Positions 1-39,655 of a DNA stretch of 39,655 bases are shown here, in pieces. Below the pieces are notes generated by a model. That model saw only the letters and a list, made by a program, of their open reading frames with translations, ran no database searches and was not told the origin of the DNA. Location: NCBI GenBank assembly GCA_017561145.1, contig JAFZDO010000004.1:1-39655 (forward strand), written 5' to 3'. A program made the position numbers and the translations under genes. Each line of letters opens with the position of its first letter. Position 1 is the stretch's first letter. This DNA comes from Clostridia bacterium. Its GTDB lineage: Bacteria > Bacillota > Clostridia > Oscillospirales > CAG-382.

Positions 1-140
1 CCCCAAAAAATCTAAAGATTTTTTAGGGACCCCATGCCCGCGCGGCGGGGTTTTGTGAGCATCGGACACTCGCGTCTCGCTCACCGCTCGCGATGCTCCA
101 AGGTATAAAAATCGAGGCACATGTCCCCGATTTTTATAGA
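1..140 (+). repeat. Structured 3'-end repeat element, copy alpha
   Basis: Read on the plus strand it starts with a terminator-like hairpin (1-28), continues through a GC-rich box ending in TTTTGTGAG, then a stem GAGCATCG (57-64) / CGATGCTC (91-98), the linker AAGGTATA, and a stem AAAAATCG (107-114) / CGATTTTT (128-135). Related copies lie at 28709-28869 and 32155-32314 on the minus strand. In this copy the terminal stem uses G-C where the others have C-G, with pairing kept. The interior of the large stem (65-90) is shorter and lacks the extra inner stem of the other two copies. The gene it presumably follows is left of the window. Function is unknown. Confidence 0.7.
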
Positions 141-217
141 GAAATTTTTTAAAAATACTGCGTATTTTGAAATTGCAAATACAACAAGGACGCTTTTCGG
201 AACGAAAAGCTACCGTA

Positions 218-259
218 ATTCTTCATTTTTCATTCTTCATTTTTCATTCTTCATTCAAC
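218..259. repeat. Three 14-bp tandem repeats upstream of deoD
   Basis: The unit ATTCTTCATTTTTC occurs twice exactly (218-231, 232-245) and once diverged (246-259), ending just before the deoD ribosome binding site. A perfect hairpin GCTTTTCG-GAA-CGAAAAGC sits at 192-210. No convincing sigma-A promoter was seen in 141-275, so the deoD promoter is unassigned. The repeat may be simple slippage sequence. Confidence 0.6.
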
Positions 260-275
260 TACTCGGAGGTTTTTT

Positions 276-974
276 ATGTCTACTCCTCACAATTCAGCAA
301 ATATCGGTGACATTGCCGAAACAGTCGTTATGTGCGGCGACCCGTTGCGCATAAAATACATTGCAGAAACCTATCTTGACGATGCCGTTTGCTTTAACGA
401 GGTACGCGGTATGCTCGGTTACACGGGTTATTACAAGGGAAAACGCGTTTCGGTTATGGGACACGGTATGGGCATGGCTTCTATCGGCATTTATGCTTAC
501 GAGCTTTACAACCATTACGGCGTAAAGCAGATCATCCGCGCAGGCTCGGCAGGCGGTATCGGCGACGGCGTTAACGTTCGCGATATCATCATCGCACAAG
601 GCGTTTGCCACGACAGCAATTTCGCTTGGCAATACGAGCTTCCCGGCACCTTTGCTCCGATTGCAGATTTCGAGCTTCTTAAGGCGGCGGATGCAAAAGC
701 AAAAGAGCTTGGCATAAGCGCAAGAGTCGGCAATATCTATTCGACCGACGTTTTCTATGCCCCCGAAAAGGTCAACGCGATTTGGAAGGATATGGGCATT
801 TTGGGTGTTGAAATGGAGGCCGCAGCGCTTTATATGATCGCCGCAAAGGCGAAGGCAAAGGCGCTTTGCGTTTGCACCGTAAGCAACCATATGTTTACTA
901 AGGAAGAGCTTTCCACCGAGGAGCGTCAGACCGGCTTTAACGAAATGATCAAGCTCTGCCTTGAAATTGCGTAA
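276..974 (+). CDS. deoD: Purine nucleoside phosphorylase, DeoD type
   Basis: Hexameric PNP family: reversible phosphorolysis of purine (deoxy)nucleosides to free base and (deoxy)ribose-1-phosphate in cytosolic nucleoside salvage. 232 aa, full length. Visible motifs are GDPLR (residues 21-25, phosphate site), the GHGMGMAS segment, RAGSAGG near residue 90, and VEMEAAA, which binds the ribose and base. The ATG has a CGGAGG ribosome binding site 6 nt upstream. Numbering stays colinear with E. coli DeoD to the C-terminus: Arg217 is present (in EERQT), but the position of catalytic Asp204 is Asn (TVSNH, codon AAC at 885-887). This suggests altered 6-oxopurine activity or a 6-aminopurine preference (inference). 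It is monocistronic, followed by a strong hairpin. Confidence 0.95.
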   Translation: MSTPHNSANIGDIAETVVMCGDPLRIKYIAETYLDDAVCFNEVRGMLGYTGYYKGKRVSVMGHGMGMASIGIYAYELYNHYGVKQIIRAGSAGGIGDGVNVRDIIIAQGVCHDSNFAWQYELPGTFAPIADFELLKAADAKAKELGISARVGNIYSTDVFYAPEKVNAIWKDMGILGVEMEAAALYMIAAKAKAKALCVCTVSNHMFTKEELSTEERQTGFNEMIKLCLEIA

Positions 975-991
975 GAAACAATAAAAAAACA

Positions 992-1018
992 ACGCGAGGG
1001 CTATCCCTCGCGTTTTAC
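992..1018 (+). terminator. Intrinsic terminator of deoD
   Basis: Nine-base stem ACGCGAGGG / CCCTCGCGT with a CTAT loop, followed by TTTTACCTTTT. The stem sequence is the same as that of the terminator at 3184-3209. Confidence 0.85.
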
Positions 1019-1141
1019 CTTTTGGGATAAAAAATTTTTTGAATTTTTTAAAATTTTATGTGACAAATGCCGTGTCTTTTTCGTCTTATAGTGCGAAGGG
1101 ACTTTTTCATAGGTTTAAATTTACTTAAAGGAGATAGTTTT

Positions 1142-2536
1142 ATGAAAACAAAGGCAGTTGTTTTTCTTATAGCGTGTGCTATTATTTCGTTGTTGGCTAC
1201 ACCGATTGTTTCGGCGGACGAGACGATCGTAAGCGGAGATTTTGAGTATTACATTTCTCCCGAAACTGCTCACGAGGATTACCGCGGAACCGTTGTGATC
1301 ACGAAGTATCTCGGGAATGATAAAGAGGTGGTTATCCCATCCGAGATAGACGGCAAAACAGTTACGTTCATTGACGCTGACGCTTTTAAAAATAATGAAA
1401 AGCTTAAAAGCGTTAAACTTCCCGATACGCTTATAGGAATCGGCGTTGAAGCGTTTGCTAATTGCAAATCGCTTGAGTCCGTAAATATTCCCGAAGGTAT
1501 CAAGGATTTCAGCCCTGCGTTTCGCGGATGCGAAATGCTTAAATCGATTGTGATCCCGGAAGGAATCGAGCGTATTGAGCAAGGAATGTTCAGGGATTGT
1601 ATATCGCTTGAAAACGTAACGTTGCCGAACAGCTTAAAAATAATAGACGGCAGTACTTTTGAAAAATGCACTTCTTTAAAGACCATAACGCTTCCCAACG
1701 GCATTATCGAAATCGGTGCGAACGCGTTTGGCGGATGTACTGCGCTTTCCGAAATATCTCTTCCCGAAAGCGTTACGTATATCGGTGCGAGTGCATTTGC
1801 TAATACCGCTTTTTATAACGATGCCAAAAACTGGGAGAATAGCGTTCTTTATATGGACGGTTGTCTTATAGACAGCAAGCGAGAAGAAATAAAGGGCGAA
1901 TATTCTGTAAAGGAAGGCACGAGAATAATCGCGAAACAAGCATTTTTACAAGCAACGAGACTTGAAACTCTTAAGCTGCCCGAAGGTTTAAAGGTTATCG
2001 GCGATGCGGCATTTGCCGAATGCATCTCGCTAAAAACGGTAGAGATGCAAGGCGGACTTGAGACAATAGGCGTATCCGCTTTCAGAGAATGCCCGATAGA
2101 CGAAATTGTGATTCCCGAAGGAGTAAGATCGATCGGCGATCGTGCTTTTGACAGATGCGGAATGCAAAAAGTAACGCTTCCTAAGAGCTTGGAGCTTATC
2201 GGCTATGAAGCCTTTGGCAGAAACAGCATTAACAAGGTATATTATAACGGTGCAGAAAGCGAATGGAATGAAAAGCAATTCGGTGCGGCGATGGGGTTGA
2301 GCCCGTATGCAAAGGTTAAATTTGCCGACGGTAACAGCGAAGAAGAGGAAGAATCGGAAGCCGTTTTAAACACTTTAAGCATTCCCGAAGAAAGCGTTGC
2401 GGCAATTGAAGCGATACCGAACGGTGAAAATACCGACGAAGACGGCAACGGCATACTGATCGTAAGCATTTTCGTGATAATTACGGTAGTTGTTTGCTCA
2501 ATTGTCGTTGTGGTTCTAAGAAGAAAAGCTAAGTAA
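1142..2536 (+). CDS. BspA-type leucine-rich-repeat surface protein with C-terminal membrane anchor
   Basis: 464 aa from the ATG at 1142, chosen because AAAGGAG lies 8 nt upstream and a signal peptide follows directly (MKTKAVVFLIACAIISLLA, cleavage probably near VSA-DE). An upstream in-frame start at 1067 would bury the signal peptide and is rejected. The body (about residues 60-390) is a run of roughly 23-residue LRR_5 repeats of the form L-P-x-x-L/I-x-x-I-G-x-x-A-F-x-x-C. An acidic Glu/Asn-rich linker leads to one hydrophobic helix (about 436-458) and a basic RRKAK tail. This is the architecture of a membrane-tethered adhesion or binding protein exposed outside the cell. The ligand is unknown. 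A lipoprotein gene follows 23 bp later, so the two are probably co-transcribed. Confidence 0.85.
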   Translation: MKTKAVVFLIACAIISLLATPIVSADETIVSGDFEYYISPETAHEDYRGTVVITKYLGNDKEVVIPSEIDGKTVTFIDADAFKNNEKLKSVKLPDTLIGIGVEAFANCKSLESVNIPEGIKDFSPAFRGCEMLKSIVIPEGIERIEQGMFRDCISLENVTLPNSLKIIDGSTFEKCTSLKTITLPNGIIEIGANAFGGCTALSEISLPESVTYIGASAFANTAFYNDAKNWENSVLYMDGCLIDSKREEIKGEYSVKEGTRIIAKQAFLQATRLETLKLPEGLKVIGDAAFAECISLKTVEMQGGLETIGVSAFRECPIDEIVIPEGVRSIGDRAFDRCGMQKVTLPKSLELIGYEAFGRNSINKVYYNGAESEWNEKQFGAAMGLSPYAKVKFADGNSEEEEESEAVLNTLSIPEESVAAIEAIPNGENTDEDGNGILIVSIFVIITVVVCSIVVVVLRRKAK

Positions 2537-2559
2537 ATTGTCATTTGCAGAGGTGTTTT

Positions 2560-3177
2560 ATGAAAAGGATCGTTTTAACTTTAACATTATTTTTGTTGGT
2601 TGTTTCGTTATTTGCCTGCGACAGCGGTGAAAACGAAGTCTCAAGCACTCCCATTGAAAGCTCGATCGTTGAAGCATCAAGCGTTGAAAGCTCAGAGCCC
2701 GAAATTTCTGAACCCGAAAGCGATGCGCCCGAAAGCGATGCGACCGAAAGTAATGCGCCCGAAAGTAATGCGCCCGAAAGCGATGCAGAATCGAGCGTTC
2801 CCGATTTTGAACAGAGCGAACCGTTGGAAATCGTTATGACGACCGACAAAACCGAATACACAATCGATGAAGAAATCGTTCTCACCTTTGTTGCTAATGA
2901 TGAAACGGCTGAGCTGAACTACGGTGAACACTTTTTGGTCGAATATTGGGACGAAGAAGCAAAGGAATGGCGCTTAAGTCCTGCCTTGCTTCCGGAACCG
3001 GCGTATCAATGCATCGGCAAAGGAACCTATACGTTTAAACTGAGCGAGCGAACCGCTATGGGCTATCCTAAATACAGAGTCAGAAATAGATTTTTGTCGA
3101 ACAGATTTTTCGCAGACAAAACCACCGGCTGTACCGTTTATTCAAACGAATTTACTATTCTGACGGCTGACAACTAA
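2560..3177 (+). CDS. Acidic cell-surface lipoprotein with Ig-like domain
   Basis: 205 aa starting at the ATG preceded by GCAGAGGTG. The N-terminus (MKRIVLTLTLFLLVVSLFAC) is a type II signal peptide with lipobox LFAC, so Cys20 should be lipidated. Residues about 25-85 are a low-complexity Glu/Ser/Pro spacer with five PES(D/N)A-type units. The rest (about 90-205) is a compact beta-rich domain (EYTIDEEIVLTF, GTYTFKL) that reads like a bacterial Ig-like domain. That fold call is inference. It follows the LRR protein with only 23 bp between and is probably part of the same surface system. No enzymatic motif was seen. Confidence 0.8.
   Translation: MKRIVLTLTLFLLVVSLFACDSGENEVSSTPIESSIVEASSVESSEPEISEPESDAPESDATESNAPESNAPESDAESSVPDFEQSEPLEIVMTTDKTEYTIDEEIVLTFVANDETAELNYGEHFLVEYWDEEAKEWRLSPALLPEPAYQCIGKGTYTFKLSERTAMGYPKYRVRNRFLSNRFFADKTTGCTVYSNEFTILTADN
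2713..2787 (+). repeat. Five 15-bp in-frame tandem repeats in the lipoprotein spacer
   Basis: Units of the type CCCGAAAGCGATGCG encode Pro-Glu-Ser-Asp/Asn-Ala (one unit starts with Thr). Because the period is a multiple of three, copy-number change would alter spacer length without a frameshift. Confidence 0.85.
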
Positions 3178-3183
3178 AAAAAG

Positions 3184-3209
3184 ACGCGAGGGAAATCCCC
3201 TCGCGTTTT
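3184..3209. terminator. Bidirectional intrinsic terminator
   Basis: Stem ACGCGAGGG / CCCTCGCGT with T-rich tracts on both strands (TTTTGCTTTTTT on plus, TCTTTTTTT on minus). It serves the lipoprotein gene and the convergent phosphoesterase gene. Confidence 0.85.
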
Positions 3210-3215
3210 GCTTTT

Positions 3216-3920
3216 TTATTTAATTTCTATGGGAGTGAAATCCACCCAATCGGCGGCGATAAGAGTTAATTGCGCGCCTGCGATCTGATGGATAAGGCGC
3301 GATTTCACCGCACCGTGAAGGTGACCGTAATAAACACGCTTTATGCCGTATTCGTGGATCACCTCGCAAATTCGCTCACATTTGACGCTTCCGTATGCAG
3401 GCGGATAATGCAGAAACACGAGCATTTCCTTTTCGGGATTTTCTTCCTTTAATTTAAGTCCTGCAAGAATCGAGGTGCGTAACCTTTCGGCTTCGCGGTT
3501 GACGATCTTTTCATCGTCGGGGCCGTAATTACTTTCGGGAAACCAGCCGCGCGTACCGCAGATTATGAAATCTTCGACAACGTAGGCGTTGTTGAAAAGA
3601 AAATCGATGCTTTGACAGCCGACAGAATCGCGAAGCTCGTAAAGCTTCTTCATCGTTTGCCACCAATAATCGTGATTTCCCTTTGCGATGATCTTTTTGC
3701 CGTTGAGCGATTCGATAAACATCAGATCCGCCAAGGCATCGTCGGTTCGCATTCCCCAGGAAATGTCGCCTGCGATTATGACCGTATCGTCGGGAGAAAC
3801 GACCGATTGCCAATTTTCGCGCAATCGCTCGGTATGGTTTTCCCAACGCGCGCCGAAGATGTCCATCGGTTTATTCGTTGTGTGCGAAAGATGCAGATCA
3901 GCGATAACAAAAACCGACAT
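3216..3920 (-). CDS. Calcineurin-like metallophosphoesterase
   Basis: 234 aa, cytosolic, no signal peptide. It carries the full dimetal phosphoesterase signature: DLH (residues 8-10), GDISWG, GNHDYWW, HYPP and a C-terminal GHLHG. The DLHLS start and the compact length fit the small bacterial 'predicted phosphohydrolase' group. The substrate cannot be read from sequence. The ATG is preceded by CGGAGAG. The gene stands alone, convergent with the lipoprotein gene. Confidence 0.85.
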   Translation of the reverse strand: MSVFVIADLHLSHTTNKPMDIFGARWENHTERLRENWQSVVSPDDTVIIAGDISWGMRTDDALADLMFIESLNGKKIIAKGNHDYWWQTMKKLYELRDSVGCQSIDFLFNNAYVVEDFIICGTRGWFPESNYGPDDEKIVNREAERLRTSILAGLKLKEENPEKEMLVFLHYPPAYGSVKCERICEVIHEYGIKRVYYGHLHGAVKSRLIHQIAGAQLTLIAADWVDFTPIEIK

Positions 3921-3991
3921 TCATACTCTCCGTAATATTTTAAGAATTTTTGCAGATAATAAGCTATAACCTATTATCGAAAGGAATTTTT

Positions 3992-4177
3992 ATGAACGAG
4001 ATCTCTTTTAACCAGACCCCGAAGCACATTCACGGTATAAGCTGCAGCGTTGTTAAATGCGCCTACCACGACGGCGTGCATTTTTGCACCGCAAACCACA
4101 TTACCGTTGGACCCTCGACCGCCGCGAACAGCACGCAAACCGTTTGCGCGACCTTCAAGCCGAAGAATTTCGGTTAA
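3992..4177 (+). CDS. DUF1540 small cysteine-rich protein
   Basis: 61 aa. The pattern Cys18, Cys23, Cys32, Cys52 with CxVxxCxY near the middle, an ITVG turn and a terminal T-x-x-C-A-T-F matches the DUF1540 domain, common in Clostridia. The four cysteines suggest metal binding, but no function is established. The ATG at 3992 follows GAAAGGAA; an upstream in-frame start at 3950 has no ribosome binding site and adds unrelated residues. A short hairpin terminator follows. Confidence 0.8.
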   Translation: MNEISFNQTPKHIHGISCSVVKCAYHDGVHFCTANHITVGPSTAANSTQTVCATFKPKNFG

Positions 4178-4185
4178 TAGCCCAC

Positions 4186-4209
4186 GTCCTCTGAAAAGGG
4201 GACTTTTTT
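4186..4209 (+). terminator. Intrinsic terminator after the DUF1540 gene
   Basis: Six-base stem GTCCTC / GGGGAC with one G-U pair and loop TGAAAA, followed by a run of six T. The T-run overlaps the stop codon of the convergent thrC gene. Confidence 0.6.
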
Positions 4210-5659
4210 ATATTGTTTCGAGCATTTGGCAGGGGTCTACCGTTTCGGTGAAGCGAACCTCGGCATCGCGGAGATTTGCGAGATTTTTAGGTATTGCGCA
4301 CTTGGTAACCGCAAAAAGCTTGTCCAACGCATCGAAATCGTCGGCAGGAACCTCTTCGCCGAGTGCGGAAAGCACTGCGGGCGCGAATTTATAGGGCGAA
4401 GCGGTCGAAACAACGAGCATCTTGTTCTTGCCGTCGTATTTCTTTGCCGCGTTTGCCGCAACTGCGGTGTGGGTATCGCAAAGGTAACCGAATTCGGCGA
4501 ATACCGATTTAATGGTTTCCTTGGTTTCCTCCTCCGAGCAGGAAATGCCCGCAAAGTCCTTGCGGATTATTTCCATAGCCTCGTCATCCAATTTATAAAT
4601 ACCGTCGCGGTTGAGCTTTTCCATACAGTCGCGGGTCTTTTCGGCGCCGAGCACGAACCAAAGGAGGCGCTCTAAATTGCTCGAAATAAGGATATCCATC
4701 GAGGGAGAAACGGTTGTGAAAAATTCACGGCGCTTATCGTAAACACCCGTGTTGATAAAGTCGGCAAGAATATCGTTCTTGTTCGAAGCACAGACCAATT
4801 TACCCAAAGGAAGTCCCATCTTCTTTGCGATATAAGCCGCAAGGATGTTACCGAAGTTGCCCGTGGGTACGGTTACGTCGAGAAGGTCGCCGTATTTAAT
4901 TTCGCCTTCCTTTACAAGGTCGCAATATGCGGAGATATAGTAAACTATCTGCGGTGCGAGTCTGCCCCAGTTTATTGAATTTGCGCTCGAGAAGAATTTT
5001 CCGCGCGATTCGAGCATCTTTTTCGCTTCTTCGTTTGCGAAAATTGCCTTTACGCCGCTTTGAGCATCGTCGAAGTTGCCGTTTATTGCAACGACCTTGA
5101 CGTTTTTGCCCTTTTGCGAAGCCATTTGCTTCTTTTGGATGTTCGAAACGCCGTTTACGGGATAGAACACCTGAATACCGACGCGGTCGATATCGCAATA
5201 GCCCTCAAGAGCCGCCTTGCCTGTGTCGCCGCTTGTTGCAACAAGGATAAACGCGTCCTTGGTTTCGTTGGTCTTTCCGAGCGAAAGCGAAAGCAAACGG
5301 GGCATGATCTGAAGCGCCATATCCTTGAATGCGCTTGTCGGGCCGTGCCAAAGCTCAAGGAAATAACTATCGCCCACGCGCGCGATAGGTGCCGCGGGGC
5401 CGCCGAATTTTTCCGCGCTGTATGCCTGCTCTGCGGCATCCTTAAGCTCGGCTTCGCTGTAATCGGTAAGGAAAAGCGAAAGGATATAAGCCGCTCTTTC
5501 GGTATAGCTCATACCGCAAAGCGCGGTTACGGTAACCTCGTCGAGCGTAGGAATATTTTCGGGAATATAAAGACCGCCGTCCTCGGCAAGTCCCTTTTTG
5601 ATAACGTATGCGGCGCTTCTCTTTTCGCCGTCAACGGTACGGGTGCTGATGTAATTCAT
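4208..5659 (-). CDS. thrC: Threonine synthase
   Basis: PLP enzyme converting O-phosphohomoserine to L-threonine. 483 aa with the Thr_synth_N region first (GLAEDGGLYIPE), then the PLP lysine K112 in GPTSAFKDMALQ and the phosphate loop ATSGDTGKAALEGY. I start at 5659 (MNYISTRTVDG), the family N-terminus. The frame stays open to 5794, but that stretch overlaps yraN and looks unrelated. The ATG overlaps the yraN stop as ATGA, so translation is probably coupled. It is the last gene of the minus-strand run from lepB. No other threonine-pathway gene is in view. Confidence 0.95.
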   Translation of the reverse strand: MNYISTRTVDGEKRSAAYVIKKGLAEDGGLYIPENIPTLDEVTVTALCGMSYTERAAYILSLFLTDYSEAELKDAAEQAYSAEKFGGPAAPIARVGDSYFLELWHGPTSAFKDMALQIMPRLLSLSLGKTNETKDAFILVATSGDTGKAALEGYCDIDRVGIQVFYPVNGVSNIQKKQMASQKGKNVKVVAINGNFDDAQSGVKAIFANEEAKKMLESRGKFFSSANSINWGRLAPQIVYYISAYCDLVKEGEIKYGDLLDVTVPTGNFGNILAAYIAKKMGLPLGKLVCASNKNDILADFINTGVYDKRREFFTTVSPSMDILISSNLERLLWFVLGAEKTRDCMEKLNRDGIYKLDDEAMEIIRKDFAGISCSEEETKETIKSVFAEFGYLCDTHTAVAANAAKKYDGKNKMLVVSTASPYKFAPAVLSALGEEVPADDFDALDKLFAVTKCAIPKNLANLRDAEVRFTETVDPCQMLETI

Positions 5660-6075
5660 AGCTGTTTTTCCCAGTCCTTGATATGGTTTATTTTTTCGAC
5701 ATTCTTGTCCTTCGACAAGTAAATTTCGATAACGTCGATTCTTTTTTTGTAGATCTTCTTTCTTTTGTCGCCGCCGAACCGATTCGGTAAGCAAATCGAG
5801 GAGCCGACACCGTAGACCTCGCAGAAATTCCTTGATGCTCTGCGGATATGTGCAAGCTTTTCGCCGTCGACAGCATCGCTCGGTCTGCCGTAAAGGTCGT
5901 TCGTTCTCGTTTTGACCTCGACAAACGCCAAAACACCGAAACGGTAGGCGATAATATCTATCTCGCCGCCGTGCGCCTTGAAATTACGCGAAATTATCCG
6001 CCAAAAGCGTTTTTTAAGATGTTTTTCGGCAATATCCTCGCCGAAATCGCCTATCTGCTTTGTCGTTTCCTTCAT
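5656..6075 (-). CDS. yraN: YraN/UPF0102 family nuclease-fold protein
   Basis: 139 aa. Contains the family core GEDIAEKHLKKR, then GGEIDIIAYR and FVEVKTRTND, which form the acidic restriction-endonuclease-like active-site pattern (E, D, E-x-K). The C-terminus has a basic stretch and a short KNVEKINHIKDWEKQL tail. Biochemical role is unresolved. It overlaps both neighbours by ATGA (rnhB upstream, thrC downstream). Adjacency to rnhB is the usual context of this family. Confidence 0.9.
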   Translation of the reverse strand: MKETTKQIGDFGEDIAEKHLKKRFWRIISRNFKAHGGEIDIIAYRFGVLAFVEVKTRTNDLYGRPSDAVDGEKLAHIRRASRNFCEVYGVGSSICLPNRFGGDKRKKIYKKRIDVIEIYLSKDKNVEKINHIKDWEKQL

Positions 6076-6683
6076 TTTTTATCACCGAGCAGCTTGGTCA
6101 AAAAGCTCATTCTGTGCGCAGGGCTTACACCCAAGGACAGGATCGCTTCTCTGTGTGCCTTGGTCGCATAGCCCTTATGCTTGCCGAGACCGTAGCCGGG
6201 GAACTCCCTTTCGAGCTCGTCGAGCAATTTATCCCTCGTCACCTTTGCAAGCACGCTCGCCGCCGCGATAGACGGGCAAAGCGCATCGCCCTTTATTACG
6301 GGAACGGCGCGGGTCTTGAATCCGCGTACGATATTGCCGTCTGCAAGCACCAATTCGGGCTTGATCCTTAATTTTTCCACCGCGCGGTTCATTGCGAGCA
6401 TCGAGGCGTTTAAGATGTTATGCTTTTCTATCTCATAAACCTCGGCATGTCCGACCGCACAGTCGACACAGCTTTCGCGGATGATATTATAAAGCTTTTC
6501 ACGCTTTTTGTCTGTAAGCTTTTTCGAATCGTCAAGACCTTCGATATAAAGGCCGTCGGGCAAAATGACCGCCGCCGCAACGACGGGACCTGCAAGAGGG
6601 CCTCTTCCCGCCTCGTCACAGCCGCAAACGACCGTTTCACCGTTGACTCGAAATGATATTTCGTATGCCCATTCGAGCGACAT
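6072..6683 (-). CDS. rnhB: Ribonuclease HII
   Basis: 203 aa. Removes ribonucleotides and RNA from RNA-DNA hybrids in replication and repair. The DEAGRGPLAGPVV motif carries D23 and E24, a third acid sits in LVLADGN, and the fourth in KVTRDKL, completing the DEDD metal site. DSKKL is also present. It lies 4 bp after rbgA and overlaps yraN by ATGA, the common Firmicute order rbgA-rnhB-yraN. Confidence 0.96.
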   Translation of the reverse strand: MSLEWAYEISFRVNGETVVCGCDEAGRGPLAGPVVAAAVILPDGLYIEGLDDSKKLTDKKREKLYNIIRESCVDCAVGHAEVYEIEKHNILNASMLAMNRAVEKLRIKPELVLADGNIVRGFKTRAVPVIKGDALCPSIAAASVLAKVTRDKLLDELEREFPGYGLGKHKGYATKAHREAILSLGVSPAHRMSFLTKLLGDKK

Positions 6684-6687
6684 TATA

Positions 6688-7536
6688 TCACGCCCTGTCC
6701 AATGTTATTCTGCCGATCTTGCCTGCGCGGAATTCATCGAGTATAACGCTTGCCGCGCGGTCTTCATCGATAACACCGCCCGAGCGGATAAATCCGCGGC
6801 GGCGCGCTATTTTTTCGAACACCTCGAAATCGGTGTCCTCGTCACACAATTCTATCTTGAATCTTTCGACAAGACATTCGGAATAGTTTTCTCTTATAAG
6901 TCCGATAAGTCTGCAGGAAAGCTCGAGAGTATCTAAAATATCGTCCTTTATCGAGCCGAGGCAGGCAAGCTTGATGCCGACGAGCTGGTCGTCGAACTTG
7001 TGCCAGAGAATACCGGGGGTATCGGTCAATTCAAGTCCCAACGAGGGAATGGAAATGCGCGAATTGTGTCTTGTAACACCCGGTCTGTCCTGAGCGACCG
7101 CCTTTTTGGTGCCGCTTAAGGTATTGATAAGAGTGGATTTGCCGACGTTTGTAATACCTGCGACCATCGCACGGATGGGGCGCTTGATTCCCCTTGCAGC
7201 GTCGCGGTTGAGCTTTTCCGCCATAAGCGATCTTATACCGCCGTTTATATTCTTGATGCCGTTGCCGCTTTTGCAGTCGATCGCGATTACCTCGCGGCCG
7301 CTTGAGCGGAGGAGAGATTCAAACCTTTTGGTTTCTGCGGGGTCGGCAAGAGAGCATTTGGTAAGCAGAGTAAGAGTGGGCTTTCCGCAGAAGAGGTTTT
7401 TGAAATCGGGATTCGTGCTCGAGATAGGGGCACGCGCATCAAGAAGCTCGATAACCATATCTATATTCGGAAGCGCTTCCTTGATAAGCCGCTTCGCTTT
7501 TGCCATATGGCCCGGATACCAAACTATATCTGCCAT
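6688..7536 (-). CDS. rbgA: Ribosome biogenesis GTPase RbgA/YlqF
   Basis: 282 aa circularly permuted GTPase required in Firmicutes for late 50S assembly. The N-terminus WYPGHMAKAKR is diagnostic. G1 is GITNVGKSTLIN, G3 is DTPGILWHK, and the permuted G4 comes first. G4 is odd: the usual NKxD reads TKCS (residues 59-62), losing both the Asn and the Asp that read the guanine base. The C-terminal domain is present. The gene lies 13 bp after lepB and 4 bp before rnhB. Nucleotide specificity may differ; otherwise the family call is firm. Confidence 0.93.
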   Translation of the reverse strand: MADIVWYPGHMAKAKRLIKEALPNIDMVIELLDARAPISSTNPDFKNLFCGKPTLTLLTKCSLADPAETKRFESLLRSSGREVIAIDCKSGNGIKNINGGIRSLMAEKLNRDAARGIKRPIRAMVAGITNVGKSTLINTLSGTKKAVAQDRPGVTRHNSRISIPSLGLELTDTPGILWHKFDDQLVGIKLACLGSIKDDILDTLELSCRLIGLIRENYSECLVERFKIELCDEDTDFEVFEKIARRRGFIRSGGVIDEDRAASVILDEFRAGKIGRITLDRA

Positions 7537-7549
7537 CGCTTTCTCCTTT

Positions 7550-8308
7550 TTAATCTACCGTGCCGAAATCGGGCGAGATGCGGAAGATAACCTTTCCGAG
7601 TATGCGGTTAACGCCCATTTCGCCGTAATCGTCGCTTCGGCTGTCCTTACTGTTGTTACGGTTGTCGCCCATAACGAACACCTTGTTTTCGCCAACCGTA
7701 AATTCTTTTTTAAATTTGGGCACGTTCGTGCCGTTCATCGGCTTGTCATTGCCGAATCTGTCCTTTTCGTACTTCATCATATCGGCTATATAAGGCTCGT
7801 CGAGCTTGACTCCGTCGACGTAGACCGCCCAATTTTCATAGTCGATAAACACCTTTTGACCCTCGGTCGCGATGACGCGCTTGATTATCGGCTCGTCGGC
7901 ATCACCGTGATTTTCGGGGTTGATAACGACTATATCGCCGGTTTCGGGGGTGTAGAAAAGGTTCGAAATTATAAGTCTGTCGCCGTCGGTAAGCGTGGTA
8001 CGCATCGAATCGCCGTCGACCGTAACAAGGCGGAAGACGAAGAGGAAGAGCACCATCATCGTGGCGAGTGCATAGCAGAACACCTCGAGATAATCGTAAA
8101 CGGCTTGCAGAGCGGAGCGCTTTTTGCGGTTTTTGAGCTTGATCTCGGTTTCGGCTTCGGCTTCGGTAACCGTTGCGCCCGTTTCGACCGTCGATGCCGA
8201 ATACATCGGGTTGATCGTTTCGGTCAAATCCTCGTTGCATTCGCCGTTTTCGCAGATTTCTGCATTTTCGTCCGACAAATTTTGATCCTTGTTTTCAAAA
8301 TCGTTCAT
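7550..8308 (-). CDS. lepB: Signal peptidase I
   Basis: 252 aa membrane-bound serine protease that removes Sec/Tat signal peptides. Catalytic Ser101 lies in GDSMRTTL and the general base Lys143 in IIKRVIA. The conserved GDNRNNSKDSR box follows. One membrane helix at about residues 72-95 precedes the catalytic domain. It has an unusually acidic cytosolic N-terminal extension of about 57 residues (many Glu and Asn), absent from short family members. The ribosome binding site AAGGTAAGGA is close to the ATG. Downstream it runs into rbgA. Confidence 0.95.
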   Translation of the reverse strand: MNDFENKDQNLSDENAEICENGECNEDLTETINPMYSASTVETGATVTEAEAETEIKLKNRKKRSALQAVYDYLEVFCYALATMMVLFLFVFRLVTVDGDSMRTTLTDGDRLIISNLFYTPETGDIVVINPENHGDADEPIIKRVIATEGQKVFIDYENWAVYVDGVKLDEPYIADMMKYEKDRFGNDKPMNGTNVPKFKKEFTVGENKVFVMGDNRNNSKDSRSDDYGEMGVNRILGKVIFRISPDFGTVD

Positions 8309-8349
8309 AATAAATCTATCCTTACCTTAAAAAGGTGTAAAAAGCAAAA

Positions 8350-8373
8350 GTGTCTGCGAAGAAACGCAGACAC
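8350..8373 (-). terminator. Intrinsic terminator of rplS
   Basis: Nine-base perfect stem GTGTCTGCG / CGCAGACAC, followed on the minus strand by TTTTGCTTTTT. It separates rplS from lepB, so lepB expression depends on read-through or a promoter not identified. Confidence 0.8.
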
Positions 8374-8385
8374 CAAAGAGCCGTT

Positions 8386-8727
8386 TTAGATTTTTTCCTT
8401 GACCTTAGCGTTCTTACCAACTCTATCACGCAAGTAGTAGAGCTTAGCGCGGCGAACTTTACCGTAGCGAACTACTTCAACTGCCTGTACGTTCGGGGAG
8501 TGGATGGGGAAGGTCTTTTCGGTACCAACACCGTAGGATACTCTTCTTACAGTGAAGGTTTCGGAAATACCGCCGTTCTTTCTTGCGATAACGGTGCCTT
8601 CAAAGATCTGAGTTCTGACTCTTGTTCCCTCAACGATTCTCTGCGAAACCTTAACGGTATCACCAACGTTGAATTCAGGGATTTCGGTTTTAAGCTGCTC
8701 GTTTGTAAATGCTTTCAAAATATCCAA
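8386..8727 (-). CDS. rplS: 50S ribosomal protein L19
   Basis: 113 aa from a TTG start at 8727. Family motifs: [48 protein letters not shown] and KAKLYYLR-like [10 protein letters not shown] choose TTG because a perfect GGAGG (8736-8740) lies 8 nt upstream and the resulting N-terminus [13 protein letters not shown] matches the normal L19 start. The ATG at 8760 would add 11 residues not seen in the family and place the Shine-Dalgarno inside the gene. A strong promoter lies upstream and a hairpin downstream, so it is transcribed alone. Confidence 0.93.
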
Positions 8728-8791
8728 AGCTTTTACCTCCATTTTTTCTAAGGCGTTCATGCGCAGCCGCAGAGGACCACCCGTAATTTAA
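8728..8791 (-). ncRNA. Possible L19 leader in the rplS 5' UTR
   Basis: The transcript from the rplS promoter has a leader of about 60 nt containing GGGTGGTCCTCTGCGG before the Shine-Dalgarno. Bacillota rplS genes often carry the autoregulatory L19 leader (Rfam family L19_leader), and the position fits. I could not test the covariance model. Confidence 0.4.
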
Positions 8792-8797
8792 CGACCA

Positions 8798-8826
8798 ATT
8801 ATAGCATATAAATTTCGAAAAATCAA
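8798..8826 (-). promoter_or_regulatory. Sigma-A promoter of rplS
   Basis: On the minus strand TTGATT (8821-8826), a 17-nt spacer and TATAAT (8798-8803), preceded by TGC, which makes an extended -10. Confidence 0.85.
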
Positions 8827-8908
8827 GTGTTTTTGCGCATTTTTAACGATTTTTCGCTAATTTCAATATGTTGTATATCTGCCCTTTTGCGTTACCCAAC
8901 AGATTGTG

Positions 8909-9619
8909 TTAATCTCTCGGTCTGAAACGCGAAACGTAATAAAGTATCTGCATGATCGAGGTGACGAGTGCGGCGATATAGGTAAGCGCCGCGGCGGAAA
9001 GCACCTTCTTTGCACCCTTTAGCTCTTCCCCATTCAACGCGCCGACACGCTCGAGCGCGACCAACGCACGCGAGGATGCATCGATCTCGACCGGAAGCGT
9101 TGCGAGCTGGAACACCGCAACTGCCGAAAACAGCACGAGTCCGAGCGCATAGAGGAACAAGCCGAGCTCGTGACCTGCCACAGACGCGGTATAGGTCATA
9201 ATACAGCCGACCACGATAAGGATAGGGCCGAGCATCGAGCCGATGCGGGTGATCTTCACCATCGCCATACGGAAGCGGATGGGCGAATAGTTATATGCAT
9301 ACTGCAACGCGTGTCCCGCCTCGTGCGCGGCAACGCCGATAGCGGCGATGCTTTTGCTTCCGTAAACCGAATCGGAAAGCGAGATTTTGTTTTCCTTGGG
9401 GTCGTAGTGGTCGGTAAGATGGCCCGAAACTCTGCCGATGGCAACGTTGTTGACGCCGCCTGCGCGAAGAACGAGATCTGCCGCCTCTGCGCCTGTCAAG
9501 CCCTTTTCGGATGCGATACGGGAAAATTTGCTGAACCTTGTTTTAACAAGGATCTGCGCACCGAAAGCGAGTATCATTGCAGGAAGCATAAAGAGAAGAT
9601 ACTGTAAATATCCGTACAA
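8909..9619 (-). CDS. YugP-type neutral zinc metallopeptidase (membrane)
   Basis: 236 aa of the Zn_peptidase_2 (PF04298) type. An N-terminal helix (about 5-24) is followed by a cytosolic catalytic stretch with HEAGH at 99-103 (zinc-binding HExxH) and SLSDSVYGSKS before it. Three further hydrophobic helices follow (about 127-175 and near 212-230). The DHYDPKENKISLS segment is typical of the family. The start is TTG at 9619, supported by GAGGTG 7 nt upstream. Probable role: membrane protein turnover; substrate unknown. It lies 21 bp behind thiT on the same strand, so may be co-transcribed from the TPP-controlled promoter. Confidence 0.88.
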   Translation of the reverse strand: MYGYLQYLLFMLPAMILAFGAQILVKTRFSKFSRIASEKGLTGAEAADLVLRAGGVNNVAIGRVSGHLTDHYDPKENKISLSDSVYGSKSIAAIGVAAHEAGHALQYAYNYSPIRFRMAMVKITRIGSMLGPILIVVGCIMTYTASVAGHELGLFLYALGLVLFSAVAVFQLATLPVEIDASSRALVALERVGALNGEELKGAKKVLSAAALTYIAALVTSIMQILYYVSRFRPRD

Positions 9620-9640
9620 TTAGATTCACCTCAAAAATTG

Positions 9641-10216
9641 TTAATTCGGCAATTTTTGCAGAGGCTTTGTGAGCAAAAGCGCAACGATAAGCGCGATTAT
9701 CATGTTACCGAGCATATAACTGCCGTTATATATTAATGAATAAAGATATGCTGTGTCACCGCCGAAGCTCATTCCGAAAAGCTCGACGTTATCGCCTACT
9801 GCAAGCTTCCAGATGGTTACGCCTGCAATAAAATGGACTGCAAAGCGGGCAAGCGCGGCAACAGCGGTGCCTGCGAAAAGTCCCCATTTTTTGTTGCGGA
9901 AAAATCCTGCAAGACCGACCATTCCGTATGCAAGAACGTAATCGAGCAATACCGAGGGCAAGCCCCAACCGATACCGCCGCCGATAAGGCATTCAAGAAG
10001 GCCCAGGATAAGACCTGCGGGAACAGCCCACATTGCGCCACGGCGCCAACCCAATATTATTATGGGTATCATAACGAAATCTATACTTCCGCCGTTTGCC
10101 CAAAGGTCGATACGAAACGGAGGAAAACGAAGAAGGCTGAAAACGACCGCCAACGCGATCATCAAAGCCGCTTCGCAAAGGCAATAAATGGTTTTTCTGC
10201 TTTTGGTGTTTTTCAT
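9641..10216 (-). CDS. thiT: Energy-coupling factor thiamine transporter S component
   Basis: 191 aa with six hydrophobic helices. It has family signatures for thiamine binding: GGSIDFVMIPI, LLDYVLAY, ARFAVHFIAGVTIW and YNGSYMLGN. ThiT is the substrate-capture subunit that docks to a shared ECF module (EcfA, EcfA', EcfT) encoded elsewhere. None of those genes is in this window. A TPP riboswitch and a terminator-like hairpin sit between its promoter and the ATG, so thiamine uptake should shut down when TPP is plentiful. The ribosome binding site is AAAGGAAG. Confidence 0.95.
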   Translation of the reverse strand: MKNTKSRKTIYCLCEAALMIALAVVFSLLRFPPFRIDLWANGGSIDFVMIPIIILGWRRGAMWAVPAGLILGLLECLIGGGIGWGLPSVLLDYVLAYGMVGLAGFFRNKKWGLFAGTAVAALARFAVHFIAGVTIWKLAVGDNVELFGMSFGGDTAYLYSLIYNGSYMLGNMIIALIVALLLTKPLQKLPN

Positions 10217-10253
10217 AAAATCTTCCTTTCTTTGGAACCTTACGAAAAAGCGC

Positions 10254-10293
10254 CTAAAAATATCAAAGTCCCAAAATAACTAAATTTCGGGAC
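10254..10293 (-). terminator. Expression-platform hairpin of the TPP riboswitch
   Basis: On the minus strand GTCCCGAAAT / ATTTTGGGAC forms a ten-pair stem with one G-U (10268-10293), followed by TTTGATATTTTTA. Its position between the aptamer and thiT fits transcription termination in the bound state. Confidence 0.7.
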
Positions 10294-10317
10294 AATGTAC
10301 CTTAAAGTCAATGCACG

Positions 10318-10408
10318 CTTTGTGCACTCTCCCTACGGCGGCATTATCCGCATCAGGTTCCTCGGGTATGTTCTCAGCCGTATGCTTATGCACACAGCAC
10401 CCCGTAAC
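10318..10408 (-). promoter_or_regulatory. TPP riboswitch (THI element)
   Basis: The minus strand shows the conserved aptamer blocks in order: ACGGGGTGC, GGCTGAGA, ACCCG, ACCTGAT, CGGATAATGCCG and GTAGGGA. This is close to the textbook consensus. It controls the thiT transcript. Confidence 0.95.
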
Positions 10409-10453
10409 TTGATTTAATTTTTAGATTTCAAGCAGAGCTCTTGCTTTGCAAAC

Positions 10454-10482
10454 AATATAACTCAAATGTTTGATTTTGTCAA
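10454..10482 (-). promoter_or_regulatory. Sigma-A promoter of the thiT transcript
   Basis: TTGACA (10477-10482), a 17-nt spacer and TATATT (10454-10459) on the minus strand. It starts the riboswitch leader about 40 nt before the aptamer and lies immediately after the stop of the upstream lipoprotein gene. Confidence 0.8.
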
Positions 10483-10493
10483 TAGCCAAATTG

Positions 10494-11270
10494 TTAATTT
10501 TCCGAGTTTTCGCTTTCGGTATACAGGGGAACGCTGACGCCGTTGCCGAAATCGTTATAATTCACCTTTGCGACGATATCAAGGTCGACCGTGTAATCCG
10601 ATTCGGGCACGCTGTATCCCGGCACGTAGGCGGGAGTATCGAAAAGCGTTACGGTAAATTCATATCTGCAGCTTACGACCTTGCCGTCCTTTACGGTATA
10701 AATACATTTTGTGTCGCTGTAACGGGTCTTGTCGCGTTGCGGCTTTTTGATAACGCTTGCGAGACTGTAAAGATCATCGCCGATAACGCTGTTACATATA
10801 AAGTCGCTGTCCTTACGTACGATCTCGACCGTTTTGCCGACAGAGCTGCTTTTTTCCGTAATGCTGACGACCTCCTCGGGCAGAGCGATAAGCCTTGCAT
10901 AGGGGAATTTTCCCAATATCTGCTCTTGTGTGCGGTCGAAGGTGTTCACACCGCTTTTCTCGACCGAAACGAGCTTGCCGTCGGCGTAATAATTTTGTGC
11001 CGCGGCAGATTGACCCATGTAGGTTTGGGAAAAATCGTTGTATGCTCTTCCCTCGCTTCGATCGAAAAAAATATCGCCTCTTGCGTAATAAATGGTAACG
11101 CCGCTGACGGTGATCTCGATAAGATAACCGCCCGAAACGAGATCTTCGCCGTTTACCGCATCGATCGCGCTTTTAAGCTCGGTCAACCGAGCGCTGTCCG
11201 ATAAGTCGCCGTCGGCGCAGCCGCAAAGAAGCGACAGCGCCAACAGACAGATCAATAGGCATTTTTTCAT
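10494..11270 (-). CDS. Lipoprotein of the GldG/DUF4340 ABC cassette
   Basis: 258 aa. The signal peptide MKKCLLICLLALSLLCGC ends in a lipobox (LLCGC), so the mature protein is probably a membrane-anchored extracytoplasmic lipoprotein. The mature part is beta-rich with no catalytic motif I recognise. Segments such as GGYLIEITVSGVTIYYARGD loosely recall LolA-like folds, which is speculative. Its ATG overlaps the stop of the DUF4340 gene (ATGA), tying it to the ABC cassette. It is the last gene before the thiT promoter. Confidence 0.75.
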   Translation of the reverse strand: MKKCLLICLLALSLLCGCADGDLSDSARLTELKSAIDAVNGEDLVSGGYLIEITVSGVTIYYARGDIFFDRSEGRAYNDFSQTYMGQSAAAQNYYADGKLVSVEKSGVNTFDRTQEQILGKFPYARLIALPEEVVSITEKSSSVGKTVEIVRKDSDFICNSVIGDDLYSLASVIKKPQRDKTRYSDTKCIYTVKDGKVVSCRYEFTVTLFDTPAYVPGYSVPESDYTVDLDIVAKVNYNDFGNGVSVPLYTESENSEN

Positions 11271-13699
11271 CTTGTGATTATCTCGCCGTTGATATATTTG
11301 AAAAGATTGTCTCTCGCTTCCTTTACGTCCTCAACGAGGCAGTAATAACCGCCCTGACCGTCGATGGTGAAGTAGCACTTCGAGGAGGATACGCGGTAGA
11401 AAACGATTTCGGGAGAATAGGTTTCGGTGTAGACCTTAACTCTGAGATATTCCTCCGACTTTTCGTTTTCGTTGGGGATATATTCATCGTGGAGATAGAT
11501 AGATATTATCGACTGATAGAGATATTTGAAGCTGGTAACGTCGTAATTCTTGCCCTGATACTTAACGGCACCGAGCGAGCCTTCATCGTTAAGCGAGAGG
11601 TCGAAGGAATGGGTAGTTCCGTCGGCGGTGATCTCCATTTTGGAAATATCGACTATATAGATCGAAAGAAGCGAGTGATCGAGATATTCGACCATACCCC
11701 ACGAAAGGAAGGGCGCAGTCTCCTTTGATACCTCTACGATAACGTCGGGAGTTGCGTTGACGGTTTCGCCCTCTACCTCACCCGTGAAGGTGGAATAGAG
11801 ATAATATTTACCCTCTTCGTTGGGCTTGGATACGTAGATGTCGGTAACGATCTCCTGAAATTCGAAGGAGAAGTGCTTGTCGGGCGTATCGAGGCCGTAT
11901 TTTGCAAGGATCTCCTTATCGATGGTCGAAGCATCGCCGTCCTTCGAAAAGCCGCAGGCAACAACGCGGTCGCCGGTAAGTGCCGCCATAGTCTGAACGA
12001 AGGTGTTGAAGTTAGACATATCGAGGTAGTTATAGTTTCTGCCCTCGGGAATATATTCGTTCGGAGCGGTGAGCTTCCAGGTGCCGCCTACTGCGGTGCT
12101 GGGCTGTGCATCACTGCCGTCAACGTAGATCCTGATTTCGTCGAAGACAACGAAGGATTTTTGAAGCTGAGGAACGTCGAATCCGAAACGGATATACTTG
12201 ATAACGCTTTCGTCGGTAAACGAGAATTCATATCTCTTGACGCTTCCGTCGGAGTGGCTTATCGAAAGCGAGCCGTTTTCGATCTCGTGCCAGTTGTTGC
12301 CGTCATAGGACTTGGTAAGCGTTATCTTTTCGGGAAGGTACGCGCCGTTGGTTTCGTCACGGAGAAGACCGAAAACGACCTTGTATTCCCCGTTTTTGCT
12401 CTGCTTTGCAAGCGCGCCCTCGATATAGGTCGCCTTGCCGTCCGAGCTTGTAAATGCACCGAACACGTCGATGTGCTTTTGCCAGTTGTTTTCGTAGCTT
12501 GCATAATCGGTCGCGTTCTTTTTATCACAGATAACGGTAGAGATAGCCGAGGTATCGACCGCCGCGAGGTTGCTTGCGGGGTTAAAATCGCCCTGTCGCT
12601 TTGCGATCGCGCTTATATTATCGCCGAAAAGGTCGATTCTGATGTTATCGATGGAAAGAACCTGCTCGCTGTTGGAGATGGGGTTTACGAGCATCGGCTT
12701 CATAAGGTCGGTTTCGGGAATGCCGAGCGAGGTCTTAACGGTCTCTGCGGAAATGAAATATATCTTGTCCTTACTTAAATTCTGAACGAGAGTATCCGCA
12801 TCGCCCTCTGCTTCGGTCGGCTCGAAAAGACCGCCGACGTAACGGGCGTAATAATAGCTGCCCGAGGAAGCGGCGTTGCCGATATAAACGGTGTGGAGGA
12901 AATATCTGTTGGTCTTGTCGGCTTCGGTCATTATGGTGTAAAAGCCGTTTGCGGGCTTTTCGGGATCGAGACCGTAGCTGCTCCAATCCTTATCCTTGGG
13001 CTTTTCCATTTTGCCGACGGTTACGGGATAACGGCAATCGGTGGTGACCTGAGAAAAGATCTCGTCGCTATAGTCGACCGCACGCGAGGAGCCGAAATAG
13101 AATTCGCCTGCGTCCTTATAGATCGAATATTTGCCGTGGCTGTTGGAAATGGTGAGGAAGGATATCTGGCTTCTGTTGATCGCGGGGAAGATAAACGGAG
13201 CGCCCGTAGCGGTAACCGTATCGCCGTCTGCGTCATAGCCGTCGAAGGGACGAACCGCTATCGAAAGCTCGCTCTTGCCGCAAAGCGAAAGCATGGCGTT
13301 GACCATCAACGCTTCGCCGTCGAAGCCGTAACGGGTGCCGTCGTAAAGCGTTTTAAAGAAATCCTTATATGCGATCTCCTTGGTGCTTCCTTTGGCACTT
13401 ACGACAACCTTTGCGTCGCCTGATGCGGTTTCAACCGAGATCGAGCCGTTTTCCTCGGCGATAGCCTCGGTGAAAAGATATATCATTTCCCAGCCGTCGT
13501 CATCGCCGTCATAGCCGTTAAGAGTAACGGTAACGTCGTCTTCGATTCCGACAACCGCCGCCTTGACCTCTTCGGTAAGGGTATAAAAGGGGTCGCCCAC
13601 CTCTTCGATGCCGTCGTCACGGAAGAAGACGAAATAGGTCGTAAACAATATCAACGCAACAAGCGCAAAGCTCGTTATTGTAATAATTTGTTTTTTCAT
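11267..13699 (-). CDS. DUF4340-type membrane-anchored protein with discoidin-like insert
   Basis: 810 aa, large for the family. One N-terminal membrane helix (about 5-26) with the rest outside. I see two stretches that look like DUF4340 halves (about 175-345 with SSYGLDPEKP, and about 560-790 with KYGLDTPDKHFSFEF). Between them, about 400-545, is a region like an F5/8 type C carbohydrate-binding domain (SYDGNNWHEI, VIKYIRFGFD, VFDEIRIYV). DUF4340 proteins typically accompany GldG-type ABC systems. Its role is unknown; the insert suggests glycan or surface binding (inference). It overlaps the lipoprotein gene by 4 bp. Confidence 0.8.
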   Translation of the reverse strand: MKKQIITITSFALVALILFTTYFVFFRDDGIEEVGDPFYTLTEEVKAAVVGIEDDVTVTLNGYDGDDDGWEMIYLFTEAIAEENGSISVETASGDAKVVVSAKGSTKEIAYKDFFKTLYDGTRYGFDGEALMVNAMLSLCGKSELSIAVRPFDGYDADGDTVTATGAPFIFPAINRSQISFLTISNSHGKYSIYKDAGEFYFGSSRAVDYSDEIFSQVTTDCRYPVTVGKMEKPKDKDWSSYGLDPEKPANGFYTIMTEADKTNRYFLHTVYIGNAASSGSYYYARYVGGLFEPTEAEGDADTLVQNLSKDKIYFISAETVKTSLGIPETDLMKPMLVNPISNSEQVLSIDNIRIDLFGDNISAIAKRQGDFNPASNLAAVDTSAISTVICDKKNATDYASYENNWQKHIDVFGAFTSSDGKATYIEGALAKQSKNGEYKVVFGLLRDETNGAYLPEKITLTKSYDGNNWHEIENGSLSISHSDGSVKRYEFSFTDESVIKYIRFGFDVPQLQKSFVVFDEIRIYVDGSDAQPSTAVGGTWKLTAPNEYIPEGRNYNYLDMSNFNTFVQTMAALTGDRVVACGFSKDGDASTIDKEILAKYGLDTPDKHFSFEFQEIVTDIYVSKPNEEGKYYLYSTFTGEVEGETVNATPDVIVEVSKETAPFLSWGMVEYLDHSLLSIYIVDISKMEITADGTTHSFDLSLNDEGSLGAVKYQGKNYDVTSFKYLYQSIISIYLHDEYIPNENEKSEEYLRVKVYTETYSPEIVFYRVSSSKCYFTIDGQGGYYCLVEDVKEARDNLFKYINGEIITR

Positions 13700-13741
13700 T
13701 TAAAACATCCTTAACAGTATAAAATCGGTTTTTACCGAAGT

Positions 13742-13765
13742 TACGCGCGGAATAAACCGCGCGTA
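13742..13765 (-). other. Intra-operon hairpin between the GldG-like and DUF4340 genes
   Basis: Perfect nine-base stem TACGCGCGG / CCGCGCGTA with a six-base loop in the 79-bp gap. No T-run follows on the minus strand, so it is more likely an mRNA-stability or partial-attenuation element than a terminator. Confidence 0.55.
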
Positions 13766-13778
13766 GCCTTAGAATTGA

Positions 13779-15350
13779 TTATAAGTGTCTTCTTCTGAAG
13801 AATACCACGATACCCATAATGATTATCGCGCCGGGGAAGATGGTGCAGATAAGGTAGGTAAGGGTTTTTGCGGTGCCGTTTTCGATCTCAAGCTTGGTTT
13901 CCTGGAATTCCTTGTAATCGATATCGGGAACGATACGGTTTGCGCTGAATACACGTGCCGCCGAAAGAACGATACGTCTGTTACCGTAGGTCGACTGGAA
14001 GATGTTTGCGGTATCTGCAAATTCGGTACTGCCGACAAGCATTACGTAGGAATATTCGGTAGCGTTATTTTCGCCGTAGCCGTACTTGGTGGAGAGAAGC
14101 ATAAGCGGCATTTCGCCCTTGGTGCCCTCTATAACCGAGCCGTCGGTGCCCTTGATTGTCGCTTTTGCGGTATCATAGGTGGAAAGCACGGTTTCAACGG
14201 TGAAGCCGTCCTGTGTGTTGTTATCGCGTACAAGCAATTCAACGCTTTCGGGGAATGCAACGGTGAAGCTGCCCTCTATGCTGCTTACCGTTTTTCTGAT
14301 CTGATATGCCGCACTGCCGTTTTGTGCATCCTCTGCAACGGCTGCAAACTTTGCGCTGATGGTGCTTGCGGACTTTTCAAGCGAGTGAGTATCGTCGGTG
14401 ATACGGTAAAGGGGATTGTAATCGATACCCCAGTTGTCGGAAAGCATCGACTGAAGGTTTTCGTGCTTGGTCGTCTGTGAGTCGACGAATACCATATAAG
14501 CGTTACGCGCCTTAAGGAATTCCGAGATCTTATCGGTTTCGGTAAGCGAAAGGTCGGTAACGGGGTCGTAGGTAATAAGAATTTCGGTGTTTTGGGGGAT
14601 ATCCTCCATATCAAGGTTTGCGGTCTTGATGCTGAATCCTGCGGAGGAAAGCTCGTAAACAAGGCCGAGAAGCGAGGAATTGCCCGAGATCTCGCCGTCT
14701 TCCATAATAGGCTCGCCGTTACCGTAGGTAAGGGTGACTACCTGCTGCTCCTTGATAGAGCTTTGCAAAATAGCGGTGGTAAGACGGAATTCGCCGTTGA
14801 ACGCGTAATATTCGCCGTTTTCATTGACCATAAGGAAGGAAGAAAGGTCGAGAACGCGCTTGTGATACATACCTTCAACGATAACGCTGTTTGCGGTAAG
14901 GGGGGTAGCGGTCTCCTCGAGGATCTTCTTTTCGAATTCGGGATCGGTGTCCAATTCCTTATATTCGATTCTTACGGTTCCTCGTTCTCCGCTGCCGTCA
15001 TAAAGCTTTTGGTAGGCCTCGGCAAGGTCGCGGATGACAACCTCGAGCTTTAAGCCGTTGTGCTCTTGTCCGTTGCCGTCATAGAAGCGGTCACGGGGAG
15101 ACATAAAGGTTACCGTGATATCAAGGTCCTTGCCAAGCTCGTCGAGAAGGCGGACGGTTTCATCTCCGATGGAGGTGAAATCCTCCTTGGTGAGGTCGAC
15201 CGTAAGGCTGCCCGAAAGCGAGAGCGAGGAGAGAAAAACGTTGATAACAAGGATAAGTGCGATAAAAACAAGGGTAAATGCGATCGAAAGTCCGCCGTAT
15301 TTATAGCGTCTGTTATCTCTGACAGCGGCATTTTTGTTTTTGTTGCTCAT
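13779..15350 (-). CDS. GldG-like ABC auxiliary protein
   Basis: 523 aa. Topology is a helix at about 22-44, a large extracytoplasmic domain, and a second helix at about 495-515 ending in FFRRRHL. The extracytoplasmic part starts SLTVDLTKEDFTSIGDETVRLL, the hallmark of the ABC_transp_aux family (PF09822, GldG), which often has a thioredoxin-like core. In Bacteroidetes, GldA-GldF-GldG is linked to gliding; in Clostridia no role is settled. It lies 19 bp after the permease gene. Confidence 0.88.
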   Translation of the reverse strand: MSNKNKNAAVRDNRRYKYGGLSIAFTLVFIALILVINVFLSSLSLSGSLTVDLTKEDFTSIGDETVRLLDELGKDLDITVTFMSPRDRFYDGNGQEHNGLKLEVVIRDLAEAYQKLYDGSGERGTVRIEYKELDTDPEFEKKILEETATPLTANSVIVEGMYHKRVLDLSSFLMVNENGEYYAFNGEFRLTTAILQSSIKEQQVVTLTYGNGEPIMEDGEISGNSSLLGLVYELSSAGFSIKTANLDMEDIPQNTEILITYDPVTDLSLTETDKISEFLKARNAYMVFVDSQTTKHENLQSMLSDNWGIDYNPLYRITDDTHSLEKSASTISAKFAAVAEDAQNGSAAYQIRKTVSSIEGSFTVAFPESVELLVRDNNTQDGFTVETVLSTYDTAKATIKGTDGSVIEGTKGEMPLMLLSTKYGYGENNATEYSYVMLVGSTEFADTANIFQSTYGNRRIVLSAARVFSANRIVPDIDYKEFQETKLEIENGTAKTLTYLICTIFPGAIIIMGIVVFFRRRHL

Positions 15351-15369
15351 TGATATAATACCGCCTTTC

Positions 15370-16077
15370 TTATGCCCAACGGCGCTTTTCGATAACGCGC
15401 GTGGTTATGAATATTGCGACAGCCGCAAGCGAGATATAATAAACTATCGCAGAAACGTCAAGCGTTTGGTTTGTAAAGGGGATGAAACGGTCGATTACCG
15501 AGAACCATTTAAGGATAGTGCGCCAGAAGGTCGATTCGATATTTCCTGCGAGCAGGCTGATAAGAAGCATCGCAACGTTAACGCCCATTGCCGAGATAGC
15601 GGCGATAAGCTGATTTTCGGTAAGCGAGGAAAGAAGCACGCCGATCGCGATAAATGCCGCGCCGAGAAGGAACACGCCGAGGATATTTACCATGATCGAT
15701 GAGAGGTTGGGCGAGCCGTATTTGAAGAGCAACAGGAAATTGAAGCTGTTAACGACGAAGGTCGCGCCGAATACGGTGACAGCCGCAAGATATTTACCCA
15801 TTACGATACCGAATATCGAAACGGGGCTGGTGAGCAGGATTTGATCGGTACGGGTTCTTCTGTCCTCTGCGAAGAGCTTCATCGTGAGAAGCGGCAGGAG
15901 TATCGCGAACATCGCCATAAGATAAACGAAATAGTCGCCGATGTTGCCCGTGGTCTTTGCATAGAGCGTGGTGGCGGAGAAGATAAGTCCCGAAACTACA
16001 AGGAACATACCGCAGAAGATATATCCGATAGGAGTGTAAAAATAAGATTTAAGTTCTCTCGAATAGATCGCAAACAT
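15370..16077 (-). CDS. ABC-2 type permease, GldF-like
   Basis: 235 aa with six hydrophobic helices and short loops. The start MFAIYSRELKSYFYTPIGYIF is typical of GldF-like ABC-2 subunits, as is the TRTDQILLTSPVSIFGIVMGKYLA-type first loop. It abuts the ATPase stop with no gap, so the two are translated together. It probably forms the membrane channel of the exporter. Confidence 0.9.
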   Translation of the reverse strand: MFAIYSRELKSYFYTPIGYIFCGMFLVVSGLIFSATTLYAKTTGNIGDYFVYLMAMFAILLPLLTMKLFAEDRRTRTDQILLTSPVSIFGIVMGKYLAAVTVFGATFVVNSFNFLLLFKYGSPNLSSIMVNILGVFLLGAAFIAIGVLLSSLTENQLIAAISAMGVNVAMLLISLLAGNIESTFWRTILKWFSVIDRFIPFTNQTLDVSAIVYYISLAAVAIFITTRVIEKRRWA

Positions 16078-17049
16078 TTATTTCACACCCTTTCTCAATT
16101 TTTTGTCTTCCTTGTCCTTTTCCTTGCCGACAAGGCGCATAAAGATGTCTTCAAGGCTAAGCTCCATGCCTTCAAGACCGACAAGAGGCCAGTTTCTGCC
16201 CGAAAGCAGGGCAAAAAGCGGTTTTCTTATATCTACGCGGTCCTGCGATTCGATAAGATAGCTGATACTGTCTGTATCTCTTTTACCCAGAACGTCGGCA
16301 GATTTAACGCCGCCGAGCGATTTGATAGCCTTCAAAACCTCTTCCTGAGGGCCGACGATCTTTGCAACGAGCTTTCTCGAGCCGTCGACAGCGTTTACAA
16401 GATCCTCGGTCTTTTCGTTCGCAACGATCTCGCCCTTGTTGATGACGACGATCCTGTCGCAAACTGCCTGAACCTCGGGGAGGATGTGGGTGGAGAGGAT
16501 TATGGTATGCTCCTTACCGAGCATACGGATCAAATTACGGATCTCGATGATCTGACGGGGGTCAAGACCGATAGTGGGCTCGTCGAAAATAAGCACCTTC
16601 GGGTTGCCGATAAGCGCCTGCGCGATACCTACTCTCTGGCGGTAGCCCTTAGATAGGTTTTTGGTAAGGCGGTTTGCAACGTCCCAGATCTTTACGACCT
16701 CGCAAATTTCCTTTAAGTGCTGCTTGCGGGGGAGCTTGCAGCCCTTGAGATCGTAAACGAAGTTGAGATATTCGAGAACCGTCATTTCAAGGTAAAGAGG
16801 AGGAATTTCGGGCAAAAAGCCGATGTCCCTCTTTGCCTTTATGGGGTTTTGGAGAATATCTGTGCCGTCTATCTTGACCGAGCCGCTGTCGGCGGAAAGA
16901 TAGCCGGTGATTATATTAAGCGTGGTGCTTTTGCCTGCGCCGTTCGGGCCGAGGAAACCGAGAATTTCGCCCTCTTTAACCTCGAACGAGATGCCCTTTA
17001 CTGCGTGCTTATTGCCGTAGCTTTTTCGTACGTCGGTAATCTCTATCAT
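16078..17049 (-). CDS. ABC transporter ATP-binding protein, GldA-like
   Basis: 323 aa. Walker [10 protein letters not shown] (34-42), signature [15 protein letters not shown] (about 134), Walker [14 protein letters not shown], and the H-loop STHILPE. The length includes about 90 residues after the nucleotide-binding domain, as in other ABC-2 exporters of the Gld/Nat type. It is the first gene of the cassette, 93 bp after aspS. No terminator or promoter was seen in that gap, so read-through from aspS is possible. The ribosome binding site is weak. Confidence 0.92.
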
Positions 17050-17142
17050 TTTTCTTGTCGATACACCGCGTTTTCCACCGCGCGTGAATCACGCCAACGG
17101 CTTTTGCGGTATATCTGCCTTTCTTACATATTTAAAAACGAA

Positions 17143-18924
17143 TTACTTTTCTTCTTTAACGATGGCAATACCAAGCTCTGCGATCGCCTGTGCAGGTACC
17201 TCTGCGGGGCAGTCGGTCATAAGCTCCTTTGCGTTTTGCATCTTGGGGTATGCAACGACGTCGCGAAGGCTGGTTGCACCCAGCATCTGCATTACCAAGC
17301 GGTCAAGACCGATACCCATACCGCCGTGAGGAGGTGCACCGTAACGGAATGCCTCGAGGAGGTAGCCGAACTTGATCTGCGCTTCTTCCTTGGAAAGTCC
17401 CAAAAGGTCGAAGATCTTTGCCTGAAGTGCAGGCTCGGTGATACGGATAGAGCCGCTTGAAAGCTCGATGCCGTTAAGAACGAGGTCATACGCCTTTGCA
17501 CGGACCTTGCCCTTGTCGGTATCAAGATACTGAACGCATTCGTCCATAGGGCTTGTAAACGGGTGGTGCATTGCGACCCATTCGCCCGATTCGTAATCGA
17601 ATTCGAAGAAGGGCATTTCGATGACCCAAAGGAAGTTATAGCCGCTTCTTTCGATATTAAGACGGTTTGCCGCTTCAACACGGAGCTGACCGAGCTGAGA
17701 AAGCAATCTGTTATTGTCGCTGTCGGCAAGAATAAGCAGAATATCGCCCTTTTCGCAGTTTGCCGCTTCGTAAATAGCGTTAAGCTCTTCCTCGGTCATG
17801 TGCTTCAAGAACGAGCCGCTGTCGGTATCGGCACGCTTTACCCAAGCCAAGCCCTTTGCGCCGCAGCCCTTTGCATATTCGCCGAGCTTGTCGATATCCT
17901 TACGGGAAAGCTTGTCGCCATAGCCCTTAAGGTTGAGCGCACGCACGCTGCCGCCGTTTTCGATAGCCGAAGCAAACACGGGGAAGCCGCAGCCCTTGAG
18001 TGCATCGGTAAGGTTGATTATTTCCATACCGAAGCGAAGGTCGGGCTTGTCCGAGCCGAAGCGCTCCATACATTCACGGTAGGTGTATCTGGGAAGCGGA
18101 GTGGGAATTTCCACGTCCATACAGTCCTTGAAGATGTGGCTTATAAGGCCTTCGACCATATTGAGAACGTCGTCGGTATCGACGAACGACATTTCCATAT
18201 CGATCTGAGTAAATTCGGGCTGACGGTCTGCGCGGAGGTCTTCATCGCGGAAGCAACGCGCGATCTGGAAATATTTATCAAAGCCCGCAACCATCGAAAG
18301 CTGCTTATAGAGCTGGGGAGATTGAGGAAGCGCGTAAAAGCTTCCCTTATGCACGCGCGAGGGAACGAGATAGTCACGCGCTCCTTCGGGGGTGGATTTT
18401 ATAAGGATAGGAGTTTCGATTTCAATAAAGCCGTTATCGCAAAGATAGTCACGAACCGATTTGGTGACCTTTGCGCGGAACATGATGTTGTTTTGAAGAA
18501 CGGGACGGCGAAGGTCAAGATATCTGTGAGTAACGCGCAATTCCTCGTTGGTCTTGCAATCGTCGGTGATATCGAAGGGGGGAGTTTCGCTTTCGCCGAG
18601 AACACGGACGTTGGAAACGAAAATTTCGATATTGCCGGTGGGAATATCGGGGTTCTTGCTCGAGCGTTCACGTACGACGCCTGTCGCAGAAACAACGAAC
18701 TCGCTCTTTAAGGTGAGCGCCTTTTCGAAAATCGCCTTTTCGGTATTTTCGTCAAATGCGAGCTGAACGATACCGCTTCTGTCGCGCAGGTCGATAAAGA
18801 TAAGACTGCCCAAGTCGCGAGCCTTCTTTACCCAACCCATAACGCATACCGTTTCGCCGATATTTGCTTCTCTTAAATCGCCGCAATAATGTGTGCGGCG
18901 CTCATTGCCAAGTAATTCTGCCAT
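17143..18924 (-). CDS. aspS: Aspartyl-tRNA synthetase
   Basis: 593 aa, bacterial type with an N-terminal anticodon-binding OB domain, class II core and a GAD insert. Motif 2 is FRDEDLRADRQPEFTQ and motif 3 GIGLDRLVM. In the tRNA-contact segment ARDLGSLIF, Leu38 stands where non-discriminating enzymes usually have His (RDHGG), so this enzyme probably charges only tRNA-Asp, implying a separate route to Asn-tRNA. That reading is from family knowledge. It follows hisS with 33 bp between. Confidence 0.96.
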   Translation of the reverse strand: MAELLGNERRTHYCGDLREANIGETVCVMGWVKKARDLGSLIFIDLRDRSGIVQLAFDENTEKAIFEKALTLKSEFVVSATGVVRERSSKNPDIPTGNIEIFVSNVRVLGESETPPFDITDDCKTNEELRVTHRYLDLRRPVLQNNIMFRAKVTKSVRDYLCDNGFIEIETPILIKSTPEGARDYLVPSRVHKGSFYALPQSPQLYKQLSMVAGFDKYFQIARCFRDEDLRADRQPEFTQIDMEMSFVDTDDVLNMVEGLISHIFKDCMDVEIPTPLPRYTYRECMERFGSDKPDLRFGMEIINLTDALKGCGFPVFASAIENGGSVRALNLKGYGDKLSRKDIDKLGEYAKGCGAKGLAWVKRADTDSGSFLKHMTEEELNAIYEAANCEKGDILLILADSDNNRLLSQLGQLRVEAANRLNIERSGYNFLWVIEMPFFEFDYESGEWVAMHHPFTSPMDECVQYLDTDKGKVRAKAYDLVLNGIELSSGSIRITEPALQAKIFDLLGLSKEEAQIKFGYLLEAFRYGAPPHGGMGIGLDRLVMQMLGATSLRDVVAYPKMQNAKELMTDCPAEVPAQAIAELGIAIVKEEK

Positions 18925-18957
18925 AATTAGCCTCTTATATATAAAAGATAAAATTTA

Positions 18958-20220
18958 TCAGCCTTTGATTGCCTTTGTGATGCTTTCGACGGTAAGCTCG
19001 ACCTTGACTCTTTCACCGCCGCGCATATCGCGCAATTCGGCAACGCCTTCGGCAATTTCGTTATCGCCGACGACAAGAACGAAGCCTGCGCCTGCCTTAT
19101 CGGCATATTTCATTTGCGCCTTCAGGCTTCTGCCGCAAACGTCGGTTTCTGCCGCAACGCCGCCTTCACGCAGCTTTTGTGCAAGCACGAATGCCGAAAC
19201 TGACGCGCCCTCTCCGAGCGGAGCGATATAGATATCGCATCCCGTTTCGAGGTCGGGGATAAGAGATTCATCCTTGAGCGCCTGGATAAGACGGGTTATA
19301 CCCATACCGAAGCCGACCGCAGGCATTTCGGGACCGCCGATAGACGCCAAAAGTCCGTCGTATCTGCCGCCGCCGCAAACCGTGCTTTGCGCGCCGATGG
19401 AATCGACCGTAAATTCAAATACGGTGCCTGTATAGTAATCGAGTCCGCGAACGATCGAGGGATCGACAATATATTCAACGCCGCAAACGTCGAGCAGACT
19501 CTTTAATTTTTCGAAGTGAGTGTTACAGCCGTCGCAAAGATGCTCGAGCGTTTTGGGCGCATTCTTTGCAATACCCGAGCAAACGGGGCTCTTGCAGTCG
19601 AGCACGCGAAGGGGATTTTTTTGCAATCTTTCGCGGCAGGTATCGCAAAGCTCGGATTCATACTGCGAGAAGTAATTAAGAAGCGCCGATCTGTAAGAGG
19701 GACGGCATTCGGGACAGCCGATGGAGTTGATGCGAAGCGTTACCTTTGTAAGTCCGAGCTTTTTGAACAGACTGTTCGCAAGCAAAATGACCTGCGCATC
19801 CGCCTCGGGCGAGGAGCTTCCGTAAAGCTCGGTGCCGAACTGCCAGAATTCGCGGCTTCTGCCCGCTTGGGGCTTTTCGCGGCGGAAGAAGTTGGAAAGG
19901 TAAAACAGCTTAAGCGGCATTGCGCCGGCGTAAAGACCGTTTTCGATAACCGAGCGCGCAACGCCCGCGGTTCCTTCGGGACGAAGCGAAAGACTGCTTC
20001 CGTCCTTATCGATGAAGGTATACATTTCCTTGCCGACAACGTCGGTCGTATCGCCGACACCGCGACAGAAAAGCTCGGTCGCCTCGAACGTCGGCATTCT
20101 TATTTCGGAAAATCCGTAGATCCTTGCGGTTTCGCGAACCGCGTTTTCGATATATTGCCAAACGCCGATATCCGAAGGAAGAATATCAAGCGTTCCCTTG
20201 GGTTTTTGAATTCTGTTCAT
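18958..20220 (-). CDS. hisS: Histidyl-tRNA synthetase
   Basis: 420 aa class II synthetase. N-terminal PKGTLDILP, motif 2 SLRPEGTAGVARS, HisA box GLDYYTGTVFEF, motif 3 near GFGMGITRLI, and a C-terminal anticodon-binding domain. A CxxC...CxxC cluster (CDTCRERL, CDGCNTHF) in the insertion domain is typical of the bacterial long form. It lies 2 bp after the methylglyoxal-synthase-like gene and before aspS, a common Firmicute hisS-aspS pairing. Confidence 0.96.
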   Translation of the reverse strand: MNRIQKPKGTLDILPSDIGVWQYIENAVRETARIYGFSEIRMPTFEATELFCRGVGDTTDVVGKEMYTFIDKDGSSLSLRPEGTAGVARSVIENGLYAGAMPLKLFYLSNFFRREKPQAGRSREFWQFGTELYGSSSPEADAQVILLANSLFKKLGLTKVTLRINSIGCPECRPSYRSALLNYFSQYESELCDTCRERLQKNPLRVLDCKSPVCSGIAKNAPKTLEHLCDGCNTHFEKLKSLLDVCGVEYIVDPSIVRGLDYYTGTVFEFTVDSIGAQSTVCGGGRYDGLLASIGGPEMPAVGFGMGITRLIQALKDESLIPDLETGCDIYIAPLGEGASVSAFVLAQKLREGGVAAETDVCGRSLKAQMKYADKAGAGFVLVVGDNEIAEGVAELRDMRGGERVKVELTVESITKAIKG

Positions 20221-20222
20221 AA

Positions 20223-20636
20223 TTAAAATGCTTTTGCTCCGTTACGTATATTTGCACGCCAATCCAAGTCGCCTCGGTCAAGCGCAAGGACAAGCACCTC
20301 CGCGGTCGCAACGTTGGTCGCAACGGGAACGGTATATTTGTCGCAAAGCTTAACAAGGTTCATTTCGGTTTCGGTGTATTCTGTGTCATTGTTTGTGTCG
20401 CGAAGGAGGATGAGGATATCGACCTCGTCGTAAGCGATCTTGGAAGCGATCTGTTCGATTCCCCCGTGCGAGCCCGAAAGCATTTTTTCGATCTGAAGAC
20501 CGGTCGCTTCGGAAATATATTTGCCTGTGATAGCAGTCGAGCAGATGCTGTGTCTCGAAAGTATTCCGCAATATGCTATGCAAAATTCGGTAATAAGCTC
20601 TTTCTTCTTATCGTTGGCAATAATTGCTATGTTCAT
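20223..20636 (-). CDS. Methylglyoxal-synthase-like domain protein, catalytic residues lost
   Basis: 137 aa, aligned end to end with methylglyoxal synthase: ATGLQIEKMLSGSHGG and VPVATNVATAEV match the family phosphate site and core. Against E. coli MgsA with a constant 11-residue offset, the catalytic positions differ: Asp71 is Ile60, His98 is Tyr87, Asp101 is Thr90 and His19 is Asn8; only Asp20 (Asp9) remains. It is unlikely to make methylglyoxal. It may bind a phosphorylated ligand and act as a sensor or partner (inference). The ATG shares a base with the stop of the MinD-like gene (TAATG), and hisS follows 2 bp later. Confidence 0.85.
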   Translation of the reverse strand: MNIAIIANDKKKELITEFCIAYCGILSRHSICSTAITGKYISEATGLQIEKMLSGSHGGIEQIASKIAYDEVDILILLRDTNNDTEYTETEMNLVKLCDKYTVPVATNVATAEVLVLALDRGDLDWRANIRNGAKAF

Positions 20637-21460
20637 TATTCTTCCTCCCTGTTTTTTGTACGCAGCACGATTCCCTTATAAGCGCCGCGCTTTTTAGGCG
20701 ATTCGCATCCGCTTAAAAGCTTTATGCGGTCACCCTTTAGTCTTGAAGCGATGTTGTAAAACGCCGCTTCCCATTTTGTTGCTTTTTTGTTCGGCTCGCC
20801 CATAAACGAAAGCTCTGCCGCCTCCTGCGATGCCGACAGCCGTTCGCAATAGGGAACGACTCCGAGAAGCCTTACCGACGAACGGTTGATTATGTCGAGA
20901 ATATCGGGAAGCTTTTTGCTCTCCGCAAAGCTTTGACGGTAGCCGTTCACCACGAGCGAAAGCTCGGAAATGCCCATTGCCGAAAGCCGTGCCGCCGTTT
21001 TTTCCGCCGCGCGGACCGAGGTCGATTGGTGCAGAGTGACTATTATCGCCTCGTCCGCAGTAGAAGCGAACGCCATATAATAATCGGTCATTTCGGCACA
21101 GGAATCGATGATAACGTAATCGAATTCCTCCCTGACCTCACGGATAAGCTCGGCATAAGCCGATTTTTTTATCTTTTCGTCCGAAAGATTCATCGGTGCG
21201 GGAATAAACGAAAACCCCACTCTTCCCCCCACGTGGCAGACAGCCGCCGCAGGCGAGCAACGTGTACAAAGCACGTCACTGCAATCGAAAAGCGTTTCGT
21301 TTTCGACACCGAGAACCATGTCCATACATCTCATACCGAAATCTCCGTCGATAACGAGCACACGGTTGCCGAGGGCATAGAGTGTTGCGGCAATATTCGC
21401 CGAAACGGTGGTCTTTCCCACTCCGCCTTTAAAGCCGGTTACAAATATAACTCGTCCCAG
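20636..21460 (-). CDS. MinD/ParA-family ATPase
   Basis: 274 aa with a deviant Walker A GFKGGVGKTTVSANIA and a Walker A'-like VIDGDFGMRCMDMVLG that resembles MinD. The usual DSPAG box reads DSCAE, and no clear MinD amphipathic tail is seen, so it may not be the division-site MinD. Start: GGAGGTGA (21466-21473) sits 8 nt before a CTG at 21460, giving LGRVIFVTGFKGG, the normal family N-terminus. The in-frame GTG at 21514 lies upstream of the predicted transcription start. No minC or minE is nearby. It is coupled to the methylglyoxal-synthase-like gene by TAATG. Confidence 0.85.
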   Translation of the reverse strand: MGRVIFVTGFKGGVGKTTVSANIAATLYALGNRVLVIDGDFGMRCMDMVLGVENETLFDCSDVLCTRCSPAAAVCHVGGRVGFSFIPAPMNLSDEKIKKSAYAELIREVREEFDYVIIDSCAEMTDYYMAFASTADEAIIVTLHQSTSVRAAEKTAARLSAMGISELSLVVNGYRQSFAESKKLPDILDIINRSSVRLLGVVPYCERLSASQEAAELSFMGEPNKKATKWEAAFYNIASRLKGDRIKLLSGCESPKKRGAYKGIVLRTKNREEE

Positions 21461-21489
21461 TGCACTCACCTCCGGTAAAATTTCGATAC

Positions 21490-21547
21490 CTATAGTTATA
21501 CTATAGTCATACACGATAATAATATCATCATTTGTGCGCTATGTCAA
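21490..21547 (-). promoter_or_regulatory. Sigma-A promoter plus dyad upstream of the MinD-like gene
   Basis: TTGACA (21542-21547), a 17-nt spacer and TATTAT (21519-21524) on the minus strand. Just downstream of the expected start (about 21512) lies the dyad CTATAGT-N3-ACTATAG (21490-21506), a likely operator at about +6 to +22. It should control the MinD-like, methylglyoxal-synthase-like, hisS and aspS genes. A repressor is not evident in the window. Confidence 0.75.
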
Positions 21548-21627
21548 GAAAAACGCTTTACTTTGTTAGAAAAAATATAAAAAACCGCCGCCGAGTTTCT
21601 TGCATATACTGTGCAAGGTGATGAATT

Positions 21628-22752
21628 ATGTTTGAAAAAGATACTCTTTCGGTCATAGGCGGCAAGGATTGCGGCTGCTTTGATCCGATCTCTCCCCCGA
21701 TCTTCCAGACCTCGACCTTCGGCGGAGGGGAGGAATACTCCTATTCCCGCATTTCGAACCCCACGCGTGACGCGCTCCAAAATTGCCTTGCCGAGCTTGA
21801 AAACGGACGCTTTGCGTTCGCTTTTTCATCGGGACTTGCGGCGATAAACGCTGTCCTTTCGCTTGTAAAGCAGGGCGACAAGGTCTTGCTCTCCGACGAC
21901 CTTTACGGCGGCACTTATCGGATCGCCGCCAACATATTTTCGAAATACGGCATAGCCTTTGAATTCTGCGATACTCAAAACATAAGCGAAACGGAAAAAA
22001 GGCTTGACGGCGCAAGGCTTCTTCTTGCCGAATCGCCGACGAACCCGATGATGAAGGTCGCCGATCTTAAAGAGCTTGCCTCGCTCTGCCGCGGCAAGGG
22101 GGTCATTTTTGCCGTTGACAACACCTTTCTGACGCCGATCTTTCAGAACCCTCTTTTACTCGGCGCCGATATCGTTATCCACTCGGCGACAAAATATCTT
22201 TCGGGGCATCACGACACGGTCGCGGGCGCAGTCGTCACGAACGACGAAGCGATCGCTTTGCAGCTGACCGCGATATCGGGCACGCTCGGCAACGCGCTTT
22301 CGCCCTTTGACAGCTGGCTCGTTCTGCGGGGGATCCGCACCCTTTCGCTACGTATGGAGCGGCATCAGGAAAACGCCTTTGCCGCGGCGCATTTTTTAAG
22401 CTCACACCCGAAGGTCGGGCGTGTTATCTATCCCGGTCTTGCCGAGCACGAGGGGCAACGAGAACGCCGTTTACAGTCGAGCGGATTCGGAGGCGTCGTC
22501 ACATTTGACGTCAACGACCTATCTCTTGTGAAACGGTTAAAAAAGGGCGGAAAAATAATAAAATTTGCCGAAAGCCTCGGCGGCTTCCGCACGCTTATTA
22601 CACACCCTCTCACCCAGACGCACGCGTCACTGCCGCAGGAAATGCGGGAGCGCATCGGCATCACCGAACGCCTTTTCCGCCTTTCGCTCGGATTGGAAAA
22701 CGGTCGCGATATCGTTGCCGATCTGAAGGAGATGCTCGACGGGTGCGACTGA
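21628..22752 (+). CDS. Cystathionine gamma-synthase/lyase family PLP enzyme
   Basis: 374 aa, Cys/Met-metabolism PLP family. The PLP lysine is K189 in HSATKYLSGH. AFSSGLAAI and LAESPTNPMMKVADL complete the cofactor site, and GGVVTFDV begins the C-terminal domain. Members include cystathionine gamma-synthase, gamma-lyase and O-acetylhomoserine sulfhydrylase; sequence alone does not separate them here. Ribosome binding site AAGGTGATG. It is divergent from the MinD-like gene and ends just before a strong hairpin. A small dyad CTTGCA-N7-TGCAAG (21599-21617) overlaps a possible TATACT. Confidence 0.9.
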   Translation: MFEKDTLSVIGGKDCGCFDPISPPIFQTSTFGGGEEYSYSRISNPTRDALQNCLAELENGRFAFAFSSGLAAINAVLSLVKQGDKVLLSDDLYGGTYRIAANIFSKYGIAFEFCDTQNISETEKRLDGARLLLAESPTNPMMKVADLKELASLCRGKGVIFAVDNTFLTPIFQNPLLLGADIVIHSATKYLSGHHDTVAGAVVTNDEAIALQLTAISGTLGNALSPFDSWLVLRGIRTLSLRMERHQENAFAAAHFLSSHPKVGRVIYPGLAEHEGQRERRLQSSGFGGVVTFDVNDLSLVKRLKKGGKIIKFAESLGGFRTLITHPLTQTHASLPQEMRERIGITERLFRLSLGLENGRDIVADLKEMLDGCD

Positions 22753-22753
22753 A

Positions 22754-22790
22754 CAAAAAAGCCGAGCCGCAATCAACAATTGCGGCTCGG
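22754..22790 (-). terminator. Intrinsic terminator for the membrane-protein gene
   Basis: Twelve-base perfect stem CCGAGCCGCAAT / ATTGCGGCTCGG with loop CAACA. On the minus strand a run of six T follows, so it terminates the gene at 22804. On the plus strand it lies 10 nt after the PLP-enzyme stop but lacks a good T-run. Confidence 0.85.
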
Positions 22791-22803
22791 TACGTGACGT
22801 GTT

Positions 22804-23664
22804 TTATTCGGGTCGTGCGTCAACGGGCAGGCAAACTTCGGGCTGCTCGTCAAGCTCGGGAACGTCCTTTTTAAAGCGAGCCGACGAAAGACGGGTGAGG
22901 ATATAAACGGCGATGCCGATATCCGCTACCGAATAGGCGGCGTAATAATCGAATTCGAAGAGTCCGAAGCAGTTCATAAACAAATTCGGCACCGAATAGA
23001 TCAAAAGGAAGAATACCGAAAGATGACCGAACAGGAAATAAAGCGCGCCCGAGGTCTTTACAACGTAGGATTTACCCTCGGTGAGGAAGAAGAGGAGCGT
23101 TGTGCAAAGTCCGACGATGTGATAAGCGCCCGACGATGCAAGCGGCGCGGCGGATGAACGGATAAAATCGCCGAGCAGGCGGAATATGCAAAACGCAACA
23201 GGCGCGACCGCCGCAAGCGCGTGATAATTGTTTTTAAGCGTTTTGTCGTATCGGACGCCGGAAATGATGAATTTCACGGCGGAAAGAAGCGTTGTGACGA
23301 GAATCAAAATGCCGATAACAGTGACCGATTCCCTACCGCCGCGCAGGATCTCGGCAATATAGACCGATGCCGCGCCGATAAGCGCAAAGGCAAGCGTGAG
23401 CGAGCCTGCGGGAGTAGCGCCGTAAGCACGGTTGAGCATAACGCGCTGACCGCGTCCGTACATTATCGCACAGAAGGCGAAAAGGGCAATGAAAGCAAAT
23501 ACGGCAACCGTAAATACGGTGACCTCGGCATTATCGGGAAGATAATAGGTTTTTGCCTCGATATCGTTCTTTTCCATATCGTATTGGATTATAACGGTTC
23601 TGATAACCGCCATCGCGACCGAAACAAGCGCGACCATTGATACCATTTTCGTTTTGCCGTTCAC
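22804..23664 (-). CDS. Multi-pass membrane protein of unknown function
   Basis: 286 aa with about seven or eight hydrophobic helices distributed over the whole length and a cytosolic acidic tail (DVPELDEQPEVCLP). No catalytic or transport signature is recognised. The start is GTG at 23664 with AAAGGGGGT 6 nt upstream. It is monocistronic with its own promoter and terminator, beside the cotJ operon on the opposite strand; a sporulation link is possible but unsupported. Confidence 0.75.
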   Translation of the reverse strand: MNGKTKMVSMVALVSVAMAVIRTVIIQYDMEKNDIEAKTYYLPDNAEVTVFTVAVFAFIALFAFCAIMYGRGQRVMLNRAYGATPAGSLTLAFALIGAASVYIAEILRGGRESVTVIGILILVTTLLSAVKFIISGVRYDKTLKNNYHALAAVAPVAFCIFRLLGDFIRSSAAPLASSGAYHIVGLCTTLLFFLTEGKSYVVKTSGALYFLFGHLSVFFLLIYSVPNLFMNCFGLFEFDYYAAYSVADIGIAVYILTRLSSARFKKDVPELDEQPEVCLPVDARPE

Positions 23665-23698
23665 AGTATACCCCCTTTCTAAGTCTTGCGATGCTTGT

Positions 23699-23727
23699 AT
23701 TATAATTTATTAGAATCGGTTTGTAAA
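23699..23727 (-). promoter_or_regulatory. Sigma-A promoter of the membrane-protein gene
   Basis: TTTACA (23722-23727), a 17-nt spacer and TATAAT (23699-23704) on the minus strand, about 35 nt before the GTG start. Confidence 0.8.
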
Positions 23728-23794
23728 TAGGAAAACGGCAATGTTAACAGTTTGTTTACTCGTGCAGGACTTTTACCGCTTTTCGCCTTGGCGT

Positions 23795-23802
23795 CATATA
23801 CT
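23795..23802 (+). promoter_or_regulatory. Possible sporulation-sigma -10 box of cotJABC
   Basis: CATATACT differs by one base from the mother-cell sigma-E -10 consensus (CATACANT) and is near sigma-K. A convincing -35 is not visible. B. subtilis cotJABC is sigma-E controlled, which makes the match meaningful. Confidence 0.5.
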
Positions 23803-23856
23803 TAGGATAAGGGCAACGGAGCATAAATTCCGTTCCCCGAAAGAAAGGATGTTTTT

Positions 23857-24081
23857 ATGAAACCGAATGAATTTGGTCTTTTCTGTATGGATCAAGCCCC
23901 CGTTCCCCCTGAGCCTCTTCCCGAAAGCACTTTTCCTTATAAGGTGTCGCTTGCGATGATGTACGTTCCCTATCAACGCTTTGTGCATCTTTACGACGAT
24001 GAAAAGGCGCTCTCGCGCGGTACGCTTTTCGAGGAGCTCGACCTCCCCTTTTACGGCGGAAAGAGAGGTAATTCAAAATGA
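23857..24081 (+). CDS. cotJA: Spore coat-associated protein CotJA
   Basis: 74 aa. The family core is clear: Pro-rich start, MMYVPYQRFVHLYDDEKALS, then RGTLFEELDLPFYG. First gene of cotJABC; assembles with CotJC into the spore coat. The ribosome binding site AAAGGATG precedes the ATG. The stop overlaps cotJB by ATGA. Confidence 0.92.
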   Translation: MKPNEFGLFCMDQAPVPPEPLPESTFPYKVSLAMMYVPYQRFVHLYDDEKALSRGTLFEELDLPFYGGKRGNSK

Positions 24082-24335
24082 ACGACAACCGCAAGGAAAC
24101 GCTTATGCGAAAGATACAGGCGTACGGATTTACCGCACACGAATGTGCGCTTTATCTCGATTGCCACCCCAACAACAAGCAGGCGCTTAGCCGTTATTCC
24201 AAGGCGATCACGGAAATGAACGAGGCCGTCGCACAGTATGAGGGCCTTTACGGACCGATCACCGTCCAAGCCGCAGGCGGACAGAGCTGGAATTGGGTCA
24301 AGGGCGCTTGGCCTTGGCAAAACAAGGAGGACTGA
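24078..24335 (+). CDS. cotJB: Spore coat protein CotJB
   Basis: 85 aa with the family pattern AYGFTAHECALYLDCHPNN (early) and a C-terminal WNWVKGAWPW aromatic patch. Middle gene of the cotJ operon. Overlaps cotJA by 4 bp and is 3 bp from cotJC. Confidence 0.93.
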   Translation: MNDNRKETLMRKIQAYGFTAHECALYLDCHPNNKQALSRYSKAITEMNEAVAQYEGLYGPITVQAAGGQSWNWVKGAWPWQNKED

Positions 24336-24338
24336 CAA

Positions 24339-24938
24339 ATGTGGAGTTATGAGAAAAAGCTTCAATACCCCGTTAATATAAAAAACCCCAACCCCAAGCT
24401 TGCAAAGCTTATAATCACCCAATTCGGCGGCCCCGACGGCGAGCTCGGCGCGGCGATGCGCTATCTTTCCCAGCGCTACTCGATGCCCTATAACGAGGCT
24501 ATCGGCATCCTTACCGACGTAGGCACCGAGGAGCTGGCGCACATGGAGATGATCTGCGCGATCGTTCACCAATTGACAAAAGGCTTGACCGAAAAAGAGA
24601 TTCTCGATCAGGGCTTTGCCGACTATTTCGTCGACCACACGACAGGGCTTTACCCCGTTGCGGCAAGCGGTGTGCCGTGGAATGCAAACACCTTCCAATC
24701 GACCGGCGACCCGATCGCCGACCTCTCGGAGGACCTTGCGGCAGAGCAAAAGGCGCGTAAGACCTACGACAATATTCTGCGCTTTACCGACGATTACGAC
24801 GTCGCCGACCCCATCCGCTTCCTTCGCGAACGCGAGATCGTCCACTTCCAACGCTTCGGTGATGCACTCCGCATCGTTCAGGATAATTTGGATTACAAAA
24901 ACTTTTACGCTTATAATCCGTCGTTTGATAAGAGATAG
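24339..24938 (+). CDS. cotJC: CotJC manganese catalase
   Basis: 199 aa dimanganese catalase-like coat enzyme, probably degrading peroxide at the spore surface. Metal ligands visible: Glu35 in GELGAAMRY, Glu65 and His68 in TEELAHMEM, and later E and H in LAAEQKARKTYD and EREIVHFQRF. Length is the CotJC short form, without the long C-terminus of free-living Mn catalases. The ribosome binding site AAGGAGG lies inside the end of cotJB. Confidence 0.95.
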   Translation: MWSYEKKLQYPVNIKNPNPKLAKLIITQFGGPDGELGAAMRYLSQRYSMPYNEAIGILTDVGTEELAHMEMICAIVHQLTKGLTEKEILDQGFADYFVDHTTGLYPVAASGVPWNANTFQSTGDPIADLSEDLAAEQKARKTYDNILRFTDDYDVADPIRFLREREIVHFQRFGDALRIVQDNLDYKNFYAYNPSFDKR

Positions 24939-24945
24939 TTTTTAT

Positions 24946-25197
24946 GAGGGGACGCTTTTGAAAAAGCTTCCCCTCAAACTCCCTTTCAAAACTTTTCAAA
25001 ACAAAAAAACAAAAGGGCTTCGCTTGAAGTCCCTTTTTTGTGTTGAATTAATTGATTTTTCCAAAAACGGAGTTTTTGGGGATGAGAAGTTTTTGCCAAG
25101 CTTATGGGGTCCCCGAAAACGCTTGTCGATTTCGGGGTTATTGAAAAAAGCGGAAAAAGCGTAACAACAAAAAGGGGCTTCGGTTGAAGTCCCTTTT
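24946..25197. other. Intergenic run of hairpins between cotJC and the GH94 gene
   Basis: The 270-bp gap holds no gene. It contains a stem GAGGGGA / TCCCCTC (24946-24975); two related terminator hairpins of the form AAAAGGGxCTTC...GAAGxCCCTTTT (25011-25037 and about 25172-25197); and a tail copy of the structured repeat (25111-25137). The two terminators read in both directions and share sequence with the one at 28301-28330. Confidence 0.65.
25111..25137 (-). repeat. Tail-only copy of the structured 3'-end repeat
   Basis: Hairpin CCCCGAAA / TTTCGGGG with inner ACG-CTTGT-CGA. It shares the CTTGT loop and the adjoining GGGGTCCCC box with the 32155-32314 copy, but the inner T-A pair is C-G here, keeping the stem. 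It lies about 70 nt after the GH94 stop in the usual orientation. Confidence 0.65.
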
Positions 25198-25208
25198 GAT
25201 AATTAAGA

Positions 25209-27473
25209 TCAGAATTCGCAGACTACGGTGTGAACGCTGCCTTCGGGGAAAACAGGCGCGATACAGCCGTCGATAGCATTACCGTCAACGATAAGCTTAT
25301 AGCTGCCGGTACGCTTGAAGCTGATATTATAGGTCGCACCTCTGTAAACACGGGATACGGTTGCCTCGTTCCAAGCGGAAGGCAGGCAGGGTTTGATTTT
25401 AAGACCGGTCCACTCGCCGCCTACGCCAAGCATAAACTCTGTAACGTCGCGGTAGATCCAACCTGCAGTACCGGTTATCCAGGAATAGAAGGAGAAGCCG
25501 GGACGGTTAGGCTCCTGCGGGCCTAAATACATATTGGTAACAACGTAAGGCTCGACACCCGAGTTGTCGTTCTTGGGATTATCATAGCTGATAAGCTTGA
25601 GCGTTTCGTATGCAAGGTCTGCATGGCCGAGCTTACAGTCGGCAGCAATCTTAAATGCAACGCCATGGTTATAAACCGAGCCGTTTTCATATCCGCCGGG
25701 GATGAAGTATGCCATACGTCCGATATGCTCGTCCTTTTTGCTGTAAGGCGGTTCGCACTGAACGTAACCGAAGTCGCACTTAAGCTTATCCTCAACGGTC
25801 TGCATAATCTTGTTAAGTCCCTCTTCATCGAGCATATCTGCAAGAACTGCCCAGGTCTGAGCATTGAGGTAGGTTTGTCCCTCAACGTTGGTTTTAGAGC
25901 CGACGAGCTCGTCCCAGTCGGTAATGCCGTAGATGAACTGGTCGCCCTCGAACGCATTCTCGAGAATAGCCGCCTTAAGAAGAGCCTGTTCCTCTTTGAT
26001 ATTGGCGATAAGCTCATCCTTGCCGCCCATGATCTCACAAATACGGCAGAACTCGGTAATTGCCTTAACTGTAGCAATACTCAACCAAGCGCTTTCGCCC
26101 TTTTGCTGATAACCGGTGTTGTTGATAGAGTCGTTCCAGTCACCGCCGCCCCAAAGAACCATATTTCTTGCTCCTCTGTTGTCGAGAAGGAAGCGAAGTC
26201 CGCGATACATATGATCGAAAACGGTGCCCTCTTCATCACATTCAAAGTAGGGGCAGACCTCATCAAGCACCGACAGATCACCGGTTTCGTTAAGATATGC
26301 AAGAACGGTAGCGGGAATCCAAGCCGCACCGTCATAGTAAGGAGTGCGGGCGATGGGGTCGAAAGCACGCATCGGGTTGCCGTTAGGTCTTTGATGTGCG
26401 AGGCAGAGGAGAATCTTCTCTCGCGCCATCTTGCCGTCAAACGCTGCAAGACCTGCGGTATCCTGCATAATATCACGGAAGCCCTTGGAGCAAACGCGTC
26501 CCCAAGTCTTACCGAGCGAAATCTGGCGCTTGAGCCAGGTGTTTATCATAATGTTTATATACTCATCGGGAGTATCGAGCACGTAAAGTGCATCCATCTC
26601 GTCCGCAATGCGCTTAACCTCGGCAATTGCGTTCTCGAACGCATTTTCTGCCAAATATTCGTTGCTCTGCGCGATTGCATCCTCGATGCCGGTTGCGATA
26701 CCGAATACGACGTAAAGAACCTTTTCCTCGTTCGGCTTAAGGGTAAGCTTGAACTGCATAGCCGCACAGTAGGTATCGTCAAACGAAGCGCCCTTGTTGG
26801 TGAGCGAATCCTCTTTAAGCGCTTGCGGGTTAGCCCAGCTGTTATAAACGCCCTTGAAATTAATATCGCTCAGATCGTAAGAATCGGGCAGCTCGCTTGC
26901 TTTCATATAAACGCCGCTGTAATCGTGGTCAACCGCAAAAGCGTCGTGGCAGAAATAAAGACCGCCGAGCGCAGAATCGTAATCGGCGTGGCCGTATGCA
27001 AGGTGAGTGGTCACGTTTGCATCGGGACGACCGTAAGGGATAAGGTCGATATTTCTGTCAGTATTCGAGTTATTCTTAACGGTGATCTTCCAAAGCTCTG
27101 CATGACCAACGGTAGGAACGGTAACGGTAAGAGAGGTTTCGATACCCTTGTACTCGCTGATAATCTGCTGATAACCGATACCGACGTGGCACTCGTACTT
27201 ATCAAAAGCGAGATCGCGATAGTTACGGTTGATATCGTAAAATTCCTTGGTGTCGCGGTCCTTGATGTAAACGAGACGGGTTGCCTCGCCGCCGCCGAAA
27301 AGGACACGGCGTTCCTCGGAGCTGATTCTCAAAAAGCTTTCGCCAAAGCCAAAATTATCGATGTTCAAAAGGAACAATTCGTTCCAAAGATAGTTCGAAA
27401 GAGGTCTGCGCGGACGCATATTGGTGATAACGTATTCTTTTTTCGCGTTATCAAAATAACCGATATTTGCCAT
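25209..27473 (-). CDS. Glycoside hydrolase family 94 phosphorylase
   Basis: 754 aa, intracellular (no signal peptide). GH94 enzymes cleave beta-linked disaccharides with phosphate, releasing sugar-1-phosphate. The start NIGYFDNAKKEYVIT is the family opening. The GGGDWNDS motif (442-449) carries the general acid in DWND. QTYLNAQTWAVLAD and the C-terminal PCLPSAW region are also typical. Substrate specificity (cellobiose, cellobionate, chitobiose and others) cannot be decided; residues 20-60 (RPLSNYLWNELFLLN) differ from classical cellobiose and chitobiose phosphorylases. It is divergent from an SGNH hydrolase. Confidence 0.92.
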   Translation of the reverse strand: MANIGYFDNAKKEYVITNMRPRRPLSNYLWNELFLLNIDNFGFGESFLRISSEERRVLFGGGEATRLVYIKDRDTKEFYDINRNYRDLAFDKYECHVGIGYQQIISEYKGIETSLTVTVPTVGHAELWKITVKNNSNTDRNIDLIPYGRPDANVTTHLAYGHADYDSALGGLYFCHDAFAVDHDYSGVYMKASELPDSYDLSDINFKGVYNSWANPQALKEDSLTNKGASFDDTYCAAMQFKLTLKPNEEKVLYVVFGIATGIEDAIAQSNEYLAENAFENAIAEVKRIADEMDALYVLDTPDEYINIMINTWLKRQISLGKTWGRVCSKGFRDIMQDTAGLAAFDGKMAREKILLCLAHQRPNGNPMRAFDPIARTPYYDGAAWIPATVLAYLNETGDLSVLDEVCPYFECDEEGTVFDHMYRGLRFLLDNRGARNMVLWGGGDWNDSINNTGYQQKGESAWLSIATVKAITEFCRICEIMGGKDELIANIKEEQALLKAAILENAFEGDQFIYGITDWDELVGSKTNVEGQTYLNAQTWAVLADMLDEEGLNKIMQTVEDKLKCDFGYVQCEPPYSKKDEHIGRMAYFIPGGYENGSVYNHGVAFKIAADCKLGHADLAYETLKLISYDNPKNDNSGVEPYVVTNMYLGPQEPNRPGFSFYSWITGTAGWIYRDVTEFMLGVGGEWTGLKIKPCLPSAWNEATVSRVYRGATYNISFKRTGSYKLIVDGNAIDGCIAPVFPEGSVHTVVCEF

Positions 27474-27505
27474 ATTTATACTCCTTGTTTTATTCGTACG
27501 CAGTC

Positions 27506-27576
27506 ATTATAACCGCCTTTTAATTAAAAGTCAATAGCCCGAACCGATTGACTTTTGGCGCTGTTTGTGCTAATCT
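27506..27576. promoter_or_regulatory. Divergent promoters with inverted-repeat -35 region
   Basis: Minus strand: TTGACT (27529-27534), 17 nt, TATAAT (27506-27511), for the GH94 gene. Plus strand: TTGACT (27548-27553), 17 nt, TAATCT (27571-27576), for the SGNH gene. The two -35 boxes sit in an inverted repeat AAAAGTCAAT-N11-ATTGACTTTT (27526-27556). One regulator bound there could control both genes. Confidence 0.8.
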
Positions 27577-27648
27577 ATATCCGCTGTTTTGAAACGCTTC
27601 GGCAGGCAAATATAAAATTATTTAAGGAAAAAAGCAGGATAAAAAGCT

Positions 27649-28281
27649 ATGAAAAACGTATTTATTTTTGGTGACAGCTACTCGGCATTCGAGGGTTGGG
27701 TTCCCGAGGGACACGAGCTTCACTACTACATCGGCCGCGAGGAATGCGACGTAAAGACCGTAGAGGATATGTGGTGGTATCCGCTTCTTCCCGAAATCGG
27801 CGGCAGCTTGGTTCTCAACGACAGCTGGTCGGGCTCGACCATCGGCTACACCGGTTATTTCAACGCCGACTGCTCCGAGACTAACTCGTTTATTTACAGA
27901 TTCGAAAGACACTTAAAGAACGGCTTTTTCGAGAAAAACAAGATAGACACGATGTTTGTTTTGGGTGGCACCAACGATTCCTGGTGCGGCGCCGAAAAGG
28001 GCGAAATGATGTATGAAAATCACACAAAGGAAGACCTTTTTAAAGTTCTTCCCGCAATCTGCTATTTCTTCAAGCGTGTAAGCGAGGAGCTTAAGGATAC
28101 AAAAATCGTTTGCATTATCAATTCCGAGCTTGACCCCGTCACCACCGACGGACTCAAAACCGCGGCAGAACGCTACGGCGCACAGGTTATTCAGCTTCAC
28201 GATATCGACAAGTTCAACAAACACCCCACCGCGCTCGGCATGAAGGCGATCAAGGATCAGGTTCTCGAAGCGCTTCGATAA
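27649..28281 (+). CDS. SGNH/GDSL-fold hydrolase
   Basis: 210 aa, no signal peptide. Block I is FGDSYS with nucleophile Ser10, block III GGTND (106-110), and block V HPTALGM with His192. This fits small cytosolic SGNH esterases, several of which deacetylate sugars. The paired promoter with the GH94 phosphorylase suggests both act on the same imported oligosaccharide (inference). Ribosome binding site AAGGAAAAAAGCAGG-like, somewhat distant. Confidence 0.82.
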   Translation: MKNVFIFGDSYSAFEGWVPEGHELHYYIGREECDVKTVEDMWWYPLLPEIGGSLVLNDSWSGSTIGYTGYFNADCSETNSFIYRFERHLKNGFFEKNKIDTMFVLGGTNDSWCGAEKGEMMYENHTKEDLFKVLPAICYFFKRVSEELKDTKIVCIINSELDPVTTDGLKTAAERYGAQVIQLHDIDKFNKHPTALGMKAIKDQVLEALR

Positions 28282-28300
28282 AAATAAAAATCTCATTGTA

Positions 28301-28330
28301 AAAAGGGACTTCACTTGAAGCCCCTTTTTT
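28301..28330 (+). terminator. Intrinsic terminator of the SGNH gene
   Basis: AAAAGGGACTTC / GAAGCCCCTTTT stem with a run of six T. Confidence 0.8.
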
Positions 28331-28410
28331 GATTGATTGTTTGATACGCCCGTATGCGTGACGGTTAAATTTAACATTTCGTTTTATTTCGCTGCGGTTG
28401 CATTTATAAT

Positions 28411-28565
28411 AGCCTCCCTTGTGTAAAGGGAGGTGTCAGCGCGGTAAAATAGCGCTGACGGAGGGATTGTAGGTTACGGAGTAACCGTAGCCGTTATCAT
28501 AATTAAGTTAAAAACACAATCCCTCAGTCACCTTGCGGTGACAGCTCCCTTTACACAAAGGAGCC
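28411..28565. repeat. MITE-like nested palindromic repeat, copy 1
   Basis: About 155 bp. Ends are inverted copies (AGCCTCCCTTGTGTAAAGG at the left, its imperfect inverse CCTTTACACAAAGGAGCC at the right). Inner inverted arms are GGGATTGT / ACAATCCC. Three local hairpins are GTCAGCGC-N9-GCGCTGAC, GGTTAC-GGA-GTAACC and GTCACC-TTGC-GGTGAC. No reading frame. Copies 2 and 3 are at 39249-39399 and 39079-39218. Confidence 0.8.
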
Positions 28566-28619
28566 GTTTTTAAACGCTTCGTTTGTGCCCTAATGTTCCG
28601 TTTGCCGTATTTGTTACCG

Positions 28620-28643
28620 GCGGGCGATTCATGAATCGCCCGC
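28620..28643. repeat. 24-bp perfect palindrome (GGCGATTC-type repeat)
   Basis: Perfect palindrome centred on GATTCATGAATC with GGGCG / CGCCC arms. A near-identical site with GTG in the centre is at 35776-35795. It looks like a small REP-type dispersed repeat. Confidence 0.7.
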
Positions 28644-28653
28644 ATACGCGACA

Positions 28654-28680
28654 AATAAAAAGACCGCAACGAATGCGGTC
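28654..28680 (-). terminator. Intrinsic terminator downstream of topB
   Basis: Stem GACCGCA / TGCGGTC followed on the minus strand by TTTTTATTTG. It lies beyond the structured repeat that follows topB. Confidence 0.75.
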
Positions 28681-28708
28681 TTCAAAACACGAAGTGTTTT
28701 TATAAACA

Positions 28709-28869
28709 AAATTCTCTATAAAAATCCGCGACATGCGCGTGGATTTTTATACCTTAGAGTGCCGAGGATTCGGACAAGGCGCGAAGCGACGCGCACGAAT
28801 CCTATGCGAATGTACGGCACTCACAAAAAACGACCGAAATGCTTGCATTTCGTGTCGAGAGCGAAGCGA
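28709..28869 (-). repeat. Structured 3'-end repeat element, copy beta
   Basis: On the minus strand, directly after the topB stop: TCGCTTCGCTCTC, hairpin CGAAATG-CAAG-CATTTCG, TTTTTTGTGAG, then stem GAGTGCCG / CGGCACTC (28757-28764, 28815-28822) holding a second stem AGGATTCG / CGAATCCT (28765-28772, 28796-28803), then AAGGTATA and the terminal stem AAAAATCCGCG (28720-28730) paired to CGTGGATTTTT. The second stem shares no sequence with that of copy gamma, but both pair perfectly. No coding potential. Confidence 0.8.
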
Positions 28870-31020
28870 CTACTCATATTCAAACGCCATTTTGCCATTC
28901 TCGATTTTTAGCTTGGCGTTGAATTTGCTTCCGTCCTTTTTCTTAAAGCCCTTGATGAGCGCGGTCGAGCCGTCGGTCAAGAGCTTGCGGAGCTGAGCTT
29001 CGGTTATCTTTTTGCCGCAGATTACCGAGATCGCGAATTTACAGCCGTCCTTATGCCTTGCACAGACAAATCCCTCGTCCTCCGTATGTACCGTCGAGTT
29101 GCAAAGCGGACAGCGCACGCCCTCGAGCATATTCGCATAGCTTTGATTGGTGCGTGCCACGCGAGCGTTGATTATTTTAACCCAATCGCGCAATGCGTTT
29201 TCGAAATCGGCTTTGAAAATTTCGGCGTTTTCGGTGCCGCGTGCGATATCGCCCAAGCGGCGCTCCCAAACGGCGGTCAGCTCGGCGGATTTAAGCTGGT
29301 CGAGCGGCAGCTTTTCGATAAGGTCGATACCCTTTTGCGTTGCGCGGAGGGTTTTCTTTTCGCGCACGATATATTCGCGGTCGATAAGCGTTTGAATTAT
29401 CGCGGCGCGGGTTGCCTCGGTACCGATACCGCCTGTTTTCGGGTCGGACATAAGCTTTTTAAGCTCGGCATCGTCGAGATCCTTGCCGGCAGATAGCATT
29501 GCGGCGAGTATGGTTTTGTCGGTATAGCGCTTGGGCGGCTCGCTCATTTTGTCGCAAAGCTTGTAAACGCCCGTCAACTCCTCGCCGACCGTCAGATCGG
29601 GGAGAATTTCGGTCTTCGATGCATCGCCGACGACCATCCAGCCTGGGACGGCAATTATCGAGCCGTTTGCCTTAAATATTTCGCCGTTTACGTCGATTTC
29701 GACCTTGGTCTGCTCAAGGGTCGCATCGCCGTAAAGCATTTTTATCACCGAGCGGCAAATGAGGTCGAAAATGCGCTTTTGCTCCAACGGCAGACCCTTT
29801 GGGATGTTGCCTGTTGGGATGATGGCGAAGTGGGATTCGACCTTTTTGTTGTCGAAATAATGCTTTTTGTTGAATTTTCGTTCTCTGCCGACGATAAGGT
29901 CGGTGTAGATCGGCACACGCGAAAGCGAATCAAGCACGCGGTTGACGACAGGCTCCATATCCTCGGTGAGGTATTGCGAGTTGGTTCTCGGATAGGTCGT
30001 AAATCCGTCGTCGTAGAGCTTTTGGACGATATCGAGCGTTTGGTCGAGGGTGTAGCCGAATTTCGAGTTCGCGTCCATCTGCAACGCCGAAAGCGAATAG
30101 AGCAGAGGCGGCTCCTTTTTGACCTTTTTCTTTTTAACGTCCTTAACCGTTCCGACGTTTCCGTTTATCTTTTCGAAAAGTGCCTCGGCTTCGGATTTTT
30201 CGGTTATTTTTTCCTTCTGGTGCTTGGCCTTGAAGCTTTCGCCGCTTGCGTTGGTAAATTCCGCCTCTATCGCCCAATAGGGCGCTTTGACGAAGTTCAT
30301 TATCGCTAATTCACGGTTGACGAGCATCGCAAGTGTGGGGGTCTGAACTCTGCCGACGCTCATAACGCCTGCGCCGGGGTTCTTTAACGACATCGCGGCG
30401 GTAAGGTTTGCGCCGACTACCCAATCGGCGACAGAGCGCATTCTGCCTGCAGATTCTGTCAGCTTCATATCACTTCCGAGCTTGATGTTTTTGGTAAAGC
30501 CCTCGATAATGCCCTCCTTCGTTTGCGAGGTAAAGCAGGCGCGTTTTACGGGTTTGGTGCATTTTGCAAGCTCGTAGATATAGGCGAAAATGACCTCGCC
30601 CTCGCGGTCAAAGTCGGTCGCGTTTATGATAAGGTCGCTCTTTTCGAAAAGACCCTTGACGATATTGAACTGACGCTCGACCTTGGAGTCCCACGAGGAA
30701 TTAGAGCTTGTGCGGAGCTTTATTTCGTAATTATTCGGCACGAAGGGCATCGGCATTTTCGACCATAATTTATAGCTCGGGTCGTAATCGTATGCCTGCT
30801 TGAGCGTGCAAAGGTGGCCGTAGCCCCAGGTGACGTAGCATTCGTGTCCTTTATAGTTGATCTTTAGGTATCCGTCGCGATTTTGTTGGGATTTTACCGC
30901 TTTTTCGTTGGCTTTCAGCTTGGAAAATTCAACCGTTTCGCCGTTTGACAGATAGATCTTATCCAAAGCGGCGGCAATCTTGTTGCCGACGTCGGGCTTT
31001 TCCGCCAATATCGTTACCAT
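28870..31020 (-). CDS. topB: DNA topoisomerase III (type IA)
   Basis: 716 aa. Relaxes and decatenates DNA. TOPRIM domain at the N-terminus with Glu7 (AEKPDV) and DFDREGE (136-142); catalytic Tyr343 in GFTTYPRTNSQYL. Near the C-terminus, C-x2-C and a C/C pair (CPLCNST, VCARHKDGC) resemble a single zinc-ribbon-like topoisomerase repeat. Length is close to B. subtilis TopB (about 727). TopB-like enzymes occur both as housekeeping genes and on conjugative elements; no conjugation genes are seen here. The ribosome binding site AAAGGAGG is strong and there is a separate promoter. Confidence 0.94.
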   Translation of the reverse strand: MVTILAEKPDVGNKIAAALDKIYLSNGETVEFSKLKANEKAVKSQQNRDGYLKINYKGHECYVTWGYGHLCTLKQAYDYDPSYKLWSKMPMPFVPNNYEIKLRTSSNSSWDSKVERQFNIVKGLFEKSDLIINATDFDREGEVIFAYIYELAKCTKPVKRACFTSQTKEGIIEGFTKNIKLGSDMKLTESAGRMRSVADWVVGANLTAAMSLKNPGAGVMSVGRVQTPTLAMLVNRELAIMNFVKAPYWAIEAEFTNASGESFKAKHQKEKITEKSEAEALFEKINGNVGTVKDVKKKKVKKEPPLLYSLSALQMDANSKFGYTLDQTLDIVQKLYDDGFTTYPRTNSQYLTEDMEPVVNRVLDSLSRVPIYTDLIVGRERKFNKKHYFDNKKVESHFAIIPTGNIPKGLPLEQKRIFDLICRSVIKMLYGDATLEQTKVEIDVNGEIFKANGSIIAVPGWMVVGDASKTEILPDLTVGEELTGVYKLCDKMSEPPKRYTDKTILAAMLSAGKDLDDAELKKLMSDPKTGGIGTEATRAAIIQTLIDREYIVREKKTLRATQKGIDLIEKLPLDQLKSAELTAVWERRLGDIARGTENAEIFKADFENALRDWVKIINARVARTNQSYANMLEGVRCPLCNSTVHTEDEGFVCARHKDGCKFAISVICGKKITEAQLRKLLTDGSTALIKGFKKKDGSKFNAKLKIENGKMAFEYE

Positions 31021-31054
31021 TTTTTTGCCGCCTCCTTTTTAAGCGTTGTTTGTT

Positions 31055-31083
31055 ATTGTATCACAAAAAGTTGTCTTTTGCAA
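31055..31083 (-). promoter_or_regulatory. Sigma-A promoter of topB
   Basis: TTGCAA (31078-31083), a 17-nt spacer and TACAAT (31055-31060) on the minus strand, about 35 nt from the ATG. Confidence 0.75.
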
Positions 31084-31093
31084 TAATAAAGAA

Positions 31094-31213
31094 GACCGTA
31101 ACTAATTACGGACTTAAGTACGACAAAAATTTATAAAATTATAAATAATTATATTGAGAGTTTTTGGGGAGAGAGTTCGAGAGAGGGGCTTTTTGCAAAA
31201 AGCTCCTCTCTCG
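31094..31213 (-). terminator. Two hairpins after the Mrp gene
   Basis: Proximal: a long near-perfect stem at 31178-31213 with the GGGGCTTTTT-GC-AAAAAGCTCC core and no T-run after it on the minus strand. Distal: CCGTAA-N4-TTACGG (31096-31111) followed by TCTTCTTTATT, a plausible terminator. The gap 31114-31177 is AT-rich with nothing else seen. Confidence 0.65.
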
Positions 31214-31238
31214 TAATATCTCTTAAAACAACAATCAA

Positions 31239-32057
31239 TTATAAATCCTGTTCGGAAAGAAGTGCGCCTTCGTAGCTTTCGAGGTCGCCCGCGTCGCAAA
31301 GAGCGGCAAGCTTGGGGTCGATGGGGAGCTTGGAAATGCGTTCGATTCCGTGAGCCTTTGCAACTTCGTCAACCTTGCTTTCGCCGTAGATATAGTGCTT
31401 TTGGTTACAATCGGGGCATTCGAAATAGGAATAGTTTTCTACAAGGCCCAAGATAGGCTTGTTCATAAGCTCTGCCAAGCGAACCGCCTTGCCGACGATC
31501 ATAGAAACGAGGTCCTGAGGGCTTGTTACGATAATCATACCGTCAACGGGAAGCGACTGGAAAACGGTAAGCGGAACGTCGCCCGTTCCGGGAGGCATAT
31601 CGATAAACATAACGTCGTTTTCGCCCCAATTAACGTCGGTCCAGAACTGCTTTACACAGCCTGCGATAACGGGACCGCGCCAAGCAACGGGGTCGGTTTC
31701 GTTGGGGAGAAGAAGGTTAAGCGACATAATCTTGATGCCGGTCTTGCTTTCGGGGGGGATCATCGATTCGCCGTCGCTCATAACGCCGCTGCCAACGCCG
31801 AAGATCTTGGGGATAGAGGGTCCGGTGATATCGGCATCGAGGATGCAGACCTTTTTGCCCTCTCTTAGCGCGTTTATCGCAAGAAGCGAGGTGACGAGCG
31901 ACTTACCTACACCGCCCTTACCGCTTACAACGGCGATAACCTTGCCTATCTTGCTTCCCTCGCGAAGCTTTTCGATCATACTTTCGGGCGCCGAGCCCTT
32001 ATCTCTGCTCGAGCAGTTTGCACTGCAGGTCGAGCAATCGTGCGTACATTCACTCAT
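31239..32057 (-). CDS. Mrp/Nbp35-family iron-sulfur carrier ATPase
   Basis: 272 aa. P-loop SGKGGVGKSLVTSLLA; switch DADITGPSIPK; DMPPGTGDVPLT. The C-terminal CPDC motif is the bridging Fe-S site of the family. The N-terminus carries four cysteines (Cys4, 8, 11, 15; C-x3-C-x2-C-x3-C) like eukaryotic Nbp35, a form frequent in anaerobes. Likely role: assembling and delivering Fe-S clusters in the cytosol. It stands alone between topB and a structured repeat. Confidence 0.92.
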   Translation of the reverse strand: MSECTHDCSTCSANCSSRDKGSAPESMIEKLREGSKIGKVIAVVSGKGGVGKSLVTSLLAINALREGKKVCILDADITGPSIPKIFGVGSGVMSDGESMIPPESKTGIKIMSLNLLLPNETDPVAWRGPVIAGCVKQFWTDVNWGENDVMFIDMPPGTGDVPLTVFQSLPVDGMIIVTSPQDLVSMIVGKAVRLAELMNKPILGLVENYSYFECPDCNQKHYIYGESKVDEVAKAHGIERISKLPIDPKLAALCDAGDLESYEGALLSEQDL

Positions 32058-32154
32058 TTTTTCTTTCCTTCTTATCTGTTATCTTTTTAAAAAGTCTTTC
32101 TCTCGCGTTCTTTTTATTAATCATAATCAAACGCACATATATACAATAAAAATA

Positions 32155-32314
32155 ATCATAAAAATCCGCGACATGTGCGTGGATTTTTATACCTTAGAGC
32201 ATCGCAACCTTGGACAAGCCGAAGGCGCGCACAAGGTTGATGCGAATGTACGATGCTCACAAAACCCCGCCGCGCGGGTTTTGGGTCCCCGAAAATGCTT
32301 GTCATTTTTGGGGA
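32155..32314 (-). repeat. Structured 3'-end repeat element, copy gamma
   Basis: On the minus strand: hairpin TCCCC-AAAAATG-ACAAG-CATTTTC-GGGGA (32286-32314), GC-rich box, TTTTGTGAG, stem GAGCATCG / CGATGCTC (32197-32204, 32251-32258), inner stem CAACCTTG / CAAGGTTG (32205-32212, 32232-32239), AAGGTATA, terminal stem AAAAATCCGCG (32160-32170) / CGTGGATTTTT (32178-32188). The loop ACATGYG and the segment ATGCGAATGTA (plus strand) are shared with copy beta. The tail hairpin contains the last codons and the stop of the upstream gene. Confidence 0.8.
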
Positions 32315-33072
32315 GAGCGGAGCTCCCTAAGATATTTTATGCTCATTTCGGCACATTCAAACGGAGTTTTTCCGACAGTCGGCTGATCCTGCTCGACAAC
32401 ATACCATTCAACACCGCATTTTTCGGCGGTTTCGATTATTGAAACGAAATTGATTTCCCCATGGCCTACGGGACGGAACCCAAATTCACCGTTTTCGCGG
32501 CTATAATCCTTTAAATGAAGCAACGGGCAACGGTTTTTATACTTTTCAAGATATTTTTCGGGACTATGTCCGGAAAAGTGTACCCAACAAACGTCTTGCT
32601 GCATTTTCAGCAAATCGGGCGAGATGGTTTCGAAAATATTATCGAACCCAAGAACACCGTTTTGAAGCGGCTCGAATTCAAAGCCGTGGTTGTGATAGGA
32701 AAGCGACATTTGTTTTTCGGCAGCGATTTTTCCGATACGCTCGAAATCCGCTTTGGTATTTTCCCAACTTTCGCTTTTCGGACGGTCGATTTCATCGAGC
32801 CACGGGATAACGATATGCTTACATCCGACACGCTTAAAGCATTCGATAGCGCCCGACGCATCTTTGCGAAGATCACCGATAGGAATATGCGCCGAAATCG
32901 GAACAAGACCAAGCTCGCCTACCAATTCCGCCATTTCTTCGGGAGTTTTACCCCAAAGTCCCGCAAATTCAACACCGTCATAGCCAAGCTCCTTAACTTT
33001 TTTGAGGGTTGCCTTTACGTCTTTTTGCATTTCGTCACGAAGCGAGAAAAGCTGTATTGCAACAGGTTTCAT
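32302..33072 (-). CDS. Sugar phosphate isomerase/epimerase-like TIM barrel
   Basis: 256 aa of the AP_endonuc_2/xylose-isomerase-like barrel family. KPVAIQLFSLRDEM, then LGYDGVEFAG, SAHIP, LSYHNHGFEF and YVVEQDQP supply the His/Glu/Asp metal site. Members include inosose and hydroxypyruvate isomerases; the substrate is not clear. The C-terminus ends RSPQK and the TGA stop plus the last three codons lie inside the hairpin of the repeat gamma, so the native end was probably remodelled by insertion. It follows the M29 peptidase gene by 16 bp. Confidence 0.87.
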   Translation of the reverse strand: MKPVAIQLFSLRDEMQKDVKATLKKVKELGYDGVEFAGLWGKTPEEMAELVGELGLVPISAHIPIGDLRKDASGAIECFKRVGCKHIVIPWLDEIDRPKSESWENTKADFERIGKIAAEKQMSLSYHNHGFEFEPLQNGVLGFDNIFETISPDLLKMQQDVCWVHFSGHSPEKYLEKYKNRCPLLHLKDYSRENGEFGFRPVGHGEINFVSIIETAEKCGVEWYVVEQDQPTVGKTPFECAEMSIKYLRELRSPQK

Positions 33073-33088
33073 ATGAGTTTTCTCCTTT

Positions 33089-34315
33089 TTATTCAGCCCA
33101 TTTGCCGTTTACGAAGATAGGTGTTGCGACGCCATCCTTGTAACCGGTGATGCACATATCGTCGGAGCCGATCATAAAGTCGACGTGGATCATCGAATCG
33201 TTCACGCCGAGCTCGCGAAGCTCGTCAAGAGTCATATTTTCAAAGCCCTTAACGCAATTGGAATATCCCATACCGATAGCAACGTGGCAGGAAGCGTTTT
33301 CATCGAAAAGCGTGTTGTAATAAAGCAGACCGCTTTCGGCGATTCCCGAATCCTTGGGCACGAGCGCCAATTCGCCGAGCATTGCCGCGCCTTCATCGGT
33401 GGTGATAAGCTTGCCGAGAGCCTCGTTTCCCTTTTCGGCGTGCCAGGAAACTGCTCTGCCGTCTTCAAAATCGATATAGAAGTTGTCGATAAGAGTGCCT
33501 CTTACCGAAAGGGGCATGGTAGAAACCAATCTGCCGCTGCACTTGCCCTTTTTGGGGGTGGTGAATATTTCCTCGGTGGGCATATTCGGGTTGAAGAAGA
33601 TTCCGTCGAGCGTTTCTTCTCCGCCTCCGCACCAAACGCTTTCCTTCATAAGCTCGCATTTGAAATCGGTGCCGTTTTTGGATTTATAGTGCAGATAATC
33701 GAAGTTCTTTTCGGTAAGCCATTCGCTCTTTGCCTTGAAATTTTCGTTCTTCTTGTCCCATTCTGCGATGCAATCGTTATCATCATAGCAATTAACGGTG
33801 GAAAGGATAGCATCCCAAAGCTTTTCGACAGCAACGCTTGTGCGGTCGTTGGGGAACACCTTCTTCGCCCACGCCTTGCCGGGGATAGCGCAAACGAGCC
33901 ATTGGTGCTTGTTTTCCATAGCCTCGCGGTAGGGCTTTATCTTCTTCGACGCCGCGATGCTTGCACGTGCGATCTTTTCGGGGTTGGATTTAGCGAGCGC
34001 ATCGGGATCCTGACACAAAAGTGCGATCCTTGCGGGAAGGATTTCGGAATCGTGCTTTGCTCTTTCGACCTGCCAATCGGGCACGTCGCAAAGGGTCTTC
34101 ATCGAGCAATGACGGTAAGCAAGCTTTGAAAGCTCGGTCATCGACCAATCGACGCGCACGTAGCCTGCGCCTGCACGGTAAGCCTCCTCGACGAGGATAG
34201 CCACGAATTCAGCCGCTTCGACGTCGGCGCTGATGTTAAGCTGCTGACCCTTTTGGATATTAACGCCCTGCTTTACCAAAAGCTTGGCGTATTTTCTTTT
34301 CAAACTCTTCTTCAT
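33089..34315 (-). CDS. M29 family aminopeptidase
   Basis: 408 aa, AmpS/PepS-type metallo-aminopeptidase acting on peptides in the cytosol. Metal-ligand region: NPNMPTEEIFTTP (Glu), WHAEKGNEAL, LGELALVP, HVAIGMGYS and a NDSMIHVDFMIGS block. Full family length. The ATG is preceded by AAAAGAAA with only a weak ribosome binding site. A large hairpin lies 22 nt upstream. It forms an operon with the TIM-barrel gene. Confidence 0.93.
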   Translation of the reverse strand: MKKSLKRKYAKLLVKQGVNIQKGQQLNISADVEAAEFVAILVEEAYRAGAGYVRVDWSMTELSKLAYRHCSMKTLCDVPDWQVERAKHDSEILPARIALLCQDPDALAKSNPEKIARASIAASKKIKPYREAMENKHQWLVCAIPGKAWAKKVFPNDRTSVAVEKLWDAILSTVNCYDDNDCIAEWDKKNENFKAKSEWLTEKNFDYLHYKSKNGTDFKCELMKESVWCGGGEETLDGIFFNPNMPTEEIFTTPKKGKCSGRLVSTMPLSVRGTLIDNFYIDFEDGRAVSWHAEKGNEALGKLITTDEGAAMLGELALVPKDSGIAESGLLYYNTLFDENASCHVAIGMGYSNCVKGFENMTLDELRELGVNDSMIHVDFMIGSDDMCITGYKDGVATPIFVNGKWAE

Positions 34316-34337
34316 TTTCTTTTATTTCCGCGATGCG

Positions 34338-34395
34338 CGATACAACAAGCTTACTTCTCTCCGCGAAACACATTGCGAAAAGAAGCGTTGTATCG
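34338..34395 (-). promoter_or_regulatory. 58-nt hairpin upstream of the M29 gene
   Basis: Outer arms CGATACAAC / GTTGTATCG; inner arms CTTCTTTTCGC / GCGGAGAGAAG pair on the minus strand using two G-U wobbles, which on the plus strand would be C-A mismatches. The structure is therefore complete only as minus-strand RNA, in the leader of the aminopeptidase. Could be a regulatory leader; no class recognised. A promoter was not located. Confidence 0.55.
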
Positions 34396-34445
34396 GTCGC
34401 GTTCCTTCATTTTATTTTTATGATACACAAAGGTTTAAATACACA

Positions 34446-34467
34446 AAGGGCTGATTTTCAGCCCCTT
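34446..34467 (-). terminator. Terminator-like hairpin after yajC
   Basis: Stem GGGCTGA / TCAGCCC with AAAA loop context on the minus strand, followed by TTTGTGTATTT. The T-run is imperfect. Confidence 0.6.
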
Positions 34468-34475
34468 GAGTTTAA

Positions 34476-34931
34476 TTATTTTTCTTCTTTGTCCTTTTTC
34501 TTGCCGAAAAGCGATTTCTTTTCCTTCTTTTCGGGCTTGTCTTCCTTCGACTTCATCTTAATGCCGCTGTCGGACTTGACCGATTTAACTTCCTTCGCCT
34601 CGGGCTCGTTCGCCTTTTCGATAACAGAATGGACAGCCCATTTCTGGAGCTGGATCTTGGTTCTGTCGCCGCTGGTTTCGATAAGGAGCATGTCGTCCTT
34701 AACCTTAACTACCATACCGACAATACCGCCGGTGGTAACGATAACGTCACCAAGCTCGATAGAGGAACGCATATTTGCGGTTTCCTTTTCCTGCTTCTTT
34801 TGGGGACGGTAGATGAAGAAATAAAAGACAAGTGCAAGCAACGCGAGGGGGAGAAGCATTGTAAGCATCGAGCCGCCGCTTGCCTGAGTGTCAGGTGCCG
34901 TATTTTCTGCAAAAAGTGCTGTAAGATTCAT
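34476..34931 (-). CDS. yajC: Preprotein translocase subunit YajC
   Basis: 151 aa. One membrane helix (about 22-42) followed by FFIYRPQKKQEKE, then the YajC core GDVIVTTGGIVGMVVKV. Accessory subunit of the SecDF-YajC complex. It has an unusually long Lys/Glu-rich tail (about residues 105-151, KSKEDKPEKKEKK) beyond the normal family end. It overlaps ymdB by ATGA. Confidence 0.94.
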   Translation of the reverse strand: MNLTALFAENTAPDTQASGGSMLTMLLPLALLALVFYFFIYRPQKKQEKETANMRSSIELGDVIVTTGGIVGMVVKVKDDMLLIETSGDRTKIQLQKWAVHSVIEKANEPEAKEVKSVKSDSGIKMKSKEDKPEKKEKKSLFGKKKDKEEK

Positions 34932-35722
34932 TTTAAATTACCTTCGTTGTATTTTATTCGTTTTACGCTCTTGCAATAAAGCGTTTTTTCATCGATCTCA
35001 AAAAGCGCACCGCAAAGATTTATGCTTTCGCTTGCGGGGATGCCCTTCATTCGGATATTGCTTGTAAATCTCGAAAGCGCCGTTTCATAGCTTACGCCGA
35101 TTACCGAATCCTCGCTTCCGCACATGCCGATATCGCTTATATAGCCGCTTCCGCGTGAGGTTAAGCGCTCGTCGGCGGTCTGAACGTGGGTGTGCGTACC
35201 GAAAACGACCTGTATCCTTCCGTCGAAATAATGCATAAACGCCTGCTTTTCGCTCGTAGCCTCGCCGTGAAAATCGCATATCGCAAAATCGTATTTGCCC
35301 TTTAACGAATCAAGCAAGCGCTCGACGGTGTAAAAGGGGGAATCGACGGGATCCATAAAGACCTGACCGCAGACCGAGATTATCAATGCGCGAAGCCCGT
35401 TTTTGACAGGCAGGATGCAATATCCGTTGCCGGGTGAATTCGGAGGAAAGTTAAGCGGCCGAAGCACGGTTTCCTCATCCTCGTAAAGCTCGAACGCCGC
35501 ATAACGGCGGAAGCTGTGGTTGCCGCCCGTAAGCACGTCGGCACCGCTGTTGAACAGATCGCTCGCATCGTTTCGGTCAAGACCGCTTCCGTCGTGAACG
35601 TTTTCGGCATTGACGATAACAAGATCCGCCTGCTCGAGATTTTTTATCCTGCGAAGATTCTTTCTCACAAAATTCAGCCCCGGCGTTCCGAAAACGTCGC
35701 CTACGGCAAGGATTCTGAGCAT
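34928..35722 (-). CDS. ymdB: YmdB-family metallophosphodiesterase
   Basis: 264 aa, TIGR00282 family. LAVGDVFGTPG, NAENVHDGSGL, GGNHSF, DFHGEATSEK and GTHTHVQTAD give the metal site. B. subtilis YmdB is a phosphodiesterase acting on cyclic nucleotides and is encoded next to rny, the same order as here. I start at the ATG 35722 (MLRILAVGD), 6 nt after AAAGGTG; the upstream GTG in frame is part of that ribosome binding site. Confidence 0.94.
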   Translation of the reverse strand: MLRILAVGDVFGTPGLNFVRKNLRRIKNLEQADLVIVNAENVHDGSGLDRNDASDLFNSGADVLTGGNHSFRRYAAFELYEDEETVLRPLNFPPNSPGNGYCILPVKNGLRALIISVCGQVFMDPVDSPFYTVERLLDSLKGKYDFAICDFHGEATSEKQAFMHYFDGRIQVVFGTHTHVQTADERLTSRGSGYISDIGMCGSEDSVIGVSYETALSRFTSNIRMKGIPASESINLCGALFEIDEKTLYCKSVKRIKYNEGNLK

Positions 35723-35775
35723 AGATTGCACCTTTTTCTAATTTGAGGTTACGTTTGTTATAAACGCTGCGTAGC

Positions 35776-35795
35776 GGGCGATTCGTGAATCGCCC
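35776..35795. repeat. GGCGATTC-type palindrome, second copy
   Basis: GGGCGATTC / GAATCGCCC around a GT centre; same family as the site at 28620-28643. Confidence 0.65.
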
Positions 35796-35829
35796 CTACA
35801 GCGGTATGGATTTAACTGCATTAATTAAT

Positions 35830-35896
35830 CCTAAACAATTGCCTAAACAATTATCCAAACAATTATCCAAACAATTATCCAAACAATTACCTAAAA
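35830..35896. repeat. 12-bp tandem repeat array
   Basis: Five full units YCYAAACAATTR (three identical TCCAAACAATTA) plus a partial sixth. It lies between rny and ymdB. Confidence 0.9.
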
Positions 35897-36008
35897 CCGT
35901 TCAGAGCGGATGCAGATTGTGCAAACAGAACCCGAAGCTGTAGAAACCTACTGCGAGCGGTTCTGTTTGTGCAAAGCGAAAGCGGTCTGCGCCGTTATGG
36001 ACGGTTTT
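35893..36008 (-). other. 116-nt nested hairpin immediately 3' of rny
   Basis: Outer arms AAAACCGT / ACGGTTTT, inner arms CAAACAGAACC / GGTTCTGTTTG, and short GCAGA / TCTGC pairing between. It begins 2 nt after the rny stop. It may terminate or stabilise the rny mRNA and separates it from ymdB. There are AT-rich tandem repeats after it rather than a classical T-run. Confidence 0.6.
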
Positions 36009-36010
36009 GA

Positions 36011-37552
36011 TTATTTCGCGTAATCTACCTGACGCATTTCGCGGATCACGTTAATCTTAATCTGTCCCGGATATTCAAGCTCTTCCTCGATCTTGCGAGC
36101 GATATCACGGGCGATAAATACCATTTCGTCGTCGTTGACCTCGTCGGGCTTGACCATAATGCGAACCTCACGGCCTGCCTGGATAGCAAAGGACTTTTCA
36201 ACGCCGGTGAAGGAGGTTGCGATCTCTTCGAGCTTCTGGAGACGCTTGATATAGGTTTCAAGATTTTCACGTCTTGCGCCGGGACGTGCAGCCGAAACTG
36301 CGTCTGCCGCCTGAACGATCATAGCAACGAGAGTGTTGGGCTCAACGTCGCCGTGGTGAGCTTCGATAGCGTGAACGATTTCGCGGCTTTCCTTGTACTT
36401 GCGTGCAAGGTCAACGCCGATCTGAACGTGCGAGCCGTCGATTTCGTGGGTCATAGCCTTACCGATATCGTGGAGAAGACCTGCGCGCTTAGCCTGAGCA
36501 ACGTCAACGCCAAGCTCGGACGCGATCATACCTGCGATATGGGAGACCTCGATAGAGTGCTTAAGAACGTTCTGACCGTAGCTTGTACGGTATTTAAGTC
36601 TGCCGAGCAATTTAACAAGCTCGGGATTGATGCTGTGAACGCCGGTTTCGTAGGTGGCCTGTTCGCCTTCCTTCTTGATAACGGCTTCAACCTCTTTGCG
36701 GCTCTTTTCAACGGTTTCTTCAATGCGCGAGGGATGGATTCGTCCGTCGGAAATGAGCTTTTCAAGAGTCATTCTTGCAACCTCGCGGCGTACCGGATCA
36801 AACGTGGAGATCGCGATAGCCTCGGGAGTATCGTCGATAATAAGGTCAACACCGGTGAGCGTTTCGATCGCGCGGATATTTCTACCCTCACGGCCGATGA
36901 TTCTTCCCTTCATTTCGTCGTTGGGAAGGTCAACTACCGAAACGGTGGCTTCGGCAACGCTGTCGGCTGCGCAACGCTGGATAGCGAGCGCGATAATGTT
37001 CTTGGCTTCGTCCTCTGCCTTGTCCTTGCATTCCTGCTCGACTGCGAGGAGCTTCATTGCCATTTCGTGTCTTGCTTCGCTTTCAACACGCTCCATAAGA
37101 ATAGCGCGTGCTTCTTCGGAGGTCATTCCCGAAATCTTCTGGAGGAGCTCCTCCTGCTCGGCAACGATCGCCTCCGCTTTTGCGGCAAGTGCTTCGTTTT
37201 CGCGGATCTTGGCGTTCAAAACCTCTTCCTTCTTTTCGAGGTTTTCATATTTCTTGTCGAGATTTTCTTCCTTCTGCATCGCACGTCTTTCCATGCGCTG
37301 AAGGTCATTTCTTCTCTCTTTGAGTTCGCGCTCTGTTTCGTTCTTAATACGAAGCGCTTCCTCCTTAGCTTCTACAAGCTTTTCCTTTTTTGCTGTTTCA
37401 GCAGCTTTTTTTGCATCCTCAATTATGCGCTTGGATTCGATCTCCGCACTTCCGATCTTCTTTTCTGCGATCTTTTTGCGGACCATAAATCCTACGATAA
37501 AGAACAGGACGGCAGCACCGGCTATTAAACCAATAGCTAAAAACAGGTTCAT
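36011..37552 (-). CDS. rny: Ribonuclease Y
   Basis: 513 aa. N-terminal membrane helix (about 3-25), a long Glu/Lys-rich coiled coil (about 30-175), a KH domain ([15 protein letters not shown]), and an HD domain with LLHDIGKAM. Membrane-anchored endonuclease that initiates mRNA decay in Firmicutes. The ribosome binding site is AGGAGG. It has its own promoter with a leader of about 130 nt; ymdB and yajC follow in the same direction after a 288-bp gap. Confidence 0.97.
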
Positions 37553-37686
37553 ATTTGCCTCCTAAAATATATTTTATCCCGAGGCACGGCAATTCTTTGC
37601 AGGCTGATAAGTTCTATACTCTGATTTTCAACAAAATATATAGTTATTTCGCCGCGGCAGACGCCTTGGCATCGGTATTCACAGTA

Positions 37687-37716
37687 ATTATACATATTTT
37701 ATTTACTAAAGTAAAT
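37687..37716 (-). promoter_or_regulatory. rny promoter with palindromic -35 region
   Basis: TTTACT (37710-37715), a 17-nt spacer and TATAAT (37687-37692) on the minus strand. The -35 lies in a dyad ATTTACT-AA-AGTAAAT (37701-37716), a possible operator. Confidence 0.75.
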
Positions 37717-37777
37717 AGATATTTCCAAAAATTTATAAACAATGTGTAAATTTAAGCGGAATTTTTATCCTTTTCGG

Positions 37778-37806
37778 TTGCGTCATCGCGCATTTTCGGG
37801 TATAAT
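37778..37806 (+). promoter_or_regulatory. Sigma-A promoter of the YkuE-like gene
   Basis: TTGCGT (37778-37783), a 17-nt spacer and TATAAT (37801-37806). It is divergent from the rny promoter. The rest of the gap 37553-37841 is the rny leader, with no gene seen. Confidence 0.8.
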
Positions 37807-37841
37807 CAATTCCGTTATATAAAATCTCGGAGGATGTTTTT

Positions 37842-38960
37842 ATGTGGGGTGTGCTCCGCGCAGTCGGCGTTTTCGTGTCGATTCCTATCGCGCTGTATTT
37901 TTTCTTTTTCATAAAACGCGCATTAAGGCTCTTCTTCCCTAACCTTAAAAAGCAATTTCTTTACGGCATTTCGGCGGCATTGGGAATATGCATCGGCTTG
38001 ACCTCGACCGATATTTTCGGCTTCCCCGCGGTTTTCGTGCTGCACGTGATGTTCTTTTCGCTTATCTGCCGTTTTGTCAATCTTATTCTCGGAAAGATCA
38101 AGGACGGCAAGGCGGAAAAGGCAAAGCTCTGGCAGATACTTTACAAAAGCGGCGCGCTTGCGCTTGCGTTTACGCTTGCTTTTTCTCTTTACGGCTATAT
38201 CAACCTTCATAACGTCGTTGCGACCGAATATAAAATCGCCACCGAAAAGGATATCCGCGCAGAGGGTTACCGAGTTATCCTTATTGCCGACGTGCATTAC
38301 GGCGTTTCGGTCGACGACGAAACTCTTGCGCGAATCTGCGACGAGATAGAAGCGTCATCGCCCGATATGGTCGTGCTTTGCGGCGACATTGTCGATAACA
38401 ACACGACGACCGAGCAGATGAAATACGTTTTCTCGCAATTCGGCGCGATAAAAAGCGAATTCGGAACCTTTTACGTGCACGGCAACCACGACAAGCCCTT
38501 TGGTTTTGCGGGATTTGAAAGCGAATTTTCGGAGGACCAGCTCACGACCACGATCAAAAACAGCAATATAAGCATACTTACCGACGACGTGATTGAAATA
38601 GGCGACGACATGCTGCTTGTCGGACGAAACGATGCAAGCATGAAAAGCAGGGCGGACATCACAAAGCTGCTCGAAAACGCAGACGATAGCAAATTCATAC
38701 TCACGCTTGACCACCAGCCGCGCGATTACGATAATATAGCGGCGTCGAAGACCGACCTTGTCCTTTCGGGACACACCCACGCAGGACAGATCTGGCCCGT
38801 CGGATTTATTCAGGAGCTCTTCAATATGAACGACGAGGTCTATGGCCACGGCTTCTATGACGAGGACACGCAATTTGTCGTTACCGCAGGCTTTGCCGGC
38901 TGGAAATACCCCGTCAAAACCGAGGAAAAAGCGGAGTACGTTGTAATCGATATAAATTAG
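37842..38960 (+). CDS. YkuE-like membrane metallophosphoesterase
   Basis: 372 aa. Four hydrophobic helices in residues 1-125, then a calcineurin-like domain with ADVHYGVS, GDIVDN, GNHD and GHTHAGQIWP. The group includes B. subtilis YkuE, which has been linked to the cell wall; the substrate here is unknown. The ATG follows CTCGGAGGATG. A tail copy of the structured repeat begins right after the stop. Confidence 0.9.
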   Translation: MWGVLRAVGVFVSIPIALYFFFFIKRALRLFFPNLKKQFLYGISAALGICIGLTSTDIFGFPAVFVLHVMFFSLICRFVNLILGKIKDGKAEKAKLWQILYKSGALALAFTLAFSLYGYINLHNVVATEYKIATEKDIRAEGYRVILIADVHYGVSVDDETLARICDEIEASSPDMVVLCGDIVDNNTTTEQMKYVFSQFGAIKSEFGTFYVHGNHDKPFGFAGFESEFSEDQLTTTIKNSNISILTDDVIEIGDDMLLVGRNDASMKSRADITKLLENADDSKFILTLDHQPRDYDNIAASKTDLVLSGHTHAGQIWPVGFIQELFNMNDEVYGHGFYDEDTQFVVTAGFAGWKYPVKTEEKAEYVVIDIN

Positions 38961-39003
38961 CTTCGCTCTCCCCAAAAAATCTAAAGATTTTTTAGGGACC
39001 CCA
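38961..39003 (+). repeat. Tail-only copy of the structured 3'-end repeat
   Basis: Directly after the stop: CTTCGCTCTCCCC, then AAAAAATC-TAAA-GATTTTTT and GGGACCCC. Its hairpin is the same as at 1-28. It probably acts as terminator of the YkuE-like gene. Confidence 0.75.
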
Positions 39004-39078
39004 TTCTAACCTCAAATCAAGGGAAAGCCTTTTTGGCGCTCCGTTTTGTGTCCTAATGTTGCGCTTGTGTTAACAAAT

Positions 39079-39218
39079 GCCTTCCCCCTTGGGGGAAGGT
39101 GGCAAAATCTTTGATTTTGACGGATGAGGGGTAAAATACATTTATAAATTCAGTTAACGAACCCCTCATCAGTCAGTGCTATTTTACCGCACTGACAGCT
39201 TCCCCCCAAGGGGAAGCC
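39079..39218. repeat. MITE-like repeat, copy 3 (diverged)
   Basis: Ends GCCTTCCCCCTTGGGGG / CCAAGGGGAAGCC form an inverted repeat. The inner arms are ATGAGGGGT / ACCCCTCAT. The right-hand hairpin GTCAGTGC-TATTTTACC-GCACTGAC is the inverted, covarying counterpart of the left-hand hairpin in copy 1 (loop GGTAAAATA). Confidence 0.75.
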
Positions 39219-39248
39219 TTTTTTATTTGTTACGGCAACGGTGATAAT

Positions 39249-39399
39249 AGCCTCCCTTGTGTAAAGGGAGGTGGATTTTGCGGAGCAAAAGACGGAGGGA
39301 TTGTAGGTTACGGAGTAACCGTAGGTTTTTACAATATAATGTTAAAAGGACAATCCCTCAGTCACCTTGCGGTGACAGCTCCCTTTACACAAAGGAGCC
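39249..39399. repeat. MITE-like repeat, copy 2
   Basis: Nearly the same as copy 1 over its right half (GTCACC-TTGC-GGTGAC, then the CCTTTACACAAAGGAGCC end), with a different left inner hairpin. The flanking AATGTTCCGTTTTCCGTATTTG also recurs beside copy 1 (28591-28613). The ORF starting at 39257 is inside the repeat and is not a gene. Confidence 0.8.
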
Positions 39400-39448
39400 A
39401 TTTTATCGTTCCAAATGTTCCGTTTTCCGTATTTGTTTCGCGTATGCT

Positions 39449-39655
39449 TTAAAGCAGATCATCAAAACCGCGTGCCAATGCGGCGGAAACAAGCTCGTCG
39501 GCATTGGATAATGACGAGTCACAGACGTCGGCAGGAAGCATCGTACGCGTGCTTTTATAATCGTCATATTTGCCGTTAAGTATATTTTTGAGATTCTCTT
39601 GCTTTATCAGCCAGCCAAAGCTCGCCCTCCACGTCGGAACCTTTTTGCCGCTTAA
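39449..39655 (-). CDS. Partial CDS, C-terminal 68 residues, possibly replication-accessory type
   Basis: Open frame from the right edge to a TAA at 39449-39451. The sequence contains WRASFGWLIKQENLKNIL followed by NGKYDD, a pattern I associate with C-termini of phage or plasmid replication proteins and DnaD-like HTH proteins (WxxxFxWLIxxxN). The C-terminus has no other motif. The start lies beyond the window, so length and family are not established. Codon use is like the neighbours. Confidence 0.5.
   Translation of the reverse strand, partial: LSGKKVPTWRASFGWLIKQENLKNILNGKYDDYKSTRTMLPADVCDSSLSNADELVSAALARGFDDLL

Follow-up and report, generated by a model that had tools for sequence, protein, structure and literature searches.

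A folded, multi-copy and probably mobile repeat of gut Clostridia whose stems are replaced while its loops are conserved

The window analyzed here, a stretch of 39,655 nucleotides from a Clostridia bacterium, carries three related sequences that share loops and linkers and differ in their stems. What kind of element are they, and what keeps the stems paired as they change? An earlier note, made from the sequence alone, read the three as structures under selection at the level of RNA or single-stranded DNA. All three are located by a covariance model, R1 (Table 1). The first copy, placed by the note at 1–140, is present; it lies on the minus strand, with its distal end cut by the contig start. 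The span 28709–32314, listed there as one feature, contains the element as two separate copies with two genes in between. The stem differences were quoted correctly for the swaps between G-C and C-G at the two pairs flanking the ACATGYG loop, and for the main stem, which is GAGCATCG/CGATGCTC in copies 1 and 3 versus GAGTGCCG/CGGCACTC in copy 2. The inner-stem contrast, AGGATTCG/CGAATCCT in copy 2 versus CAACCTTG/CAAGGTTG in copy 3, is also correct, with two informative copies; the inner arm of copy 1 (CGAGCGGTGAGCGAG) belongs to another, shorter class.

In its conserved form, the element consists of one folded strand, ~80–110 nucleotides long, that extends from a 5' hairpin (hairpin B) to a terminal hairpin. 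Hairpin B has 12 bp and the loop GACAUGYGC, and is followed by the linker ACCUUR. An 8-bp main helix then closes a three-way junction composed of a long arm, which carries GACAA/GCGCA or tandem G·A motifs, and a 2-bp hairpin with a GCGA tetraloop. The terminal hairpin is the last module, and usually adjoins an opposite-strand gene at that gene's 3' end. Loops and linkers are conserved between copies while stems change freely, and the GNRA (GCGA) mini-hairpin covaries. Extra hairpins are frequently inserted at loops, as judged by eye; in the isolate SIG634, the inner arm is mismatched in eight of the nine copies bearing an extra hairpin there.

Table 1. Positions of the three copies and their parts in the window.
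Feature	Position	Strand	Basis or remark
Copy 1 core	57..137	-	R1 match (65.2 bits, E 7.6e-13; outside R1 training set) and sequence
Copy 1 hairpin B	137-105	-	5' hairpin
Copy 1 linker ACCTTG	104-99	-	
Copy 1 main helix	98-91 paired with 64-57	-	
Copy 1 short GA-rich arm and mini-hairpin	90-65	-	Enclosed by main helix
Copy 1 linker, GC hairpin CCCCGCCGCGCGGG, terminal hairpin module GGGGTCCCT..GGGG	1..56	-	Truncated at contig start
Copy 2 upstream hairpin AAAACACGAAGTGTTTT and -10-like TATAAA	28684..28706	+	Sequence
Copy 2 core	28718..28822	+	R1 match (106.7 bits, E 4.7e-22; in R1 training set) and sequence
Copy 2 hairpin B, loop GACATGCGC	28718-28750	+	
Copy 2 linker	28751-28756	+	
Copy 2 main helix	28757-28764 paired with 28815-28822	+	
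Copy 2 inner arm AGGATTCG/CGAATCCT and mini-hairpin ATGCGAAT	Within 28765-28814	+	
Copy 2 linker ACAAAAAA, terminal hairpin CGACCGAAATGCTTGCATTTCGTGTCG, tail AGAGCGAAGCGAC	28823..28870	-	
Copy 3 TACAAT, -10-like hexamer, 10 nt upstream of core	32142..32147	+	Sequence; family-wide position profile
Copy 3 core	32158..32258	+	R1 match (113.5 bits, E 1.5e-23; in R1 training set) and sequence
Copy 3 hairpin B, loop GACATGTGC	32158-32190	+	
Copy 3 linker	32191-32196	+	
Copy 3 main helix	32197-32204 paired with 32251-32258	+	
Copy 3 inner arm	32205-32212 paired with 32232-32239	+	
Copy 3 GCGA mini-hairpin	32240-32247	+	
Copy 3 linker ACAAAA, GC hairpin CCCGCCGCGCGGG, terminal hairpin GGGTCCCCGAAAATGC..TTTTTGGGG and tail	32259..32330	-	

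The structure shared by the three copies is not due to chance. We chose 46 core sequences from 90 parsed ones by requiring an intact main helix (8/8 pairs, G·T allowed), a distinct sequence, Watson-Crick pairing at 10 or more of 13 positions in hairpin B, the GACA arm class, and an insert no longer than 64 nt. In this alignment 98.5% of pair cells are paired, a level reached by none of 500 shuffles and compared with at most 46.3% for slid partners, the filter biasing the counts for the main helix and hairpin B. Pairing of the inner arm and mini-hairpin was left unselected, and the inner stem shows changes on both sides at all eight of its pairs, with 99.5% of cells paired. One of five measures on this set, the number of further pair types, shows no excess (46 versus 46.6 in shuffles). 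Without the filter (114 matches, of which 104 are distinct), 96.2% of pair cells hold standard pairs, and the covariation score of the 104 distinct copies is 0.591, versus 0.185 when shuffled and at most 0.149 when slid; this alignment was fitted to R1, so its counts lean towards structure. Covariation is thus strong across the clade, which supports selection on structure as the note had proposed.

The covariance-model search suggested in the note places the window copies in a large multi-copy family. R1 has at least 292 matches in 18 of the 63 genomes of the window genome's taxonomic family, with 1–40 copies per carrier and 27 in the window's own genome, which is 68% complete. Outside that family, 20 other genomes of the order have weaker matches, and seven of the eight that we inspected are convincing. 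By comparison, the TPP riboswitch was found in 58 of the same 63 genomes, as a single copy in 55 of these. At some loci the element occurs in tandem arrays.

The note recognized no known family, and indeed no Rfam 15 match reaches its gathering cut-off over the element. Over the window, Rfam reports only TPP, located elsewhere. Seven sub-threshold matches (E≤10) fall in the copy 2 region, the best being Trp_leader (22.9 bits, cut-off 41) and csRNA (28 bits, cut-off 57); at fourteen further loci holding divergent copies or flanks, the sole match is a sub-threshold tmRNA outside the element. We therefore rejected a known RNA family. HEARO or omega RNA of IscB-TnpB elements is likewise structured, occurs in multiple copies, and is linked to a mobile element, but the present element has no Rfam match and a TnpB domain was found only in a non-carrier. 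REP/BIME-RAYT palindromes are similarly hairpins dispersed between genes, whereas the present element is longer, has a three-way junction, and is not accompanied by a Y1 transposase in the window's genome. In form the element also resembles BOX, RUP, and SPRITE of Streptococcus pneumoniae, which are multi-copy intergenic repeats, typically <200 bp, with predicted RNA stem-loops, BOX being modular (boxA/B/C) and SPRITE terminator-like (PMC3049150). That account does not mention covarying or compensatory stems, whereas here stems differ wholesale; by inspection, terminal inverted repeats were also not seen here. No title or abstract opening in the literature searched describes the element, which the large candidate sets of PMC8040213 and PMC8632094 could hold unnamed.

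The left end and the pairing of the sense strand bear on the form in which the element acts. Among 99 distinct upstream sequences, 59 have TAYAAT at a distance of 6–11 nt from hairpin B (8–9 nt in 49 of them), versus a mean of 1.2 and a maximum of 5 in 300 shuffles. At 8–9 nt it is absent from all three window copies, one of which has TACAAT at 10 nt. By eye, hairpins resembling the one upstream of copy 2 stand before many copies in the window's genome. A consensus scan of copies 2 and 3 found no -35/-10 promoter, leaving a full promoter unsupported at these copies, and the -10-like hexamer alone has family-wide support. The main helix has 18 G·T versus 5 A·C mismatches, with both alignment and parse favoring G·T, and the inner arm of the filtered set has one of each. 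Pair 11 of hairpin B is G·U in 68 and A-U in 29 of 104 copies. The sense strand folds better than the antisense strand in 37 of 46 cases, and U·G and tandem G·A pairs are kept on one strand. In minimum-energy folds, a cruder basis than an alignment, G·U makes up 3.0% of element stems versus 14.2% in TPP riboswitches; on the antisense strand the share is 5.5% for the element, and TPP shows the opposite trend, at 7.7%. When 27 of 30 TPP riboswitches were aligned with MAFFT, the three longer ones being left out, the variable stems came out misaligned. The conserved loops and linkers, covarying GNRA hairpin, one-strand G·U and G·A pairs, and loop-inserted hairpins speak for selection on the sense strand in its folded form. 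From these sequence features, the conserved form is most likely RNA; RNA and single-stranded DNA are alike compatible with the present data, and DNA hairpins or templated copying would account for the nearly pure Watson-Crick stems as well.

The element is probably mobile, and we regard it as a hitherto undescribed type of folded repeat found in gut Clostridia. At 13 sites compared with a close relative (G005), the element is present in both genomes at six and the full element is absent from the relative at seven. The six shared sites have right flanks that are 86–96% identical and left flanks that are 93–99% identical (left matched in five of six). Between the two species, loops at these sites are identical at 51 of 54 positions and linkers at 28 of 36, compared with 54 of 96 for the main helix, and all 12 main helices, their 3' strands having been found via complementarity, are fully Watson-Crick. 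That main helices at six orthologous sites diverged while staying fully paired is new here. Copies are also mosaic: among 87, there are 17 B stems and 21 main helices in 52 combinations, and five of eight shared junction sequences are found with more than one B stem. Some main helices with differences in both strands of three pairs enclose the same 46-nt interior. Of 65 pairs of close copies, 16 show main-helix changes on one side only, so intermediates exist.

These blockwise changes with few G·U intermediates suggest that exchange or template switching contributes, and part of the covariation could stem from either; covariation alone accordingly carries less weight as proof of selection than it would elsewhere. 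In a stronger form, which we judge unlikely, the covariation would be mainly mutational, with replication template switching in inverted repeats keeping the stems of junk repeats paired. Besides the scarcity of intermediates, this is favored by terminal-hairpin arms that by eye match each other or the flank, and by PMC8794818, which describes, for microRNA and rRNA genes, template switching that maintains stems and yields compensatory changes of several bases at once with few intermediates; the present stems, by contrast, are discrete types that recombine among a large number of dispersed copies. Template switching alone would, however, leave unexplained why loops persist as stems change, as well as the conserved linkers, the kept U·G and G·A pairs, the covarying mini-hairpin, and the precise position of TAYAAT. 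Recombinants with mismatched arms do exist, but mainly in the one isolate, SIG634.

We also weighed, and regard as somewhat less probable still, an element acting as DNA: a single-stranded or cruciform fold recognized by a hairpin-specific transposase or recombinase, as with REP/RAYT, IS200/IS605 ends, or integron attC sites, the last having RYYYAAC/GTTRRRY boxes, an integron integrase, and gene cassettes. The nearly pure Watson-Crick stems, the extra hairpins at hairpin loops, the gene-end location, and tails resembling GCGNAGC, a stable DNA mini-hairpin motif, would suit such a fold, but not the retention of U·G and tandem G·A pairs on one strand. Miniature inverted-repeat transposable elements (MITEs) would have terminal inverted repeats and a target-site duplication of fixed length. 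Direct repeats flanking the present element range from 10 to about 57 bp; one empty-site comparison shows a 10-bp repeat, and the others, of 20 to about 57 bp, are partly in tandem arrays. By inspection, and with exact ends unfixed, no inverted relation is seen between the left end (TACAATAAAAATC) and the right end (terminal hairpin, AGAGCGNAGCG). Y1_Tnp was not found in the window's genome, the only genome searched for it and 68% complete, and the window's neighbors look by eye like ordinary chromosomal genes. Among 16 genomes of the genus, most of them incomplete assemblies, RVT_1 was found in three of nine carriers (G005, G008, and G012), not in the others (G000, which is the window's genome, G001, G004, G006, G011, which is 97% complete, and G015), and in none of seven non-carriers. 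Of 24 genomes of the genus, 13 have R1 matches and 11 do not; the TnpB domain PF07282 occurs in one of the 24, and that one lacks R1 matches. None of the IS200/IS605, TnpB, or reverse-transcriptase mobilizers thus tracks the element consistently in the genomes searched. The exact B-loop/linker pattern had no match in viral contigs, and we rejected a viral origin. Searching one of the window's genes by megablast in E. coli genomes gave no match, as expected.

The right end of the element is closely tied to its neighbors. The right-hand neighbor ends towards the element on the opposite strand in 45 of 62 cases, with gene contexts assigned from ORF length only. On the minus strand, the right end of copy 2 contains a predicted intrinsic-terminator-like site (28852–28835), immediately 3' of the stop codon of the minus-strand ORF 28870–31020, which we take to be a topoisomerase-like gene. 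The minus-strand gene 33072–32302 takes its final codons and stop from the right end of copy 3, where terminator-like sites are predicted on the minus strand (32278–32266) and also on the plus strand; in G005 the gene ends differently at the orthologous site, which is without the element. A 35-mer from the right-end region of copy 1 (1..56) recurs, identical, at 38970–39004. Hairpin B was rejected as being mainly a plain bidirectional terminator, as its pairs 4–7 are flipped from A-U to U-A in 38–40 of 104 copies, with loss of the sense-strand U-tract. An immobile chromosomal family of small RNAs or 3' ends, comprising inherited terminators, insulators, or protein-binding RNAs, would account for this orientation bias, the terminator-like right end, and the one gene end that has the element in five of five species compared, but it is improbable given the patchy distribution, the sites without a full element in the close relative, the tandem arrays, and the rapid replacement of stems at fixed sites.

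On balance, we lean towards a non-autonomous, modular, interspersed element, with a folded RNA as its most likely conserved form, that would be transcribed, be spread in trans, and exchange modules. Weighing against this reading are the promoter scan of copies 2 and 3, the nearly pure Watson-Crick stems and the G·U shares of the two strands, the one-sided helix changes, the inconsistent distribution of candidate mobilizers, the mismatched inner arms of SIG634, and the uneven lengths of the flanking repeats. For such an element, the TAYAAT box at the left end would drive transcription starting at hairpin B, and a trans-acting factor would recognize the conserved loops and spread the element. 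New copies would settle at gene 3' ends, where insertion may be harmless because the terminal hairpin and A-rich linker would supply the neighbor's opposite-strand intrinsic terminator. Resident copies may then swap modules through ectopic conversion at the conserved linkers, template switching inside hairpins may re-copy one arm from the other, and selection on the fold would purge most mispaired products. More tentatively, we can picture a SINE-like bacterial element whose fold, and not its sequence, is inherited: an order-wide RNA with its own -10 box, whose helices are replaced on site by perfectly paired blocks far more quickly than the flanks change, by module exchange at linkers and arm-to-arm template copying. 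Its factor would recognize nothing but the loops and the junction.

If this interpretation is right, a previously undescribed, order-wide family of structured interspersed elements would be added for gut Clostridia. Its related copies, orthologous sites, and tandem arrays would form a natural experiment on the evolution of RNA stems, in which selection and template switching as origins of compensatory changes become directly testable. It would also be a warning that covariation in a repeat family need not reflect point-by-point selection.

The element has a conserved predicted fold. In 46 distinct core sequences filtered from 90 parsed copies (main helix paired at 8/8 with G.T allowed, hairpin B ≥10/13 Watson-Crick, GACA arm class, insert ≤64 nt), the 5' hairpin B has 12 bp and a GACAUGYGC loop, and is followed by the linker ACCUUR and an 8-bp main helix, which closes a three-way junction. 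This helix encloses an 8-bp arm, whose internal loop is GACAA/GCGCA and whose apical stem varies, and, 3' of the arm, a GCGA-tetraloop hairpin of 2 bp; the joining bases are GNA. A second arm class, read by eye, pairs CGAGUGUCGA with GAGGCGCGAG via tandem G.A and U.G pairs.

Covariation of the stems between copies, as proposed in the earlier note, was found in both sets analyzed. For the filtered set, covariation over the whole structure was 0.644, as compared with 0.201 in shuffled alignments (0 of 500 reach the observed value) and at most 0.151 in slid ones. Both sides had changed at all eight arm pairs (99.5% of cells paired) and at both mini-hairpin pairs (100% paired). Four of five covariation measures exceeded all 500 shuffles; the fifth, the count of further pair types, was reached by 358. 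Among the unfiltered 114 matches to the element's covariance model R1 (104 distinct), 96.2% of cells were paired, covariation was 0.591 versus 0.185 shuffled, and all five measures exceeded every shuffle.

The three window copies lie where first reported, except that copy 1 is on the minus strand. The stems and base-pair swaps described for them were correct upon rereading the sequence. The inner arm of copy 1 is of another, shorter kind, and so only copies 2 and 3 bear on the inner stem.

As for which strand folds, main-helix exceptions were G.T in 18 cases and A.C in 5, pair 11 of hairpin B was G.U in 68 of 104 copies and A-U in 29, and the sense strand (hairpin B to terminal hairpin) gave the more stable fold in 37/46. 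None of these three counts is independent, as the copies are related, and G.T is tolerated more than A.C by both parse and model. The inner arm of the filtered set had one G.T and one A.C, and the G.U share was higher in antisense folds (5.5%) than in sense folds (3.0%). On balance, these sequence data favor the strand running from hairpin B to the terminal hairpin, and would fit RNA or single-stranded DNA alike.

The element is flanked by recurrent features. Of 99 distinct sequences preceding B, 59 have the hexamer TAYAAT ending 6–11 nt upstream of it, and in 49 of the 59 the distance is exactly 8–9 nt (300 dinucleotide shuffles: mean 1.2, maximum 5); a promoter consensus scan of window copies 2 and 3 found none. 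The main helix is followed by a linker, with at least four A within 10 nt in 67/100, and then by the terminal hairpin, whose region is terminator-like on the other strand at copies 2 and 3. Copy 3 has two further terminator-like sites on the sense strand. Among 62 sites with sufficient flanking sequence, 45 have a right-hand gene on the other strand with its end towards the element; genes here are simple ORF calls, and the count takes in tandem copies and some B-only sites. The gene next to copy 3 takes its last codons from the element; in a close relative (G005) this site is without the element and the gene has a different C-terminus.

A blastn search with copy 3 against the window's genome assembly (68% complete; 1.55 Mb in 45 contigs) gave 69 matches, of which ~20 cover much of the element and ~30 the terminal hairpin module only. 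With up to 62 candidates per genome scored under stricter filters, R1, whose E-values are rough, was positive in at least 18 of 63 genomes of the taxonomic family (E ≤ 0.001), with at least 236 matches in the window's genus (13 genomes), 54 in a second (4), and 2 in a third (1). The control TPP riboswitch was found in 58 of the 63, as one copy in 55. Across the order, with up to 13 candidates scored in each genome, at least 24 of 295 genomes were positive at E ≤ 1e-5, four of them in the window's family; seven of eight inspected loci from outside the family carry the GACATGYGC loop, and the eighth (L259) may be a false match. The pattern of B loop plus linker occurred in 40 stretches of named genomes and had no match in viral contigs. 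All 40 are in MAGs labeled Oscillospiraceae or Clostridia bacterium, whose titles often point to ruminants; loci present twice among the genomes were reduced to one by sequence.

We compared 13 copies of the window's genome with G005 (11 with enough right flank in a joint search, plus window copies 2 and 3). Both genomes have the element at six sites; at the other seven G005 is without the full element, one retaining a minimal terminal hairpin. At the shared sites the right flanks are 86–96% identical and the left flanks 93–99% (one site without a left match). Identity there was 51/54 in loops and 28/36 in linkers, and 105/144 in B stems and 54/96 in main helices, with all 12 main helices fully Watson-Crick. 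In our reading, replaced sequence gives way to retained sequence at a conserved linker in four of the six (ACCTT in two, ACAAAA in two). At one gene end the element is present in all five species compared, with different stems.

The copies are mosaics: among 87 parsed copies, 17 different B stems and 21 different main helices form 52 combinations, and five of eight shared junction sequences occur with more than one B stem. Identical 46-nt interiors were found under main helices differing at three pairs, on both sides; a single conversion tract bounded by the linkers would not give this pattern. Stem change has some intermediates, though not many: among 65 copy pairs whose interiors are nearly identical, 16 have at least one one-sided main-helix change. 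Of predicted pairs, 3.0% are G.U, versus 14.2% for the 27 TPP riboswitches analyzed from this taxonomic family. Recombination can break pairing, since in one isolate (SIG634) eight of nine copies with an extra hairpin in the arm have mismatched arms; at least 14 other copies have an extra hairpin at or beside the B loop, apical loop, or GCGA loop (by eye). Block-wise stem change fits module exchange together with template switching, which Monttinen and Loytynoja (PMC8794818) have described in RNA genes. Selection is the simplest reason that loops and linkers are constant and mispaired recombinants few.

That the element is present at some orthologous sites and absent from others points to its spread, as do its copy number, its nested copies, and its tandem arrays (five copies in one genome, three in each of two others). 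One empty-site comparison had a 10-bp duplication, AAGCTTTAAA, but the insertion there also brought other repeat sequence; longer flanking repeats elsewhere (20 to about 57 bp) may be tandem duplications. None of the enzymes tested tracks the element: Y1_Tnp was not found in the window's genome (68% complete), TnpB was found in one non-carrier only, and a reverse transcriptase domain was found in 3/9 carriers and 0/7 non-carriers searched, a distribution that neither supports nor excludes a role for reverse transcriptase. The two three-copy arrays (L260 and L261), which lie in genomes from two different families, agree in model scores and spacing; recent transfer or assembly contamination would explain this.

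Other repeats were also seen. The GAAGCTGTAGNAANCTACTGC repeat, which seems to have its own stems, was also seen by eye at four other loci (L179, L043, L047, and L080); at L179 it has a ~20-bp flanking direct repeat, TATGCRATTAATGACAGCCG. Rfam gave no match for the L179, L043, and L047 loci. Palindromes of the CTCCCTTTACACAAAGGAG type lie near the 114-nt repeat pair. At locus L025 (~1501–1531), a terminal hairpin module adjoins a shortened B-like hairpin directly upstream of an apparent tmRNA gene (by eye).

Positions of the element and of other features in the window
Feature	Position	Strand	Remark
Copy 1, core	137-57	minus	far end cut by contig start
Copy 2	28718-28822	plus	R1 match and sequence
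Copy 3	32158-32258	plus	R1 match and sequence
Second dispersed repeat, core GAAGCTGTAGNAANCTACTGC	35934-35954	plus	search match
114-nt repeat pair	28457-28570 and 39291-39404		89% identical
Terminal hairpin module GGGGTCCCC..GGGG without core	25107-25137 and 38970-39004
12-bp tandem repeat AAACAATTATCC	35833-35892
TPP riboswitch	10313-10414	minus	62.2 bits; single-copy control family

The fold, constant loops, and positioned hexamer are consistent with something reading the folded sense strand of the element. As mobility by a new mechanism and an RNA function are candidates only, we place the element, as a variant, among structured interspersed repeats such as BOX, and not in a new category.
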